Of a DNA stretch of 64,000 nucleotides, positions 1 through 64,000 are shown one piece after another. The translations under genes were made by a program, and so were the position numbers. Below the pieces are notes generated by a model. That model made no database searches, was not told the DNA's origin, and was given only the letters and a program-made list of their open reading frames with translations. Source of the stretch: Sphingobacteriaceae bacterium (GTDB lineage Bacteria; Bacteroidota; Bacteroidia; UBA7662); the NCBI GenBank assembly GCA_013824115.1, contig PNNG01000004.1:1-64000 (forward strand). The letters are read 5' to 3'. Positions within the stretch are counted from its first letter, which is position 1; each line of letters begins with the position of its first letter.

Positions 1-6
1 ATTTTG

Positions 7-327
7 TGCAGTCTTGTAAGCCAGGTTCTGTGAACACGAATGCCCTCCTGTCATTTATCTATGCGGCCTACCCCCCGGAAACACGCGAGCAGCGCTTATA
101 CCCGGTGTACATGGCCTTGCAACCCAAAAGGTTTACCCCCGCAATATGTCGCCATACTGCGTCGTGCGCTCTTACCACACGTTTTCACCCTTACCTCAAA
201 TGCATGAGGCGGTTATTTTCTGCGGCACTGTCTGTCAGGTTACCCCGACCTCCGATTTCCGGAGCTTGGTGCTCTTTGTTGCCCGGACTTTCCTCCCCGC
301 CAAGGCGAAGCGACAGGACCAACTGCC
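7..327 (-). ncRNA. rnpB: RNase P RNA (bacterial type A)
   Basis: This is the catalytic RNA of ribonuclease P, which trims the 5' leader from tRNA precursors. On the minus strand the universal 5' core reads GAGGAAAGTCCGGGC (about 290-275) and the conserved 3' core ACAGAACCTGGCTTA ends near position 20. The outer ends pair to form helix P1: GCAGTT at 326-321 with GACTGC at 13-8, and this sets the limits given here. The length of about 320 nt is in the normal range. Open frames across it are not genes, because the RNA cores are intact. Confidence 0.95.
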
Positions 328-330
328 CTT

Positions 331-338
331 CAAAGGTA
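331..338 (-). promoter_or_regulatory. -7 promoter box of rnpB
   Basis: TACCTTTG on the minus strand is a perfect match to the Bacteroidota -7 consensus TAnnTTTG. It ends 3-4 nt before the P1 helix at the 5' end of the RNA, about where transcription should begin. No clear TTG -33 element is visible at the usual spacing. Confidence 0.6.
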
Positions 339-399
339 GCGTAAAAGAAAGATGATACATTATTTACATCCAAGCTACCACAGAAGTATTTACAGCCCT

Positions 400-407
400 T
401 AACTTTG
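400..407 (+). promoter_or_regulatory. -7 promoter box before the 412 gene
   Basis: TAACTTTG matches TAnnTTTG exactly and ends only 4 nt before the ATG at 412. If used, the transcript would have almost no leader. No convincing -33 TTG is seen. Confidence 0.5.
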
Positions 408-411
408 TTTC

Positions 412-855
412 ATGAATTTAAAGCGTCTTAACTCCGATTTGGTAGACCTCATTGAAATGCGCAATGAGCTCAATGAACTTGACTTTTCTGACGAATCCTA
501 CGATGATTTGGAGGATGAAATCCACGAGTTTGAAGACACCTTCAATGATCGTTACGGCGACATACTCGAAAGTGTTTTAGAGCGCATCCACGAAAACATT
601 TGTCCCGATGTAGAAGTACTGCTTCCCACAGCCTATCTCGCCAAAGAATATTTTGCGAGTGAAGTAGAAGAAGGCAGTTTCGATGTTGGTCCCGATGCTG
701 GCATACTGGTAGAAACCATTCTAAAGGACGCCAAGGGAAAGCCGATAGATGCTCGTATCACATACATTCCCAATCCTTTCCGAATTGTGCTGCTTACCCA
801 AGACGATATACGTACCCTTTGGTCGGCTGAAAATCCAAATGACTTTCTGATATGA
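412..855 (+). CDS. conserved hypothetical acidic protein (147 aa)
   Basis: I do not recognise the family. The protein is soluble, with no signal peptide or membrane segment. Its first half is strongly acidic and looks helical, with repeated Asp/Glu between residues 15 and 60. The C-terminal half is mixed and likely folded, with a DARITYIPNPFRIVLLTQDD stretch near residues 113-132. The ATG at 412 follows a -7 box by 4 nt. The stop overlaps the start of the next gene, an aldehyde dehydrogenase, in an ATGA arrangement, so the two are probably translated together. That coupling is the only functional hint. Confidence 0.8.
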   Translation: MNLKRLNSDLVDLIEMRNELNELDFSDESYDDLEDEIHEFEDTFNDRYGDILESVLERIHENICPDVEVLLPTAYLAKEYFASEVEEGSFDVGPDAGILVETILKDAKGKPIDARITYIPNPFRIVLLTQDDIRTLWSAENPNDFLI

Positions 856-2219
856 GTTTCTTAAGGTCGGTAAATCCTTATACCCTTGAGGAAATAGCTG
901 CCTATCAACCACATACAGCGTCCGAATGGCAGAAAATGGTTTCGGAAGCTGCAGAAACCCAAGTTCAATGGAAAAGACGTTCTCCGCAAGAGCGTCTTTT
1001 TTTTATTCAGCAGTTAAAGGAACTTTTGGTTGAACAAAAAGAGGCACATGCCTCTCTTATAGTACAAGAAATGGGAAAGCTGCAGCGCGAAGCTTTGGCT
1101 GAAATTGAAAAATGTGCGGCACTTTGTGCTTTTTATGAGCGTGAAGGACTTGGTTTTTTGGCCGGATGTGAAATCCCTACCGATGCTTCAACAAGTGGTA
1201 TGTTCTACGAACCGTTGGGTGTGGTGCTTGGAATTATGCCTTGGAATTTCCCATTCTGGCAGGCGTTTCGCTTTTTAGTTCCCGCATTGCTTGCAGGCAA
1301 TACAGTGCTTTTAAAACACGCCAGCAACGTTTCGGGATGTGCTTTGGCCATCGAAAGTCTCTTCCAACAGGCGGGCTTTCCAATGGCTTGTATGCAAACT
1401 TTACTATTGCCCGGTGCCGAAGTGTTGCAGGTTTTGAGCCACCCACAGATATCGGCGGTGAGCATTACCGGCAGCGAAGCTGCTGGTCGACAAGTTGCAT
1501 CCGTGGCTGCTGGCTTGCTTAAACCCGCAGTACTCGAATTGGGTGGTAGCGATCCTTTTATTGTATTTGCCGATGCCAACTTGGAACATGCTGCAGAGGT
1601 GGCGCTTATTTCAAGGTTTCAAAACAGTGGTCAAAGTTGTATCGCTGCCAAGCGTTTTATTGTCCATGAACAGGTGTATGAACCTTTTTTGCACGCGTTA
1701 AAGGAAAAAGTAGCAGCACTTCAAATGGGCGATCCTTTTCTGCACACCACTACTTTGGCCCCTTTGGCAAAACCAGATTTTGTTACAGAGCTGGATGCCC
1801 AAGTACAAGCCAGTATACTGGGGGGAGCGCGATTGGTAACTGGAGGCAAGAAGAGCGAAGCACATTTGGGATTCTACGAACCCACTATTTTAGCGGATGT
1901 TCAACAAGATATGCCAGCAGCATCTGAAGAACTCTTCGGGCCAGTAGCGGCTGTGATGTCTTTTCAAAGCAACGAAGAGGCCATACAGCTGGCCAATAGC
2001 ACCCGATTTGGCTTGGGGAGCACCGTTTTTACCTTTAATGAATATTTAATGAGCCTGTGTAAGAACGAATTGCAAGCAGGAAGCGTTTTTATAAATGGAT
2101 TGATGAAGTCACATCCTGCACTGCCATTTGGCGGAATCAAAGCTTCGGGCTATGGCAGAGAATTAGGCAGGGAAGGTGTTCTGGCATTTTGTCAATCTAA
2201 AACCTATTGGATTAAATAA
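852..2219 (+). CDS. NAD(P)-dependent aldehyde dehydrogenase, succinate-semialdehyde dehydrogenase (Sad/YneI) type
   Basis: This enzyme oxidises an aldehyde, probably succinate semialdehyde, to the acid with NAD(P)+ in the cytoplasm. The aldehyde dehydrogenase landmarks are all present: MPWNFP with Asn132 (oxyanion hole), Lys155 in the cofactor site, Glu229 in LELGGSDPFIV, and the catalytic Cys263 in NSGQSCIAAKRF. The GQSCIAAKR context and the 455-residue length fit the Sad/YneI subgroup better than the longer GabD proteins. The substrate is inferred from that resemblance only. The gene overlaps the acidic protein upstream by 4 bp and is followed 22 bp later by the MbnP-like lipoprotein gene, which has its own possible -7 box. 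Confidence 0.9.
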   Translation: MSFLRSVNPYTLEEIAAYQPHTASEWQKMVSEAAETQVQWKRRSPQERLFFIQQLKELLVEQKEAHASLIVQEMGKLQREALAEIEKCAALCAFYEREGLGFLAGCEIPTDASTSGMFYEPLGVVLGIMPWNFPFWQAFRFLVPALLAGNTVLLKHASNVSGCALAIESLFQQAGFPMACMQTLLLPGAEVLQVLSHPQISAVSITGSEAAGRQVASVAAGLLKPAVLELGGSDPFIVFADANLEHAAEVALISRFQNSGQSCIAAKRFIVHEQVYEPFLHALKEKVAALQMGDPFLHTTTLAPLAKPDFVTELDAQVQASILGGARLVTGGKKSEAHLGFYEPTILADVQQDMPAASEELFGPVAAVMSFQSNEEAIQLANSTRFGLGSTVFTFNEYLMSLCKNELQAGSVFINGLMKSHPALPFGGIKASGYGRELGREGVLAFCQSKTYWIK

Positions 2220-2241
2220 TGAAATGTCTTAAATTTAGGCT

Positions 2242-3009
2242 ATGAAGAAGATGTACGCATTGTTCATTTTATTGCTTGTGGTTTTGAGTGCTTGCAAAGA
2301 AAAGTCAACTCCCGCGCCAGATCCGGATCCTCAACCCGTTCGCAATGGCGTCTATTTGCGTATGGAACATCTTTTTCAAGGAAGTCCATTAAGCTATGGA
2401 AGTGTTGCATGGCCAACCATCAACAACAATATTGGGGTGAATAACCTTACTTATTATTTGTCTGGCTTTGAGTTTCAAAAACAAGATGGAAGTTGGGAAA
2501 AGGTGGGTGCGTATGCCATGTTTACAGCCCATGAAAAATCTACAGATACAGTGTACTTAGGAACCTTGCCCAATGGTACGTATCAAGCCGTGAGGTTTTT
2601 CTTGGGGGTTGATTCGGTAGCAAACCATGCCGATCCAGCTTTGTGGCCGAATGATCATCCATTGGGGCTCATGCGAGCAGCGCCCATGCATTGGAGCTGG
2701 AATGCCGGGTACATTTTTATGAAATTGGAAGGTCGCTATCGCACGGCTAATCCACTTTTAGATGGTTTCTTTTCATTCCACATCGGTCGCGATGATTTAA
2801 TCACTTCTTACCAGTTGAATGGATTACAAGTGGAGGGTGGGGCAAACAAGCAGTACTTAAAAATGAAGTTCGATGTGGCACCCTTCTTCAATACACCTCA
2901 TGCACATGTATTGTCCGATACTTCGTTTTTCACACACAGTGCTTTCGGCGACCCGATCGCTAATATTCTGCACGGAAATATGGGTAATCTCATTAGCATT
3001 CAGCCATGA
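2242..3009 (+). CDS. MbnP-like lipoprotein
   Basis: This is a predicted lipoprotein: the signal peptide ends in the lipobox LSAC with Cys18, followed by a Pro-rich linker. The mature part resembles the MbnP family, with the motif MHWSWNAGYIFMKLEG (His150, Trp151, Trp153) and a later FSFHIGRDD segment (His180). In methanobactin operons MbnP binds copper, and one of its tryptophans is oxidised to kynurenine by the di-haem enzyme MbnH. Here two MbnH-like peroxidase genes follow at once, the first overlapping by 4 bp, which strengthens the assignment. No methanobactin precursor or biosynthesis genes are nearby, so a general role in periplasmic copper or redox handling is more likely. TAAATTTA at 2230-2237 is a near-consensus -7 box 4 nt before the start. 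Confidence 0.85.
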   Translation: MKKMYALFILLLVVLSACKEKSTPAPDPDPQPVRNGVYLRMEHLFQGSPLSYGSVAWPTINNNIGVNNLTYYLSGFEFQKQDGSWEKVGAYAMFTAHEKSTDTVYLGTLPNGTYQAVRFFLGVDSVANHADPALWPNDHPLGLMRAAPMHWSWNAGYIFMKLEGRYRTANPLLDGFFSFHIGRDDLITSYQLNGLQVEGGANKQYLKMKFDVAPFFNTPHAHVLSDTSFFTHSAFGDPIANILHGNMGNLISIQP

Positions 3010-4103
3010 TGTTTAGCTCAAAATTCACACTAACAGTTCTATCTATTGGGTTTTGGGCAATGGCTTGTAAACCCGATTCGAACAATCCACCAGCTAAAAC
3101 CTATCCGCCTCCTACGCCTTACCAGTGGGTGCAAAAGCCGTTTTTTCCGCCACCCGTTATCAGAAGCGATAATGCCCTAACGGTAGAAGGCATTGAACTG
3201 GGCAGGCACCTGTTCTATGATACCCAACTTAGTGGTGATGGCACTCAATCGTGCGCCAGCTGTCACAATCAGGCCTTGGCTTTTACAGACAATGGCAGAC
3301 GCTTCAGTACAGGAATTACAGGCGCCATCGGGACCAAAAACAGCATGGCCTTATTTAACCTTACTTGGAGCAGCAGATTTTTTTGGGATGGGAGAGTGGC
3401 CACATTGCGTCAGCAAGTACTCCTGCCTATTGAAGACCCCATTGAAATGCACGACAACCTGCCCAATGTGGTGAACAAGCTAAAGAATTCAGCGCTTTAT
3501 CCCGATATGTTTGGTAAGGCTTTCGGCGATGAAGAAATTAATGCTGAACGCATGGCAAAGGCGCTCGAGCAATTTATCTTAAGCATTACTTCCACCGATT
3601 CGAAGTTCGACCGATACCGTATCAATCCGGTTTTAAACCCCTTAACAGCTTCCGAGCAACGGGGTTTCGATTTGTTCATGCGCGAATTCAGTCCTGCAGG
3701 GAGCAATCGACCCAAAGGAGCCGATTGTTTTCACTGTCATGGCACCCATTTGTTTACGGTGAATAATTTCACCAATAATGGCTTGGATGCAAATCCGGCT
3801 ACAGGGTTTCAAATTGTGACAGGCAATCCGCTCGACCGTGGCAAATTCAAAACACCCAGTTTGCGAAACGTAGCACTTACTGCACCCTACATGCACGATG
3901 GCCGGTTCAGCACCCTCGAAGAAGTGATTGACCACTACAATTCTGGACTCCAGGCCAGTCCAACCATCGACATCAACCTCAAATCTACAGGTGTTGGTTT
4001 GGGTTTAACGGCCCAAGACAAGGCCGATTTGTTGGCTTTTCTACATACCCTTTCCGATACCGTTTATACGAACAACCCAGCATACGCCAATCCCTTCAGA
4101 TGA
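3006..4103 (+). CDS. di-haem cytochrome c peroxidase, MbnH/MauG family (first copy)
   Basis: This is an exported c-type cytochrome with two haem sites: CASCH (Cys83, Cys86, His87) and CFHCH (Cys241, Cys244, His245). It has an N-terminal signal with a possible lipidation Cys21. Other family marks are FFWDGR (Trp127), TPSLRN and APYMHDGRF near residue 297. Family members use H2O2 either to oxidise small electron donors or, as in MauG and MbnH, to oxidise Trp on a partner protein. The partner here is probably the MbnP-like protein encoded directly upstream (ATGATG overlap). Trp127 lies in the motif that I believe carries the inter-haem Trp in this family. The stop overlaps the next peroxidase gene by 4 bp. 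Confidence 0.92.
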   Translation: MMFSSKFTLTVLSIGFWAMACKPDSNNPPAKTYPPPTPYQWVQKPFFPPPVIRSDNALTVEGIELGRHLFYDTQLSGDGTQSCASCHNQALAFTDNGRRFSTGITGAIGTKNSMALFNLTWSSRFFWDGRVATLRQQVLLPIEDPIEMHDNLPNVVNKLKNSALYPDMFGKAFGDEEINAERMAKALEQFILSITSTDSKFDRYRINPVLNPLTASEQRGFDLFMREFSPAGSNRPKGADCFHCHGTHLFTVNNFTNNGLDANPATGFQIVTGNPLDRGKFKTPSLRNVALTAPYMHDGRFSTLEEVIDHYNSGLQASPTIDINLKSTGVGLGLTAQDKADLLAFLHTLSDTVYTNNPAYANPFR

Positions 4104-5128
4104 AGCTCTGGGGGCTTTGGGCAATTTTGGTTTGGCTGATAGCGGGATGTAGCGCAGGCGGAGAAAAACAGCCCTTTGAACTGTCGGGTGTACCAGCAGC
4201 ATTTCCGCTGCCCGATAGCATACGTTTCATGACCGAAGAGGCCAAAGCCCGGGCTTTATTGGGGCGTACCTTGTTTTATGATCCAGCCCTTTCGGCAAGC
4301 GGCCGATTCAGTTGTGCCAGTTGCCATGTGCCTTCGTTGGCTTTTGCTGGGGGAATGGATCGTAATGTGGGCGAAAACAGCGGACGAGGACGGAGAAATA
4401 CACCTGCTCTTTTCAATTTGTGGTGGCAGTCACATTTTTTTGCCGATGGAGGCATTCCAAGGCTATCAGAGGTGACTTTGGCACCCATGGACAATGCACA
4501 CGAGCTCAATTTGCCCATCGATACTTTGGTGAGAAAGCTGCGTCGCATACCCGCCTACCAGCAAGCTTTTCAATCGGTTTTCCAACGAGAGCCCGATCCG
4601 TTTGGGGTAACGCGGGCTTTGATGTGGTTCCAACTGAGCCTGATATCAGCCAATAGTCCGTTTGACCGCTGGTACTATGAGAAAGACCAGATGGCCCTTT
4701 CGGCATCCGCAAAAAGAGGATATGCACTTTTTATAAGCGAAAGAACCAACTGCAGCAGCTGTCATGGCCCGCCTTTTTTTACGGATGGTCTATTTTACAG
4801 CATTGGCCATGAAAATCTCAACGAACCCGATACCGGCAGGGCCCGCATCAGTATGTCGGTACAAGATGTGGGCAAATTCAAAACCCCTTCTTTACGCAAT
4901 TTGGCTTTTAGTGGACCTTATATGCACGATGGTGGATTGCAAAGCTTGGAAGAAGTATTGGCCTATTACAACAGGGGGGGGGATATACATCCAAACAAGG
5001 ATGCACGCATTAAGGTTTTGGGATTAAAAGAGGCAGAACTTTCGGATCTGAAAAATTTCCTTTTAAGCTTGTCCGATACTTCGTTTACAAAACATCCTGC
5101 TTATCGGCCCCTCGGCTACCGGGATTAA
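4100..5128 (+). CDS. di-haem cytochrome c peroxidase, MbnH/MauG family (second copy)
   Basis: This is a paralogue of the preceding gene, coupled to it by a 4-bp overlap. It has a lipoprotein signal (IAGC, Cys17) and two haem motifs, CASCH (Cys72, Cys75, His76) and CSSCH (Cys218, Cys221, His222). The TPSLRN and GPYMHDGG segments are conserved, so the fold should be intact. Where the first copy has FFWDGR, this one reads FFADGG (Ala115), so the Trp of that motif is missing. The two enzymes may therefore differ in how the haems communicate or in substrate. The 3' end overlaps the convergent MMPL transporter gene by 44 bp. Confidence 0.9.
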   Translation: MKLWGLWAILVWLIAGCSAGGEKQPFELSGVPAAFPLPDSIRFMTEEAKARALLGRTLFYDPALSASGRFSCASCHVPSLAFAGGMDRNVGENSGRGRRNTPALFNLWWQSHFFADGGIPRLSEVTLAPMDNAHELNLPIDTLVRKLRRIPAYQQAFQSVFQREPDPFGVTRALMWFQLSLISANSPFDRWYYEKDQMALSASAKRGYALFISERTNCSSCHGPPFFTDGLFYSIGHENLNEPDTGRARISMSVQDVGKFKTPSLRNLAFSGPYMHDGGLQSLEEVLAYYNRGGDIHPNKDARIKVLGLKEAELSDLKNFLLSLSDTSFTKHPAYRPLGYRD

Positions 5129-7364
5129 TCCAGTATATGAGTTGGGGAATTAAAAATATGTCGGAAAACCAAGCACTGATGAGCGTGATACAAATGAGTA
5201 TGCCTACATAATAAGTGCCTGTAAACGAGCTGAAAATCAAACTAACAAATCCCACTACCAACAAAATGGTGGTGATGGTGATGGCTTTTACGCTCACCAA
5301 AAAGGTTTGTTTTAAGGCAGTTTCAACGCCGTCGCCCCGCTGACGTTGCAATTTATACCTTGTAAGGAAATGAATAGTATCGTCGACGGCAATGCCAAAC
5401 GACACTGTAAAGATGACGGAAGTAACCGCTTTCAGTTCAATACCTGTGAAAGCCAATGTAGCACCAGCTACGAGCATCGGAATGATGTTAGGAATGATGC
5501 TCACCAACACCATTCGCCAATCGCGAAACAACCAGCCGAATATCAATGCCACCAAAATAAAGGCGAAGCCCAAACTATAGAACAAGTTCTTCCGCAAGTA
5601 TTCGTGGTTTTTGTCAACCAAAAGAACGGATCCGGTGGGACGGAATTGAACCACATCCCGCCGAATGTTTTCACTGATCCAGCTTTTGATAGCATCAATT
5701 TGCACGGTGAGGCTGTCGGAGCCTGAATCACGAATGCGTCCACTGATGCGGCCGAAATCAGCCTCTCGATTCCAAAGTTTATAAAAGAGCCGATTTTCAG
5801 CTTTACGCAGCTGTTTTTCTAAACTAGCCAAGTCTACCTCTTCATTCTCAATAGCTTTTGAAAAAGAAAGGTCTGGTTTTTCGGCTTGATACAGCCGTTG
5901 CATCAATCCAGCAGGACTATACAAACTCTGTATACCATGTTCCTTTTCTAAATAATCCAGCAGTTTAAGGCTTTCGGTAATTACGGCAGCGTCGAACATG
6001 CCATTATTTGCTTGGGGCTCGATGGCTATTTCGAAGGGACGAACACCCGAAAATGACCTTTCGAAGAATTTGAAATCATCGCGCAATCTGCTTCTTTCAG
6101 GGATATCGCCCAGAAGATAGCTGTTTGTAGAAATGAAAGGCAAGCTGGCCAAACAAATAGCAATTACCACTACAATGGTTAGGGTAATTCGTTTGGGGTG
6201 GTTTTTATTCGCATTAAAAAGCCATAGGTTAAAGGCATCCCACCTCAAACTTCCTTGCCGGCTTTTTTGGAGTTGAGACGCATTAAAGTACGACAAACAG
6301 GCCCCTCCAAACAGCACTACAACCACAAAAGCAATGAGTACTCCCACCGCAGCGTTGATTCCGAATTGACGAATGGCTGGGGTGGACGATAGGAGCAAAG
6401 AGGCAAAGCCAATGGCGGTAGTGAGGGAGGTAAGCCAAAGTGCCAAGCCAATTTCTTTAATGCTCAGCAGCATAGCTTCTTTGCGGCTCGATCCGTTGTG
6501 CAGCCCATCGAGGTATTTCGATTGGAGGTGGATGATGTCGGACATACCAAAAATGAGCATCAGGGTGGGGAACATGGTACTCATGATGTTGAAATCTTGC
6601 CTAGTCACCCCTAAATACCCCATAAAAACCACGAGTGCCAATACCACTGTAAGGAGTGGTATGAGTACGCCCCAAAGTGTACGATAAAGGAGCCAAAGCA
6701 CGATGGTAACCAACACCACCGAAAGGCTGATAAAAAGCAATAATTCGGTTTGTATTTTTTGAACAAATACAGTTTGAGTGGTGATTACTCCACCAAAGTG
6801 GGCTTTTTCGCTTAAACCGAAAGCACCAACCAAACTATCGATAGCTGCTTGAAAGGCATTGGCTTCTTTCTGATTGAGCCGGTACTTGGTTTTTACAGAA
6901 ACAGCCAGGGCACGGTGGTCGTTCGCCACAAAGTGCCGCATTACATCTGCATTTGCACTGATGGCAGCACTGTCTAAGCCGTAATTTTTAGCCTTATCTA
7001 TACGAATGAGGGGCTTGAAGCTCCATCCAAATGGGGTTTTAATGGGTTGTCGAAAAGTGGTTAAACCCTCTGCAATGGCAACTTGAGGGTGTTTCTTTAG
7101 CGCTAGCGTAAATTGATGCGCCCTCTCCAAAAACGATTCATCGTAAATACTCGGGCTATTTTCGAAGGCCACCAGTACAAAGAGGTCATCTCGTTCGAGC
7201 TTATCTTGAAATTGATGTAAGTAATTGAGGTCTTCGTCGTCGGCTGGAAAAAACTGCTCCAAGTCGTAAACAAAGCCAATGTGTTTGGCCTGCCAAGCAG
7301 AAGTAGCTCCTAAAAGGACGAACAAGAAAATCCACCTCAGGCGGTGGTCAAAAATGCTTTTCAC
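5085..7364 (-). CDS. RND superfamily exporter, MMPL/HpnN type
   Basis: This is a 759-residue inner-membrane transporter of the RND superfamily, probably driven by the proton gradient. It has the duplicated layout of that family. There is one membrane helix near the N-terminus, then a large periplasmic domain, then five hydrophobic helices around residues 205-350. This plan repeats with a second periplasmic domain (about 410-600) and helices from about 600 to 745. MMPL-type proteins move lipids or other hydrophobic compounds; the substrate here is unknown. The gene is 32 bp downstream of the LiaF-like gene and probably belongs to that envelope-stress operon. Its 3' end overlaps the convergent peroxidase gene. 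Confidence 0.88.
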   Translation of the reverse strand: MKSIFDHRLRWIFLFVLLGATSAWQAKHIGFVYDLEQFFPADDEDLNYLHQFQDKLERDDLFVLVAFENSPSIYDESFLERAHQFTLALKKHPQVAIAEGLTTFRQPIKTPFGWSFKPLIRIDKAKNYGLDSAAISANADVMRHFVANDHRALAVSVKTKYRLNQKEANAFQAAIDSLVGAFGLSEKAHFGGVITTQTVFVQKIQTELLLFISLSVVLVTIVLWLLYRTLWGVLIPLLTVVLALVVFMGYLGVTRQDFNIMSTMFPTLMLIFGMSDIIHLQSKYLDGLHNGSSRKEAMLLSIKEIGLALWLTSLTTAIGFASLLLSSTPAIRQFGINAAVGVLIAFVVVVLFGGACLSYFNASQLQKSRQGSLRWDAFNLWLFNANKNHPKRITLTIVVVIAICLASLPFISTNSYLLGDIPERSRLRDDFKFFERSFSGVRPFEIAIEPQANNGMFDAAVITESLKLLDYLEKEHGIQSLYSPAGLMQRLYQAEKPDLSFSKAIENEEVDLASLEKQLRKAENRLFYKLWNREADFGRISGRIRDSGSDSLTVQIDAIKSWISENIRRDVVQFRPTGSVLLVDKNHEYLRKNLFYSLGFAFILVALIFGWLFRDWRMVLVSIIPNIIPMLVAGATLAFTGIELKAVTSVIFTVSFGIAVDDTIHFLTRYKLQRQRGDGVETALKQTFLVSVKAITITTILLVVGFVSLIFSSFTGTYYVGILICITLISAWFSDIFLIPQLIYWINPGSRGADKQDVL

Positions 7365-7396
7365 AAAAAATATTCAGCACCAAAACGCGCAAAACC

Positions 7397-8356
7397 TCAA
7401 TATGTTTTTACTTCAATAGAGGCAACTCCTGCTGAAATTTTGATTTTATAGAGGTCTTTTGCGCTATCGTTATAGACGCTGGTGGTATACGTACCGTCTT
7501 TTTGTTTGCTTAGTCCTTCAATGGTGGTTCCAGTTAGGCCAGTTTCAGTGGTTAAGCGTACAGCAGCATTTGCAGGTACCAAAACAACTAGCTGTGAAGC
7601 CCCTGTCTCAATATCTATTTGCGATTTCCCTATGGGTTGTCCAAGCTTGACATCCATTTTGCTTGCTCCTCCTTTGAGTGCTAGCGACTCAATTTTATAG
7701 TTGCTCAAATCGAGTTGACAATCAGAAGCACCCGTTTCGATATCGAGTTTCCAAAACACCGATTCATTGAGCGTTACATTTACCGTATTCTCGAATTCGC
7801 CCTTTTTAAACTTCATTTTTTTGCTTTGATGTGAAAGGGAGATCTCGGCCGATTTTCCATTGACCTGTTGCTCAAAGGCATAGGTGCCAAAATTGGTAGC
7901 TGCATTGGCCGCTACCAGGCCTGCCGTAACTCCTCCCATACTTAGTGTACCAGCTCCAAAATCGATATTAAGCGATGCTTTTTCTACTTCTTCTAAAGGT
8001 ACTTCAAAGTCGTGCTGGCGCATGGCCCCGTTGCTGCTTTCGCCTTCCACAGCCCCTTCCTCTTCATTGTCGAAATACCATTCGAGTCCCTCGTGCGGAT
8101 TACGCTCTTTTTCTTTGGGCTTAACGATAAAGTATACCAGAATCGCTAGAATCACTATTTGTACTACATACAAAACCGGATTGGTGGCGCCATCTTTTTG
8201 CTTTAACAAGGCTGAGAATCCCCAATAAATGAGAAAAAGAGGCCACAAACGCCATAGATTGCCAAATTGGAAACTCAGGTAGCCTAAGTTTTGGAGTAAG
8301 AACAGGCCGCCGAAAATGATCAGCAATAAGCCCCAAAAAACACGATCTGATTTCAT
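7397..8356 (-). CDS. LiaF-like membrane protein with C-terminal beta-helical (toast-rack) domain
   Basis: The first about 85 residues form a LiaI/LiaF-type membrane module of three to four short hydrophobic helices (starting VFWGLLLIIFGGLFLLQNLG). After a charged linker (about 85-115) comes a beta-rich domain with repeated IETGAS and LKGGAS turns up to the C-terminus, like the toast-rack/DUF2154-type domain of LiaF and YvqF proteins. These sense or modulate cell-envelope stress together with PspC. That fits the neighbour: the PspC gene lies 1 bp upstream in the same operon. The role is inferred from the families; the domain layout is read from the sequence. Confidence 0.82.
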   Translation of the reverse strand: MKSDRVFWGLLLIIFGGLFLLQNLGYLSFQFGNLWRLWPLFLIYWGFSALLKQKDGATNPVLYVVQIVILAILVYFIVKPKEKERNPHEGLEWYFDNEEEGAVEGESSNGAMRQHDFEVPLEEVEKASLNIDFGAGTLSMGGVTAGLVAANAATNFGTYAFEQQVNGKSAEISLSHQSKKMKFKKGEFENTVNVTLNESVFWKLDIETGASDCQLDLSNYKIESLALKGGASKMDVKLGQPIGKSQIDIETGASQLVVLVPANAAVRLTTETGLTGTTIEGLSKQKDGTYTTSVYNDSAKDLYKIKISAGVASIEVKTY

Positions 8357-8357
8357 T

Positions 8358-8795
8358 TTACTTCGATTTTGACTTGCTATTCACCAATAATAAAACGCCT
8401 ATGCCAATCAGTAAAAGTGGCCAAAACTTACTGAAATCAAAGGCCGGCAAAAACTCTTCTGCCAAAAACAAGGCCCCTAACAAGATAAGTACGCCACCAG
8501 CAATGATGCTTCCTTTGCCCGCGTCGGTATTACTTCCTGTATTCACGGTGTTTTGATCAGCACTTTCAGCCGTAGTGCTTTGAGCAGCATCGCCAAAATT
8601 CTGAAATTGATAAGGCTCCTCGGGTACAATGGCCCACATGATAATATAGGCAAGTACTCCACCGCCACCCGCCAGCGCCAAGGCAATGAAGAGTACGCGA
8701 ATGAGAACCGGATCGGTGTTGAAGTGCCGCGCTAGTCCGCTGGCTACACCTGCCAAAACGCGATCATTTCGGAGGCGAAAGAGTTTTTTTTCCAT
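8358..8795 (-). CDS. PspC domain envelope-stress protein
   Basis: This is a small membrane protein of 145 residues. The N-terminal PspC domain (about 1-60) has the typical LFRLRNDRVLAGVASGLARHF segment in two pieces and a membrane helix near 33-57. After a polar Thr/Ser/Asn-rich linker come two more helices (about 92-140, with ILLGALFLAEEFLP and WPLLLIGIGVLLL), like the DUF5668 module. PspC proteins take part in responses to membrane damage. This is the first gene of a three-gene set with the LiaF-like protein and the MMPL exporter. A weak promoter, TATTTTCC, lies on the minus strand near 8838. Confidence 0.88.
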   Translation of the reverse strand: MEKKLFRLRNDRVLAGVASGLARHFNTDPVLIRVLFIALALAGGGGVLAYIIMWAIVPEEPYQFQNFGDAAQSTTAESADQNTVNTGSNTDAGKGSIIAGGVLILLGALFLAEEFLPAFDFSKFWPLLLIGIGVLLLVNSKSKSK

Positions 8796-8860
8796 GGGTT
8801 TTTAGGATTTCAGGATAAACATCGGGAAAATACGCATACTTCCAAGCGAGTTTGCAATCG

Positions 8861-9526
8861 TTAACGCAACAGACCGGGTGGAATGTGCTCTATGCCTTCT
8901 TTGCTCAATACCACCACTTGCTCCCAAAAGGGTAAAGATGGCAAATCGGCCTTTCCCGTAAATAAACCAAACGCAGGCATTACCGCAGTTTTGGCCGAAA
9001 ACGCGAAACAGGCCAAACGCATCCGCTGTCGACCCTTGCCGCGCAATTGAATGGCCGGGTGCCAATGCCCGTGCACAGTAGGTTCATTTACTTCCTGTTC
9101 GGGGGGATGGTGCTGAAAAATAATGCCCCCCATATGAAACTGTTCGGGCGTTATGGTAAACAAACCCCCTTGGGCCGTTAAACTATAACGGTCGTGATTG
9201 CCGGGCACTACCAAAATCTCGAGGCTGGGATGGATAGTCCTGAGCTCTTGCAGCAAACCCAATTCTGAATTGACATCGCTGTGGAATAAATCGCCTAAAA
9301 AAAGCAATTTTTTGGGTTCGTATTTGGCCAATACCCATTGCAGTTTGCCCAAATTGGCACGAGCTGCTGCCAAGGGAATAGCAATGCCATGCTTTCTGAA
9401 ATGTTGCACCTTGCCCACATGGAAGTCGGAAATGATAAGTGTCTCAAATTCAGGAATAAAACATGATCCACTGGCATCTAAAATCCAAGTAATCCCGCTC
9501 CAGGATAGCGCTAATTTGGCTTGCAT
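8861..9526 (-). CDS. pdeM: ligase-associated DNA damage response endonuclease PdeM
   Basis: This is a calcineurin-like metallophosphoesterase. The metal-binding motifs appear in order: SDFHVGK (about residue 33), GDLFHSD (about 77), GNHDRY (about 108) and HGHWHP (about 152). PdeM proteins are usually encoded beside an Lhr-type helicase, an ATP-dependent DNA ligase and a second nuclease, and are thought to act in DNA repair. The Lhr-type helicase gene is 20 bp upstream in the same direction. The ligase and exonuclease partners are not in this window. The ATG start at 9526 gives a full-length family member. Confidence 0.87.
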   Translation of the reverse strand: MQAKLALSWSGITWILDASGSCFIPEFETLIISDFHVGKVQHFRKHGIAIPLAAARANLGKLQWVLAKYEPKKLLFLGDLFHSDVNSELGLLQELRTIHPSLEILVVPGNHDRYSLTAQGGLFTITPEQFHMGGIIFQHHPPEQEVNEPTVHGHWHPAIQLRGKGRQRMRLACFAFSAKTAVMPAFGLFTGKADLPSLPFWEQVVVLSKEGIEHIPPGLLR

Positions 9527-9546
9527 CTCGCAAAAATGACACTTGC

Positions 9547-11979
9547 TTAGCCAGATACAGCCGCTTCTGCTATTTTTTTCAGCCTATCGGACAACGACTC
9601 TGAGCTCATTTTTTCGCGTAAACGGTCGGCCATGATAGGAAAGCAGAAAGGAGTAGGTTGGTTGAGCCGCTGTATTACCAGCTTTTGTTGCGCAATACGT
9701 TGAAGTGCCAGGCGCAATCTGCTTTCATCGAGCTGCAATTGCAAAGCTTGGTCAAGCGCTTGTTGAATCAATAAATTGTCGGGCTCGTATTCGTAAAACA
9801 CATCAAACAGCAAATGCGATGAGGCTTTCAAATGTTTGGTGCGAATAGGCGCCCCAGGATACCCTTGAAATACCAATCCGGCTACCCTGCATATTTCGCC
9901 GAACTGCCGTCTTGCCATTTCGGTGGCGTTGAGGCTTTGCATAATGTCGTTTCGCAAATTTTGAGAACTACATAAGTCCCTCAAAAGCGCCTCTGTGAGG
10001 TTGATTCTTTGGTCGGAAAGTAATTCAAAACCATAATCGTTCATGGCAATAGAAAAGCTGATGGGCTTGAGTTTGCTGATCCGATAGGCAAAGAGTGCCG
10101 CCATGCCTTCGTGCACCAAACGGCCTTCAAACGGAAATACAAACAAATGGAAGCCCTCTGAGCTCTCCACATATTCTACCAACAACTGGTCACGCGAAGG
10201 GATGACCGAGGCTTGGGCTTGTCTTCCCAAAAGACCTTCCAAGGCCCCCATTTCATCACCTTCAAGCACTCCCTGTGCCGCCATATCGCATTTTTCGCGC
10301 ATAAAAGCCGAGAGTTGCGAACTCAACGGCATCCGTCCACCCATCCAAGAAGGCACTTTGCCCTGTGGTGCGGTGCTTTTACGAACTTGCACCTTGGTTT
10401 CGCGAATACGCACAAATTCCAAAGCGCGACCTGCAAACCAAAAATGGTCGCCGGGCTTAAGGCTGCTGATGAAATACTCCTCAATCTGGCCCAATCGTTG
10501 CCCATTCATGAACTCGATGACCAGATTGTTGTCGCCCACTATGGTGCCTATCGACATGCGGTGACGCAATGCTGTGGATTTGTTCACCGGCAGCACCTTT
10601 CCTTGCAAAAGCCCAGCTTTTTTATACTCATCATAGGCTTCTAAGCTTTTGCCACCGTGAAGCAGAAATTGAACGCACCAATCAAAGTCCCTACGCTCCA
10701 GGGCCTCGAAAGCAAAAGTGCTTTTTACCTCTGCATACAGACGGTCGGGCTCAAAACCTCCACCACACGCCAAAGTCATCATGAACTGCAAGAGCACGTC
10801 GTAAGGCAGCATAATGGGCTCTCGCGATTCGAACTTACCAGCCTCGATGGCTGCTTTGAGGGCGGATGCTTCCAATAATTCGAGCGCGTGCGTTGGAGCC
10901 AGATAAATGGTGCTTAAAGCGCCGGGTTGGTGCCCACTTCTACCTGCACGCTGCATGAATCGCGCAACGCCCTTCGGACTCCCGATTTGAATGACTTGCT
11001 CCACGGGACGAAAATCAACACCTAGATCGAGGCTCGACGTACAAACAACTGCCTTTAGCTTTCCTATATGCAGGGCGTCTTCCACCCAAGCACGTATTTC
11101 CTGGTCGAGTGAACCATGGTGAATGGCCAGCAAGCCTGCAAGCGATGGCACTCGTTCCAACAGCCGTTGATACCAAATTTCAGCTTGACCCCGGGTATTG
11201 GTGAAGATGAGGGTGGTTCGGGCCTGGTCGAGCAAAGGCAGTAATTGATCGAGCATTTGAATGCCCAGGTGACCTGCCCAAGGAAAATGCTCAATGGAAC
11301 TGGGAATGATGGTTTTTACCTGCAACTTTTTCAGCTCGCTGCTTTGTATGAGTACGGCTTTCCCAACCTGATTGCCATGCAGCACCGCAAGCGCTTCATC
11401 CATATTGCCGATAGTAGCCGAAATGCCCCAAACTTGTAAGGAAGGAAGCTGCTGCTTCAAAACCGCTAGCCCAAGCTCGATGAGCACACCCCGTTTGTTG
11501 CCCAAGAGCTCGTGCCACTCATCTATGACCACCATCTGCAAGCTTTGCAAGCTGTCGTGCCAGCCGGGACGGCTCAGCAGTAAATGCAGGCTTTCGGGCG
11601 TGGTGAGCAGTACTTCCGGCAGTGATTGACGCTGCCGTTGTTTGGTGCTTGCATCGGTATCTCCCGTACGGGTTTCCACTCGAATGTTCAACCCCAATTC
11701 TGCAGCTGCTTTGTTCATGGCCTTTTCCAAATCGGCAGTTAAAGCACGCAATGGAGTAATCCAAAGCAGACGTATTTGTCCCCTACTTTTTATTTCACCC
11801 AAATGCATTTGCCGCAGCAACTGGGGCAAAAAAAGCGCATAGGTCTTACCGAAGCCAGTAGGTGCATTCAGCAAACCCGACTTGCCGGCCAATACAGCAT
11901 CCCAACAGGCTTTTTGAAAGTCGAATGCCTTCCAGCCTTGGGCATCGAACCAATGAAGCAAGGGTTTAGTATCAATCAT
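9547..11979 (-). CDS. Lhr-type DEXH-box helicase, ligase-associated DNA damage response
   Basis: This is a superfamily 2 ATP-dependent helicase of about 810 residues. Motif I is APTGFGKT (residues 39-46), motif II is DEWH in VVIDEWHELLG, and motif III is WGISATIGNM. The second RecA domain ends in the arginine-finger stretch FMQRAGRSGHQPG. The C-terminal half is the Lhr-specific region. Together with PdeM it forms the core of a repair cluster. I place the start at the ATG at 11979; the open frame also has a TTG two codons earlier. The ATG lies only 4 nt beyond the T-tract of the upstream gene's terminator, so expression must depend on read-through or on a promoter overlapping that hairpin. Confidence 0.9.
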   Translation of the reverse strand: MIDTKPLLHWFDAQGWKAFDFQKACWDAVLAGKSGLLNAPTGFGKTYALFLPQLLRQMHLGEIKSRGQIRLLWITPLRALTADLEKAMNKAAAELGLNIRVETRTGDTDASTKQRQRQSLPEVLLTTPESLHLLLSRPGWHDSLQSLQMVVIDEWHELLGNKRGVLIELGLAVLKQQLPSLQVWGISATIGNMDEALAVLHGNQVGKAVLIQSSELKKLQVKTIIPSSIEHFPWAGHLGIQMLDQLLPLLDQARTTLIFTNTRGQAEIWYQRLLERVPSLAGLLAIHHGSLDQEIRAWVEDALHIGKLKAVVCTSSLDLGVDFRPVEQVIQIGSPKGVARFMQRAGRSGHQPGALSTIYLAPTHALELLEASALKAAIEAGKFESREPIMLPYDVLLQFMMTLACGGGFEPDRLYAEVKSTFAFEALERRDFDWCVQFLLHGGKSLEAYDEYKKAGLLQGKVLPVNKSTALRHRMSIGTIVGDNNLVIEFMNGQRLGQIEEYFISSLKPGDHFWFAGRALEFVRIRETKVQVRKSTAPQGKVPSWMGGRMPLSSQLSAFMREKCDMAAQGVLEGDEMGALEGLLGRQAQASVIPSRDQLLVEYVESSEGFHLFVFPFEGRLVHEGMAALFAYRISKLKPISFSIAMNDYGFELLSDQRINLTEALLRDLCSSQNLRNDIMQSLNATEMARRQFGEICRVAGLVFQGYPGAPIRTKHLKASSHLLFDVFYEYEPDNLLIQQALDQALQLQLDESRLRLALQRIAQQKLVIQRLNQPTPFCFPIMADRLREKMSSESLSDRLKKIAEAAVSG

Positions 11980-11983
11980 GCAC

Positions 11984-12014
11984 AAAAAAAGGTCCGGAAG
12001 TTAATCCGAACCTT
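11984..12014 (-). terminator. intrinsic terminator of the protease gene
   Basis: On the minus strand AAGGTTCGGA pairs with TCCGGACCTT (10 bp with one G-T) around a TTAACT loop, followed by seven T. It lies 23 bp after the stop of the protease gene and directly before the helicase ATG. Confidence 0.8.
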
Positions 12015-12036
12015 AACGTTTTCCAAGCTTTTAGGT

Positions 12037-13479
12037 TTACATGCCGAAACCGTAATAAGCCTTAGAACCATTGGGATAGAAACCTTCAATGAGCACACCC
12101 CCGTTGGCTTGCTGTAGGGCTTTGGTCAGTTCCTTGGGCGACTTTACCGTTGTTTTGTCTACTTTGGTAATGATAAATCCTTCACGCATTCCGGTATTTT
12201 TGAGCACGCCGTTATTGAGTTTGGTAACCTTTACGCCGCCATCGATTTTCAAACTTTCGAGTTCACGTTTCGAAGCAGCTTCAAAGCTGGCGCCCAAAGC
12301 GGCAGCCATTTCGGGTTTTGCTTCGGCTTTAACCACATTGGTTCCGCCATCGGCCCCCCTCAGGATAATGGTAAATTCTTGTTGTTTTCCCTTGCGATCG
12401 ACCACCACTTTTACCTTTTCGCCTGGACGTTTGCGGCTGACCACTTCCATCAATTGTGGGGTAGATCGCACTATTACGTCCTCAATTTTAATCACCACAT
12501 CTCCTTTTTTGAGTCCGGCGGCCTCAGCGGCACTATTCGGCAGAAAATCGGCCACAAAAGCACCATAGGTTACATTCAAACTTTCTTTGCTCGACAGGGT
12601 GGCATCTACGTCTTGAATTTGGATGCCCAAATAAGCACGCTGCACTGTGCCATAATTACGCAAATCTTCCACCACTTTGCCTGCAATATTGGCAGGAACG
12701 GCAAACGAATAGCCTTGATAGCTGCCGGTATTGGTTGCGATGGCGGTATTAATGCCTATTAGTTCTCCTTTTACATTCACCAGAGCACCGCCACTGTTGC
12801 CAGGGTTCACAGCTGCGTCGGTTTGAATAAAGGCCTCGATGCTATTTCCGCCCCCCAAAATGTTGATATTACGGCCCTTTGCCGACACAATGCCTGCGGT
12901 AACCGTAGAAGTGAGGTTGAAGGGATTTCCCACAGCCAATACCCATTCGCCAACCTGTAGATCGTCGCTATTACCAAAGCTCAAAAAGGGCAAACCTTCT
13001 GCTTGTATTTTGATGAGTGCAATATCGGTACTTGGGTCGGTACCAATGATGGTGGCATTGAAACTGCGCTTGTCGTTCAGGACTACCTCAATTTCATCTG
13101 CCCCATTTATCACGTGGTTATTGGTTACAATAAATCCGTTGGCACTCAAAATAACACCTGAACCTGAACCCATTTGTGGACCTTGTGGGCCAAAAAACTC
13201 TTGGCCAAAGAAATCGCGGAAAGGATCAGGCACATTGCTACGTCCACCTGAAGTGGCTGTAGCTTTGGTTTTGATATGCACCACGGCTGGGGTAGCAATA
13301 GCCGATGCGGTTACAAAATTAGGGTGCTCTAGAATATGCTCCGGGAAACTTGCAAATTGAACGGGCTGATTGGCGAGCTGTTGTTGCCCAGGCTGTTCGG
13401 CCCATAAAAAATGAAAGAGGGCTGTTCCACTCAAAGCGCCTAACAAGGCAATGACAAAAATTCCGATGTTCCTTTTCAT
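12037..13479 (-). CDS. Do-like periplasmic serine protease (DegP/DegQ/HtrA family)
   Basis: This is an exported protease/chaperone for damaged envelope proteins. A hydrophobic signal or anchor lies at residues 5-25. The trypsin-like domain carries the full triad: His122 in TNNHVINGA, Asp152 in DPSTDIALIKI and Ser229 in NPGNSGGALVN. Two PDZ domains follow, roughly 270-375 and 395-478; the first has VVIKIEDVIVRS. At 480 residues it is a typical Do-type protein with two PDZ domains. The promoter region upstream contains a striking palindrome (13558-13572), and a strong terminator follows the gene. Confidence 0.93.
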   Translation of the reverse strand: MKRNIGIFVIALLGALSGTALFHFLWAEQPGQQQLANQPVQFASFPEHILEHPNFVTASAIATPAVVHIKTKATATSGGRSNVPDPFRDFFGQEFFGPQGPQMGSGSGVILSANGFIVTNNHVINGADEIEVVLNDKRSFNATIIGTDPSTDIALIKIQAEGLPFLSFGNSDDLQVGEWVLAVGNPFNLTSTVTAGIVSAKGRNINILGGGNSIEAFIQTDAAVNPGNSGGALVNVKGELIGINTAIATNTGSYQGYSFAVPANIAGKVVEDLRNYGTVQRAYLGIQIQDVDATLSSKESLNVTYGAFVADFLPNSAAEAAGLKKGDVVIKIEDVIVRSTPQLMEVVSRKRPGEKVKVVVDRKGKQQEFTIILRGADGGTNVVKAEAKPEMAAALGASFEAASKRELESLKIDGGVKVTKLNNGVLKNTGMREGFIITKVDKTTVKSPKELTKALQQANGGVLIEGFYPNGSKAYYGFGM

Positions 13480-13546
13480 GTGTTGGATTTTATTCTGGTT
13501 ACTTTTGTTTCAACTTCGATGCCAAGCAAATTTAAAGGCATCTGCG

Positions 13547-13575
13547 GAAATGTAAACGTGACAGCTTGTCACAAA
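13547..13575 (-). promoter_or_regulatory. promoter of the protease gene with palindromic operator candidate
   Basis: On the minus strand a -33 box TTTG (13575-13572) and a near-consensus -7 box TACATTTC (13554-13547) are 17 bp apart. Between them, sharing the last base of the -33 box, is a perfect inverted repeat GTGACA-N3-TGTCAC at 13558-13572. A protein bound there would block the promoter. The expected start site is near 13540, leaving a leader of about 60 nt. The palindrome could also serve the divergent dapF gene. Confidence 0.5.
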
Positions 13576-13609
13576 GATGTTAACGAAAGGTTAAAGCTAA
13601 TTCGATTTT

Positions 13610-14389
13610 ATGGCGGTTCCATTTTATAAATACCAAGGCACGGGCAACGATTTTGTGATGATCGACAACCGGACTGGCATTATTCACAAATCAGAGCAAG
13701 AATTGTTCGAGCGCTGGTGCGACAGACGCTTCGGAATTGGTGCCGATGGAGTAATTTTATTACAGCTACACCCTGACTTTGATTTTGAAATGGTTTACAT
13801 CAATGCCGATGGAAGAGAAGGCAGCATGTGTGGCAATGGAGGTCGATGTACTGTACAGTTTGCGCACGATTTGGGATTGATTGCTTCCGAAACCCGATTT
13901 CTGGCAGTAGATGGAGAGCACCAGGCGGTTCTTGAAGGAGGGTTGGTACAACTCGAAATGCAAGCCACCAAACTTCCAGAAGCTGTACTGGAAAGCGGTT
14001 TTTATTTGAATACAGGTTCACCCCATCATTTGGAATGGGTAACGCATTTGCGTGATTTTGATGTAGCGGAAGTAGGTAAAAAATGGCGCTGGCATGAAAA
14101 CTATCAACCTGGGGGTACCAATGTTAATTTTCTGGAGAAAAAGGGAAGTCACCAACTGGCAGTGCGCACCTATGAACGTGGTGTTGAGGCTGAAACATTC
14201 TCGTGTGGCACTGGTGTAACGGCTGCTGCGTTGTTATTGGCCTATGAATCAGGTTGGGAAGGCTCTTTTGAAGTAGCCATCGAAACCAATGGCGGAACAT
14301 TGCAGGTAAAAGCCAGGAGGCAGCCGCATGGATTCGATCAGATTTACCTCATTGGTCCAGCGCTGAAGGTTTTTGAAGGCCGTATTTGA
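13610..14389 (+). CDS. dapF: diaminopimelate epimerase
   Basis: DapF converts LL- to meso-diaminopimelate, the precursor of lysine and of the peptidoglycan cross-link. Both catalytic cysteines are visible: Cys74 in GSMCGNGGRC and Cys199 in ETFSCGTGVTA. The N-terminal FYKYQGTGNDF and the 259-residue length are standard for the family. The gene is divergent from the protease gene with 130 bp between them. A weak -7-like box, TAATTCGA, lies 6 nt before the ATG. Confidence 0.95.
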   Translation: MAVPFYKYQGTGNDFVMIDNRTGIIHKSEQELFERWCDRRFGIGADGVILLQLHPDFDFEMVYINADGREGSMCGNGGRCTVQFAHDLGLIASETRFLAVDGEHQAVLEGGLVQLEMQATKLPEAVLESGFYLNTGSPHHLEWVTHLRDFDVAEVGKKWRWHENYQPGGTNVNFLEKKGSHQLAVRTYERGVEAETFSCGTGVTAAALLLAYESGWEGSFEVAIETNGGTLQVKARRQPHGFDQIYLIGPALKVFEGRI

Positions 14390-14492
14390 GAAATCGAAAT
14401 ATTTTTTGGTCAGTATTTTTTGACTGGTTATCTTGGAGGTTCAACCAAACATAAACACTTTCGCTTTTTAGCGATTCAATCGTTTTTATACT

Positions 14493-17387
14493 GTGCAAAT
14501 AGATCAGGCCCAGTCGCACAAATTGGTGTATTCGCTTTACAACCACGAATACCTTGGCTTATTGATAGCACCTTACATTGTTCAATTAAATGAGTCGGGT
14601 AATTTTACATACACCAATAAAAAACTCAACACCACCACAAGCAGAGAATTCGACTATTTGATCGATGAGACCGATGCAGAGCTCATTCGTTTGATGGAAG
14701 AGTGCGATCAGCAAGCCATCATCAAAAAGCATGGTGGAAAAAAAGGCATGCGGCCCCTTGATTTTTTCCAGCAAGTGTACAACGCCCAGTTGCATGAAGT
14801 AATCAGACCCACCATCGAAAAGCGCATGGCCCGCTGCCTCGATTTGTGTAGGGGCAAGGAACTATTCGTGATGGGAGATGACGACGATCCTACCTGGAAA
14901 AAAATAGAATACAACGAAGGCAAGGTATCGGTGCTCTTTCATTTCAAGCGAAACGAAGAGGGCATACGTTATTACCCCACTCTATTATACCAAGGTAAAT
15001 TGCTCAAATTTCAGCAGCAAGGTGCTTTGCTGTTGAGCTTGAATCCGGCTTGGATGCTGATCGACGATCAGTTGTACGAATTCGACCCCGAATTGGAAGG
15101 AAATAAACTACAGCCTTTCCTGAGTAAATTCTTTATTCAAGTACCTAAGTCGAGTGAAGATACTTACATCCACAAATTTGTTTTTTCGCTAGTAGAACGG
15201 TATCAGGTAAAGGCCGAAGGGTTCGATATCAGAAGCAATAAAACCGAAGCGTTACCTGTGGTGAGGCTCACCAAAACCATGCTGGGCGATTATGGGTTGA
15301 TGCTGCTTTTTCGATACGACCAGCAAGATATTTTGGCCAATAACCGCAACCGCGTACTGGTGAAGCTCATCAAATCGGGGGGAGGATACGAGTTTATCAA
15401 AACCGTACGATCTCACCTCTGGGAGGTGAACCAACACGACAAGCTCAATCATTTAGGTTTGCATCAGTTGTCGGGAGCCTTGTTTGGATTTCAAGACACC
15501 AGTGACAATACACATGCCTTGCTTGATTGGCTTTCCGAAAACCGTGTGCTCTTAGAAGAAGCTGGTTTTTTGATTGAACAAGACGAAACGGCTGCACACC
15601 TATATATCATGGGTAACCGGCTCGATTTATCGGTAGCAGAAACCGGCGATTGGTTCGATATTCAAGCTAGGATTGTTTTTGGAGAGTTTGAAATTCCTTT
15701 CATGCGCTTGCGAAACCACATTGTTCATGGTATCCGCGAATATGAGTTGCCTAATGGCAAAATCGCCATTATTCCCGATGCTTGGTTTAGCAAACTTCAA
15801 GGTGTATTCAGACACATAGAAGGAGTAGATGAAGGTGGCCGCTTGCAGAAGCACCATTATCAATTGGTTACTGAGCTGCAGCAAGCTTTGGAAGAACGCC
15901 ATTCAGAGCACTTCAAATTGAAGATACAGTCAGCCACCACTTGGCATCAGGTAGATGAAGTAAGTCCCCCTGAAGGCTTTCAAGCCAAATTAAGGCATTA
16001 CCAAGAAGCTGGCTTGAACTGGATGTGGTTTTTACGCAAAAATGGCTTTGGGGGTATTTTGGCCGACGATATGGGTCTGGGTAAAACGGTTCAAACGCTT
16101 TCGATGCTTTTGAAAGACAAGCAGGAGCGGGGACAAGATGGACCCAAAAAGCCATCATTATTGGTTGCGCCTACCTCCATTTTGCATAATTGGTATGCCG
16201 AAGCCAAAAAATTTGCGCCTCAGCTTAACCTGATGATTCACGCAGGTACGCAGCGCGACCGCGATATTCAGTGGTTTGGTGCTTATGATATCATCATCAC
16301 CTCGTTTGGTACCCTGCGAATAGACATGGACTTGTTCAAAAGGGTTGATTTTCATTATATCGTGCTCGATGAAGGTCAAAACATCAAAAATCCGGGTTCA
16401 CAAATTTCACGAGCTGTACGTTTGCTTCGTGCCAGTCATCGATTGGTTTTAAGCGGAACTCCGGTAGAAAATTCTGTAATTGATTTGTGGTCAATCATGG
16501 CCTTCGTGAATCCAGGTTTATTGGGTTCACTTAAGTTTTTTAGAGAAACTTATGCAAATCCCATCGAAAAAGAAAAGGATGAAGCTGCTGCTGCCCGGCT
16601 CAGGGCTATCATTCATCCGTTTATTTTGCGTCGAACCAAAAAACAAGTAGCTACCGATTTGCCCGATAAGATTGAGCATGTGCACTATTGCGATATGACC
16701 GATGCCCAAGAGGAAGTTTATGAAAAGCTAAAATCGGGATTTAGAAATGAGATATTAGAGTCGATACAAAAGAATGGCTTGGTGCGCTCTCAAATGCTAT
16801 TGCTGCGTGGATTGACCATATTGCGTCAGGTAGCCAACCATCCTGCCATGGTTCAAAACGAGTATACCGATTCTTCGGGGAAATTTGAAGAAGCCATGCG
16901 CATGCTCAAAAATGCCTTGCACGAAGGCCATAAAATTTTGGTTTTCTCGCAATTTGTGAAGCATTTGCGCTTGGTGAAAGAACGGCTGAAGCAAGAGAAC
17001 ATCACCCATTTTTATCTCGACGGGCAAACGCCAAGGGAAGAACGTCAACAATTGGTGAATAGCTTCAACAAAAGCAATGATATTAAAGTCTTTCTCATCA
17101 GTTTAAAAGCAGGTGGCTTGGGTTTGAACCTTACTGCGGCCGATTATGTGGTGTTACTTGATCCCTGGTGGAATCCAGCAGTAGAGCAGCAGGCTATTGA
17201 CCGCTCGCACCGCATTGGCCAAAAAAGAACCGTTATATCGTATCGATTTATTACCAAAAACTCGGTGGAGGAGAAGATATTGAGTTTACAACAGCGCAAA
17301 AAGAACATCAGCGATTCCTTGGTGAGCGCCGAGCAATCGCTGGTAAAACAATTGAATTTCGAAGAAATCAAAGCCATACTCAGTTAA
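14493..17387 (+). CDS. SNF2-family DEAD/DEAH ATPase (RapA/HepA-like)
   Basis: This is a 964-residue Swi2/Snf2 ATPase. The ATPase core occupies the C-terminal half: ILADDMGLGKTVQTLS (motif I, about residue 520), DEGQ (motif II, about 627), LVLSGTPVENS (motif III). The second lobe has LISLKAGGLGLNLTAADYV and DRSHRIGQKR (motif VI, about 910). The first about 480 residues hold the domain that accompanies bacterial SNF2 proteins; I see no zinc finger there. Such proteins move along double-stranded DNA and some recycle RNA polymerase; the target here is unknown. The only plausible start is the GTG at 14493. Transcription probably continues from dapF, 103 bp upstream, or from a local promoter I could not identify. 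Confidence 0.9.
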   Translation: MQIDQAQSHKLVYSLYNHEYLGLLIAPYIVQLNESGNFTYTNKKLNTTTSREFDYLIDETDAELIRLMEECDQQAIIKKHGGKKGMRPLDFFQQVYNAQLHEVIRPTIEKRMARCLDLCRGKELFVMGDDDDPTWKKIEYNEGKVSVLFHFKRNEEGIRYYPTLLYQGKLLKFQQQGALLLSLNPAWMLIDDQLYEFDPELEGNKLQPFLSKFFIQVPKSSEDTYIHKFVFSLVERYQVKAEGFDIRSNKTEALPVVRLTKTMLGDYGLMLLFRYDQQDILANNRNRVLVKLIKSGGGYEFIKTVRSHLWEVNQHDKLNHLGLHQLSGALFGFQDTSDNTHALLDWLSENRVLLEEAGFLIEQDETAAHLYIMGNRLDLSVAETGDWFDIQARIVFGEFEIPFMRLRNHIVHGIREYELPNGKIAIIPDAWFSKLQGVFRHIEGVDEGGRLQKHHYQLVTELQQALEERHSEHFKLKIQSATTWHQVDEVSPPEGFQAKLRHYQEAGLNWMWFLRKNGFGGILADDMGLGKTVQTLSMLLKDKQERGQDGPKKPSLLVAPTSILHNWYAEAKKFAPQLNLMIHAGTQRDRDIQWFGAYDIIITSFGTLRIDMDLFKRVDFHYIVLDEGQNIKNPGSQISRAVRLLRASHRLVLSGTPVENSVIDLWSIMAFVNPGLLGSLKFFRETYANPIEKEKDEAAAARLRAIIHPFILRRTKKQVATDLPDKIEHVHYCDMTDAQEEVYEKLKSGFRNEILESIQKNGLVRSQMLLLRGLTILRQVANHPAMVQNEYTDSSGKFEEAMRMLKNALHEGHKILVFSQFVKHLRLVKERLKQENITHFYLDGQTPREERQQLVNSFNKSNDIKVFLISLKAGGLGLNLTAADYVVLLDPWWNPAVEQQAIDRSHRIGQKRTVISYRFITKNSVEEKILSLQQRKKNISDSLVSAEQSLVKQLNFEEIKAILS

Positions 17388-17456
17388 GGCTGTTAATTAT
17401 GGTTAAGCAATTTCGAGGCAGCAAAAGGTTTATTAATATGCGCGTTATTTGCAGCT

Positions 17457-18998
17457 GTGGCCTTATTTAACATTTCCGTAAAAGCAGAGCACGTACGTGT
17501 ATTAGTAATAAGCATTGCCATGTCGCTGCTCACATTACTGGCCTTGCAATTTTATTGGCTCAACAATGCCATCAAACTGCAGAAAGAGAACTTTAATATC
17601 CTAGCCAACAACGCGGTACATGAAATTAGCAAGCGACTCGAAAGTCAAGAGGCCATTGGGGCTTTCATGCGGGCTTCGCTTAAAACCGGACAGGCAAACA
17701 GCAGCTCAAAACCCCCCACTGGTTTATCCGATTTAGGTCAAGATGCCCTACCTACCTATTCTGCCAAGAGCATGCCCAATTTTGCTCAGGAAGAAGAAAA
17801 CTGGCCAGTTAGCGATACAGAGGCAGATACTTTGGCAAATTCTATTGATAAGATAATTTCAGATAATCAACTGTTTAAAAATAATGAGTTCATGTATGCA
17901 TTCATGCTCGAGATTCAATCGGCGCGAAACCTGGGCATACAAGAACGGGTGAGTAGTGAAACCATAGATTCATTGGCTGCTCTGGTATTCGAGAAATATG
18001 AACTGACCCGCGAGTACACTTATGAAATCGTAAAAGGCGACAATGCTTTTTATAAACGGGTGGCCAATGAAAACAAAGTGGCAGGCACGCAAAATGTTTT
18101 TCTGGCAAGGTTGTTTCCAGGCGATCAGCTTACAACCAGTTATTACCTGGTCTTTCGGTTTTATAATCAGCGTGCCTTTTTCTTCAGTCATGTTTCGGCT
18201 CAAATCATGCTTTCGCTTTTGGCTATTTTGCTCTTGGGTGGCAGCTTTTATATGTTGGTAGATTTGCTGCTGAAACAAAAGAAACTATCGGAACTCAAAA
18301 CCGACTTCATTAATAATATGACGCATGAGCTGAAAACCCCCATTGCAACCATCAATTTGGCCAGTGAGGCTTTGCTTGAACAGGTGAAGAAGGATGAGAA
18401 TGCTGTTGCTGAGCGATATAACCGCATTATTTTTGAAGAGAATCAGCGATTGCGAAGGCATGTTGAGCGTATCTTAAATATTGCCTTGCTCGAAAAATCG
18501 GGCTTTTCGCTCAAACTTAAAACCGTAGATCTTCATGACCTTATAGCCAAAGCGGCCAGTCAAACCGAGCTGATGATTCAAAAGAAGCAAGGTCAATTAC
18601 AACTCAAGCTATTGGCCGATAGGCATGTGCTGCAAATAGATGAGATGCATTTACTCAATGTACTTACCAATTTGATTGACAATGCCCTCAAATACTGCCA
18701 ACGTCAACCCGAAGTGGCCATTCAAACCAGTAATTCGGAAGAAGGAGTGGTGATTGAGGTGCGTGACAATGGTATAGGCATGACGCCCACGCAGCTCAAG
18801 AAAATTTTTGAAAAGTTCTATCGTGTGCCCACCGGCGATGTACACGATGTAAAGGGCTTTGGCCTTGGACTTTCGTATGTACAAAGCATTGTTGAGCTTC
18901 ACGGAGGGAAAGTGGAAGTGCAAAGTGAGGCCGGACAAGGAAGTACCTTTATCATTAAAATACCATTTGAAAAACCTGAAACGCATGGAAAATCTTGA
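17457..18998 (+). CDS. sensor histidine kinase
   Basis: This is the membrane sensor of a two-component system. Transmembrane helices at about 13-33 and 245-270 enclose a periplasmic domain of about 210 residues with no motif I know. The kinase core follows directly: the phospho-accepting His290 in NNMTHELKTPIATI, the N box LTNLIDNALKYC, G1 VRDNGIGM and G2 GFGLGLSYVQSIV. The start is probably the GTG at 17457, since the next in-frame ATG (codon 22) would cut into the first membrane helix. The response regulator gene overlaps its 3' end by 14 bp, so the two form a cognate pair. Confidence 0.92.
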   Translation: MALFNISVKAEHVRVLVISIAMSLLTLLALQFYWLNNAIKLQKENFNILANNAVHEISKRLESQEAIGAFMRASLKTGQANSSSKPPTGLSDLGQDALPTYSAKSMPNFAQEEENWPVSDTEADTLANSIDKIISDNQLFKNNEFMYAFMLEIQSARNLGIQERVSSETIDSLAALVFEKYELTREYTYEIVKGDNAFYKRVANENKVAGTQNVFLARLFPGDQLTTSYYLVFRFYNQRAFFFSHVSAQIMLSLLAILLLGGSFYMLVDLLLKQKKLSELKTDFINNMTHELKTPIATINLASEALLEQVKKDENAVAERYNRIIFEENQRLRRHVERILNIALLEKSGFSLKLKTVDLHDLIAKAASQTELMIQKKQGQLQLKLLADRHVLQIDEMHLLNVLTNLIDNALKYCQRQPEVAIQTSNSEEGVVIEVRDNGIGMTPTQLKKIFEKFYRVPTGDVHDVKGFGLGLSYVQSIVELHGGKVEVQSEAGQGSTFIIKIPFEKPETHGKS

Positions 18999-19701
18999 AA
19001 ACGATGAAATTAAAGTCCTCATGGCCGAGGACGATGAAAACCTAGGTCTTATTTTATCTGAGCGTCTTCGGTCGAAAGGTTTTGCCGTTGATTTGGCTAC
19101 CGATGGTGCATTGGCTCAAACGAAGTTCGAAACTGGCAAATACGATTTACTCATTTTAGACATCATGATGCCCGTAAAGGATGGCTTCACACTTGCCAAA
19201 GAAATTCGCAAGACCAATCCCGATATCCCCATCATCTTTGTAACAGCCCGCAGCATGAAAGAAGATGTATTGAAGGGCTTTGAAATTGGTGCCGACGACT
19301 ATCTCACCAAACCATTTAGTATGGATGAACTCATGGTGCGTATCCATGCGGTTTTACGGCGTACGTTGCGAAGAGGGGTGGTTGCTGCAGGTGAGGCCGA
19401 TCAATATCATTTTTCGCGCACGCATTTTAATGCCATTACACAAACCCTTACCATCGATGGGCAGCAAACCGATCTAACCAGCAAAGAATCGGAATTGCTG
19501 CGTATGTTGAGTGCACGCATCAATGAAGTAGTGCCACGTGACCAAGCACTCAAACAAATTTGGGGAAGCGATACCTATTTCAACGGAAGAAGTATGGATG
19601 TTTTCATTAGCAAGTTGCGCAAGATGCTTTCGAATGATGGAAACGTTGAAATCATGAATGTGCATGGAAAGGGCTTCAAACTGGTGGTGAAGACCGAATA
19701 A
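18985..19701 (+). CDS. OmpR-family response regulator
   Basis: The receiver domain (about 8-125) has the acidic pocket (AEDD), phospho-acceptor Asp59 in LLILDIMMP, Thr87 in VTARS and Lys109 in DYLTKPF. The C-terminal winged-helix DNA-binding domain (about 140-236) has LTSKESELLRML and the FNGRSMDVFISKLRKML recognition region. The ATG at 18985 gives 238 residues and overlaps the kinase gene by 14 bp; an in-frame upstream extension would add residues with no match to the family. The regulated genes are unknown. Confidence 0.93.
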   Translation: MENLENDEIKVLMAEDDENLGLILSERLRSKGFAVDLATDGALAQTKFETGKYDLLILDIMMPVKDGFTLAKEIRKTNPDIPIIFVTARSMKEDVLKGFEIGADDYLTKPFSMDELMVRIHAVLRRTLRRGVVAAGEADQYHFSRTHFNAITQTLTIDGQQTDLTSKESELLRMLSARINEVVPRDQALKQIWGSDTYFNGRSMDVFISKLRKMLSNDGNVEIMNVHGKGFKLVVKTE

Positions 19702-19740
19702 GCCCGTTTTTCTATCACTCAAAATCGACCTGCATAACCG

Positions 19741-19748
19741 TATATTTG
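19741..19748 (+). promoter_or_regulatory. -7 promoter box of glmM
   Basis: TATATTTG matches TAnnTTTG perfectly, 16 nt before the GTG start. It is also the left arm of the inverted repeat TATATTT-N5-AAATATA (19741-19759), a possible operator over the start site. No clear -33 box is seen. Confidence 0.6.
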
Positions 19749-19764
19749 TGCAAAATATACAGCT

Positions 19765-21153
19765 GTGACGCTCATCAAATCAATTTCTGGAATTCGTGGA
19801 ACCATAGGGGGAGTGCCGGGCGAAGGCCTAAGTCCGCTCGACGTCGTAAAATTCACGGCCGCTTTTGGCACCTGGCTGAAAAGTAAAAATTCGGGCAGAA
19901 CCATCGTCATTGGTCGCGACGCGCGCATCTCGGGTGAGATGGTTAATCGCTTGGTTGTTGGCACCTTACAAGGACTGGGCTTCGATGTGGTAGACCTCGG
20001 TTTGTCGACAACCCCCACTGTTGAAGTAATGGTGCCCGAGCTGCATGCTGCCGGTGGAATTATTCTTACAGCCTCGCACAACCCCAAACAATGGAATGCG
20101 TTGAAGCTATTAAATGCCAAGGGTGAATTTATTGACGCAGAGGATGGGGCGGAGGTTTTGTCGTTGGCCGAATCACCCGAACAGCTACAATTCGAAGATA
20201 TAGATGCACTCGGTCAATACACCCAGCGTAACGATGCCATTGATTTCCACATCCAACAAATATTGCAGTTACCGCTTGTTGATGTAGAAGCTATTCGCGC
20301 CCGCGGCTTCGTAGTGGCCATCGATTGTGTGAATTCTACTGGTGGCATTGCCGTTCCTAAATTATTGAAAGAATTGGGTGTATTACAAGTGCATCAATTA
20401 TACTGCGAGCCCAATGGTCAGTTTCCACACAATCCTGAACCCTTGCCTGAGCACCTCACAGAAATTTCAGCTTTGGTGAAAGAAGTTGGTGCCGATTTAG
20501 GTATTGTGGTAGATCCTGATGTAGACCGTCTGGCACTGGTGAATGAAGATGGCAGCATGTTTGGCGAAGAGTACACCTTGGTGGCTGTTGCCGATTATGT
20601 ACTAAGCCAAACGCCCGGCAACACGGTCTCTAACTTAAGTTCAACCAGGGCATTGCGCGATGTTACTGAAAAACACGGACAACGCTACAGTGCCAGTGCT
20701 GTAGGCGAGGTCAATGTAGTAGCCGAAATGCGCAGAATCAATGCTATTATCGGAGGAGAGGGCAATGGGGGTATCATTTATCCTGGACTACATGCCGGTA
20801 GAGATGCGCTTTTGGGGATTGCTTTCTTTTTAACACATCTTGCTAAGTGGGGCCAAAGCATGACCGCTTTGCGTGCTTCTTACCCACCATACTTCATAAG
20901 CAAAAACAAAATTGAACTTACTCCGGCCATCAATGTGGATGTGCTACTCGAAAAAGTAAAGGCAGTCCACGCCGCATACGATATCAACACGGCCGATGGA
21001 GTGCGCATCGACTTTACCGATTCTTGGGTGCATTTGCGAAAGTCGAATACCGAGCCCATCATCCGCATTTATGCTGAAGCGCCCAGTATGACCGCTGCCG
21101 ATGCATTGGCCCACCGCATCATGACACTCATTGAACAACTTGCCCATGGCTAA
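19765..21153 (+). CDS. glmM: phosphoglucosamine mutase
   Basis: GlmM converts glucosamine-6-phosphate to glucosamine-1-phosphate on the way to UDP-GlcNAc for cell-wall synthesis. The phospho-serine loop is TASHNPKQWNALK (Ser104), the metal loop is DPDVDRLAL (Asp250, 252, 254), the sugar-binding segment is GEGNGG and the phosphate-binding loop is RKSNTEPIIRIY. The N-terminal FGISGIRG-like segment reads ISGIRGTIGG. At 462 residues it fits the Bacteroidota form of GlmM, although phosphomannomutase activity cannot be excluded from sequence. The start is GTG at 19765, placed by the promoter box. The 3' end overlaps the cysteine desulfurase gene by 8 bp. Confidence 0.88.
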   Translation: MTLIKSISGIRGTIGGVPGEGLSPLDVVKFTAAFGTWLKSKNSGRTIVIGRDARISGEMVNRLVVGTLQGLGFDVVDLGLSTTPTVEVMVPELHAAGGIILTASHNPKQWNALKLLNAKGEFIDAEDGAEVLSLAESPEQLQFEDIDALGQYTQRNDAIDFHIQQILQLPLVDVEAIRARGFVVAIDCVNSTGGIAVPKLLKELGVLQVHQLYCEPNGQFPHNPEPLPEHLTEISALVKEVGADLGIVVDPDVDRLALVNEDGSMFGEEYTLVAVADYVLSQTPGNTVSNLSSTRALRDVTEKHGQRYSASAVGEVNVVAEMRRINAIIGGEGNGGIIYPGLHAGRDALLGIAFFLTHLAKWGQSMTALRASYPPYFISKNKIELTPAINVDVLLEKVKAVHAAYDINTADGVRIDFTDSWVHLRKSNTEPIIRIYAEAPSMTAADALAHRIMTLIEQLAHG

Positions 21154-22294
21154 AATTTATTTTGACAACGCTGCCACAACTCCCTTGCATCCAGAGGTAC
21201 TGGAAGCCATGATCCCGGTGATGAGTAGCGTATTCGGAAATCCATCGTCCACCCATGCTTTGGGCAGGGTAGCCCGCACCGAAATTGAGAAGGCACGTAA
21301 AACGGTAGCCCAATTGCTTAACTGTGCACCAGCTGAGATTTTCTTCACTTCGGGTGGTACCGAGGCCGACAATATGGCCATCCGTTGCAGTGTGCACGAT
21401 TTGGGAGTAAAGCACCTGATCAGCACCCGTATTGAACACCATGCCGTAACCCACACGCTCGATAGTGTGGAAGCCGATGGTTTGGCCCGTGTGAGTTATT
21501 TGCGCCTTTTGCCCAACGGCCATGCCGATATGGCGCATCTCGAAGCATTGCTGCAAGAGGAAGGCCCCACTTTGGTTACCCTCATGCATGGAAACAACGA
21601 GATTGGCAATATGATTGACTTGCAAGAGGTAGCGCAGCTTTGTAAGCAATATCAGGCCTATTTTCATTCCGACACAGTACAAACCATGGGCTATTTCCCA
21701 TTCGATTTGCAAAATACCCCCATTGATTTCCTCAACGGTGCTGCACACAAATTCAATGGACCTAAAGGCGTTGGGTTTATCTATATCCGTGGAGGCTTAG
21801 GCATTAAGCCTTTGCTGCATGGAGGTGCCCAAGAACGAAATATGCGTGGCGGTACCGAGAACCTTTACGGTATTGTTGGAATGGCCAAAGCCCTTGAAAT
21901 TGCTTACCGTGATTTGGAGGAGAAAGAAGCCCACATTCGCACGCTGCGTCAATACATGGCGGATCGACTTTTGGAGAACATTCCTGGAATACAATTCAAC
22001 GGAGATTACCAAGGTCGTAGTTTGTATACCGTACTCAACGTTTCTTTTCCTGCACATCCAAAAGGGGAGATGTTGTTGTTTAACCTCGATATCGCTGGTA
22101 TTTGTGCTTCGGGGGGTAGCGCCTGCTCTTCAGGAAGCAACGTTGGAAGTCATGTTTTAGCAGGTATTGGTGTTGCCGAAGACAGACATAACATTCGCTT
22201 TTCTTTCGGCAAGCAAAATACCAAAGAAGAGGTCGACTTCACGGTTCGCCAGCTTTGCGAAATTTTCGATATACAACCCAAGTTGACTGCCTGA
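21146..22294 (+). CDS. cysteine desulfurase (NifS/IscS-like)
   Basis: This PLP enzyme takes sulfur from cysteine for Fe-S clusters, thiolated tRNA or other cofactors. The PLP lysine is Lys202 in NGAAHKFNGPKG and the sulfur-carrying Cys327 lies in the loop ICASGGSACSSGS. N-terminal YFDNAATTPLHPEV is typical. I use the ATG at 21146, which overlaps glmM by 8 bp; an in-frame TTG five codons earlier is less likely. No iscU or suf partner is adjacent, so the sulfur acceptor is not known. A strong two-way terminator follows. Confidence 0.92.
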   Translation: MAKIYFDNAATTPLHPEVLEAMIPVMSSVFGNPSSTHALGRVARTEIEKARKTVAQLLNCAPAEIFFTSGGTEADNMAIRCSVHDLGVKHLISTRIEHHAVTHTLDSVEADGLARVSYLRLLPNGHADMAHLEALLQEEGPTLVTLMHGNNEIGNMIDLQEVAQLCKQYQAYFHSDTVQTMGYFPFDLQNTPIDFLNGAAHKFNGPKGVGFIYIRGGLGIKPLLHGGAQERNMRGGTENLYGIVGMAKALEIAYRDLEEKEAHIRTLRQYMADRLLENIPGIQFNGDYQGRSLYTVLNVSFPAHPKGEMLLFNLDIAGICASGGSACSSGSNVGSHVLAGIGVAEDRHNIRFSFGKQNTKEEVDFTVRQLCEIFDIQPKLTA

Positions 22295-22315
22295 TTTGGT
22301 TGTTTTAAAAATCAA

Positions 22316-22350
22316 GAAACCCGGTTGTTCCTATGGAGCAACCGGGTTTC
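22316..22350. terminator. bidirectional terminator between the desulfurase gene and ffh
   Basis: GAAACCCGGTTG and CAACCGGGTTTC form a perfect 12-bp stem around an 11-nt loop. It lies between two convergent genes and can stop transcription from both sides. Confidence 0.85.
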
Positions 22351-22371
22351 TTCATGAAAGGCTAGCACAAT

Positions 22372-23703
22372 TTATCTTTTGAATCCAGGGATGCGAGGCA
22401 TTTTACCACCCATGGCACCCATTTGGTTCATTTTTTTCATCATGCCCCGCATATCGTTGAATTGCTTGAGCAACTGGTTCACTTGCTGTACACTTGTACC
22501 TGAACCTTTGGCCAAGCGTTCACGGCGACTGCCATTAATAACATCTGGGTTAGCACGCTCTGCAGGAGTCATGGATTGGATGATGGCTTCTACATGCTTG
22601 AAGGCATCGTCGGAAATGTCGATATCTTTCAAGGCTTTGCCCATGCCCGGAATCATGCCCATGAGGTCTTTGAGGTTGCCCATCTTTTTGATCTGCGCAA
22701 TTTGAGATAAAAAATCATCGAAATCAAACTGGTTCTTGCTGATCTTTTTATTGATGCGCGCTGCTTCTTCTTCGTCGATTTGCAGCTGTGCCTTTTCTAC
22801 CAACGAAACCACATCGCCCATGCCAAGGATGCGGTTGGCCATACGGTCGGGGTGGAATACATCGAGGGCCTGCATTTTTTCGCCGGTGCTCACAAATTTG
22901 ATGGGCTTGCCAACCGTATAGCTGATGGTGAGGGCCGCACCACCGCGTGCATCGCCATCGAGCTTGGTGAGAACCACACCATCGAAGTTAAGGCGCTCAT
23001 TGAAGGCTTTGGCGGTATTTACGGCATCCTGACCAGTCATGGCATCCACCACAAACAAGGTCTCTTGCGGTTTGATGCTTTGATGCACGCGTGAAATCTC
23101 CTGCATCATTTCTTCATCTACCGCCAAACGTCCGGCAGTATCCACAATCACCACCGAATAGCCTTCGATACCAGCTTTTTTGATGGCGTTTTCAGCTATT
23201 TGAACTGGGTTCTTATTGCCTTCTTCGGTGTAAACAGGTACGCCAATTTGCTCGCCCAATACCTGCAATTGGTTGATGGCGGCCGGACGGTAAACGTCGC
23301 CTGCAACAACCATTACCTTCTTGCCTTGGCCCTTCAAGCGGGTGGCCAGTTTGCCAGTGAAGGTGGTTTTACCCGAACCTTGCAAACCGGCAATGAGGAT
23401 AATGGCAGGAGAGCCTTTTAAATTGATGTCGACCGATTGCCCACCCATCAAGCGGGTGAGTTCCTCGTTCATGATTTTCACCAATAATTGGCCCGGCGAA
23501 ACGCTTTTGATTACGTTTTGGCCCATTGCCTTTAGTTTAACAGTATCGGTAAACTCCTTGGCAATTTTATAATTCACGTCCGCATCGAGCAGGGCCCGGC
23601 GGATTTCTTTCATGGTTTCCGAAACGTTTGTTTCGGTGATGCGACCTTCGCCCTTCAGGACTTTAAACGCAGATTCAAGGCGGTCGGTAAGTTTTTCAAA
23701 CAT
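22372..23703 (-). CDS. ffh: signal recognition particle protein Ffh
   Basis: Ffh is the SRP54 GTPase that binds signal sequences and 4.5S RNA and delivers ribosomes to FtsY at the membrane. The NG domain has GLQGSGKTTFTGKLA (G1, about residue 105), DTAGRL (G3, about 190) and TKLDGDARGGAAL (G4, about 245). The C-terminal M domain (about 325-443) has methionine-rich helices ending MKKMNQMGAMGGKMPRIPGF. The ATG at 23703 is used; a TTG two codons earlier is less likely. The gene has its own -7 box and lies after the sigma gene's terminator. Confidence 0.96.
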   Translation of the reverse strand: MFEKLTDRLESAFKVLKGEGRITETNVSETMKEIRRALLDADVNYKIAKEFTDTVKLKAMGQNVIKSVSPGQLLVKIMNEELTRLMGGQSVDINLKGSPAIILIAGLQGSGKTTFTGKLATRLKGQGKKVMVVAGDVYRPAAINQLQVLGEQIGVPVYTEEGNKNPVQIAENAIKKAGIEGYSVVIVDTAGRLAVDEEMMQEISRVHQSIKPQETLFVVDAMTGQDAVNTAKAFNERLNFDGVVLTKLDGDARGGAALTISYTVGKPIKFVSTGEKMQALDVFHPDRMANRILGMGDVVSLVEKAQLQIDEEEAARINKKISKNQFDFDDFLSQIAQIKKMGNLKDLMGMIPGMGKALKDIDISDDAFKHVEAIIQSMTPAERANPDVINGSRRERLAKGSGTSVQQVNQLLKQFNDMRGMMKKMNQMGAMGGKMPRIPGFKR

Positions 23704-23725
23704 GGTCAATTACATCAATAAGCCA

Positions 23726-23733
23726 CAAAAATA
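23726..23733 (-). promoter_or_regulatory. -7 promoter box of ffh
   Basis: TATTTTTG on the minus strand matches TAnnTTTG perfectly, 22 nt before the ATG at 23703 and downstream of the rpoD terminator. No good -33 box was found. Confidence 0.6.
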
Positions 23734-23781
23734 AGGAATAATTGGCCGAAACGGCTGAGAAAATGAAGCATCAAACAATGC

Positions 23782-23807
23782 AAAAAGAAAGGGGCCTAAG
23801 CCCCTTT
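23782..23807 (-). terminator. intrinsic terminator of rpoD
   Basis: On the minus strand AAAGGGGC-TTAG-GCCCCTTT forms a perfect 8-bp stem followed by CTTTTTG. It begins a few bases after the sigma factor stop codon. Confidence 0.88.
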
Positions 23808-23810
23808 TGA

Positions 23811-24674
23811 TTATCCTAAGTACGATTTCAGCATCTTACTGCGCGATGTGTGGCGCAAGCGTTTGAGTGCTTTGTCTTTGATTTGGCGTACACGCTCGCG
23901 GGTGAGATCGAATTTTTCACCAATGTCTTCTAGCGACATGCCGTGGTCGAGACCAATGCCGAAATACAATTTAATAACCTCACGCTGACGCTCGGTAAGC
24001 GTTGCCAGCGAGCGATCGATTTCATTGGCAAGCGATTCCTGCATCAAAATCCCGTCGCTTTTGGGTGCATCTTCGTTGATGAGCACATCAAGCAGGGTAT
24101 TTTCTTCGCCTTGTACAAAAGGAGCGTCCATAGAAATGTGACGGCCGCTGATGTTGAGCGTGCTTTCTACTTCGTCGGTTGAAACCTCCAACATTTCTGC
24201 CAATTCTTCCACCGAAGGATCACGCTCATATTGTTGCTCGAGTTGTGAAAATGCCTTGCCAATTTTGTTTAATGAGCCCACACGGTTGAGGGGCAAACGC
24301 ACAATGCGTGAATGCTCCGCCAGAGCCTGCAAAATCGACTGACGAATCCACCATACAGCGTAAGAAATGAATTTGAAACCCCGGGTTTCATCGAAGCGCT
24401 TGGCAGCTTTAATCAAGCCGAGGTTTCCTTCGTTGATCAAGTCACTCAAGGTAAGTCCCTGGTTCTGATATTGTTTTGCAACTGATACTACGAAACGCAG
24501 GTTGGCTTTGGTCAGTTTTTCGAGGGCGCGTTGATCGCCTTCTCTGATTTTTTTGGCAAGAATTACTTCTTCTTCCGGGGTAATCAGGTCTACCTTACCG
24601 ATCTCCTGCAAATACTTCTCTAATGATTGGCTTTCGCGGTTGGTGATCGATTTGGTGATTTTTAACTGACGCAT
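23811..24674 (-). CDS. rpoD: primary RNA polymerase sigma factor (sigma-70/SigA type)
   Basis: This is the housekeeping sigma factor, 287 residues. It lacks region 1.1 and the large non-conserved insert, as is usual in Bacteroidota. Region 1.2 begins at residue 16, region 2 has [35 protein letters not shown] and [15 protein letters not shown], and region 4 ends with the helix-turn-helix [17 protein letters not shown]. This factor would recognise the TAnnTTTG boxes reported throughout this window. A perfect -7 box lies upstream and a strong terminator downstream, so it appears monocistronic. Confidence 0.97.
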
Positions 24675-24730
24675 AGTATAAATTAATGGTTAAACGCTGC
24701 TTCTCAAAAGTGCATACTGCAGCAAAGCTG

Positions 24731-24738
24731 CAAAGGTA
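24731..24738 (-). promoter_or_regulatory. -7 promoter box of rpoD
   Basis: TACCTTTG on the minus strand is a perfect match, with a possible -33-like TTTTCG 17 bp further upstream. The leader would be about 50 nt. Confidence 0.6.
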
Positions 24739-24835
24739 TGAATAAAATTGTGCTACGAAAAGTTCATTTCTCTGAAAAAGAACGATTACCAAACCATTGG
24801 CTCGCGCTTTTGTTTTGATGGTGTAATTTTACAGC

Positions 24836-25288
24836 ATGTCCATAGAAACGCAGGAAGAACACAAGTATTATACTGGAAACCAAGCCTTTGCACCTGTACC
24901 CCTACATGTGGGTTCGGCCATCATCAGGCCGGTAGATAAAGGCAAACTCAAGTCAACCGCACTTGAAACCGTAGAAAAGCAGGCCAATCAGCAAATTTCT
25001 ATGCTCCGCAAGCAGGCTGAGCTCATTATGCAGCAGGTAAAAGACATTGAAACGAGGGTAAGGATAGCAGAGGAGATTTACGCCGCCGACATCAATTTTG
25101 AGCCAGTTATTGGCAACACCTATCATTTGTATGAAAAAAAGGAAGGTCAGCGTGTATTGAGTCTCATTTCGCCCGATGATTGGGGAAAGAAAATGCCTTA
25201 TGAAGCTTTTGTAGCCACAGTAAAGCTGCTGGGCGACCGAACCTGGGAAGTGCTTAAGGTAAACAAGCCTGTAACCGAAACAGCATAA
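24836..25288 (+). CDS. DUF2452 family protein
   Basis: This is a soluble cytoplasmic protein of 150 residues that resembles DUF2452, a family with no known function. A central helical, coiled-coil-like stretch (about 42-75, with ETVEKQANQQISMLRKQ) is followed by a compact domain with YHLYEKKEGQ and SLISPDDWG. The ATG at 24836 lies 7 nt after TAATTTTA, a near-consensus -7 box. A strong terminator follows at once, so it is probably transcribed alone. Confidence 0.85.
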   Translation: MSIETQEEHKYYTGNQAFAPVPLHVGSAIIRPVDKGKLKSTALETVEKQANQQISMLRKQAELIMQQVKDIETRVRIAEEIYAADINFEPVIGNTYHLYEKKEGQRVLSLISPDDWGKKMPYEAFVATVKLLGDRTWEVLKVNKPVTETA

Positions 25289-25320
25289 AAAAACCGGAGT
25301 AGCAATACTCCGGTTTTTTT
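25287..25320. terminator. bidirectional terminator after the DUF2452 gene
   Basis: ACCGGAGTA-GCAA-TACTCCGGT forms a stem with A-tract on one side and T-tract on the other. It separates convergent genes at 24836 and 25336. Confidence 0.9.
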
Positions 25321-25335
25321 ATAGACAAGGAACAA

Positions 25336-25467
25336 TCAAGCTTCGCTGCTGTTTCCTGCGTTTTCGTTTTTGTAAGAACCCAAAGTCGCTTTAGTGAGAC
25401 CCTGGGTCCGCAGCCGCGACTTGGTTTTGTTCTTGGCGGCTTTTCTTTTCAATTTAGTAACGGCCAT
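25336..25467 (-). CDS. small basic protein (43 aa), possibly nucleic-acid or ribosome associated
   Basis: This short gene reads MAVTKLKRKAAKNKTKSRLR at its N-terminus and then becomes neutral to acidic at the C-terminus. The first 20 residues contain nine Lys/Arg residues, as in small ribosomal or RNA-binding proteins. It is bounded by a terminator on the 3' side and the arginine decarboxylase stop 49 bp upstream. I do not recognise a named family. The clean start, charge distribution and tight fit between neighbours support a real gene. Confidence 0.7.
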   Translation of the reverse strand: MAVTKLKRKAAKNKTKSRLRTQGLTKATLGSYKNENAGNSSEA

Positions 25468-25516
25468 GGCTTTTTGTTTTGAGGTTGCAAATATAGGTTT
25501 TTCAAAAGTCTTTTCA

Positions 25517-26899
25517 TCAATAACCCAGAATTTTTAACACCTGCTTGCTGCTTTGCTCTTCTTGGAAGAGTTGGTAGTCGAGGTTATTGTCTTTGGTCTT
25601 GCGAATGAGCACGTGCCTCGGGGTAGGAATGAGGCAATGGTGAATACCACCCGTGCCACTGAGTGTTTCTTGGTAGGCTCCTGTATGGAAGAAGGCCAAG
25701 TACTGGGCTTTCCTGGTTTTAGGCATCCAGGTAGAAGCGTTATTTTGCTCGGTTTTGTAAAAATCGAGGCCATCGCAGGTGATACCGCCGATGTTCACAC
25801 GCTCGTATTCCGAATCCCAATTGTTCAAAGGCAGTACAATAAAGCGCTGGTTCATGGCCCAAACATCGGGGAGCATGGTGATTAAACTGCCATCTACCAT
25901 CAACCACTTTTCGCGGTCGTTCTGCTGCTTGCGTCCAAGCACCTTGAAGATAATGCCCGAAGCTTCGGCCACAGTATATGATCCAAACTCGGTGATGATA
26001 TCGGGTTCGGGCACGTCGTTTTCGTTACAAATGGTTTTGATTCGATTTACAATCTCACCAATCATGTACTCGTAATCGTAATCGAACTCGAGGGTGTTTT
26101 TGAATGGTAAGCCGCCACCAATGTCCAAAGCATGTAAATCGGGACAGATCTTTTTGAGCTTTACATAAGTAGTAACCAACTTCTCCAATTCGTTCCAGAA
26201 GTGGGGCGTATCGTTGAAGCCTGAGCTCACAAAAAAGTGGAGCAGTTTCAGTTTAAAACGGTCGTCGTCTTTGATTTTGCTTTGGTAGAAATCTACAATT
26301 TCGTCGGCACGAATACCCAAACGAGAAGTATAAAAAGGATAATCCGGCTTTTCTTCTGCCGACAAACGAATGCCCACGCCAATAGGGACTTCCAACTCAT
26401 TGTCGTAGTAGTTAAACTCTTCTTTATTGTCGAGCACCGGGATGATGTTACGAAAACCGTCGTGGACCAAGTCTACAATGTTCTCTTTGTAACTGTCTTT
26501 CTTAAAGCCATTACAAATCACCATGATGTCTTTGGTGATCATGCCTTTGCGCTCCAAGGCCTCGATGATGGGCATATCGAAAGCTGAAGATGTTTCCAAC
26601 TGAATGTCGTTGGCCAAGGCTTCCTCCAGAATGTGTTTGAAGTGTGAACTTTTGGTGCAGTAGCAATAGGTATAAGTGCCTTTGTAATCGTGCTTCTCAA
26701 AAGCATCGTTAAACAGCTTCTTGGCGCGTTGGATTTTGTCGGAAATCAACGGCAGGTAGGTGAAACGGAGGGGAGTGCCGAAGGTTTCGCCCAATTCCAT
26801 GAGGTTGATGTCGTGGAAATAGAGCTCGTCATCAATCAGCTTCCAACCGTCTTGTGGGAATCCGACACTTAAGTCGAGGAATTCTGCATAACTTTGCAT
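25517..26899 (-). CDS. speA: arginine decarboxylase, compact Bacteroidota form
   Basis: This PLP enzyme (fold type III) makes agmatine from arginine, the first step to putrescine and spermidine. At 460 residues it is much shorter than the about 630-residue enterobacterial SpeA, as is common in this phylum. The probable PLP lysine is Lys83 in CYCTKSSHFKH; the phosphate-binding loop is LDIGGGLPF and the C-terminal active-site segment holds CDGLDFY. I use the ATG at 26899, placed 20 nt after the likely start site; the open frame's earlier TTG coincides with the promoter. Arginase is encoded divergently, so both main uses of arginine sit side by side. Confidence 0.85.
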   Translation of the reverse strand: MQSYAEFLDLSVGFPQDGWKLIDDELYFHDINLMELGETFGTPLRFTYLPLISDKIQRAKKLFNDAFEKHDYKGTYTYCYCTKSSHFKHILEEALANDIQLETSSAFDMPIIEALERKGMITKDIMVICNGFKKDSYKENIVDLVHDGFRNIIPVLDNKEEFNYYDNELEVPIGVGIRLSAEEKPDYPFYTSRLGIRADEIVDFYQSKIKDDDRFKLKLLHFFVSSGFNDTPHFWNELEKLVTTYVKLKKICPDLHALDIGGGLPFKNTLEFDYDYEYMIGEIVNRIKTICNENDVPEPDIITEFGSYTVAEASGIIFKVLGRKQQNDREKWLMVDGSLITMLPDVWAMNQRFIVLPLNNWDSEYERVNIGGITCDGLDFYKTEQNNASTWMPKTRKAQYLAFFHTGAYQETLSGTGGIHHCLIPTPRHVLIRKTKDNNLDYQLFQEEQSSKQVLKILGY

Positions 26900-26926
26900 G
26901 GGCCTGTGCGCTAAGAAATTTGAGCG

Positions 26927-26934
26927 CAAAGTTA
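26927..26934 (-). promoter_or_regulatory. -7 promoter box of the arginine decarboxylase gene
   Basis: TAACTTTG on the minus strand matches TAnnTTTG perfectly, in the 61-bp divergent region with the arginase gene. It rules out the TTG start at 26929. Confidence 0.6.
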
Positions 26935-26960
26935 GTTAAAAGCACCATTAAAATAGGGAT

Positions 26961-27917
26961 ATGTCGGAATTACTGTTGATAGAAGTTAAATCGGAATTAG
27001 GAGCTGGAACGAGAGGTGCCAGTTTAGGGGTAGATGCAGTAAAAATTGCCGCCCACGACTTTGCATCGAAGTTTTTTCTCAAAATCAACCGACAAGAAAT
27101 CCCCAACCGTAACGAACTTTTGTACGAGCCAGTAAAAACGCCTTTCGCCCGGTATGCCGAAGGCATACATCAGGTACTTGAATCAGTTGCCGGAACCGTG
27201 TGTGAAGCCATGAAAGAGGGCAAATATCCGATTGTATTGGCGGGCGACCACAGCACAGCAGCAGGAACTATTTCGGGCATCAAAATGGCCTATCCAAAAA
27301 AGCGCTTGGGCGTGATTTGGGTAGATGCGCATGCCGACTTACATTCTCCATACACCACCCCATCGGGCAATATGCATGGAATGCCCCTGGCCATGGTTTC
27401 GGCGGAAGATAATGCCGAGTGCAAATCGAATGAGCCCGACGAAAGAACCGTGGTTCTTTGGAATAAAATCAAGTCGATAGGCGGCATTCAACCCAAGGTG
27501 CATCTTGAAGACATTGTTTTTATAGGCGTGCGAGATGTTGAGCCGCAAGAGAACTTTTTGATCAAAAAGCATGGTATCCGCAATTTTACCGTAACCGATG
27601 TTCGTAAGCGAGGGGTGGAGAAGGTGGCTTTTGAAGCACTTACCTCCTTAGATAAATGCGACATCATTTATGTGTCTTTCGATGTAGATTCCATGGATCC
27701 GAAAGTGAGTATGGGTACAGGTACGCCGGTTCCTAGTGGCATCAATGAGCGCGAAGCGGGCAAGTTGCTTCAAAATTTGGTGAGCAGCCCCAAGGTAGTG
27801 TGCTTCGAAATGGTGGAAATCAACCCCACGCTCGACAAAGAAAACCTCATGGCCGAAAATGCCTTCGAAATCTTGGTGAAGGTGTCTAATTCTATTTCAA
27901 ATCAGTCAATTTTTTAA
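26961..27917 (+). CDS. arginase (ureohydrolase family)
   Basis: This is a manganese enzyme that splits arginine to ornithine and urea. Metal-binding motifs are GDHSTA (about residue 95), VDAHADLHS (about 116-124) and SFDVDSMDP (about 235). The SGNMHGMPLA loop resembles arginases rather than agmatinases, but agmatinase activity is possible given the divergent arginine decarboxylase gene. The gene is 5 bp upstream of argS, so arginine breakdown and arginyl-tRNA synthesis are probably co-transcribed. Confidence 0.85.
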   Translation: MSELLLIEVKSELGAGTRGASLGVDAVKIAAHDFASKFFLKINRQEIPNRNELLYEPVKTPFARYAEGIHQVLESVAGTVCEAMKEGKYPIVLAGDHSTAAGTISGIKMAYPKKRLGVIWVDAHADLHSPYTTPSGNMHGMPLAMVSAEDNAECKSNEPDERTVVLWNKIKSIGGIQPKVHLEDIVFIGVRDVEPQENFLIKKHGIRNFTVTDVRKRGVEKVAFEALTSLDKCDIIYVSFDVDSMDPKVSMGTGTPVPSGINEREAGKLLQNLVSSPKVVCFEMVEINPTLDKENLMAENAFEILVKVSNSISNQSIF

Positions 27918-27922
27918 GCAGC

Positions 27923-29710
27923 ATGCTTCACGAAAAACTCATCTCAGAGTCTTTATCATCCTATATTTCTGAAAAATACCAAGTTTCGTCCGATGCTTAT
28001 CAGTTTGTTTTCCAGCAAACACGTAAGGAGTTTACCGGCGACGTAACGCTGGTGATTTTTGGTTTTACCAAATTGTTGGGCATGAGTCCGGCCGCTATTG
28101 GAGAAGCATTTGGTGTGGAATTGAGCAAGCTGCAATTCAACGGAAAGCCAATGGTAACGGCTACCAACCTGGTGCAGGGCTTCCTGAACATTTCGCTCAG
28201 CGATGCCTATTGGTTGGCACATTTAGAAAGCAGCCACACCCATCTAGCTGCAACAGGCAAACGCACGGTTGTAGAATATTCTTCGCCCAACACCAACAAG
28301 CCCTTGCACTTGGGCCATATCCGCAACAATTTGTTGGGACATGCCGTGAGCAAAATTGTGGCAGCAGCAGGTGATGAAGTCGCCAAAGTACAAATTGTGA
28401 ACGACCGCGGAATCCACATCTGTAAATCGATGGTGGCCTGGAGACGCTTTGCGAATGGCGAAACACCTGAGAGCAGTGGCTTGAAAGGTGACCACCTGGT
28501 GGGTAAATACTATGTGGCCTTCGATCAGGCTTATCGTGCCGAAATAAAGGAATTGATAGAGCAGGGCAAAACCGAAGAAGAAGCAAAGGCCCAAGCGCCC
28601 ATTTTACTCGAAGCCCAAGAAATGCTGCGTCAGTGGGAGGCAGGCCAAACCGAAATAATTGCCCTTTGGGAGCAAATGAACCAGTGGGTATACGCCGGAT
28701 TTGCATCGACCTATGAGGCGCTGGGCGTTTCCTTTGATAAAAACTATTACGAGTCGAAAACTTACCTATTGGGAAAGGACAAAGTACTCGATGGCTTGAC
28801 CCGCGGTGTTTTTTACCAAAAGGACGATGGTTCGGTTTGGGCCGATTTGGAAGCACATAAATTAGATCAAAAGGTGGTGTTGCGCAGCGATGGTACCTCG
28901 GTTTACATGACCCAAGACATTGGTACGGCCATTGAACGCTACGATGAATGGCACATGGACAGTATGATTTATGTGGTGGGCAACGAACAGGATTATCATT
29001 TCAAAGCACTCTTTGCCATTCTCGGCAAGCTGGGCTACGATTGGGCAGAGCGTTGTTTTCATTTGTCGTATGGTATGGTAGACCTGCCCAGTGGCAAAAT
29101 GAAGTCGCGCGAAGGCACTGTGGTGGATGCCGATGACCTTATTTCGGAGGTGGTGTCGGCTGCCCGTGAGAAAACGATGGAATTGGGCAAAATCGATGGT
29201 TTGACAGATGCAGAAGCCGAGCAGTTGTACCGTCAAATTGGCTTGGGAGCGTTAAAGTACTTCATTCTCAAGGTCGACCCCCAAAAACGCATGCTGTTCA
29301 ATCCAGCCGAATCTATCGATTTGCAAGGCAATACCGGTCCGTTTATTCAATACAGCCACGCCCGTATTAAGTCGGTGCTGCGGAAGGCAGCGGCCCAAGG
29401 CATCAGCTGGTCAGCTGCATTGCCAAGCAGCAATACGCCTTTACATGCCGCTGAAAAAGAACTGGTGAAGTTGTTGGGACATTATCCGGCCATGGTTGAG
29501 GAAGCACGCGTTAAGTTGAGTCCCGCTGTGGTTTGCGCCTATGCCTACGAATTGGCAACGGCCTTCAACAAATTCTACCACGATTGCAGCATGCTCAATG
29601 AAACGAATACCGAGCTCCGTGATTTCCGCCTAACACTGGCAGCGAAAACTGCTGACTGCCTTCGCTCCACACTCAATTTGGTGGGAATTGAGGCACCGGA
29701 GCGAATGTAG
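27923..29710 (+). CDS. argS: arginyl-tRNA synthetase
   Basis: This class I synthetase charges tRNA-Arg. The HIGH motif is PLHLGHIRNN (about residues 130-139) and the KMSKS-equivalent is GKMKSREG (about 393). The C-terminal anticodon-binding helical domain ends with NLVGIEAPERM. Its 595-residue length is standard. It follows the arginase gene by 5 bp. Confidence 0.96.
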   Translation: MLHEKLISESLSSYISEKYQVSSDAYQFVFQQTRKEFTGDVTLVIFGFTKLLGMSPAAIGEAFGVELSKLQFNGKPMVTATNLVQGFLNISLSDAYWLAHLESSHTHLAATGKRTVVEYSSPNTNKPLHLGHIRNNLLGHAVSKIVAAAGDEVAKVQIVNDRGIHICKSMVAWRRFANGETPESSGLKGDHLVGKYYVAFDQAYRAEIKELIEQGKTEEEAKAQAPILLEAQEMLRQWEAGQTEIIALWEQMNQWVYAGFASTYEALGVSFDKNYYESKTYLLGKDKVLDGLTRGVFYQKDDGSVWADLEAHKLDQKVVLRSDGTSVYMTQDIGTAIERYDEWHMDSMIYVVGNEQDYHFKALFAILGKLGYDWAERCFHLSYGMVDLPSGKMKSREGTVVDADDLISEVVSAAREKTMELGKIDGLTDAEAEQLYRQIGLGALKYFILKVDPQKRMLFNPAESIDLQGNTGPFIQYSHARIKSVLRKAAAQGISWSAALPSSNTPLHAAEKELVKLLGHYPAMVEEARVKLSPAVVCAYAYELATAFNKFYHDCSMLNETNTELRDFRLTLAAKTADCLRSTLNLVGIEAPERM

Positions 29711-29764
29711 CAATAAAGTATTGTCAGTTTCGATTTTTACGGCCGAATACCTTAATTTCGAATT

Positions 29765-30100
29765 ATGTATTTAAAGCAGGAGATAAAAGAGCATCAAATT
29801 GAATTTATTCAATTGTGCGATGAGCACGATGTGAAGGAGATGTATGCTTTTGGTTCGTCTGTTAACGGAAATTTCAAAGAGGCGGAAAGTGATATAGATT
29901 TGTTGGTAGAGTTAAAAACAGTAGACCCTACTGAAAGAGGAGAAAATCTATTGCAGCTTTGGGACAAATTAGAGGTCTTTTTCAAGCGCAAAGTGGATTT
30001 ACTTACCAAGGCTTCTATTAAGAATCCTGTACTCAAATTGAGCATTGATCGGTCAAAAATTCTCATTTATGACGGAAAGAGCCAGGAAATATCTGTCTGA
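29765..30100 (+). CDS. mntA: MntA-like nucleotidyltransferase antitoxin
   Basis: This is a minimal nucleotidyltransferase of 111 residues. The catalytic motif is Gly30-Ser31 followed after 11 residues by DID (Asp43, Asp45), with the third acidic residue probably Asp78 in KVDLL. In HEPN/MNT systems this enzyme adds AMP to the toxin and silences it. The toxin gene follows and overlaps by 32 bp. The near-consensus -7 box TAATTTCG (29753-29760) ends 4 nt before the ATG. Confidence 0.87.
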   Translation: MYLKQEIKEHQIEFIQLCDEHDVKEMYAFGSSVNGNFKEAESDIDLLVELKTVDPTERGENLLQLWDKLEVFFKRKVDLLTKASIKNPVLKLSIDRSKILIYDGKSQEISV

Positions 30101-30401
30101 CATTCAAACTGCGATTTTGTTAATTGAGCAATTCACGAATGGTATCAGTGATTTTTCTGCTTATGAACAGGATAGGAAAACACAAAGTGCTGTAGAAAGG
30201 CAACTAGTGATTGTTGGGGGAGCGCTGAATCAATTTAAAAGGGAAATTCCTAACACAATAATTCACCACGACAGACAAATTGTGAATTTCCGCAATCGAC
30301 TGGTTCATGCATACGATAGCATTGACAACGCAATTGTTTGGGCCATTTTGTTGAAACATTTGCCCCTCTTAAAGGCCGAGATACTGGCGCTTGAAGAATA
30401 G
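30069..30401 (+). CDS. hepT: HepT-like HEPN RNase toxin
   Basis: This is a 110-residue helical HEPN domain. The active-site motif is Arg75-X4-His80 followed by Tyr82 (RNRLVHAY). This fits the RX4HXY signature in which the tyrosine is AMPylated by MntA. HepT proteins are RNases, active as dimers. I place the start at the ATG at 30069, giving a 32-bp overlap with mntA; an upstream TTG at 30045 is possible but less likely. The pair sits between argS and a convergent LOG-family gene with no mobile element nearby. Confidence 0.87.
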   Translation: MTERARKYLSDIQTAILLIEQFTNGISDFSAYEQDRKTQSAVERQLVIVGGALNQFKREIPNTIIHHDRQIVNFRNRLVHAYDSIDNAIVWAILLKHLPLLKAEILALEE

Positions 30402-30425
30402 GGCTCTAATAAAAATGGTAAACAA

Positions 30426-31016
30426 CTATTTTACCCTAGCGGCTTGAATGGGCTCCTCCCACAAGGGCGTTCGGTAAATGGCAGGCAAGATGTCGGCTGC
30501 TTTGGTGACCACTGTAAAGAGCTTTTGATGGCCAGGAGACATGAACTTCTCCTCGGTCATGCGTTGAAACAGCAGCAAAAGCGGATCGTAGAAGCCTTCG
30601 AGGTTGAGAAGAATGATAGGATGTGGGTAGAAGCCCAATTTCTTCAAAGTAATGGCTTCAACCAATTCTTCGAGGGTGCCAGTTCCTCCGGGCAGGGCAA
30701 TCAATGCATCGGTTCCTTCAAGAAACTTTTTCTTGCGTTCGTGCATATCGGCAACCAAGTGCATTTGATCTACCTGGGTATGCGCCCATTCCACTTCTTT
30801 CATGAATTGTGGCATGATGCCAGTAATGCTTCCACCCAAGGCCAAAATTGTATCTGCCAAGCGGCCCATTAAGCCTGTGGAACCACCTCCAAAAACCACG
30901 TTGATTTTAGCGGCTACCAAGTCTCGGGCCAGCACATCGGTGGCCTCTAGGTATTTTTGCGGTGTAAGGGCCGAGGAGGCGCAGTATACACATACCTGAT
31001 GGATGGGGCTGCTCAC
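30426..31016 (-). CDS. LOG-family nucleoside 5'-monophosphate phosphoribohydrolase (TIGR00730)
   Basis: This is a Rossmann-fold protein of 196 residues, related to lysine-decarboxylase-like LOG enzymes that release the base from cytokinin-type nucleotides or AMP. Key motifs are FGGGSTGLMG (about residue 41) and PGGTGTLEE (about 108-116). The natural substrate in Bacteroidota is unknown. It starts with GTG at 31016, overlapping the E1 stop codon as GTGA, so translation is coupled to that gene. Confidence 0.88.
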   Translation of the reverse strand: MSSPIHQVCVYCASSALTPQKYLEATDVLARDLVAAKINVVFGGGSTGLMGRLADTILALGGSITGIMPQFMKEVEWAHTQVDQMHLVADMHERKKKFLEGTDALIALPGGTGTLEELVEAITLKKLGFYPHPIILLNLEGFYDPLLLLFQRMTEEKFMSPGHQKLFTVVTKAADILPAIYRTPLWEEPIQAARVK

Positions 31017-33445
31017 AAGTAGTTGGGATAAGCACCCGGTTCTGCTTCCGACATAATAGCATATACCTGTTCTACCACATCTTCTACGCTCGGTTTGCTA
31101 AAGTAATCGCCATCGGTGCCATATGCGGGGCGGTGGGCTTTGGCCGTGAGGGTACGGCCCGGACTATCGAGCCAGAAATACGCACCTTGCTCTTCCATCA
31201 AATGCTGGTAAATGAAAGCCGATGCGCCACCGGGAACGTCCTCGTCGACCACCAGGAAGCGATTCGTTTTTTTCACCGATTTCACCAAGTCGTGGTTTAA
31301 GTCGAAAGGAAGTAGCGACTGAACGTCAACAACTTCTGCTGAAACACCAACTTCTTCCAACTGTTCAGCGGCTTCAAGTGCAATGCGACAGCAAGAACCA
31401 TAGGTAATGAGGGTAATGTCATCTCCTTCGCGCAGCACTTCGGGTTTGCCAAGTGGAACGGTAAAGTCGTGCAGGTTATCGGGCATGCGTTCTTTAAGGC
31501 GGTAGCCATTCAAACATTCTATCACCAAGGCTGGCTCATCGGCCTTCAACAGGGTGTTGTAAAAGCCCACAGCTTGTACCATGTTGCGGGGAACGAGGAA
31601 ATGCATGCCACGGATGCTGTTCAGGATCATGCCGATGGGCGAACCTGAATGCCAGATGCCTTCTAAACGATGGCCACGGGTACGGATGATGAGGGGAGCC
31701 TTTTGTCCACCTTTGGTGCGGTATTGCAGGGTGGCAATGTCGTCGCTCATGATTTGCAGGGCGTACAACAAATAGTCGAGGTACTGGATTTCAACCAATG
31801 GACGCAAACCGCGCATGGCCGCACCAAAACCCTGACCAACGATGGTCATTTCGCGGATGCCTGTGTCGGTTACCCGAATTTCGCCGTGCTTTTCTTGCAA
31901 GCCAGCAAAGCCTTGGTTTACATCGCCAATCTTACCCACGTCTTCACCAATCGCAAAAAAGCGGGCTTCATTGGCCAAAATGTGGTCAAAGGCTTTGTTC
32001 AAAATCTCATAGCCATTGAGAGATTGACTGTTTTCGCTAAATAAAGCCGGAATTTCGGGCACCCGCAGGGCCGAACCGGCCGATTCGCTGTAGAGGTAGC
32101 TGCTGTAGCGCTCCTCATTTAAGGCATCAAGTTCTTTTTTATATGCGGCAATGGCTTCGCGTTGAGTTGTGGCTTCAAAGCGGCAAATACGCAGCGCTTT
32201 GCGCAAGCTGCTCATCACATCTTTGCGTATGGCATCTTTAGTAGCGGCCAATTCGTTGTGCAATTTGCCTAGTTTTTCGCCCTGTGCCGAAGCTGCTATC
32301 AATGCATCCAACAAGGAAAGGGCTTGGAGTTTTTCGGACTCGATTTCTGAGCGGAAAGCATCGTAGGCTGCCTTTTGTTCTGCTTTCACGTAATGAACGG
32401 CCTCTTGCTCTATGGCTTCCAAAGTGGCTTCGTCGGCAATGCCCTGCCCAATCATCCAAGTACGCATCTGTACCAAACAATCGTGTTCCAGCTCCCATTG
32501 TAATCGCTCGGGACTCTTGTAGCGCTCATGAGAACCCGATGTGGAATGTCCTTGCGGTTGGGTAATTTCAGTTACATGAATGATGGCTGGCATGTGCGTT
32601 TCGCGAATCTCCGCTATGGCAGTGAGGTAGGTTTCGCACAAACTGGGATAATCCCAACCTTTGACGGTATAAATGCGGTAGCCTTTGCCATTTTCGTTGG
32701 TTGCGAAGCCACTGAGGATATCGGAAAGATTTTCTTTGGTGGTTTGGTACTTGGCCGGCACCGAAATGCCGTATTGATCGTCCCAAATATTGATAGCCAA
32801 GGGTACCTGAAGTACGCCCGCGGCATTCACCGTTTCCCAAAAATGCCCCTCAGAAGTTGAAGCGTTGCCAATGGTGACAAAACTCACTTCTTTGCCTTGT
32901 TTACTGAATTGGGCAAGGTTGTGCAAAGCCGGATTGTCGCGGTATAGCTTGCTAGCATAAGCAATCCCCAATGCACGCCCCATCTGACCGGCGGTGGGAG
33001 AGATGTCGGAGGTGCTGTGGGGCTCGGTGGTAAGATCTTTCCACAGACCGTTTTCGTCTAAAAAGCGAGAAGCAAAGTGTCCGTTCATCAAACGGCCTGC
33101 CGATGCTGGCTCGGCCTCCAATGAAACGTGCGCATACAGTTGGGCGAAAAACTTACGAATGTCGCTCATGCCGGTAGCAAACATGAAAGTTTGGTCACGG
33201 TAATATCCCGAGCGGATGTCGCCAGCTTTAAAGGCTTTTGCCATGGCCAATTGGGCTACTTCTTTGCCATCGCCAAATATGCCGAATTTGGCTTTGCCTG
33301 TGAGCACTTCTTTCCGTCCTAATAAACTGGCTTGTCGGCTTTCATATGCCAATTTATAATCGGCAATGACCTCTTTTTTAAAATCTTCGAAACTGAGGGC
33401 CTGACTTTCTGCAAGTGCGTTAGAAGGAGCTTTGGGCATGGTCAT
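31013..33445 (-). CDS. 2-oxoacid dehydrogenase E1, fused alpha and beta subunits
   Basis: This is a thiamine-diphosphate E1 component of about 810 residues, with the alpha-type half first (about 1-410) and the beta-type half after about 470. The alpha half has the cofactor region GNASTSEGHFWETVNAAG and the activation-loop-like GHSTSGSHERY (about residue 300). The beta half has IGEDVGKIGDVNQGFAGL and VVDEDVPGGASAFI. Such fusions usually act on branched-chain or pyruvate-like oxoacids, feeding an E2/E3 that is not in this window. Start candidates are ATGs at 33445 and 33439; both lie just after a perfect -7 box. Confidence 0.9.
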   Translation of the reverse strand: MTMPKAPSNALAESQALSFEDFKKEVIADYKLAYESRQASLLGRKEVLTGKAKFGIFGDGKEVAQLAMAKAFKAGDIRSGYYRDQTFMFATGMSDIRKFFAQLYAHVSLEAEPASAGRLMNGHFASRFLDENGLWKDLTTEPHSTSDISPTAGQMGRALGIAYASKLYRDNPALHNLAQFSKQGKEVSFVTIGNASTSEGHFWETVNAAGVLQVPLAINIWDDQYGISVPAKYQTTKENLSDILSGFATNENGKGYRIYTVKGWDYPSLCETYLTAIAEIRETHMPAIIHVTEITQPQGHSTSGSHERYKSPERLQWELEHDCLVQMRTWMIGQGIADEATLEAIEQEAVHYVKAEQKAAYDAFRSEIESEKLQALSLLDALIAASAQGEKLGKLHNELAATKDAIRKDVMSSLRKALRICRFEATTQREAIAAYKKELDALNEERYSSYLYSESAGSALRVPEIPALFSENSQSLNGYEILNKAFDHILANEARFFAIGEDVGKIGDVNQGFAGLQEKHGEIRVTDTGIREMTIVGQGFGAAMRGLRPLVEIQYLDYLLYALQIMSDDIATLQYRTKGGQKAPLIIRTRGHRLEGIWHSGSPIGMILNSIRGMHFLVPRNMVQAVGFYNTLLKADEPALVIECLNGYRLKERMPDNLHDFTVPLGKPEVLREGDDITLITYGSCCRIALEAAEQLEEVGVSAEVVDVQSLLPFDLNHDLVKSVKKTNRFLVVDEDVPGGASAFIYQHLMEEQGAYFWLDSPGRTLTAKAHRPAYGTDGDYFSKPSVEDVVEQVYAIMSEAEPGAYPNYL

Positions 33446-33462
33446 CAAATTTTAGACGAATG

Positions 33463-33470
33463 CAAAGATA
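33463..33470 (-). promoter_or_regulatory. -7 promoter box of the E1 gene
   Basis: TATCTTTG on the minus strand is a perfect TAnnTTTG match, 17 nt before the ATG at 33445. A short GCCCCCTACAGGCG stretch just upstream resembles the core of the repeats found at 56.4 kb. Confidence 0.6.
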
Positions 33471-33560
33471 CTAAAAAGCCCCCTACAGGCGTTCCCAGAC
33501 CGAAATCATGCATTCGGCAGATTTTCATCGTATTTTAAGGTATAACGAACCAATTATTCT

Positions 33561-33568
33561 TAATTTTG
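33561..33568 (+). promoter_or_regulatory. -7 promoter box of the DUF1573 gene
   Basis: TAATTTTG is a perfect match to TAnnTTTG, 31 nt before the ATG at 33600. The -33 box is unclear. Confidence 0.6.
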
Positions 33569-33599
33569 ATTTTCTAAAAGTCATCAATTTAAAACGCAT

Positions 33600-34058
33600 A
33601 TGAAAAAAGTTCTTGCACTCCTGGTTTTCGTAGGATTTGGCACCACTGCCATGGCTCAGGCTCCTGCTACTGCAACGCCTGCTGTTGATAAAAATAAAGG
33701 CGAAATGAAGTTTGAAAAAGAGCTCCACGATTTTGGAACAGTCAATCAAGGTGAGCCTCTTTCTTTCGATTTTGTATTTACCAATTCTGGCAAAGAGCCC
33801 GTAATTATTTCTAATGTTTCCGCATCTTGTGGTTGCACCACACCAAGTTGGACGAAAGAGCCGGTGAAAGCAGGCCAAAAAGGTTCGATTAAGGCGGTTT
33901 ACAATTCGCAAATTCTCGGGCCTTTCACCAAACAAGTAACGGTTACCAGTAATGCAGGTACCTCTACCAAGGTACTCACTATTAAAGGGAATGTTGTTGC
34001 TCAACCTGCTGGCGTACCTGAAAATAAGACCAACGCCAGTCCGGTTACCAAGCCATAA
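33600..34058 (+). CDS. exported DUF1573 protein
   Basis: This is a secreted or periplasmic protein of 152 residues. Signal peptide residues 1-20 end in AMAQA. One immunoglobulin-like DUF1573 domain (about 32-138) carries the family's FGTVNQGEPLSFDFVFTN, SASCGCTTPSW and KQVTVTSNAGT segments. The function is unknown; such domains occur in surface proteins. It has its own promoter box and a terminator whose loop contains the next gene's promoter. Confidence 0.88.
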   Translation: MKKVLALLVFVGFGTTAMAQAPATATPAVDKNKGEMKFEKELHDFGTVNQGEPLSFDFVFTNSGKEPVIISNVSASCGCTTPSWTKEPVKAGQKGSIKAVYNSQILGPFTKQVTVTSNAGTSTKVLTIKGNVVAQPAGVPENKTNASPVTKP

Positions 34059-34076
34059 CCGAGCTGATTGAAACCC

Positions 34077-34107
34077 AAACCCGTGTATCTTTGCACGGGT
34101 TTTTTTA
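34077..34107 (+). terminator. terminator of the DUF1573 gene with the next gene's -7 box in its loop
   Basis: AAACCCGTG (34077-34085) and CACGGGTTT (34094-34102) form a perfect 9-bp stem followed by a T run, so this is an intrinsic terminator. The 8-nt loop is TATCTTTG (34086-34093), a perfect -7 promoter box. The aminotransferase transcript would start within the right arm and so not form the hairpin. Confidence 0.75.
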
Positions 34108-34117
34108 TTTCTACACT

Positions 34118-35320
34118 ATGCCAACCATTTCACAGCGAGGTATTGCCATGCCTCCTTCGCCCATTCGCAAACTCGTTCCTTTTGCCGAAGGAGCTACTGC
34201 CCGTGGAGTTAAAATTTATCATCTCAATATTGGCCAACCCGATATTGATACAGCGCCCGGTTTCATTGAAGCCATCCAGCAATTCGATGGTAAGGTGTTG
34301 GAGTACAGTCATTCGGCTGGACTAGAATCGTACCGTAGAAAATACGCACAGCGCTTTCAGGAGCGCAATATCGGGGTCGACCACAACGATATCATCATTA
34401 CTACCGGTGGTTCGGAGGCCATCATTTTTGGCATGATGAGCTGTCTCAATCCGGGCGATGAAGTGATTATCCCCGAGCCATTTTATGCCAATTACAACGG
34501 TTTTGCGCAAATGGCAGGGGTGAAAGTGGTACCCATTACCACGCATATTGAAAACGGATTTGCGTTGCCTTCGGTGAAGGAATTTGAGAAACTCATTAAT
34601 GAGCGCACCAAGGCCATCGTGATTTGTAACCCGAATAATCCTACGGGAACCTTATACACCGATGATGAATTGATGCAACTGCGCGATTTGGTACTGGCGC
34701 ACGACCTTTACCTTTTTGCCGATGAAGTGTATCGGATGTTTTCGTACAGCGACCAGCCACATCGCTCAATCTTGAGCCTGCCTGGCATGGAACAGCATGC
34801 CATAGTGGTTGAAAGTGTATCTAAAATTTACAGTGCATGCGGTGCTCGTATAGGTGCTTTGGTTACCGAAAACAAAGAGGTAATTGCTGCAGCCATGAAA
34901 TTTGCCCAAGCACGCTTGAGTCCACCCACCCTCGAACAGGTAGGTGCTATGGCAGCCTTAGACGCTCCTCAAAGCTATTTTGATGACGTGCGTTCTGAAT
35001 ACATCAGTCGACGCGATTTGGTAGTGGCCGCGCTCCAGCAAATGCCCGGGGTAACTTGTCCGAATCCCGGTGGGGCCTTCTATTGCGTAGTTCAGCTTCC
35101 CATTGACGACAGCGACCATTTTTGTCAGTGGATGCTTGAATCGTTTAGTTACGAGCAGCAAACGGTGATGATGGCACCCGCTACAGGTTTTTATGCCTCG
35201 GCGGGTTTGGGTAAAAACCAGGTGCGTATTGCTTATGTACTCAATAAGCATGATCTATCGAAAGCCATGGAATGCCTGGCCATTGCTTTACAACAGTATC
35301 CCGGCAGGACCCACTCCTAA
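34118..35320 (+). CDS. PLP-dependent class I/II aminotransferase (aspartate aminotransferase-like)
   Basis: This is a cytoplasmic aminotransferase of 400 residues. The PLP lysine is Lys236 in ESVSKIYSACGARIG; other marks are HLNIGQPD (N-terminal substrate loop), TTGGSEAI, NPNNPTGT and the C-terminal RIAY arginine. The SKxYSxCG context places it among broad-specificity fold type I enzymes whose amino donor cannot be read from sequence. The ATG at 34118 is about 25 nt after the -7 box. A terminator follows directly. Confidence 0.9.
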   Translation: MPTISQRGIAMPPSPIRKLVPFAEGATARGVKIYHLNIGQPDIDTAPGFIEAIQQFDGKVLEYSHSAGLESYRRKYAQRFQERNIGVDHNDIIITTGGSEAIIFGMMSCLNPGDEVIIPEPFYANYNGFAQMAGVKVVPITTHIENGFALPSVKEFEKLINERTKAIVICNPNNPTGTLYTDDELMQLRDLVLAHDLYLFADEVYRMFSYSDQPHRSILSLPGMEQHAIVVESVSKIYSACGARIGALVTENKEVIAAAMKFAQARLSPPTLEQVGAMAALDAPQSYFDDVRSEYISRRDLVVAALQQMPGVTCPNPGGAFYCVVQLPIDDSDHFCQWMLESFSYEQQTVMMAPATGFYASAGLGKNQVRIAYVLNKHDLSKAMECLAIALQQYPGRTHS

Positions 35321-35325
35321 TTGAT

Positions 35326-35348
35326 AACCGGCTCAGGCCGGTTTTTTT
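35326..35348 (+). terminator. intrinsic terminator of the aminotransferase gene
   Basis: AACCGGC-TCAG-GCCGGTT forms a perfect 7-bp stem followed by a run of T. It starts 5 nt after the stop codon. Confidence 0.88.
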
Positions 35349-35392
35349 ATGCCTACAGAACGCCCCTTCACGCAATTATCTTATTTTCGTTT

Positions 35393-37009
35393 ATGCAAGT
35401 TCGAACGGCAGCACGCTGGCTGCTCATTTTATTATTGGGAAGTGTAATCAGTTCCCATGCTCAAACGCACGACCATCGTTTGTGTGGTCAAGATGCACTG
35501 CGCAGCCTGCAACAACAACGGGGCAGGGAAGAAGCCATTTTGCAATCACGCGCTTCATTCGATCAGTTTCTTCGCGATTTTGAAGAGGTACAAGTCGAGC
35601 GTACACAAAATCTGTTGCGCATTCCAGTAGTGGTACATGTCATGCATGCACCAGGTGAAGCCTATGGGGTGCTTTCCAATATAACCGATGAACAGGTTTA
35701 TTCGCAAATTGAAGTATTGAACGAAGATTTTAGGAGGTTGGTGGGTAGCCGTGGATTCAATAATTCAACCGTGGGTGCCGATACTGAATTGGAATTTTGT
35801 TTGGCTACTCGTGACCCGGCGGGACAGGCCACAACGGGTATCGTACGCGTGCCTTACAGTGGGTCGAACAATTTTCAGTTGTCGCAAGACCTGGCTATGA
35901 AGAACTTGAGTCGATGGCCAACTGGGCGCTACCTGAATATTTGGATTGTAAAAAGCATTCAAAGCGGCATTTTAGGTTATGCCTATCTCCCGGCAGATTT
36001 GGCTGGTGACCCACAACGTACCAGCATCGATGGTTTGGTGATTGGTGCACGGTATTTCGGTAGCAGAGAAAAACAACCACCTGGTCAAACTTTCAATCTC
36101 GACAACACCTTTGGATTGGGCCGTACAGCCACCCATGAAATTGGACACTACCTTAATTTGCTGCATACCTGGGGTGATGGGGGTTGCGAAGTAGATGATG
36201 GTGTGGGAGATACACCACTTTGCAGCGGTCAATATTTTGGATGTCCACCTAGTCCTGCCCGGCCTACCCAATGCGGATTCAGCCGGATGGTAGAGAACTA
36301 CATGGATTATTCTGACGATGCGTGTTTTAATATTTTTACTCAAGGACAGAAAACCCGCATGCGGGCGGCCATGCAGTTTTATGCCTTTCGGGCTAGCCTG
36401 AGTTCTCAGCTCAATTTAATTGCTACGGGTTGTGCCGATACCAGCAATCCGCTTTTTGCCGATACTTTGCTCCGTGTTGCTGGAAACGAGCAGATTCAGC
36501 GGGTGAACCGTATTTTCGAGGTGGCATTGCAAGCCAGGGTACTAAGCCAGCTCAACAGTGGCTTCAACAATGTCGATGTGCGCTTCCAATTGGTGGATCA
36601 GCCTACGGGTAGTTTCAAGAGCCTCGATACCACTCTTAGAACGGCCGGTGGTGGATTTGCAAACGTAGCAGTTCGTGCGGGTAGTATTCCAGGCAATTAC
36701 CGATACAGGGCCAGTGCCAATACTGCCCGTGGTGGTGAAGTTTTCTTTGATTTAACGGCCATCAGCGAAGCTTTGGCTTATCCAAATCCGTTTGAAAGCA
36801 GCATCACCCTTAAACTTGAGTATCCTGCTGTGCAACAGGTGCAAGTGCAGGTGTACGATCTTACCGGGCGAAGGGTACATATGGAAACGCAGCAAGCCAA
36901 AGAGGCAGTGGTACTTCAATTGGGCCATTTGGCGAATCAATTTTATTTTGTGACCACCACTACGCCTACCGTTACCGACTACTTCAAAATCATAAAAATT
37001 GCCCGCTAA
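35393..37009 (+). CDS. secreted M43-family (cytophagalysin/pappalysin-like) zinc metalloprotease with T9SS sorting domain
   Basis: This is a secreted protease of 538 residues. The signal peptide (about 1-23) ends in SSHAQ. The catalytic site is HEIGHYLNLLH (His248, Glu249, His252, His258), followed by the conserved CPPSPARPTQCG disulfide region, NYMDYSDDAC with the Met-turn, and FTQGQKTRM. The last about 78 residues start at AYPNPFESS and end with a Lys/Arg-rich tail (KIIKIAR), a type-A C-terminal domain that sends proteins through the type IX secretion system to the surface or medium. I chose the ATG at 35393, which begins the signal peptide; the open frame upstream runs into the terminator. 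TATTTTCG at 35382-35389 is too close to the ATG for a normal leader. Confidence 0.92.
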   Translation: MQVRTAARWLLILLLGSVISSHAQTHDHRLCGQDALRSLQQQRGREEAILQSRASFDQFLRDFEEVQVERTQNLLRIPVVVHVMHAPGEAYGVLSNITDEQVYSQIEVLNEDFRRLVGSRGFNNSTVGADTELEFCLATRDPAGQATTGIVRVPYSGSNNFQLSQDLAMKNLSRWPTGRYLNIWIVKSIQSGILGYAYLPADLAGDPQRTSIDGLVIGARYFGSREKQPPGQTFNLDNTFGLGRTATHEIGHYLNLLHTWGDGGCEVDDGVGDTPLCSGQYFGCPPSPARPTQCGFSRMVENYMDYSDDACFNIFTQGQKTRMRAAMQFYAFRASLSSQLNLIATGCADTSNPLFADTLLRVAGNEQIQRVNRIFEVALQARVLSQLNSGFNNVDVRFQLVDQPTGSFKSLDTTLRTAGGGFANVAVRAGSIPGNYRYRASANTARGGEVFFDLTAISEALAYPNPFESSITLKLEYPAVQQVQVQVYDLTGRRVHMETQQAKEAVVLQLGHLANQFYFVTTTTPTVTDYFKIIKIAR

Positions 37010-37529
37010 GGTTAAAATTGGGCTTTTGAGCGATACCCACGGGTGGCTTGAGGAACGCGTATTCCATCATTTTGCAGCGTGCGATGAGATTTGGCATGCT
37101 GGCGATATTGGCCAATCAGAAGTTACCGATCGACTCGCAGCATTTAAACCACTTCGGGCGGTTTACGGAAATATTGATGGTGCCATCTTGCGCCGGACTT
37201 ACCCTGAAAACCTGCATTTTGAAATGGCAGGGCTGCAGGTATTTATGACCCATATTGGCGGTTACCCAGGAAAATACCCTGCGAGAATCAGAGAGCAAAT
37301 TGTAGCAGAAAAGCCTGGATTATTTATTTGTGGGCATTCGCATATCCTCAAGGTGATGCCCGACAAGCAATACAATCTGCTGCACATTAATCCAGGTGCC
37401 GCAGGCAATCATGGTTTTCACCAAGTGAAGACTTTGGTACGCTTTGAGATTGAAAACGGTAAAATCGGCCAGTTACAAGCCATTGAACTAGGGCCTCGAA
37501 GCATTACCCCTGAATCTCCACAAACATAG
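36999..37529 (+). CDS. YfcE/MJ0936-type metallophosphodiesterase
   Basis: This is a 176-residue calcineurin-like phosphoesterase. Metal motifs are LLSDTHGW (about 9-16), HAGDIG, YGNIDG, THIGGYPGKY and CGHSH, the complete set for the YfcE family, which hydrolyses phosphodiesters. The only reasonable start is TTG at 36999, overlapping the protease gene by 11 bp, because the first motif begins nine codons later. The 3' end overlaps the convergent gene by 26 bp. Confidence 0.85.
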   Translation: MPAKVKIGLLSDTHGWLEERVFHHFAACDEIWHAGDIGQSEVTDRLAAFKPLRAVYGNIDGAILRRTYPENLHFEMAGLQVFMTHIGGYPGKYPARIREQIVAEKPGLFICGHSHILKVMPDKQYNLLHINPGAAGNHGFHQVKTLVRFEIENGKIGQLQAIELGPRSITPESPQT

Positions 37530-38526
37530 GGTCGAAGCGGCGTACTTCACCTCGGTTATCTTCGAGGAAAGTAATGACACTGCCGTTTTTGTTGAAGATG
37601 GCTTCGGCAGGAAAACCATAGGGCAGGAGGTAAGACTGCAGTACAGTGCCATATACTTGGTCTTCCCAAGGGCGAAAAGCTTCTTCGGGTTTCTGCTCGT
37701 CTTGAATTTTCAGAGTGATGAAAGTAGTAGGGTCCTCCTCATCAGGCCAAGCAATGCCGTAATCGAAAACTGGATTCATCAACCAGCTTTTGTAGCTGAT
37801 TTTGGCAAAGAGCTCATCAAATTGAATGGGATGGAGTACCACGCCATCGAATTTGCGGAAATAGGGCTCGAAAAACGACATTTGTGCACCATTGTCGAGC
37901 AACGATGCCATGATGCCCAATTCACCAATGCGAATACTCATACAGAGGGTGTTGGTGCTTACTTTGAGGTCGTAAGCCGCTCGCGCATCGTCGTACGCAT
38001 GGCTTTGCAAAACAAAAACAGAACCCGGATCGAAATTTAAAAACTCAATCGGACGCATGGCGCCGCTTAAAGCCAGATGTAGCAATTTAAATCGTTGCAA
38101 ATAGCCTTCTTGCAGTAAAAAGGCGTTGCGCATGTTTTTGCCAGCCAACACCTCTTGCATTTCGTAATACAAAATGCCTTGGTAAACCCAGCACAGCCAT
38201 TGGTACAACATGGCAGGTTTCATCCATTTGAACGCTTCGAATCCTGCTCCCAAAAGATCGCCCACTGCTCGCTGCAAATAATCGATACCAGCTTTGCGGG
38301 CATCGGCGCTTACAGGCAATTTCAGGTCGCTATACGCTACCTTTTTTCCTGTCATCAGGGTGATGGTTTTGTCGGCTAAACCATATCGCTGCTGCAACCA
38401 CTCAGGAAACACCGGTAACAAATCGGTGCGTGGATCAATGGGTTGACCCGTGAAAAAGCATTTGTCGCCGGCAAAATCAAGTTGATCATAGGGCGAATAA
38501 ATTGGATGAATGGGCGTGAAACTCAC
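37504..38526 (-). CDS. conserved hypothetical protein (340 aa)
   Basis: I do not recognise the family. It is a soluble protein with no signal peptide or clear membrane segment. The N-terminus holds KCFFTGQPIDPRTDLLPVF, which looks like a small Cys/Gly turn, and the centre is rich in aromatic residues (about 100-130, with several Trp and Tyr). The C-terminal third has acidic segments such as WPDEEDPTTF. It is the last gene of a tight operon with purB and a DUF5522 gene, overlapping the latter by 4 bp. Confidence 0.82.
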   Translation of the reverse strand: MSFTPIHPIYSPYDQLDFAGDKCFFTGQPIDPRTDLLPVFPEWLQQRYGLADKTITLMTGKKVAYSDLKLPVSADARKAGIDYLQRAVGDLLGAGFEAFKWMKPAMLYQWLCWVYQGILYYEMQEVLAGKNMRNAFLLQEGYLQRFKLLHLALSGAMRPIEFLNFDPGSVFVLQSHAYDDARAAYDLKVSTNTLCMSIRIGELGIMASLLDNGAQMSFFEPYFRKFDGVVLHPIQFDELFAKISYKSWLMNPVFDYGIAWPDEEDPTTFITLKIQDEQKPEEAFRPWEDQVYGTVLQSYLLPYGFPAEAIFNKNGSVITFLEDNRGEVRRFDPMFVEIQG

Positions 38527-38714
38527 TTTTTGAAATCAGATGATTTGTTTATACCTGGCTGTCGGTCTTTGAAGTAAGGGGCTGCTTTTTTGTTGTGACC
38601 ATATGGACAATGCGCACAATTCAATAGACAACAATGTCCTCTTTTTTCCAGGTATATCTCGGTAAATACGTATTGGCCTTTGTCATTGATGTAATAGTCA
38701 ACTCCTTCTTCCAT
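38523..38714 (-). CDS. DUF5522 small cysteine-rich protein
   Basis: This 63-residue protein has the pattern RGHCCLLNCAHCPYGHNKK: four cysteines plus histidines that could bind a metal ion. This fits DUF5522, a family of unknown function. It starts 3 bp after the purB stop and overlaps the 340-residue gene by 4 bp, so it is almost certainly co-expressed with both. Confidence 0.85.
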   Translation of the reverse strand: MEEGVDYYINDKGQYVFTEIYLEKRGHCCLLNCAHCPYGHNKKAAPYFKDRQPGINKSSDFKK

Positions 38715-38717
38715 CAG

Positions 38718-40061
38718 TTATATACCGGTATAGTTCCAAGGTCGAATTTCGAATAATTCTTGCTTCACACCAAACGGAAGGTCAAGATTTTTAATAAAAT
38801 CTGTAATGCGCTGTTCGTCAATGGCTTCATTGGTTCTGGTTAGCGCTTTGAGTGCTTCATACGGCTTTTCGTAGCCTTCGCGACGCAAAATCGTTTGGAT
38901 GGCTTCAGCTACTACGGCCCAATTTGCCTCTAAGTCGGCATGCATGGCGGCTTCGTTCACCAATAATTTCCCTAAACCCTTGCGGATCGATTTAAAGGCA
39001 ATGAGGGTATGCGCAAAGGGTACACCCAGGTTACGCAGTACCGTACTATCGGTAAGATCACGCTGCAAGCGCGACACGGGCAACTTGGCAGAAAGGTGTT
39101 CGAAAAGCGCATTGGCAATACCCAAATTCCCCTCGGCATTTTCAAAGTCAATGGGATTTACTTTGTGAGGCATGGCCGAGCTACCTACTTCACCAGCTTT
39201 GATTTGCTGTCGGAAGTAGTTCATAGAAATGTAGGTCCAAAAATCGCGACAGAGATCTACTAAAATGTTGTTGATACGCTTTTGGGCGTCTAACAAAGCT
39301 GCCAGGTAATCGTAGTGCTCAATTTGGGTGGTGTACTGGTAGCGGTGGAGTCCCAATACTTCTTGCACGAACTGATTGCCAAAATGCTGCCAGTCAACGT
39401 TCGGATAAGCAATGTGGTGCGCATTAAAATTGCCTGTTGCACCACCAAATTTAGCCGCAATAGGTGTATTTTGAAGCATTTCAGCCTGGTTTTGCAGGCG
39501 TTCTACAAAAACCTTGATTTCTTTGCCCAGACGGGTAGGTGAGGCAGGTTGTCCATGGGTGTGTGCCAACATGGGTATTTGGTCCCAATCGTTGGCCAAG
39601 CCATCGAGTACTTCAATAAGTTGGTGTATTGCAGGCACCAATTCGGCTTCTAAAGCTTCTTTCAAGGAAAGGGGAACCGCTGTATTGTTTACATCCTGAG
39701 AAGTAAGCCCAAAATGGATAAATTCTAAATACTTATCCAAGCCCAATGCTTCAAAACGGTCTTTGAGAAAATACTCTACCGCCTTTACATCATGATTGGT
39801 GGTTTTTTCGATGCGTTTTATTTCCAAGGCATCTTTTTCGCTGAAATCGATGTAGATTTTTCTCAAATCATCGAATACATCCACATTTACACCCTCCAAT
39901 TGAGGCAATGGCCATTCACAAAGGGCAATGAAATATTCCACTTCCACCCGAACGCGGTAACGAATGAGGGCAAATTCCGAAAACCAGGCGCTGAGGCTTG
40001 TGGTGGCGTTGTGGTATCGGCCGTCGATCGGCGAAAGGGCAGTAAGTGGTGAAAGATTCAT
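38718..40061 (-). CDS. purB: adenylosuccinate lyase
   Basis: PurB acts twice in purine biosynthesis, releasing fumarate from SAICAR and from adenylosuccinate. The family signature GSSAMPHKVNPIDFENAEGN is present near residues 293-312, and the catalytic His region is HTHGQPASPTRLGKE (about 170). It is 447 residues long and begins MNLSPLTALSPIDGRY, typical of the E. coli-like PurB subgroup. A perfect -7 box lies 60 nt upstream. It heads an operon with the DUF5522 and 340-residue genes. Confidence 0.95.
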   Translation of the reverse strand: MNLSPLTALSPIDGRYHNATTSLSAWFSEFALIRYRVRVEVEYFIALCEWPLPQLEGVNVDVFDDLRKIYIDFSEKDALEIKRIEKTTNHDVKAVEYFLKDRFEALGLDKYLEFIHFGLTSQDVNNTAVPLSLKEALEAELVPAIHQLIEVLDGLANDWDQIPMLAHTHGQPASPTRLGKEIKVFVERLQNQAEMLQNTPIAAKFGGATGNFNAHHIAYPNVDWQHFGNQFVQEVLGLHRYQYTTQIEHYDYLAALLDAQKRINNILVDLCRDFWTYISMNYFRQQIKAGEVGSSAMPHKVNPIDFENAEGNLGIANALFEHLSAKLPVSRLQRDLTDSTVLRNLGVPFAHTLIAFKSIRKGLGKLLVNEAAMHADLEANWAVVAEAIQTILRREGYEKPYEALKALTRTNEAIDEQRITDFIKNLDLPFGVKQELFEIRPWNYTGI

Positions 40062-40120
40062 GAAAGCTTGGGTGGGCTAATACTTTTAAGCGATTTTTGT
40101 GGTTAGCTGTGTAACCCCCG

Positions 40121-40128
40121 CAAAATTA
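40121..40128 (-). promoter_or_regulatory. -7 promoter box of purB
   Basis: TAATTTTG on the minus strand is a perfect TAnnTTTG match. The leader would be about 55 nt. Confidence 0.55.
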
Positions 40129-40142
40129 CAAAAGCCCTGCGA

Positions 40143-40763
40143 ATGAAAGTTTTTATTTCGCTTTTATGCATGTTGCTGTTTGGAATGCCTTTGACCGAGG
40201 CACAAACGGTGACTTTGCAACCCAAGGCAGGGGAGTTTCCAGCCATTATCGATGCCCAAGGCGATACCATTCCTTATGTTTTCCTGCCATCGATTACCAT
40301 CGTGAGCAAGCGTACTTTTAAGGGCAAGCGCGATCAAGAACGGTTTAACCGACTCTACTACAATGTACTTAAAGCTTATCCTTTGGCGAAGGCTGCGGGC
40401 GACCGGCTTCGGCAATTAGAAACCGAATTGGCCACCATGCCCGAAAGAAAGCACAAAGCCCACATCAAAAACACGGAGGATGATTTGAAACGGCTGTACA
40501 AGCAACAATTACTCAACCTCACGGTGACCCAAGGCAAAATACTCATTAAGCTCATCGACCGGGAAACCAGCAGAACAAGTTACGACTTGATCAAAGACTT
40601 TAGAGGCACTTTTCAGGCCTTTATGTGGCAAAGTTTGGCTGGATTGTTTGGCACCAACCTCAAAAACGGCTACGATTTACAAGAGGATCGTGATATAGAG
40701 TTTATTCTACAGCAAATTGAGGGTGAAAATTACCGTCCACCGGTGCGCGATAACCCGCAATAG
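40143..40763 (+). CDS. exported DUF4294 protein
   Basis: This protein of 206 residues has a signal peptide ending in TEAQT (about residue 21). The mature part is basic and helical, with TIVSKRTFKGKRDQERFNRL and DLIKDFRGTFQAFMWQSLA, as in DUF4294, a Bacteroidota family of unknown function. It is divergent from purB and followed by bshB1 with its own promoter. Confidence 0.87.
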   Translation: MKVFISLLCMLLFGMPLTEAQTVTLQPKAGEFPAIIDAQGDTIPYVFLPSITIVSKRTFKGKRDQERFNRLYYNVLKAYPLAKAAGDRLRQLETELATMPERKHKAHIKNTEDDLKRLYKQQLLNLTVTQGKILIKLIDRETSRTSYDLIKDFRGTFQAFMWQSLAGLFGTNLKNGYDLQEDRDIEFILQQIEGENYRPPVRDNPQ

Positions 40764-40790
40764 TCAAGTTATTTCGAGAGCTGCTTTACT

Positions 40791-40798
40791 TATCTTTG
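40791..40798 (+). promoter_or_regulatory. -7 promoter box of bshB1
   Basis: TATCTTTG matches TAnnTTTG perfectly and ends only 3 nt before the ATG at 40802. Transcription would start at or next to the ATG. Confidence 0.55.
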
Positions 40799-40801
40799 GG
40801 C

Positions 40802-41521
40802 ATGCAAAAACTAGACATTTTGGCCTTTGCAGCCCATCCCGACGATGTGGAATTGAGCTGCAGTGGAACCTTGATCAGGCATATACAGGCGGGCAAACGC
40901 GTAGGCATCGTTGACCTCACACAAGGCGAATTGGGTTCGCGTGGCAGTGCAGAACTTCGAAAAGAAGAAGCCGCCAAAGCCAGCGCAATCATGGGCATTC
41001 ATTACAGAGCCAATTTGGGCATGCGCGACGGCTTTTTTACGCTCGATGAGGCACATCAATTGGCTATCATTGCTCAAGTTAGGCTTACGCGCCCTGATGT
41101 GGTTTTAGCCAATGCCATTGATGATCGCCATATCGACCATGGACGAGCTGCCAAGTTGGTAGCCGATGCCTGCTTTTTAGCCGGACTTCGTCAAATAAAA
41201 ACCAGTTGGGAAGGAATAACGCAAGAGGCCTGGCGACCCAAGGCCATTTACCATTACATTCAAGACAGATATATAAAGCCTGATTTTGTGGTAGATATAA
41301 CCGAATACTTCGAGAAGAAGTTGAATTCGATACGTGCATTTGGATCGCAGTTTTATTCGGCTGATAGCCATGAGCCTGAAACGCCCATTTCGCGTCCCGA
41401 CTTTTTGGAATTCATTGAAGCCCGTGCCCGCGAAATGGGAAGACAAGTGCCCGTTACGTATGCTGAGGGATTCACGACGCACCGCGCACCAGGTGTAACC
41501 GATTTACTGTCGCTTCTGTAA
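40802..41521 (+). CDS. bshB1: bacillithiol biosynthesis deacetylase BshB1
   Basis: This zinc deacetylase removes acetate from GlcNAc-malate, the second step of bacillithiol synthesis. The zinc motif is AAHPDDVELSC (about 9-19), with the third ligand in DRHIDHGRA (about 106-114). The C-terminal FTTHRAPGVTDL is characteristic. It has 239 residues from the ATG at 40802; a TTG two codons earlier lies in the promoter. The gene indicates that this organism uses bacillithiol as a low-molecular-weight thiol. The Nramp-like gene follows after 1 bp. Confidence 0.92.
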   Translation: MQKLDILAFAAHPDDVELSCSGTLIRHIQAGKRVGIVDLTQGELGSRGSAELRKEEAAKASAIMGIHYRANLGMRDGFFTLDEAHQLAIIAQVRLTRPDVVLANAIDDRHIDHGRAAKLVADACFLAGLRQIKTSWEGITQEAWRPKAIYHYIQDRYIKPDFVVDITEYFEKKLNSIRAFGSQFYSADSHEPETPISRPDFLEFIEARAREMGRQVPVTYAEGFTTHRAPGVTDLLSLL

Positions 41522-41522
41522 A

Positions 41523-42758
41523 ATGAGAAATTGGCTGGCAACATTGGGTCCTGGCTTGTTGTATGCCGGCGCAGCGGTGGGGGTGTCGCATGTGGTGCAA
41601 TCGACCCGTGCCGGAGCCCTTTATGGCTTTGGCTTGATAGGCTTTGTAATGCTGGTGAATTTACTGAAATACCCCTTTTTTTCTTACGCCAGTCGTTATG
41701 CCCGCCACAGTGGCAATGACTTAATTGAAGGATACGGCCGCATGCATTCATGGGTGCTACCTGGCTTTTTGTTGCTGACCGTGGCTACCATGTTTCCCAT
41801 TTTGGCAGCTATAACGGCTGTTTTTACGGGTATTGTACAGTTTTTGGCTTTTCCGAATGCTCCAGCGGGTTGGGTAGCCGCCGTTTCGTTATTGGTGTGC
41901 TCCATTTTGCTGAGTGTAGGACGATTTTCGGCACTCGACAAAAGCATCAAAATCATCATGCTCCTGCTGGTGGTAACCACCTTGATGGCCCTTGTTATTG
42001 CGCTTGGAGAGCCTGAACGGTTAGAGCAAGCGGCTTCTGGAGTTTTTGAATGGAACAGGAGTGGCTGGGTGTTTTTATTGGCATTTGCTGGCTGGATGCC
42101 AACACCCATTGATGCTGCTGTTTGGCAAAGCATGTGGACCATTGCCAAGCGTAAAACCCAAGTGCTTAGCGATAAACAGCTACAATTTGATTTCCGTTTA
42201 GGCTATTATAGCAGCATGGTATTGGCGGTGTTCTTTGTGGTTTTAGGAGGTGTGGTGCTTTATGGTGAAGCTGAGCTACCAGCCGGCGGTGCAGGGTTTG
42301 CGTCAGCTTTTGTAAATATGTATGTTAAGCTGTTGGGCAGCTGGTCGTTTCCAATCATAGCCATCAGCGTACTTTTTACCATTTTCAGCACCTTGCTTAC
42401 GGTAATGGATGCCTATCCGAGGGTATTGGCCAGAGGTTTGGCATTTTACCTTCATAGATCCGATGCAGACAAATCGAAACAGTTCAATGAAAAGCACTGG
42501 CGCATAGGCGTTTGGATTTTCGCAGCCGGCAGCCTATTGGTGGTTCTGGTACTCCAAAGCAGTATGTTGGCTTTGGTGGACTTTGCTACCATCCTCAGCT
42601 TTTTATCGGCACCTGTATTGGCTTGGTGGAATATTCGTTTGCTGCACCATCACGAAAGTTCGCAATCTTTCAGGCCCAAGCCATGGATACAATACTGGGC
42701 TTGGCTAGGTCTCGGTTTTTTGGTGGCGATGAATGTGCTTTACCTTTGGTTTAGGTAG
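41523..42758 (+). CDS. Nramp-related membrane transporter lacking canonical metal ligands
   Basis: This integral membrane protein of 411 residues has about eleven helices and aligns in outline with Nramp transporters: GPGLLYAGAAVGVSHVVQST at the first helix, WMPTPIDAAVW near helix 6. Canonical Nramp proteins bind Mn2+/Fe2+ through DPGN in helix 1 and MPH in helix 6. Here those positions read VGVSHVV and MPTPID, so metal transport by the usual mechanism is doubtful and the substrate may differ. It is 1 bp after bshB1 and probably co-transcribed. Its end overlaps the convergent phosphoesterase gene by 8 bp. Confidence 0.8.
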   Translation: MRNWLATLGPGLLYAGAAVGVSHVVQSTRAGALYGFGLIGFVMLVNLLKYPFFSYASRYARHSGNDLIEGYGRMHSWVLPGFLLLTVATMFPILAAITAVFTGIVQFLAFPNAPAGWVAAVSLLVCSILLSVGRFSALDKSIKIIMLLLVVTTLMALVIALGEPERLEQAASGVFEWNRSGWVFLLAFAGWMPTPIDAAVWQSMWTIAKRKTQVLSDKQLQFDFRLGYYSSMVLAVFFVVLGGVVLYGEAELPAGGAGFASAFVNMYVKLLGSWSFPIIAISVLFTIFSTLLTVMDAYPRVLARGLAFYLHRSDADKSKQFNEKHWRIGVWIFAAGSLLVVLVLQSSMLALVDFATILSFLSAPVLAWWNIRLLHHHESSQSFRPKPWIQYWAWLGLGFLVAMNVLYLWFR

Positions 42759-44022
42759 ATGCACTATCGGGCTCACCGCATTCGAGGGTAATGTGGGTTA
42801 CCTCGGGCCAAATGCCAGCACGACCCGGATAGCCAATGAAGCCAAAGCCGCGGTTTACGTAGAGATATTGTTTGCCAAATTGATACAAACCTGCCCAATA
42901 AGGATAAATCCAAGAACTCGGACTCCATTTCACATAGCCCGGAATTTCAACACCGAATTGCATACCATGGGTGTGCCCCGATAGGGTAAGGTCGATGTCG
43001 TTCTTCATCCCATTTACTTGAGCTTCGAAATGCGACGGATCATGGCTCATGAGAATCTTGAATGATGCATTTTCGGTGCCTTGTAAGGCTTTTTCCAGGT
43101 CACCATATTTGGCAAATCGGCCACGAGCCCCCCAGTTTTCTACGCCTACCAAGGCTATTTGTTCGCCATCGCGTTCCAGTAGTTGGTTTTCATTGAGCAA
43201 CAGCTTCCATCCCAATTGTTTGTGGACTTGATGCATGTGCTCCAAATTAGCTTGTTTGGCAGCCTCATCGGGCCATTGGGTATAATCGCCATAATCGTGA
43301 TTGCCCAAAATGCTGAATTTGCCCCATTTGGCTTCCACCTTTGAAAGCAGCTCCATCCAGCGGTTTACCTCGTCGGTTCTGTTGTTTACCAAATCGCCGG
43401 TGAAGAAGAAATAATCGGCTTTCTGAGCATTCACCATATCTATGCCGCGCGCTACGGCTTCATAATCGCTAAACGAGCCCATGTGCATATCGCTGAGTTG
43501 CACTATGGTTGCGCCATCAAAGGCTTTGGGCAAATTGGGAAAGCGCAAACGCACTTTCCGTAGCTGGAAATTGTAGCCACCCTTGAACATGCCATAGCCC
43601 AAACTCAAAAAGGGAATGGCCGCAAAAAGAATGGCCGATTTTGCAATGAACTCAGAGCGCGACATGCCACCGCCGTTTGGTTTCACCTCCTGCTCTAACC
43701 AGCCGATTTTTCGTCCCAGCCATTGAAACATACTCCACACATCATCAAACAAAAGGAAAGGCAGCAGGCTCAGCTTGGTGAAGAACAACAGCCCAAAACC
43801 GCCAATCACGATGTTACGAAAGGCCGGGTCGCTCAGTTCGTATCCTACCACACTGAGGGCAACCAAGGACGTGTATCCCAGCAGGTTGAGTCCCCAAAAA
43901 GCCCTTTTCTGTGCCTTAGATGGCTTTTTATTGCGCTTTATTTTGTAAAGAATGCGATAAACATAGGCATCGAGCAAGAGCGAAATGCTAAAAAAAGTGA
44001 GTAAGACGTACATGGAGCGCAT
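42751..44022 (-). CDS. membrane-anchored metallophosphoesterase (YaeI-like)
   Basis: This protein has about four N-terminal membrane helices (first about 150 residues) and a C-terminal cytoplasmic or periplasmic calcineurin-like domain. Metal motifs in order are QLSDMHMGS, FTGDLVNNRTDE, LGNHDYGDY, SHDPSHFE and LSGHTHGMQ. YaeI-type enzymes act on lipid or envelope phosphodiesters; the substrate here is not known. I place the start at ATG 44022 (423 aa); ATG 44013 and a TTG at 44076 are alternatives. The M1 peptidase gene is divergent. Confidence 0.87.
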   Translation of the reverse strand: MRSMYVLLTFFSISLLLDAYVYRILYKIKRNKKPSKAQKRAFWGLNLLGYTSLVALSVVGYELSDPAFRNIVIGGFGLLFFTKLSLLPFLLFDDVWSMFQWLGRKIGWLEQEVKPNGGGMSRSEFIAKSAILFAAIPFLSLGYGMFKGGYNFQLRKVRLRFPNLPKAFDGATIVQLSDMHMGSFSDYEAVARGIDMVNAQKADYFFFTGDLVNNRTDEVNRWMELLSKVEAKWGKFSILGNHDYGDYTQWPDEAAKQANLEHMHQVHKQLGWKLLLNENQLLERDGEQIALVGVENWGARGRFAKYGDLEKALQGTENASFKILMSHDPSHFEAQVNGMKNDIDLTLSGHTHGMQFGVEIPGYVKWSPSSWIYPYWAGLYQFGKQYLYVNRGFGFIGYPGRAGIWPEVTHITLECGEPDSAST

Positions 44023-44084
44023 GTCAGATGAAACAACAAAATAATGGCTTTTCTTTAGGGAAAGTTTTAGCAACACTGTTAAAT

Positions 44085-45722
44085 ATGCGCAAATTCCTCA
44101 TGCTTGTTGGGTTAAGCCTGCTCACCATAAGCCAATTGACAGCCCAAAGTACTTTTTCGCGAAACGATAGTTTGAGAGGCAGCTTATCTCCCTGTCGCTT
44201 GAGTTACGATGTGAGTCATTATGATTTAGAGGTGCGTTTCCAAACCCTTATGGGACTTCCAGATGCATCGGGCAAGAAAGTGTATCCCATCAACGGCAGG
44301 GTTGGCTTTCAAGTAAAGCATTTGAATGAAGGACGCTGTTTGCAGCTCGATTTACAGTCGCACCTCCAGATCGATAGCATTGTTTACCAAGGCCAACGCA
44401 TTTCGTTCAGTAGCGAGGGCGCGAGTCATTTTCTGCAATGGCCTCAGGTACCTGTCGTGGGAAGCACCTCCATTTTTCAAGTTTACTACAGTGGCCATTT
44501 GATGATAGCCAAAAGACCGCCTTGGGATGGGGGTTTTGTATTCGAAAATGATGCAGCCGGAAAACCTTGGGTAGGAGTAGCGTGTGAGGGACTTGGTGCC
44601 AGCAGCTGGTGGCCTTGTAAAGACCACTTGAGTGATGAACCCGATAGCATGCGTATGACCTATCACATACCAGCGGGGACGGGGGTCCGCGTTGTGGGGA
44701 ATGGAAAGATGACTGCCAAATACACCAAGGATAATTTTGAAACATTTGTGTTTTCAGTCAGAAACAAAATAAATAGCTACAATGTGACCGTGAACATTGC
44801 CGATTACGAAACCTTTACCGATACGGTGCATTTGACACAGTCGGGCGTTCAAATACTCCAGTATGAGGTCTTAAAAGGCAACCGTGCCAAGGCCCAACAG
44901 CACTTTGAGCAAGCCCGTGCAATGCATCGTTGTTTTGAGCAGGTTTTTGGCAAATATGCCTTTTGGGAAGATGGTTTTAAAGTGGTAGAAACACCCTACT
45001 GGGGGATGGAGCACCAAAGTGCCATTGCGTATGGCAATGGATTTAAGAACAACCGCTGGGGCTTCGACTTCATTTTGGTACATGAAAGCGGTCACGAATG
45101 GTGGGGCAACAGTGTAAGTGTGGCCGACCATGCCGATATGTGGATACACGAAGGCTTTACCACCTACAGTGAAACGCTTTTGCTCGAATGCAACGACGGT
45201 TTGACCAAAGCCGAAGCTTATCTGCGGAGTCAAAAAAGCAATATTCGCAACAAGCATCCCATGGCTGGACCAGTAGGGGTAAACTTTCAGCAAAAAGACA
45301 CCGATGTGTACTACAAAGGCGCTTGGATGTTGCACACCTTGCGCAAAAGCCTATACAGCGACGAGCTTTTCTTTGAGCTTTTACGCATGTGTTACCAACA
45401 GTTCTATTTGCGTGAAATAGCCACGGCCGATATGATTGATTTTTGGTGCAGGCAGTTGGGGGAGATCTACCGGCCCTTCTTTCAAACCTATTTGTATCAA
45501 GCCGAACTGCCCCTTTTAAGGGTGGAACAGCAAATGAAAGACGGTTATTACCAGTACAAGTTAAAGTTTGAGCAAGTGGCTCCAGGTTTTCAATTGCGTT
45601 TGCCAGTTGGGGCCGAATTAATGACCGTAGGCGAAAGAGAAGTGCTCATTTATACCGAAAAGGAAGTGGCCTTTGATGCCCTCAAAAAGCACTTTTTGAT
45701 AAATGTACTGCTTATCCTTTAG
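44085..45722 (+). CDS. exported M1-family metallopeptidase
   Basis: This zinc aminopeptidase is related to leukotriene A4 hydrolase and aminopeptidase N. The active site is HESGHEWWGN followed by the second Glu ligand in HEGFTTYSE; the substrate-binding segment WGMEHQSAIAYG stands in for the GAMEN motif. The signal peptide begins at the ATG at 44085 (RKFLMLVGLSLL, cleavage after QLTAQ), so this start is chosen over the in-frame ATG at 44028. At 545 residues it lacks the long C-terminal domain of eukaryotic enzymes. Its stop overlaps a convergent gene by 4 bp. Confidence 0.9.
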   Translation: MRKFLMLVGLSLLTISQLTAQSTFSRNDSLRGSLSPCRLSYDVSHYDLEVRFQTLMGLPDASGKKVYPINGRVGFQVKHLNEGRCLQLDLQSHLQIDSIVYQGQRISFSSEGASHFLQWPQVPVVGSTSIFQVYYSGHLMIAKRPPWDGGFVFENDAAGKPWVGVACEGLGASSWWPCKDHLSDEPDSMRMTYHIPAGTGVRVVGNGKMTAKYTKDNFETFVFSVRNKINSYNVTVNIADYETFTDTVHLTQSGVQILQYEVLKGNRAKAQQHFEQARAMHRCFEQVFGKYAFWEDGFKVVETPYWGMEHQSAIAYGNGFKNNRWGFDFILVHESGHEWWGNSVSVADHADMWIHEGFTTYSETLLLECNDGLTKAEAYLRSQKSNIRNKHPMAGPVGVNFQQKDTDVYYKGAWMLHTLRKSLYSDELFFELLRMCYQQFYLREIATADMIDFWCRQLGEIYRPFFQTYLYQAELPLLRVEQQMKDGYYQYKLKFEQVAPGFQLRLPVGAELMTVGEREVLIYTEKEVAFDALKKHFLINVLLIL

Positions 45723-46276
45723 CGCAGCGACTCATGCCTTTCGAGTACAGTTTGTAGGATGATTGCACGGCGCCAATCGTCGGTACTTTCGGGTAAAAAA
45801 TCGTTGGAAGCCGGTTTTACCAATGCATCGGCAGCTTCTACTTGCTGTCGTTTTTCAATGTGCGTGGTTTTGGTAGCATACACATCTTCTATCGATTCGA
45901 GGGTTTCGAGGGAGCGTTTGTCGGCTACCACCACTTTGGGGGCTGTTTGTACCACGGGTTTGTTCGCCTTCTTAGCTAGTGGCTTTACCTCCAAACTTCT
46001 ACTCAGTGGTTCGCGTGTGGTGAGGGGCTGGGGCTTTTCCGATTTGGTTTGGGCTTGAGGTACGGGCACCGGTGTAGGAGTTGAAGCCGGTCGAGCAGGT
46101 TTTTCTTCGCCCAAAGCATCCCCAAAAATCTCCTTCATCCACTCGGGCACCTCAGCTTTTTCGGTTTTTGGGGCGCTGTTTTGTGGTTTTTTACTATCCT
46201 TGTTGCTCTTTTTCCACCAGTTGTAAATGGAGTAGGCCACAACGGCTAAAAGATATACGAGGGTAGGTGCATCCAT
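45719..46276 (-). CDS. hypothetical protein with one membrane helix and Pro/Lys-rich linker
   Basis: This 185-residue protein is not recognised. A single hydrophobic helix at about 5-18 is followed by a positively charged segment, suggesting an N-in membrane anchor. The middle (about 30-120) is low-complexity, rich in Pro, Lys, Thr and Glu, and probably disordered. The C-terminal about 60 residues form a helical segment ending DDWRRAIILQTVLERHESLR. A perfect -7 box lies 20 nt upstream. The smc gene is divergent. Confidence 0.75.
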   Translation of the reverse strand: MDAPTLVYLLAVVAYSIYNWWKKSNKDSKKPQNSAPKTEKAEVPEWMKEIFGDALGEEKPARPASTPTPVPVPQAQTKSEKPQPLTTREPLSRSLEVKPLAKKANKPVVQTAPKVVVADKRSLETLESIEDVYATKTTHIEKRQQVEAADALVKPASNDFLPESTDDWRRAIILQTVLERHESLR

Positions 46277-46296
46277 GTTTTGCAAAAGCTGAAACT

Positions 46297-46304
46297 CAAA
46301 GTTA
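46297..46304 (-). promoter_or_regulatory. -7 promoter box of the 45719 gene
   Basis: TAACTTTG on the minus strand is a perfect match 20 nt before the ATG at 46276. Confidence 0.5.
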
Positions 46305-46352
46305 AGCGCAAAACACTAATGGTGGGAGTAGACAAAGAGGATTGTTAGAGAT

Positions 46353-49300
46353 ATGCGGTTAAAATCCATTGAAATCAAAGGCTTTAAGAGCTTTGGCGAC
46401 AAAGTAACCATCCATTTTAACGATGGCGTGACGGGCATTGTGGGTCCGAACGGTTGCGGCAAAAGCAATGTGGTGGATGCCATGCGCTGGGTGCTGGGCG
46501 AACAGAAATCGCGTATGCTGCGAAGCGATAAAATGGAAAACGTTCTGTTTAACGGCACCAAAAGCCGCAAACAGGCGCATTTGGCCGAGGTACACCTCAG
46601 TTTTGAGAACTCCAAAAACATCCTGCCTACCGAGTTCAACGAAGTTACCATTACCCGCAAGTTGTACCGTTCGGGTGAAAGCGAATACCAACTCAACGGG
46701 GTGAATTGTCGCCTCAAAGACATCACCAGCCTTTTCCTCGATACCGGCATTGGAAGCGATTCGTATGCCATCATGGAGTTGAAGATGATCGACGACATCC
46801 TCAACGACAAAGAAAACTCACGTCGCCTGCTTTTCGAGGAAGCTTCGGGTGTTTCGAAGTATAAAATCCGCAAAAAAGAAACCCTCAGCAAGCTGCAGGA
46901 CACCGAAAACGACCTTGATCGGGTAGAAGACCTGCTCTTTGAAATTGATAAAAACATGCGGATGCTGCAATCGCAAGCCCGCAAAACCGAGCGCTACTAC
47001 AAGATGCGCGACGATTATCGTCAGGCCAGTCTCGATTTGGCATACTACAGCTTGCTGGGTTTCAAGCAGCAATTGGCCGATGAAATGTCGAAAGAAACGG
47101 CCTTGCGCGACAAAAAATCGGGTATAGAAGCCGCCATTCAGCAGGACGAAGCCAGCATTCAGGCGGTCAAACTACAAATCACCGATAAGGAAAAATTGCT
47201 CTCATCGCGACAAAAGGCCACCAACGAGCACATTGCTGCCATCAGGCAATATGAAAACGAGCAACGTTTGCAAAACGAACGCCATCGCTTTTTAACAGAT
47301 AAGGAGCAGAGCCTGCAAAAGCAGCTGCGCGATGATGCCGAACACCTCAAATATGTGACCGAAGAGCTGAAGAAGCTGGCCAGTCAATTGGAAGAAGTAG
47401 GCAGTGCCGTGCAACAAAAAGATGCCGATGCCAAGTCTAAACAGGCGCTTTTAGAATCCACCCGCCTGCAGCACAAAGAGCTGCAACAGCGCAATCAACA
47501 GCAGCAATCGGCCTTGCAACAACAGCGCCAACAAATGCACCAGTTGGAGAAAGAAACGGCTGTTTATCGCATGCAATTGGAGTCGCTAAAGCAGGAGATC
47601 GACCGCAACCGGGCCGACCGTGAGCAGAAAGAGACGGAATTCGATGCCTTTGGAATGAGTGTGGAGGAGCTCCAAAAGCTCACCAACCAAACCCAAGCCG
47701 ATTTGGCCGACCGACAGGCAGCTGAAGCAGCCTTGCAGGAGCAATTGCGCCACCTGCGGGCCAATATGGATCAAGGCAAGGTGCGGGTAATAGAGCTGAA
47801 CCGTAAACTCGACCAACTTACCAACGAACACAACCTCACCAAAAGCCTGGTCGATAACCTCGAAGGCTACCCCGAGTCGCTCAAATTCCTGAAGAAAAGT
47901 ACAGCTTGGACCAAAAACGCCCATTTGTTGAGCGATGTGCTGTCGGTACAACCCGAGTTCAAGGCCGCTATTGAAAACTACCTCGAGCCCTATTTGAACT
48001 ATTACGTGGTGAACACTTATGCCGAAGCCAGGGCGGGCGTAGACTTACTCAGTGATTCGGGCAAGGGCCGCGCCAGCTTTTTTGTACTCGAGGCCTTTGA
48101 ACGGGTGAAGCAAATGGTGCCGCATATGCTGCCCGATTGCACTGATGCCCTCAGTGTGACCGAATGCGATTTGCCCTATGCCAATCTGATTAACCATCTG
48201 CTGGGCAATGTGTATTTGTGCGCAGCCGAAGACTTTGAATCGGCCATCAAAACGCACAGCGCCAAACATCCGGGCATAGTGCTTATCAGTAAGTCGGGGC
48301 GTTATACGGGCACCGGACTGAGCCTTTCGGGCGGATCGCTCGGACTTTTTGAAGGTAAGCGTCTTGGCCGCAAGCGCAACCTCGAAATATTGCAAAAAGA
48401 CATTCAGAAAACCGAAGCCCGTGTGAAGGAAGAGCAGGACCTTTTGCTCAAACTGCAACGCCAGGAAACGGAAGCACAAGCCAGTTCGCAAGCGGCTTTG
48501 ATTGAGGAACTGAAGGTGCGTTTCAATAAGCAGGAACGTGAGTTGGCCTTGTTGCTCAGTCAGCAAGACCAACACCGCAAATTCCTCGATGCCAATAAAA
48601 ACAGAAGCGACGAATTAGAGTCAAAGCTCAAGGAATCAGCTGATAAACTCACGGAAGCTGAACCTGTACTTGCAGATTTGATAACTGAAGTAGATGCCTT
48701 GCAAAGCGCCTCAGCGGCCACCCAACAGCAGTATCAAGAAGTGAACGAACGATTGCAGCAGCAGTCGAATGCATTTAACCAGGCCAATATTACATATCAC
48801 CAGGAGTACAATCGCTTGAGCAATTTGCAGAAAGACCGCGATTTCAAAAACAGCCAGATTGAAGTTTTGAACAAGCGCACCACTGAAAACACCAAGCTTT
48901 TGGCCGATGTGCAACAGGAGGTGAAGAATATCTTGAGCCATACCGATTTCAGCGACACCAAATTGCTCGACATGTACGAGCAAAAAGAAGCCATGGAAAA
49001 GGGAGTGCAAGAGGCCGAAGTAGATTACTACAAGGAAAAGGGCAAACTCGACGAGATTGAAAATCACGTCCGCGATTTGCGCCGCGAAAAGGAGCAAACC
49101 GATTTGCTGCTGCAACAGCTGCAAGAGCAAGCCAATCAGCTGCGTTTGCAAGAAAATGGATTAATGGAGCGCCTTTCTGTGGAATTTGAAGTCGATACGG
49201 ATGCACTGCGAGCACGTGAAACTGCTCCAGATAGTGACGAAAAAAGTCTCCGCACTTCCGTAACGGAGATGAAGCAAAAGCTCGACAATTTTGGCCCCAT

Positions 49301-49901
49301 CAATCCCATGGCTGTGGAGGCTTACCGCGAGATAGAAGAACGCCACACCTTCATCACCACGCAGAAAAACGATTTACTGCAGGCCAAAACCTCTTTGCTT
49401 CAAACCATTTCAGAGATTGATGAAACCGCCCGCGAGAAGTTCATGGCGGCCTTCACCAGCATCCGTGAAAACTTCATCCGGGTATTCCGTTCGCTTTTTA
49501 CCGAAGAAGATACCTGTGATTTGGTGCTTACCGATCCCGATCAGCCCTTAGAATCAGCTATCAACATCATTGCCAGGCCCAAAGGCAAAAAGCCCTTGAC
49601 CATCAATCAGCTTTCGGGAGGAGAGAAGACCCTTACGGCAACGGCTCTGCTTTTTGCCATTTACCTGTTTAAGCCAGCACCTTTCTGCATTTTCGACGAG
49701 GTGGACGCGCCATTGGATGACCAAAACATCGACAAATTCAACCGCCTTATCCGCAAATTCAGCGAGCATTCGCAATTCATCATTGTAACCCACAACAAAA
49801 AGACCATGGAAACAACCGACATTATTTACGGGGTAACCATGGTGGAGCAAGGCGTCAGCAGGGTGGTTCCGGTCGATTTTAGAGGTTTGGTGCTCAATTG
49901 A
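46353..49901 (+). CDS. smc: chromosome segregation protein SMC
   Basis: This is the condensin ATPase that organises and segregates the chromosome. Walker A is GPNGCGKSNVV (residues 31-41). Two long coiled coils (about 170-500 and 670-1000, very rich in Gln, Lys and Glu) flank a hinge domain (about 510-660, with SVQPEFKAAIENYLEPYLNY). The C-terminal head has LSGGEKTLTATALL (about 1087) and Walker B FCIFDEVDAPLDD. The length of 1182 is standard. No scpA or scpB is in the window. The end overlaps the DCC gene by 8 bp. Confidence 0.96.
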   Translation: MRLKSIEIKGFKSFGDKVTIHFNDGVTGIVGPNGCGKSNVVDAMRWVLGEQKSRMLRSDKMENVLFNGTKSRKQAHLAEVHLSFENSKNILPTEFNEVTITRKLYRSGESEYQLNGVNCRLKDITSLFLDTGIGSDSYAIMELKMIDDILNDKENSRRLLFEEASGVSKYKIRKKETLSKLQDTENDLDRVEDLLFEIDKNMRMLQSQARKTERYYKMRDDYRQASLDLAYYSLLGFKQQLADEMSKETALRDKKSGIEAAIQQDEASIQAVKLQITDKEKLLSSRQKATNEHIAAIRQYENEQRLQNERHRFLTDKEQSLQKQLRDDAEHLKYVTEELKKLASQLEEVGSAVQQKDADAKSKQALLESTRLQHKELQQRNQQQQSALQQQRQQMHQLEKETAVYRMQLESLKQEIDRNRADREQKETEFDAFGMSVEELQKLTNQTQADLADRQAAEAALQEQLRHLRANMDQGKVRVIELNRKLDQLTNEHNLTKSLVDNLEGYPESLKFLKKSTAWTKNAHLLSDVLSVQPEFKAAIENYLEPYLNYYVVNTYAEARAGVDLLSDSGKGRASFFVLEAFERVKQMVPHMLPDCTDALSVTECDLPYANLINHLLGNVYLCAAEDFESAIKTHSAKHPGIVLISKSGRYTGTGLSLSGGSLGLFEGKRLGRKRNLEILQKDIQKTEARVKEEQDLLLKLQRQETEAQASSQAALIEELKVRFNKQERELALLLSQQDQHRKFLDANKNRSDELESKLKESADKLTEAEPVLADLITEVDALQSASAATQQQYQEVNERLQQQSNAFNQANITYHQEYNRLSNLQKDRDFKNSQIEVLNKRTTENTKLLADVQQEVKNILSHTDFSDTKLLDMYEQKEAMEKGVQEAEVDYYKEKGKLDEIENHVRDLRREKEQTDLLLQQLQEQANQLRLQENGLMERLSVEFEVDTDALRARETAPDSDEKSLRTSVTEMKQKLDNFGPINPMAVEAYREIEERHTFITTQKNDLLQAKTSLLQTISEIDETAREKFMAAFTSIRENFIRVFRSLFTEEDTCDLVLTDPDQPLESAINIIARPKGKKPLTINQLSGGEKTLTATALLFAIYLFKPAPFCIFDEVDAPLDDQNIDKFNRLIRKFSEHSQFIIVTHNKKTMETTDIIYGVTMVEQGVSRVVPVDFRGLVLN

Positions 49902-50280
49902 GCAAACAGCCTTGCAATTCGGGCGTTGGCAGGGGACAAGCATCGTACTTTCCAAACCAACGGTAACGGTTTCTAGCAATGTAGCGATACACCACATTGC
50001 GTATGGGGGCTGGAATTATCCAAAAAATCCCAAGCAAAGCCCATAATCCGCCCAAAATGCCCATCATTTTGAGGAAGGCAGCCGATTCTTTGTAGGTGCG
50101 GTCGTCCAAAACAAGCAATACCGAATCGGGTGCATCGCTTTTCAGCTGGCGTTCGCTACTCCATGAACTATCGAAAGTGGTAAAATAAAACTGCCGCTTG
50201 TGGTCGTGGCGGAGCAGAAACTGCACCGACCAGTGACACAAGCGGCAGTGGCCGTCGAATACGATTACGGGTTTGTTCAT
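49894..50280 (-). CDS. DCC-family thiol-disulfide oxidoreductase
   Basis: This is a 128-residue protein of the DCC/DUF393 family, named after its N-terminal DxxCxxC motif, here FDGHCRLCHWSV (Cys12, Cys15). A thioredoxin-like role is likely but the substrate is unknown. A hydrophobic segment at about 70-90 may contact the membrane. The start overlaps the DUF349 gene's stop by 4 bp, so both are in one operon. Confidence 0.88.
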   Translation of the reverse strand: MNKPVIVFDGHCRLCHWSVQFLLRHDHKRQFYFTTFDSSWSSERQLKSDAPDSVLLVLDDRTYKESAAFLKMMGILGGLWALLGIFWIIPAPIRNVVYRYIARNRYRWFGKYDACPLPTPELQGCLLN

Positions 50281-52391
50281 GCGTCGCGCAACACCAGCAA
50301 CTTTTGATGAAGTTGCTCGAGTTCAATACGCGCTTTGGCTATTTTTTGTTCAATTTCCTTTTTCAACAAATCGGCATTTTTAGAAGCTGCAAAGAAGCCC
50401 ATATTGTTCTCCCAAAGCAAAATGTCGTTTTTGAGCGCACTGATGCGGTTCTGAATCTGGAATTGCTCCTTACGCAGCGCTTTGTCGCCATCTTTTCCCG
50501 ACTTCAGGTTCTCCACCTTGTTCTGGAAATTCATCTTGGTTTTTTCATTTTGCGACAACTTGAGCTCATCCCAATGCAAGTTGAGGGCTTTGCGATAGCG
50601 CTCATTGATATCTGCTTTCTGCTTCAGTGGAATAAAGCCTATTTCTGCCCAACTGCGTTGGAAGGCCTTTAATTGTTCCAAATCGGCACGCTGGTCACCC
50701 GTGGCAATAAATTGCTCAATTTGCTCTATTAGCTCAATTTTGGCTTTGAGATTGTCTTCCTGTCGGGCATCCTGACCACTGAAATGCTGGTTTTTACGCT
50801 CAAAGAAATGGTCGCAAGCGGCACGGAAACGGTTCCATATTTTGTCGCTGGCTTTGCGGTTCACTGCGCCTACTTTTTTCCATTCTTTCTGCAGTTGAAT
50901 GATGGCGTCGGTAGTAGCTTTCCAGTCTTCACTATGCATCAGTGCTTCTGCTTGCTGGCAAAGGGCTTCTTTGGCCTGCAGGTTTTCATGTTGCTCAGAG
51001 CGAATGGTTTTGTAGAACTGGTTCTTAGCCATGTAAAACGCATCGGTGGCCTGCTTAAAGCGTCTCCATATTTCTGAATTTTGCGCTTTTGGGGCAAAAC
51101 CTATGGTTTTCCATGCAGCCATAATGGCGTCGGAACTTTCCGACAGCTTTTGCCAGCCGCTGTGCTCTTTGGGCAATTGGCTTAAAAGCGCTTCCATTTG
51201 CTCACAAAGCGCTTGCTTTTTGGTGAGGTTTTCGGTGCGCTCGGCATCAATGCTGCCATAGAAAGTTTTGCGCTTGTCGTATATCTTATCAGAAGCAGCT
51301 TTAAAACGCTCCCAAATGGTTTCTTTTTGTTCGCGAGGAACTGGTCCCAATTGTTTCCAATGCTCGTGCAAGGTATTGAGGGTTTCTACTGCTTTTTTGA
51401 TGCTTTGTTCGAGCAACAGTTCTTCCGCCTTTTCGCAGAGCTCAATTTTGCCTTCGAGGTTCTTTTGTAAATCAAGTTCCTTCAACTCGCGATTGATGCG
51501 CAAATTGTCGTAAAATTTATCGATAAGGAAATGGTACCGCTGCCATTGCTCGTTGCGCTGGGCAGGGGTAACCGGACCTATTTCTTTCCACTGGGCTTGT
51601 ACTTGCCGTAATGCATCAATATCGGTAATGCCTTTGGTTTCTTCGTCTTCAATGAGTTGCTGCAGTTGTCCCAACAGCTTCTCTTTGAGTTGATAATTGG
51701 TTACCAAGGCCTGTTCTCTGCTCTCTTTCTCTCTTTGCCTCCGCTGCATGTATTTGGCGTTGGTATCTAAAAAGAGCAAATGCAGGGGATTGGCGTTAGG
51801 GGCAAAATCTTCTTCTTTATTGCCGGCTTCCAAAAACGAAGCCAATTTTTCTTTGCGCTCCGTTTGGAAGTGGTGTTCAATCATACCGCGTAGCACCGAC
51901 ATCTTGCTGCGAATTTCGCTCAGGTTATCGGCTTTCGAAGTTTCTACAAACAAACCAATCAGTTGCTCAATGTCGAGATTGGCAAAAGAAGCCTCATCGT
52001 GCTCTTCTTCTACATGCTCTTCATGCTCCTCTTCTACATCATCGGCCGGCTCGGCTGCGGTGATTGCTGCCGCCACCTCTGCTATTGAGGCTTCGTCGGC
52101 AGCTTCTTCCACAGGTGCTGTTTGCTCCACCGCTTCTGCAGCCACTGGGTTAGCTTCTTCCATGGCAGGTTCCACGGTTTCTTCAGCTGCCACGGTTTCG
52201 GCAATTTCGGGCGTTGATACTGCTTCCTCCACAACCATTTCGGGTGCTGGAGTAACGGGAGTGTCCAATACTGCTTCCTCGGAGGCCATTTCAGGCGCAA
52301 GGTTTTCAGTAGGAGTCATCTCGGGCTGTGCTGCATTTTTGTCTGCCTCAAATGCCCCGGATGTGTTTTCTTTGTGATCGATTTCGCTCAT
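50277..52391 (-). CDS. DUF349 repeat protein
   Basis: This protein of about 704 residues has a strongly acidic, Ala/Glu/Pro/Val-rich, probably disordered N-terminal region (about 1-135), then about five or six helical DUF349 repeats. Each repeat has a spaced Trp pattern such as WKEIGPVTPAQRNEQWQRYH, WKQLGPVPREQKETIWERFK and WAEIGFIPLKQKADINERYR. The C-terminus is a coiled coil. DUF349 proteins are of unknown function; some relate to RNA polymerase or stress proteins. I use the ATG at 52391; the 35-codon extension upstream crosses a -7-like TAATTTTC box (52430-52437). The HMG-CoA lyase gene is divergent. Confidence 0.87.
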   Translation of the reverse strand: MSEIDHKENTSGAFEADKNAAQPEMTPTENLAPEMASEEAVLDTPVTPAPEMVVEEAVSTPEIAETVAAEETVEPAMEEANPVAAEAVEQTAPVEEAADEASIAEVAAAITAAEPADDVEEEHEEHVEEEHDEASFANLDIEQLIGLFVETSKADNLSEIRSKMSVLRGMIEHHFQTERKEKLASFLEAGNKEEDFAPNANPLHLLFLDTNAKYMQRRQREKESREQALVTNYQLKEKLLGQLQQLIEDEETKGITDIDALRQVQAQWKEIGPVTPAQRNEQWQRYHFLIDKFYDNLRINRELKELDLQKNLEGKIELCEKAEELLLEQSIKKAVETLNTLHEHWKQLGPVPREQKETIWERFKAASDKIYDKRKTFYGSIDAERTENLTKKQALCEQMEALLSQLPKEHSGWQKLSESSDAIMAAWKTIGFAPKAQNSEIWRRFKQATDAFYMAKNQFYKTIRSEQHENLQAKEALCQQAEALMHSEDWKATTDAIIQLQKEWKKVGAVNRKASDKIWNRFRAACDHFFERKNQHFSGQDARQEDNLKAKIELIEQIEQFIATGDQRADLEQLKAFQRSWAEIGFIPLKQKADINERYRKALNLHWDELKLSQNEKTKMNFQNKVENLKSGKDGDKALRKEQFQIQNRISALKNDILLWENNMGFFAASKNADLLKKEIEQKIAKARIELEQLHQKLLVLRDA

Positions 52392-52489
52392 TGATTCGCG
52401 CTTGATGCGGGTATGGTTGTAAAAACGCCGAAAATTACAACCATTTGGCCCAAATTCAAAGCAAATCGCAAAACAACTCGGTCGCATCC

Positions 52490-53371
52490 ATGTCAAATTC
52501 TGCCCAAATACAGCCCCTTCAGCTTGTTGAATGTCCCCGCGATGCCATGCAAGGCATCCATGAGTTTATTCCTACCGACCTCAAAGTGGAGTATCTCAAT
52601 CTCTTGCTCTCGGTGGGTTTTGATGTGCTGGATTTTGGCAGTTTTGTTTCGACCAAGGCCATTCCGCAGCTGCGCGATACCGAAGAGGTGCTGAGTAGAC
52701 TGGTTTTTGACGACACACACACCCAATTACTTGCCATTGTAGCCAATGAAAGAGGTGCACAAATGGCAGTAGGACACGAACGCATCAAGTTTTTGGGCTT
52801 TCCTTTTTCTGTAAGTGAAGAGTTTCAGCAGCGCAATACCAACAGCAGTATTTCCGAGTCGTTTGAAACCGTAAAGCAAATGCAAGATTTGTGTGGTCGA
52901 ACAGGCAAGGAGCTGGTGGTGTATTTGTCGATGGGTTTCGGTAATCCATATGGCGAAGCCTATAGCCCCGAAATTGTGGCCCATTGGGTAGATCAGCTGG
53001 CGAACGCTGGAGTAAAAATCATGTCGTTCAGCGATACAGTAGGGGTGGCCAATCCCGAGAACATCCGAGCCTTGTACAGCCACATTACACCTTCGTATCC
53101 TGAAGTGACTTTTGGCGTTCACCTGCATTCACATCCAGCCAGTCGCGATGAGAAGATTGCCGCAGCCTGGGAAAGTGGCTGTCGCCGTTTCGATGGAGCA
53201 TTGCTGGGATTTGGTGGCTGTCCGATGGCTAACGACGATATGGTGGGCAATATGGCCACCGAAAACCTCATTGCCTTTGCCCGCAAGAAGCAGATTCCGC
53301 TCAAAATCAATATCGACAAGCTGCACGAAGCCCAGTGGTTGGCTACCGGCTTGTTCAGCCGCTACCACTGA
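52490..53371 (+). CDS. hydroxymethylglutaryl-CoA lyase family protein
   Basis: This TIM-barrel enzyme of 293 residues resembles HMG-CoA lyase, which splits HMG-CoA into acetyl-CoA and acetoacetate in leucine breakdown. The N-terminal catalytic segment is ECPRDAMQG, the metal-binding HLHSHP lies at about 206-211, and the active-site loop is FGGCPMANDDMVGN (about 240). The ECPRDAMQG variant differs from the classic E-GPRDGLQ, so a related aldolase activity remains possible. The ATG at 52490 is used over an in-frame upstream TTG. Confidence 0.87.
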   Translation: MSNSAQIQPLQLVECPRDAMQGIHEFIPTDLKVEYLNLLLSVGFDVLDFGSFVSTKAIPQLRDTEEVLSRLVFDDTHTQLLAIVANERGAQMAVGHERIKFLGFPFSVSEEFQQRNTNSSISESFETVKQMQDLCGRTGKELVVYLSMGFGNPYGEAYSPEIVAHWVDQLANAGVKIMSFSDTVGVANPENIRALYSHITPSYPEVTFGVHLHSHPASRDEKIAAAWESGCRRFDGALLGFGGCPMANDDMVGNMATENLIAFARKKQIPLKINIDKLHEAQWLATGLFSRYH

Positions 53372-53444
53372 ATGACGCAGTAAGCGCTTTTTCCGTCCGC
53401 AGGAGTGAAAAAAGCAGGCCAGCTTGCTAAGGAGCTTTGTGGCT

Positions 53445-53579
53445 ATGAAAAACTTCAAAAAAGTGGTTTTGATGGTAGCCTTGGGTCTACTAATGGCCAT
53501 CGCATCCCTAACTCTCTACAACATGAATGCGCATTTTGCCAGGCAAATTCGTTTTGACCACTTTACACAGAGCCACTGA
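53445..53579 (+). CDS. possible small membrane protein (44 aa)
   Basis: This short frame reads MKNFKKVVLMVALGLLMAIA at its start: positively charged residues followed by one hydrophobic helix of about 18 residues, then a polar tail ending in QSH. A GGAG stretch lies 10 nt before the ATG, unusual in this window. It fills the gap between two genes. I have no family match, so it could be chance. Confidence 0.4.
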   Translation: MKNFKKVVLMVALGLLMAIASLTLYNMNAHFARQIRFDHFTQSH

Positions 53580-53635
53580 TCACTTTATCAGCGAATTTCT
53601 GCCCAATAGGCCCTATCGGCGCTCTATTTTGAAAC

Positions 53636-54781
53636 CTAGGCCATTAACGCAAGTAAAGCCTGGTAGTCAGCTGCAGTCATATTGAAATAAGTGCCGCGTA
53701 CTTTGTTGCTTTCGAGGGCAGCCAGGATGCGTGCATGTTCATTGCCACCAATGTTCCACTGCTGCAAACGTTTGGGCGTGCCTATTTGGTCGTAGAAGGC
53801 TTCCAAGGCCAGAATGAAATCATCTCCGGTTTTGCCATCACCCAATACGCGTTCGGCCATAAAATCGAGCTTTTGGCCGATTTGTGATTTGAAGTGGCGC
53901 ATCCAGGCTGGATAAACGATGGACAAGCCGGCACCGTGGGGAATGTCGTACAACACACTCAAAACGTGCTCAAAGGAGTGCACGCCAAAATCACCATTGC
54001 GCTTGCCGGCATTTAGACTGCCATTCAAGGCTACGGTCGATAACCACAGGATGTTGGCACGGGCGTCGTAGTCGTTCGGATCGCTCACGGCCACAGGGCC
54101 ATACTGCATGGCCAATTTGATGATGTCGGTGGCCAGGTGGTCGGATAAGGGCGATTCATCGGTGCTGAAGAAGAGCTCGAAGGTGTGCGCCATGAGGTCG
54201 GCTACGCCATAAGCGGTATAATCGGCCGGCACGCTCATGGTGAATACCGGATCGAGGTAGCTGATTTTTGGATAGAGCAATTCGTGGCCCCAACCGCGTT
54301 TGTGGGCGTTGGCGGTATCCTGCAGTACGGTAAAGCGGTTCATTTCGGTGCCGGTGGCCGCAAGGGTGAGCACCACCAGTAGGGGAAGAGCATTATCGGG
54401 TTTGAGGCCTTTCCCTTGGTAAAATTCCCACACAGAATGGTTGGCGTAAAATCCGGCGCAAACGGCCTTGGCGGTATCAATCACAGAGCCGCCGCCCACG
54501 GCAATGATCATGTCGGCCCCAAAAGCCCGGGCCCGTGCTACGGCCGCGTCGGCATCCTGGTATTCTGGATTCGATTTGATGCCTTCGAAAAGTTCATGGG
54601 CAATGCCTGCAGCCGAAAGTTGCCGGTACACCTGATCGAGGATGCCATTTTTCTTCACTGAGCCTTTGCCGATGAGAATGAGGGCCTTTTTGCCGTAAAC
54701 CGAAGCATCGGCACCCAGGCTGTTGATGCAGTTTTTACCGAATTGTATGCGGGTGGGATTGTATGCGCTGAAATTTTCCAT
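53636..54781 (-). CDS. iron-containing alcohol dehydrogenase (BDH/YqhD-like)
   Basis: This is a group III NAD(P)H-dependent alcohol/aldehyde dehydrogenase of 381 residues. The nucleotide-binding motif is VGGGSVIDTAKAVCAG (about 96-111). Metal ligands lie in VADLMAHTFE and HSFEHVLSVLYDIPHGAGLS. It resembles butanol dehydrogenases and YqhD, which reduce short aldehydes. The ATG at 54781 starts ENFSAYNPTRIQFGK, typical of the family; the open frame continues upstream over a divergent promoter. Confidence 0.9.
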   Translation of the reverse strand: MENFSAYNPTRIQFGKNCINSLGADASVYGKKALILIGKGSVKKNGILDQVYRQLSAAGIAHELFEGIKSNPEYQDADAAVARARAFGADMIIAVGGGSVIDTAKAVCAGFYANHSVWEFYQGKGLKPDNALPLLVVLTLAATGTEMNRFTVLQDTANAHKRGWGHELLYPKISYLDPVFTMSVPADYTAYGVADLMAHTFELFFSTDESPLSDHLATDIIKLAMQYGPVAVSDPNDYDARANILWLSTVALNGSLNAGKRNGDFGVHSFEHVLSVLYDIPHGAGLSIVYPAWMRHFKSQIGQKLDFMAERVLGDGKTGDDFILALEAFYDQIGTPKRLQQWNIGGNEHARILAALESNKVRGTYFNMTAADYQALLALMA

Positions 54782-54786
54782 GAACC

Positions 54787-54816
54787 TTTGGTGGCTTTGA
54801 TTGATTACTACATTTT
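54787..54816 (+). promoter_or_regulatory. promoter of the YhhQ-type transporter gene
   Basis: TTTG at 54787-54790 and the near-consensus -7 box TACATTTT at 54809-54816 are 18 bp apart, within the range known for Bacteroidota promoters. The leader would be about 25 nt. Confidence 0.45.
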
Positions 54817-54846
54817 TACACACAAAGAACTCAAAAAGTTTATCGC

Positions 54847-55641
54847 ATGTCGCAATTACTGCACTGGCACCCCAAAAAGGTTCGCCTGTTTTTGATATTG
54901 GGTGGTTTTTTCATTGCCAATGCCTTGCTCGCCGAATTTATTGGCGTCAAAATTTTTTCGTTGGAGAAAAGCTTGGGCTGGGAGGGATTGAATTTATCGC
55001 TGTTCGGACAAACTGGCCTTGGCTTTAACCTCACTGCGGGTGTGCTGCTGTGGCCCGTAGTATTCATCATGACCGACATCATCAACGAATATTTCGGCAT
55101 GAAAGGCGTTCGCAGCTTTAGTTTTTTGGCGGCTGTGCTCATTGCCTATGCCTTTGGAATGGTGTTTTTTGCCATGAAATTGGTTCCGGCCGACTTTTGG
55201 CCAGCATCAGCCGAAGCACGCGGCATTGCCGATATGCAGTTGGCCTACGAAGCCATATTCGGACAAGGGCTTTGGATCATCATTGGCTCTTTGGTGGCCT
55301 TTTTGGTGGGACAGTTGGTGGATGTATTTGTGTTCCACCAGGTAAAAGTGCTCACCGGTGAAGGTAAAATTTGGTTGCGCAGTACGGGTTCAACCCTCAT
55401 CTCACAGCTCATCGACAGTTTTGTGGTGTTGTTTATTGCGTTTTACATTGGTGCCGACTGGTCGCTCGGCTTGGTTTTGGCCATTGGCGTGGTCAACTAC
55501 ATCTACAAATTCATCGCCGCCATTGTACTCACCCCTTTGATTTATGCAGCCCATTGGGCCATTGACAAATACCTCGGTCCCGAACTTTCTGAACAAATGC
55601 GCAATGAAGCCCATGGCAGAAATGCCGCTGCATTGGTTTAA
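54847..55641 (+). CDS. yhhQ: queuosine precursor transporter YhhQ
   Basis: This inner-membrane protein of 264 residues has six or seven helices of the DUF165/YhhQ family, which imports preQ0/preQ1 or queuine for tRNA modification. Family segments are NALLAEFIGVKIF, FIMTDIINEYFG and the STLISQLIDSFVVLFIAF helix with conserved Gln and Asp. No preQ1 riboswitch is visible in the short leader. The DUF6580 gene lies 35 bp downstream. Confidence 0.9.
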   Translation: MSQLLHWHPKKVRLFLILGGFFIANALLAEFIGVKIFSLEKSLGWEGLNLSLFGQTGLGFNLTAGVLLWPVVFIMTDIINEYFGMKGVRSFSFLAAVLIAYAFGMVFFAMKLVPADFWPASAEARGIADMQLAYEAIFGQGLWIIIGSLVAFLVGQLVDVFVFHQVKVLTGEGKIWLRSTGSTLISQLIDSFVVLFIAFYIGADWSLGLVLAIGVVNYIYKFIAAIVLTPLIYAAHWAIDKYLGPELSEQMRNEAHGRNAAALV

Positions 55642-55645
55642 TTCT

Positions 55646-55653
55646 TATTTTTG
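55646..55653 (+). promoter_or_regulatory. -7 promoter box of the DUF6580 gene
   Basis: TATTTTTG is a perfect TAnnTTTG match, 23 nt before the ATG at 55677. Confidence 0.5.
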
Positions 55654-55676
55654 ACACGCAATTCACAAAACGACGT

Positions 55677-56222
55677 ATGAAGATTAGCAAATCACTTTTG
55701 ATAATTGGCCTGATAGTATTGGCTGCTGCCACCCGCATCATGCCACACCCCGTGAATTTTGGTCCACTTACCGCCATCGCCCTTTTTGCCGGTGCTTTGA
55801 TGCCCAAGCGTTGGATGGCTGTGGTAGCCGTGGTGCTTTCGGCCATGTTGAGCGACGTATTGGTAAATGCCGTTTTGTATAACTATTACGACCTTTCGTA
55901 CGTTGTTTCGGCCGGTGCTTTGGGTTTGTATGCTTGTTATGCAGCTTTTATTTTCCTCGGCTCGGGCTTGCAAAATCCCGCTGTTAAATCGGTAGCCGGC
56001 CGTTCGTTGACCGCTTCGGTGATATTCTTCCTGGTGAGTAACGCCTTGGTTTGGGCTTCGGGCAGCATGTACCCAACTACTTTCGGTGGTTTGATGGCCG
56101 CTTACGCAGCTGGTTTGCCTTTCTTCCATTATACCATCCTCGGTGACCTCGTTTACAGCGGTGTGCTGTTCGCAGGCTTTGCTGCCATCATGCAGGCCCG
56201 GCCGGTTTGGTTGAAGAAGTAA
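55677..56222 (+). CDS. DUF6580 putative membrane transport protein
   Basis: This membrane protein of 181 residues has about five helices and resembles DUF6580, predicted transport proteins similar in size to substrate-binding S components. ATRIMPHPVNFGPLTAIALFAG near the N-terminus (about 18-40) is characteristic. The position next to yhhQ is suggestive but does not show a shared substrate. A weak terminator follows. Confidence 0.82.
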   Translation: MKISKSLLIIGLIVLAAATRIMPHPVNFGPLTAIALFAGALMPKRWMAVVAVVLSAMLSDVLVNAVLYNYYDLSYVVSAGALGLYACYAAFIFLGSGLQNPAVKSVAGRSLTASVIFFLVSNALVWASGSMYPTTFGGLMAAYAAGLPFFHYTILGDLVYSGVLFAGFAAIMQARPVWLKK

Positions 56223-56241
56223 TCGGATTAAAGAATAGGAG

Positions 56242-56271
56242 AGCCCTGCTTCGTGAGAGGTGGGGCTTTTT
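56242..56271 (+). terminator. probable terminator after the DUF6580 gene
   Basis: AGCCC and GGGCT pair around a 16-nt loop and are followed by five T. The stem is short, so the call is moderate. Confidence 0.55.
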
Positions 56272-56431
56272 CATGCGCTTTTGGCAAGCCGCGGTTACGA
56301 TTTAGATTTAAATGGCGGCATCATAATCGTATAACTCTGAGGATATATTGGTTTGCTGTTGAAAGGGTGTTAACCGTTTTTTAGCATTCTCATGGTTAAT
56401 GATGTATTTGAGGCTTTATTGGTCCCATATG

Positions 56432-56448
56432 GCGCCCCGACAGGGCGC
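56432..56448. repeat. palindromic repeat unit 1
   Basis: GCGCCC-N5-GGGCGC, a 17-bp perfect inverted repeat preceded by CATATG. It shares the core CCCC-N3-AGGG with the other units nearby. In the gene-free stretch 56272-56732 I see only these repeats and no credible coding region. Confidence 0.7.
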
Positions 56449-56471
56449 TCTTTCAAATGCGTATGTTACGT

Positions 56472-56661
56472 TGCTACCCAGATATGGCCCCTACAGGGCC
56501 GGCCCGGGAATACTAGTCAACGTTATTCTCACACCAGCCTGGCTAGATGCCATTGAGTGAATAAACAATGCTCCTTATGTAAACTGTATTTAGTACAGGT
56601 TTGTACATGCTGTTAAATTCACAAAGAAAATAGGCCCTGTAGGGGCCATATCTGGGTAGCA
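56472..56661. repeat. 29-bp perfect inverted repeat enclosing 132 bp (repeat units 2 and 3)
   Basis: The left arm (56472-56500) begins TGCTACCCAGATATGGC and contains a short inner palindrome GGCCC-N5-GGGCC. The right arm (56633-56661) is its exact reverse complement over all 29 bases. The 132 bp between hold no gene. The TGCTACCCA box next to a palindrome recurs at 58263-58294. The arrangement resembles REP-pair or MITE elements, but no transposase is nearby. Confidence 0.85.
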
Positions 56662-56683
56662 CCACCGGTGCACACAGTAATTG

Positions 56684-56700
56684 GCACCCTGTAGGGGTGC
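56684..56700. repeat. palindromic repeat unit 4
   Basis: GCACCC-N5-GGGTGC, 17 bp. Read on the minus strand it is CATATTGCACCCC..., matching unit 1 in layout, so the cluster 56432-56700 is roughly symmetrical as a whole. Confidence 0.7.
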
Positions 56701-56732
56701 AATATGTGACCAAAAAGAGGTATTCAGAATGC

Positions 56733-56762
56733 AAAAAGCCCCACCTTCCGGCAGGGCTTTTT
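56733..56762. terminator. terminator of icd, effective in both directions
   Basis: AAAAAGCCC and GGGCTTTTT form a 9-bp stem around 12 nt, with T-runs on both strands. It lies 18 bp beyond the icd stop codon. Confidence 0.85.
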
Positions 56763-56779
56763 CATTTTGTAGTGCTATA

Positions 56780-58006
56780 TCAAGCCAGCTTGGCTTGCAA
56801 ATTGGCATTCAGCTTCTCGAGGAACTCCTCGGTATAGAGGTAATGTTCGCCGTGATTTACTTTGTTTCCGTAGATACAAACGGCCAAATCTTTGGTCATG
56901 AAGCCGGCTTCCACGGTTTCGATACAGACCGCTTCGAGGGTCTGACAAAAACGGATAAGCTCCTGATTATTATCTAATTTACCACGGAATTCTAAACCTC
57001 TGGTCCAGGCAAAAATGCTGGCAATGGGATTGGTGCTCGTGGGTTTGCCCTGCTGGTGCATGCGGTAGTGGCGGGTAACGGTACCGTGGGCCGCTTCGGC
57101 TTCCATGGTTTTGCCATCGGGGGTAACCAGTACTGAGGTCATGAGTCCGAGCGAGCCGAAACCTTGGGCCACGGTATCGCTTTGTACGTCGCCATCGTAG
57201 TTTTTACATGCCCAAACGAAATTACCGTTCCATTTGAGGGCCGAAGCCACCATATCGTCGATGAGGCGGTGCTCGTACACAATGCCGGCAGCCTCAAACT
57301 GGGCTTTGTAATCGCTCTGGTAAATTTCTTCGAAGATGTCTTTGAAACGACCATCGTACTTTTTGAGGATGGTGTTTTTGGTAGACAGGTACAAAGGCCA
57401 TTTTTTCATGAGGGCTTGGTTGAAACAAGCGTGTGCGAAACCACGGATGGATTCGTCGGTATTGTACATGGCCAAAGCCACGCCATCGCCTTTGAAGTTG
57501 TACACTTCAAACTCCTGTACGGTGCCGTCTTCACCTTCGAACTTCACGGTGAGTTTGCCCTTGCCTTTGGTCACAAAGTCGGTAGCGCGGTACTGATCGC
57601 CAAAAGCGTGGCGACCGATGCAAATGGGGGCGGTCCAGTTGGGTACCAGGCGCGGAATGTTCTGCATCACAATGGGCTCGCGGAAAACGGTGCCATCGAG
57701 GATGTTGCGGATGGTGCCGTTGGGCGACTTCCACATTTGTTTGAGGCTGAACTCTTTTACCCGTGCTTCGTCGGGGGTGATGGTGGCGCATTTGATGCCC
57801 ACATTGTATTTTTTGATGGCCTCTGCTGCGTCTACGGTCACCTGGTCGTTGGTGGCATCGCGGTGTTCGATGCCCAAATCGTAGTATTTGATGTCGAGAT
57901 CGAGGTAAGGAAGAATCAATTTGTCTTTGATGTAGGCCCAAATGATGCGGGTCATTTCATCGCCATCGAGTTCAACGACTGGATTGGCTACTTTGATTTT
58001 TTGCAT
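56780..58006 (-). CDS. icd: NADP-dependent isocitrate dehydrogenase
   Basis: This TCA-cycle enzyme converts isocitrate to 2-oxoglutarate and produces NADPH. At 408 residues it belongs to the homodimeric type shared with eukaryotic cytosolic enzymes rather than the E. coli type. Characteristic segments are [49 protein letters not shown], the metal-binding [11 protein letters not shown] and [14 protein letters not shown] use the ATG at 58006; the open frame's earlier codons are unlike the family. Palindromic repeat clusters lie on both sides. Confidence 0.95.
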
Positions 58007-58224
58007 GCTGAAATAAATTGGATGCAATTTTAAGAAAATTTACGGAGGGCTTGGGGCTTGATGTGCGAAAAGGTGCAAATTCTTCGCAGGTATTGATTTT
58101 TCTTACAAAAGGTCAAATATTGGCGGCCAACGATTGTAGCATGCGAGGCTGTTTTTGGGAAATGACCTTGTGCAAAGCATTCGGCTTAACCATGATAGCG
58201 GCCCTATGCAAGAGGCACTTCGTA

Positions 58225-58428
58225 CGACCCCATCGGGGTCGGAAATGTATGTGATGCTTTTCTGCTACCCATGTTTGACCCCCTCGGGGTCAAACTAAAA
58301 TCATCAGTGCGCCAAATAAACGGGTTTTGACCTTCGGTTTGAAAGCCAATAGTAACAAAGCACCCCAAAAGGGTGCCATGTAGGTAGATAATAGTTTAAC
58401 CGAGATCAAATCGACCCCGAGGGGGTCG
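58225..58428. repeat. cluster of four palindromic repeats upstream of icd
   Basis: Four palindromes: CGACCCC-N3-GGGGTCG at 58225-58241; TTTGACCCC-N3-GGGGTCAAA at 58274-58294; GCACCC-N5-GGGTGC at 58360-58376; CGACCCC-N3-GGGGTCG at 58412-58428. The second is preceded by TGCTACCCA (58263-58271), the same box that flanks the long inverted repeat at 56472. The gene-free stretch 58007-58534 contains nothing else I can identify apart from a weak promoter-like TAAATTTTC for icd near 58035. Confidence 0.8.
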
Positions 58429-58534
58429 CACTCCGAAATGGTGGTAATGAAGGCGTAATCGAGGCCAGGTACGGATTATTTTAATGAGGATTCATAAATG
58501 GGTAAAATGTAGCATCATGATGATTTATTGCGCC

Positions 58535-58966
58535 TCAGAGAGGTGCCACCTCTGCTTCCTGCTTGGCCAACCGCCGCCTGAAATACCGCTCGCCAGCAGC
58601 ATAAAGCACCAAACCAAGCGGAAGGCTCACAAACAACCATCCACCCACTGCAGCACCGGCCCAATGTACCAACTGATCGAACCAGCCGGGATTTACCGGT
58701 GCAGCGTACGACAGGGCTTCAAAACCCCATTCGCCCAGCCAGGTAAAGGGTACCATGAGCAGCAATTGCAGGGGATACATGAGGTAAATAACCGCCAAAA
58801 CAAGGGGAATGTGCAAACGGAATAACCAGCCCAAAGCCAGGCTCAAGACCGTAACTGGCCCCAAAATAGGGAACAATCCGGCCACAAAACCAAAGGCCAA
58901 CGAAGCCGACCATTTGCGTGGCGTTAGCTCTTCAAAATTGAAAAGTGCTTTGATTTTTTTGCGCAC
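58535..58966 (-). CDS. DUF2062 membrane protein
   Basis: This protein of about 143 residues has three to four membrane helices and the DUF2062 pattern SASLAFGFVAGLFPILGPVTVLSLALGW (described here in two parts: SASLAFGFVAGLFP and ILGPVTVLSLALGW). The function is unknown; in other bacteria the domain is sometimes fused to glycosyltransferases. The start is GTG at 58966 or TTG at 58972; no ATG is available before the conserved KKIKALFNFEELTP segment. Confidence 0.8.
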   Translation of the reverse strand: MRKKIKALFNFEELTPRKWSASLAFGFVAGLFPILGPVTVLSLALGWLFRLHIPLVLAVIYLMYPLQLLLMVPFTWLGEWGFEALSYAAPVNPGWFDQLVHWAGAAVGGWLFVSLPLGLVLYAAGERYFRRRLAKQEAEVAPL

Positions 58967-59044
58967 GGTCAAAGGTCGGCTTGAGATGTTAATTTGCGGT
59001 TAATTGGCCTGTCTGAATTTATTTTCACCTTATCTTGATGCGTT

Positions 59045-59485
59045 TTATATATTGTTTTGACTAGATAGCTTGATTTCATCTTCAATCAATTTCTGAAGAC
59101 GAATTAATTCCTCTGTTTTGCTCTTTGCCATGTCTAGTCCCTTTAAAACAATTTCTTGAGCCTTAGCCAGATTGTCCATGACGGCATATTCAAAATGGCT
59201 CGCTTCAACATAAGTATCAATGTTAGACTCTTGTAGTTCAATGAGGCTGTTATACAAATCGCTGATGTCGGTCAAGTGGTAGTTAGAGAAATTTTGTTCG
59301 TCATTTAAGCATTGCAAAATCCTGGCAAATGTAATCCCCAAAGCAGCATTGTATTTTGTTTCTGAGAGCATAGCCTTGCATGCAGAAAAATTCGAGTCTG
59401 CTTGTTCTAAGTTTTTCTCCATCCCGTTCTTTAAAGCAAGCACCTGTGCATTGTGGTCAATAAACTCAGAAATCAAATTGGCCAT
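59045..59485 (-). CDS. hypothetical coiled-coil protein (146 aa)
   Basis: I do not recognise this protein. It is almost entirely helical: a first half with spaced Cys residues (about 35 and 60) and a C-terminal coiled coil (about 105-142, rich in Lys, Glu, Leu and Ile) ending in KLSSQNNI. Its DNA is more A+T-rich than the neighbouring genes, which may indicate later acquisition. A -7-like TAATTTTC lies upstream on the minus strand near 59523. Confidence 0.65.
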   Translation of the reverse strand: MANLISEFIDHNAQVLALKNGMEKNLEQADSNFSACKAMLSETKYNAALGITFARILQCLNDEQNFSNYHLTDISDLYNSLIELQESNIDTYVEASHFEYAVMDNLAKAQEIVLKGLDMAKSKTEELIRLQKLIEDEIKLSSQNNI

Positions 59486-59596
59486 GGTTGATGATTTTTG
59501 GTCGATACTGCATTAAACTGAAAATTACCTACAATTTTGTTGGGTTGTCAAGGGCGGCATGAAATATAAATTTGCATTCAAGCACTGCAGATGGCT

Positions 59597-60286
59597 TTAC
59601 ATCAACTGCTTCATCGCCTCCACCAACTGCTTGGTATTCTGCCGAATTTGGCTAATGCCAGCTTCCATCATGTAGCAAGGAGCCGTGACGATTTTCAAAG
59701 GCACATCCACCTCAATTTGTTCAACGGTGCGCATAGAAGCTTTGCTGCCCAGGCTTTCCATGCCGGCGCTGATGGCGGCAATGTCGTAAGGGGAGGGGGC
59801 TTCGGTGCTGCCCACGGTGAGTTGCGGCGCAAACTCGCTGCCGGCAAAGGCGCTGGCCAATACCGTAGGGCCCATGCACATGGCGCCAATGGGTTTGCGA
59901 GCACGGGCAAAAGCCAGGATGAGCGCTTTTACCTGGGGGTCGATGTCGCCATCGGGACCTTTGAGCGCCCATTGGTTCAGGTTTTTGGCGGCCCCAAATC
60001 CACCTGGAATGAGCAAACCGTCAAAAGCTGTTTCGGTTACGGCATCCAAGGCCAGCACATTTCCACGGGCAATGCGGGCCGATTCTTCGAGCACATTGCG
60101 GGAGGGTTGCATTTCTTCGCCGGTGAGGTGGTTGATCACATGAAGCTGCGGCTTGTTGGGCGCAATGCACTGGTATTCAAATCCGGCCTCTTCCAAAGCC
60201 AACAAACTCAATACGGCTTCGTGAATTTCGGAACCGTCGTACACCCCGCAACCGGCCAAAAGGACCGCTATTTTCTGCTTTTTCAT
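59597..60286 (-). CDS. elbB: ElbB-type DJ-1/PfpI family protein (isoprenoid biosynthesis glyoxalase)
   Basis: This 229-residue protein of the DJ-1/PfpI superfamily has the ElbB signature: VLLAGCGVYDGSEIHE near the N-terminus, LLIPGGFGAAKNLNQWA in the middle and the nucleophile elbow KPIGAMCMGPTVLA with its Cys. E. coli ElbB has glyoxalase activity and is loosely linked to isoprenoid synthesis; its physiological role is uncertain. The ATG at 60286 is used over an in-frame TTG three codons earlier. Confidence 0.9.
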   Translation of the reverse strand: MKKQKIAVLLAGCGVYDGSEIHEAVLSLLALEEAGFEYQCIAPNKPQLHVINHLTGEEMQPSRNVLEESARIARGNVLALDAVTETAFDGLLIPGGFGAAKNLNQWALKGPDGDIDPQVKALILAFARARKPIGAMCMGPTVLASAFAGSEFAPQLTVGSTEAPSPYDIAAISAGMESLGSKASMRTVEQIEVDVPLKIVTAPCYMMEAGISQIRQNTKQLVEAMKQLM

Positions 60287-60709
60287 CTGCTTCAACTTTT
60301 TTCATGAAATTAGGACAAAACACTCTAAATTCGAATCGAATTCGGAAGTCATGCCCCAAAACACCCTGTTTCACAAATATACAGCAACTGTCGTAACAGG
60401 CACCCCTACAGGTTGGCTCCGGTTTAATCAACCGCAGATTAGGAGGAAAACCGCAAATAGAAATTGGAGCTATTCAATTTTGAGTTTCAGCTCGATATTC
60501 ACAACGTCTCCGCGGCCTCCGGCAAAACCTCGCAGAGGTTTATTCCAAAAGCCTCCGCAGCACATTGAGCTTGTCGAAATGCGGGAGCTGGCTATCGCTT
60601 TTTGCCGCACTGAATTCAGCCTTTCTGTGACAAAGCAGCGTCAATCCTGCTCAACAGCCTTTAAAATAGTCCCTTAACCTCCGCGCCTCTGCGGTTTAAA
60701 AGCCCCACC
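60287..60709. other. gene-free stretch with degenerate repeat-like segments
   Basis: No supported gene in 423 bp. GCACCCCTACAGG at 60400-60412 matches the left part of the repeat unit at 56684 read on the minus strand and may be a decayed copy. CCGC-GCCTCT-GCGG near 60680 is a small hairpin just before fhs. A GAGCTTGTCGAAATGC stretch near 60569 looks like another dispersed intergenic motif. A 108-codon open frame here is not gene-like. Confidence 0.5.
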
Positions 60710-62383
60710 ATGCCCACCGACCTCGACATCGCCCGCCTCCACCCACCCAAGCCCATCGCCCTCATCGCCGAAAAAGCCGGTATTCCCACCGATTTGCTCG
60801 AGCCCTACGGCAAGTACAAAGCCAAATTGCCCTTGCACTTAATTCGACCCGAAAAACTGGGCAACAGCAAGCTGATTTTGGTATCGGCCACCACGCCTAC
60901 ACCGGCTGGAGAGGGCAAAACCACCATCAGCATTGGTCTTACCGACGGACTCAACCACATTGGCAAACAAGCCATGGCAGCCCTGCGCGAGCCGAGTTTG
61001 GGTCCCGTTTTTGGCGTAAAAGGTGGCGCCACTGGGGGTGGACATGCCCAGGTGCAGCCCATGGAAGACATCAACCTGCATTTTACCGGTGATTTTGCGG
61101 CCATTGAAAAGGCACACAACCTACTAGCCGCCATGATCGACAATGCCATTCAGGCCAAAGATCCGCACGTACACATCGACCCCCGCACCGTGCGTTGGAA
61201 GCGGGTGATGGACATGAACGACCGCGCCCTGCGCAACATCGTGGTGGGCATGGGCGGCAAGGCCAATGGCTTCATGCGCGAAACGGGCTTCGACATCACG
61301 GCTGCATCGGAGGTGATGGCCATTTTGTGCTTTGCCAACGATTTGAGTGACCTCAAACTACGTTTGGGCAATATTTACATCGGCAACGACTTTGAGGGCA
61401 AGCCCGTTTTCGCCCGACAGCTCAGAGCCGAAGGGGCCATGGCTGCCTTGCTGAAAGACGCCATTCAACCCAACCTGGTGCAAACGCTCGAAGGCAATCC
61501 GGTGCTGTTGCATGGCGGTCCTTTTGCCAACATCGCCCAGGGTACCAATACCGTTTTGGCCACCAAAATGGCTATGAGCATGAGCGATTATGTGGTTACC
61601 GAGGCGGGATTTGCCTTTGACTTGGGTGGCGAAAAATTCCTCGACCTCAAGTGTCGGTACGCTGGCATTTCGCCTGCAGCTGTGGTGTTGGTAACCACGG
61701 TACGTGCCCTGAAATACCACGGAGGCCAGCCCCTCAAAACGCTCACCGAAGAGGGCATCGAGGCCTTGCAAAAAGGTTTTGCCAATTTGCAGCGACATGC
61801 CGAAAATGTGCGCAAGTTTGATTTGGAACCTGTGGTGGCCATCAATAGGTTTCCGTCGGATACCGAAGCCGAATTGTCCAAATTGCTCGAATTGTGTACC
61901 GCAGCGGGTTACAAAGCATCTGTGGCCGAAGTTTGGGCCAAAGGCGGGGCAGGAGCTGCAAACTTGGCGCAATTGGTAGCCGAAGCCGCCGAAAGCCGCG
62001 GAGGCAAGCCACACAAGCTCCTGTACAACAACGAAGTGCCCATGGCTGAAAAGATTGCCACCGTGGCCCGAGAAATTTACCGCGCCAAGGGGGTGAACTT
62101 TGGTCCCAAAGCCCAGCAAGACCTCAAACAAATCGAAAAGCTGGGCTTGAGCCATTTACCGGTTTGTATTGCCAAAACGCAGTATTCGTTCACCGACAAT
62201 CCCAAAGCCATTGGCACGGCCACCGATTTTGACATCACCATCCGCGAAATTGAAGTTGCTGCGGGTGCCGGATTTGTGATTCCCATTGCCGGTGAATTGA
62301 TGCGCATGCCGGGCTTACCGAACAATCCTGCTGCTGAGAACATCGATATTGATGCAGAGGGGCAGATCAGTGGGTTGTTTTGA
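60710..62383 (+). CDS. fhs: formate-tetrahydrofolate ligase
   Basis: Fhs makes 10-formyl-tetrahydrofolate from formate, ATP and tetrahydrofolate, feeding purine and initiator-tRNA formylation. The ATP loop is TPTPAGEGKTT (about 62-72), followed by EPSLGPVFGVKGGATGGG and the folate-site ENVRKFDLEPVVAINRF. At 557 residues it is the usual length. The ATG at 60710 opens a protein whose IARLHPPKPIALIAEKAGI matches the family N-terminus. Confidence 0.96.
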   Translation: MPTDLDIARLHPPKPIALIAEKAGIPTDLLEPYGKYKAKLPLHLIRPEKLGNSKLILVSATTPTPAGEGKTTISIGLTDGLNHIGKQAMAALREPSLGPVFGVKGGATGGGHAQVQPMEDINLHFTGDFAAIEKAHNLLAAMIDNAIQAKDPHVHIDPRTVRWKRVMDMNDRALRNIVVGMGGKANGFMRETGFDITAASEVMAILCFANDLSDLKLRLGNIYIGNDFEGKPVFARQLRAEGAMAALLKDAIQPNLVQTLEGNPVLLHGGPFANIAQGTNTVLATKMAMSMSDYVVTEAGFAFDLGGEKFLDLKCRYAGISPAAVVLVTTVRALKYHGGQPLKTLTEEGIEALQKGFANLQRHAENVRKFDLEPVVAINRFPSDTEAELSKLLELCTAAGYKASVAEVWAKGGAGAANLAQLVAEAAESRGGKPHKLLYNNEVPMAEKIATVAREIYRAKGVNFGPKAQQDLKQIEKLGLSHLPVCIAKTQYSFTDNPKAIGTATDFDITIREIEVAAGAGFVIPIAGELMRMPGLPNNPAAENIDIDAEGQISGLF

Positions 62384-62437
62384 GTTTGTTGCTACTACAA
62401 AAGTGGCTTTTCGGCCGTAATGCTCGTTGAAACTAGG

Positions 62438-62470
62438 TTTTGCAACAAATACCAAAAGTTGGTATATTGT
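62438..62470 (+). promoter_or_regulatory. parDE promoter with palindromic operator
   Basis: A TTTTG -33 box (62438-62442) and a -7-like TATATTGT (62463-62470) are about 20 bp apart. Between and overlapping the -7 box is the perfect palindrome ATACCAA-N3-TTGGTAT (62449-62465). ParD antitoxins repress their own operon through such sites. Confidence 0.65.
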
Positions 62471-62485
62471 TTCAAAATTTAACAG

Positions 62486-62740
62486 ATGGCTAAAAATACA
62501 TCCATTTTGTTGGGCGACTATTTCGAGACCTTTATTCAAGGCCAGGTGGAAAGTGGACGTTATGCATCGGCCAGTGAAGTAGTAAGAGCCGCACTCAGAC
62601 TATTCGAAGCAGAGGAAAAGAAAACTGCCCTTTTGATAGAGGAATTAAAAAGGGGAGAAGCCTCAGGCATCGATAGCAGCTTTGACCCCCACACATTTTT
62701 GAAAAGCCTCCATCAAGAGCATTTCAAAGATGAAGTATGA
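62486..62740 (+). CDS. parD: ParD-like antitoxin
   Basis: This 84-residue antitoxin has a ribbon-helix-helix N-terminal domain (about 1-45: SILLGDYFETFIQGQVESG, RYASASEVVRAALRLFE) that should bind the palindrome upstream. The acidic C-terminal tail ending HFKDEV should wrap and block the toxin. Its end overlaps the toxin gene by 11 bp, as expected for an antitoxin-first pair. Confidence 0.92.
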   Translation: MAKNTSILLGDYFETFIQGQVESGRYASASEVVRAALRLFEAEEKKTALLIEELKRGEASGIDSSFDPHTFLKSLHQEHFKDEV

Positions 62741-63032
62741 GGTTTCGAGGCAGGCTAGCCAGGATTTGAGACGCATTTGGCAATACACTTTAGAAAATTG
62801 GTCGTTGCAGCAAGCGGATGAATACATCGAAATGCTCCTAGATCATTTTAAGCAGCTTGGTGACAATCCGTTTTTGGGTAAAGATCGCAGCTACCTCATT
62901 CCAAGCTATCGCTCCTTGAAAGTGGGCTCACACCTAATTTTCTACCGAACCCATAAGAATGGCGGAAATGTTCTAATTGTGAGGGTGCTTCATCAAAGTA
63001 TGGATTCGAAGAGATGGTTATCTTTCGGATGA
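62730..63032 (+). CDS. parE: ParE-like toxin
   Basis: This 100-residue RelE/ParE superfamily toxin has the segments ASQDLRRIWQYTLENW, DNPFLGKDRSYL and the C-terminal strand pair SHLIFYRTHKNGG, VLIVRVLHQSMD. ParE toxins usually inhibit DNA gyrase. The frame is intact, so the module looks functional. It lies between a metabolic gene and an ABC exporter with no mobile element beside it. Confidence 0.92.
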   Translation: MKYEVSRQASQDLRRIWQYTLENWSLQQADEYIEMLLDHFKQLGDNPFLGKDRSYLIPSYRSLKVGSHLIFYRTHKNGGNVLIVRVLHQSMDSKRWLSFG

Positions 63033-63136
63033 AGTGATCAAGCTAGATTTTTCTTCTGGTAAGCACGAAAGATGGAGGCTTAGCTCATTTTGCCAATACG
63101 CATTCGGCTTCAATAAGCTACTACTATCATTAACGT

Positions 63137-64000
63137 TCAATTAAAATCCGCAAACGACCTTTCGCCGATCTGCTGGCGCCACATGGCATAATACAGGCCC
63201 TTTTGGTCGAGCAGGCTTTCGTGGCCACCGGTTTCTACGATTTTGCCTTTTTCGAGTACGTAAATGCAGTCGGCGTGCATGATGGTGCTCAGGCGGTGGG
63301 CAATCAATACAGTGATGTGCTCATCGGTGCTGCTAAGTTCACGTACGGTTTTCGAGATTTCTTCTTCAGTGATGGAGTCGAGGGCAGAGGTAGCTTCGTC
63401 GAACACCAGCAAGCGAGGGTTGCGTAAGAGGGCACGGGCAATGCTCAAACGTTGTTTTTCGCCACCCGATACTTTCACGCCGCCTTCGCCAATCACCGAA
63501 TCGAGGCCTTTGTCGGCACGGGCCAGCAAACCTTGGCAAGCGGCCCGTTGCAAGGCATCCATGCAGGCCTCATCGGTGGCATCGGGTGCGGCAAAAAGCA
63601 GGTTTTCGCGGATGGTACCAGCAAAAAGCTGGGTGTCTTGGGTAACGAAACCAATGCCGGCGCGCAATTCGTCTAAATCGATGTCTTTGGCCGGGGTTTG
63701 GTTGTAGTAAATCTGCCCCTGCTGCGGCGGATACAAACCCACCAGCAACTTCACCAAGGTGGTTTTGCCCGAACCCGATGGGCCCACAAAGGCAATGGTT
63801 TCGCCGCGACGCACTTCAAAACTCACATCTTCCAAAGCAGCCTGGCGGGCGGTGCGGTGTTGGAAAGTTACCCGGTCAAAAACCAATTTGTGCAAAGGAC
63901 CAATGGCCTTGGGGGTAGCTGGTCTGGTTTCCTTGGGTCTGGTCAGTATGTTTTTGAAATTATTGAGCGAAACCTCTGCTTCGCGGTAAATGTTGATGAT
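63137..64000 (-). CDS. ABC exporter, ATP-binding C-terminal part (runs off the window)
   Basis: The reading frame is open to position 64000, so this is the 3' part of a larger gene, probably a membrane-plus-ATPase half-transporter of the MsbA type. The first about 40 visible residues are the linker IYREAEVSLNNFKNILTRP. The nucleotide-binding domain has Walker A GPSGSGKTT, Q-loop VTQDTQLF, signature KVSGGEKQR, Walker B LLVFDEATSALD and the switch IAHRL. The substrate cannot be told without the membrane part. Internal TTG starts should be ignored. Confidence 0.92.
   Translation of the reverse strand: MINIYREAEVSLNNFKNILTRPKETRPATPKAIGPLHKLVFDRVTFQHRTARQAALEDVSFEVRRGETIAFVGPSGSGKTTLVKLLVGLYPPQQGQIYYNQTPAKDIDLDELRAGIGFVTQDTQLFAGTIRENLLFAAPDATDEACMDALQRAACQGLLARADKGLDSVIGEGGVKVSGGEKQRLSIARALLRNPRLLVFDEATSALDSITEEEISKTVRELSSTDEHITVLIAHRLSTIMHADCIYVLEKGKIVETGGHESLLDQKGLYYAMWRQQIGERSFADFN

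Follow-up and report, generated by a model that had tools for sequence, protein, structure and literature searches.

Why should the gene of an MbnP-family lipoprotein be followed by two di-haem peroxidase genes, when the described MbnP/MbnH pairs have only one, as an earlier note on this DNA rightly held? The locus lies in a window of 64,000 nucleotides, by which we mean the whole stretch analysed (contig PNNG01000004.1 of Sphingobacteriaceae bacterium, assembly GCA_013824115.1). In M. trichosporium, MbnH reportedly converts the first Trp of the WxW motif of MbnP to kynurenine, and Cu(I) is said to be held there by Met, His and solvent, with the kynurenine near by. The explanation that we favour, at a probability of roughly 0.5, is that the triad is a maturation operon, in which gene 2 would make kynurenine from Trp151 and gene 3 would be an accessory of the same maturation.

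The operon and its MbnP lipoprotein

The triad comprises three plus-strand open reading frames (2242-5128; 255, 365 and 342 aa) and stands in the following context:

412..855, + strand: acidic protein of 147 aa, lying ahead of the triad (families f1 and f2)
852..2219, + strand: aldehyde dehydrogenase (PF00171, 428 bits), ending 22 bp upstream of the triad
2242..3009, + strand: gene 1, MbnP-family lipoprotein (PF20243, 121 bits against a gathering cut-off of 27; AF2 model with pLDDT 92; fold match to 7L6G; motif conservation), with lipobox LSAC at 2284-2295, MHWSW at 2686-2700, conserved His180 at 2779-2781 and conserved His232 at 2935-2937
2692..2694, + strand: Trp151, first Trp of WxW and expected kynurenine, from alignment to MAWNW of 7L6G
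3006..4103, + strand: gene 2, canonical MbnH/MauG-type di-haem enzyme (PF03150, 187 bits; best PDB match 6E1C; motif columns), with lipobox AMAC, CASCH at 3252-3266, bridging Trp127 at 3384-3386, Gln137, Glu147, CFHCH at 3726-3740 and axial Tyr311 at 3936-3938
4100..5128, + strand: gene 3, MbnH-like di-haem enzyme of the second type, lacking the inter-haem Trp (PF03150, 156 bits; fold; motif columns; trees), with lipobox IAGC, CASCH at 4313-4327, Ala115 replacing Trp at 4442-4444, Val125 replacing Gln, Glu135, CSSCH at 4751-4765 and axial Tyr290 at 4967-4969

Most of what the earlier note had read from the letters was borne out. Both junctions are 4-bp ATGA overlaps, gene 1 stays inside the MbnP family in a profile search, and genes 2 and 3, taken for two MauG/MbnH-like enzymes of one transcription unit, both match CCP_MauG. 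Export signals had been read on all three proteins, but the grading into two clear lipoboxes and one possible lipidation cysteine needs amending, a plausible lipobox being present on all three proteins (C18, C21 and C17). The reported lack of a methanobactin gene agrees with the immediate neighbours of the triad, namely the aldehyde dehydrogenase on the upstream side and, on the opposite strand, an MMPL-type transporter.

The aldehyde dehydrogenase occupies the same place in L039, L040, L044, L061, L066 and L069 and probably belongs to the same operon in this genus. As for the 147-aa protein, no Pfam, NCBIfam or PHROG model matched it; 17 homologues adjoin the triad, or an MbnP at a contig edge, and in f1 and f2 its gene stands near the triad with or without the aldehyde dehydrogenase between them. 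With the triad, these two genes make up a five-gene order that is conserved in the genus, in G005 and in f2. Outside f1/f2, the partly identified neighbours of two-peroxidase loci reveal no third conserved partner gene. Nor did copper hints emerge from the genes sampled at other MbnP loci, which were mostly unrelated housekeeping genes; what gene sizes had led us to guess was an import cluster in Flavobacteriales turned out to encode a helicase, a WYL regulator and acyl-CoA enzymes.

A profile of MbnP relatives found a single PDB chain, 7L6G, and aligned M149-H-W151-S-W153 of the window protein to its M-A-W-N-W. Chains of 7L6G were also the only significant fold match of the AF2 model (E 1.8e-8, probability 1.0, TM about 0.53). 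The score of 48.3 against the equivalog model TIGR04052 lies under the curated cut-off of 140, so the window protein is a distant member of the MbnP family and not an equivalog. It has the Met that precedes WxW and the conserved His (M149, W151, W153, H180), and Trp is found at position 151 in 108/111 relatives and at position 153 in 93/111. Homology points to Trp151 as the kynurenine site.

It had also been suggested that Trp151 and Trp153 are the targets of two successive oxidations. This idea did not survive the comparison with MbnPs that stand beside one Trp-bearing peroxidase, where Trp151 is kept in 95/95 and Trp153 in 82/95: since conservation of WxW is no lower where MbnP has a single peroxidase, there is no ground for taking Trp153 as a second target. 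Neither WxW nor HWxW can serve as a hallmark of two-peroxidase loci, both being common in single-peroxidase loci as well, and the comparison with single-peroxidase MbnPs yielded no residue exclusive to two-peroxidase loci. The columns that do differ between the two sets (His139, Asp131, Pro132, His232) may reflect relatedness only.

Two variants of MbnP deserve a comment of their own. Two-peroxidase MbnPs of other families (L119, L121, L132, L135, L169) carry C-terminal extensions, and those that were aligned lack the lipobox Cys; the extension of L169, the only one scanned, is a T9SS sorting tail. Apparently, these are the same protein with another route to the surface. In addition, several single-peroxidase MbnPs (L045, L107, L108, L112, L116, L120, L125, L133, L136) have M(A/V/F/Q)WP in place of WxW and pair with peroxidases of the FLWN/YNWN type, which are devoid of the conserved Glu column, a combination that possibly represents a third variant.

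Two lineages of peroxidase beside MbnP

Gene 2 is closest to the MbnH entry 6E1C (1.2e-56), and its Trp, Glu and Tyr line up with those of that entry. Its inter-haem Trp127, in FFWDG, is the equivalent of MauG Trp93; it retains Gln137 and Glu147, and its second haem motif is of the CxHCH form, resembling CHHCH of 6E1C. In gene 3, Ala115 occupies the Trp column and Val the Gln column, and the second haem has CSSCH; both haem motifs, Glu135 and Tyr290 are retained. The lineage of gene 3 has lost CxHCH together with the Trp. For both enzymes, which contain two CXXCH motifs each, the best NCBIfam model is "MbnH family di-heme enzyme", and both score below the cut-off of the equivalog TIGR04039 (258.8 and 222.5 against 362.85). 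The AF2 model of gene 3 (pLDDT 90) has MbnH 6E1C as its nearest fold (TM 0.81); with Ala115 replacing the inter-haem Trp, we file gene 3 as MbnH-like by fold and not as MbnH.

The electron-transfer haem of bCcPs takes its sixth ligand from a Met that follows the His of PYxHxG by 14 residues, a spacing that we confirmed in register on the alignment. At this Met275 column, both enzymes have Tyr (Y311, Y290), as do MauG and MbnH, and in the same alignment neither shows a distal His at the His71 column. Their identity as classical bCcPs was rejected on these two counts.

How general is the pairing? MbnP was found in 59/80 relatives, and the neighbourhoods of most MbnP matches were read. Among genomes of the window's family with a long enough contig, all 13 of 13 have the order MbnP-peroxidase-peroxidase; in f2, the triad is present in 2/3 genomes, the third locus being incomplete. 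Seven further families (G021, G028, G032, G057, G060, G070, G072) have the triad as adjacent genes, and in G029 and G073 MbnP or another gene is interposed in the two-peroxidase locus. A profile scan of named genomes, whose frequencies are biased by its seeding with two-peroxidase MbnPs, added Saprospiraceae, Chitinophagales, Flavobacteriales, Cryomorphaceae, Vicingaceae and Ignavibacteriota. The genome survey that the earlier note had proposed thus finds the three-gene order in relatives and more widely in Bacteroidota and Ignavibacteriota, and such conservation in relatives means that the arrangement is not a chance one. Acidiluteibacter ferrifornacis (L205) is an example of a cultured relative that has the triad.

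In total, 46 two-peroxidase loci were read. Exactly one of the two enzymes bears the Trp in 40/45 complete loci (41/46 with the incomplete L184 counted), although the loci share ancestry and these counts are not of independent events. Three of the exceptions come from closely related members of the window's family, in which the second enzyme has LMWD and an Asp at the Glu column; the remaining two are L159 and L177. The Trp is replaced by Arg in 22/40 and by Lys in 3/40 loci, and otherwise by Phe, Ala, Met or Val. Gene order within the pair is free, the Trp-less enzyme being second in the window and first in L119, L132, L135 and Saprospiraceae. In single-peroxidase loci, the Trp is present in 83/91, and a Trp-less enzyme stands alone in 8/91, which shows no strict need for a partner in the same operon. 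MbnPs that adjoin a Trp-less enzyme alone keep WxW in 13/15 cases, and this favours MbnP as the substrate of the Trp-less type. Two of three genomes checked with such MbnPs (G065, G024) encode elsewhere, away from any MbnP, an FFWD enzyme that shares 51-57% identity with canonical ones; as FFWD enzymes are common, these separate copies are suggestive only.

In two Ignavibacteriota loci (L170:5995-9793 and L200:1701-5522), the order is MbnP-peroxidase-MbnP-peroxidase, with an MbnP of its own beside each of the two enzymes, of which one has the Trp and the other lacks it. Such loci could help to assign each enzyme to the MbnP that it serves.

The lineage trees, which are quick ones with long branches, place most Trp-less enzymes (among 107) in a set of 22 with 98% SH-aLRT support, apart from the canonical set; a few fast Trp-less rows fall outside it. 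In a second tree (n=74), holding all second-type enzymes together gave a topology as likely as the free one (AU p 0.524) and even slightly better. The free tree is without a single second-type clade because fast f1/f2 rows drift. Overall, genes 2 and 3 are old paralogues, second-type enzymes being compatible with one clade, and a recent tandem duplication of one peroxidase is ruled out by their placement in different lineages. Hence, the description of two MbnH-like peroxidases stands, but they are not the equivalent copies that it implied: they are unequal members of two old lineages, which escaped a reading of the sequence.

The Trp-less single enzymes L009 and L075 are nested among Trp-bearing ones in the tree of 107. 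L009 is a second MbnP locus of the genome studied here (G000:C3, 6409-10403) and contains:

6409-7164: MbnP with WxW lost (LWA)
7639-8451: MbnP with FWSW
8461-9489: peroxidase with FNADGG, inter-haem Trp missing

The locus also encodes a protein that starts with a CDMCGC motif and, on the other strand, a TonB receptor and a DUF5074 protein. Judging from its nested position, the L009 peroxidase apparently lost its Trp independently.

What the second peroxidase may do

The scenario that we prefer, maturation of one MbnP by both enzymes, would run as follows. The MbnP lipoprotein would be exported and lipidated. Gene 2, with its Trp relay and Tyr-ligated second haem, would use H2O2 to act on Trp151 at long range, producing kynurenine, and Kyn151 would complete a copper site together with Met149 and the conserved His. 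Gene 3, which keeps both haems, Tyr and Glu and has its inter-haem hole path cut, would be a dedicated accessory. It would most likely act on the same MbnP, either at a different step or as a hetero-oligomer partner of gene 2. The unequal peroxidase pair beside MbnP suggests a division of labour. That the old pair of a Trp-wired and a Trp-less enzyme performs different steps or forms one hetero-oligomer, in either case building an oxidised-Trp copper site, is a proposal to which we give slightly less than even odds.

Of the two forms that this cooperation might take, two steps on MbnP is a tentative idea that we consider less likely than not. Gene 3 would perform a local, short-range oxidation or oxygenation, such as the first oxygen insertion, and gene 2 would complete the kynurenine remotely. 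There is a precedent in MauG, which acts on a substrate Trp that is already hydroxylated (PMC7876137), and BthA, naturally free of the inter-haem Trp, still forms a stable bis-Fe(IV) state with H2O2 (PMC6405878). The gene 3 lineage keeps Glu and both haems, and nearly always the Tyr, and the persistence of WxW beside solitary Trp-less enzymes points the same way. However, MbnH alone is said to be enough for kynurenine in the described system, and no residue was found to be peculiar to the MbnPs of two-peroxidase loci.

Alternatively, the role of gene 3 might be mostly structural or one of electron relay, as a subunit bound to gene 2 and MbnP, with the pair replacing the homodimer of classical bCcPs. 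One-plus-one pairing of the lineages in whichever gene order, the overlap of the genes and the faster evolution of gene 3 all suit this reading, which we nevertheless consider rather unlikely, since the catalytic Glu and the haem ligands are retained in gene 3 and Trp-less enzymes also stand alone.

It is less probable still that gene 3 modifies a second substrate elsewhere or consumes H2O2 to protect the site. Its divergence from gene 2 and the loss of the hopping Trp would fit another job, but it has neither the distal His nor the Met ligand of classical bCcPs, it adjoins MbnP, and the partly identified neighbours outside f1/f2 offer no third conserved partner. Another substrate for gene 3 is, in our opinion, less likely than shared MbnP maturation.

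The absence of the Gln used by MauG and bCcP counts against the maturation scenario, as gene 3 might be inactive. That gene 3 is a decaying duplicate of little function is very improbable: Trp and Gln are lost and dN/dS is about twofold above that of gene 2 (about 0.10-0.28 for the gene 3 type, 0.06-0.12 for gene 2), but these values are well below 1, the gene is kept in every resolvable genome of the family, and its lineage is old. Gene 3 is under purifying selection, with weaker constraint than gene 2, and haem motifs and axial Tyr are nearly invariant among second-type enzymes.

Known relatives and wider meaning

The nearest known system is the MbnP/MbnH pair of M. trichosporium OB3b (7L6G, 6E1C; TIGR04052/TIGR04039, GenProp0940), which shares with our locus the MbnP fold, M-x-W-x-W, adjacent genes and an MbnH-type enzyme that has both the Tyr ligand and the inter-haem Trp. 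The window differs in its extra enzyme of the Trp-less lineage, in lipoprotein anchors on all three proteins, in an operon without methanobactin genes and in equivalog scores below cut-off. Such pairs are distributed much more widely than methanobactin production (PMC3621798). CorA/CorB and MopE/SACCP of methanotrophs likewise couple a copper protein carrying a Trp-derived kynurenine with a co-transcribed di-haem peroxidase (PMC3912023), but have one peroxidase and substrates not markedly similar to MbnP (PMC3621798). MauG of methylamine utilisation resembles gene 2 in fold, Tyr axial ligand and Trp relay; its substrate is another, and the NCBIfam MauG score is far under cut-off. Gene 3 recalls Burkholderia BthA, in which the inter-haem Trp is naturally replaced by Ser257; BthA is larger, its sequence relation is weaker than that to MbnH, and the paper describing it does not mention MbnP or copper (PMC6405878).

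In the literature searched, we found neither experiments on any Bacteroidota member nor a description of two-peroxidase MbnP loci. The MbnP/MbnH kind is already known; what is distinctive here is the conserved unequal peroxidase pair beside MbnP.

Finally, there is still debate about the role of the inter-haem Trp in long-range catalysis of the MauG type. The loci described here provide dozens of natural matched pairs, with and without the relay, which stand beside members of one substrate family. Should both enzymes of the pair act on one substrate, they would allow a direct test of the role of the relay and of the route from Trp to kynurenine, and kynurenine copper sites would extend from methanotrophs to common environmental Bacteroidota.
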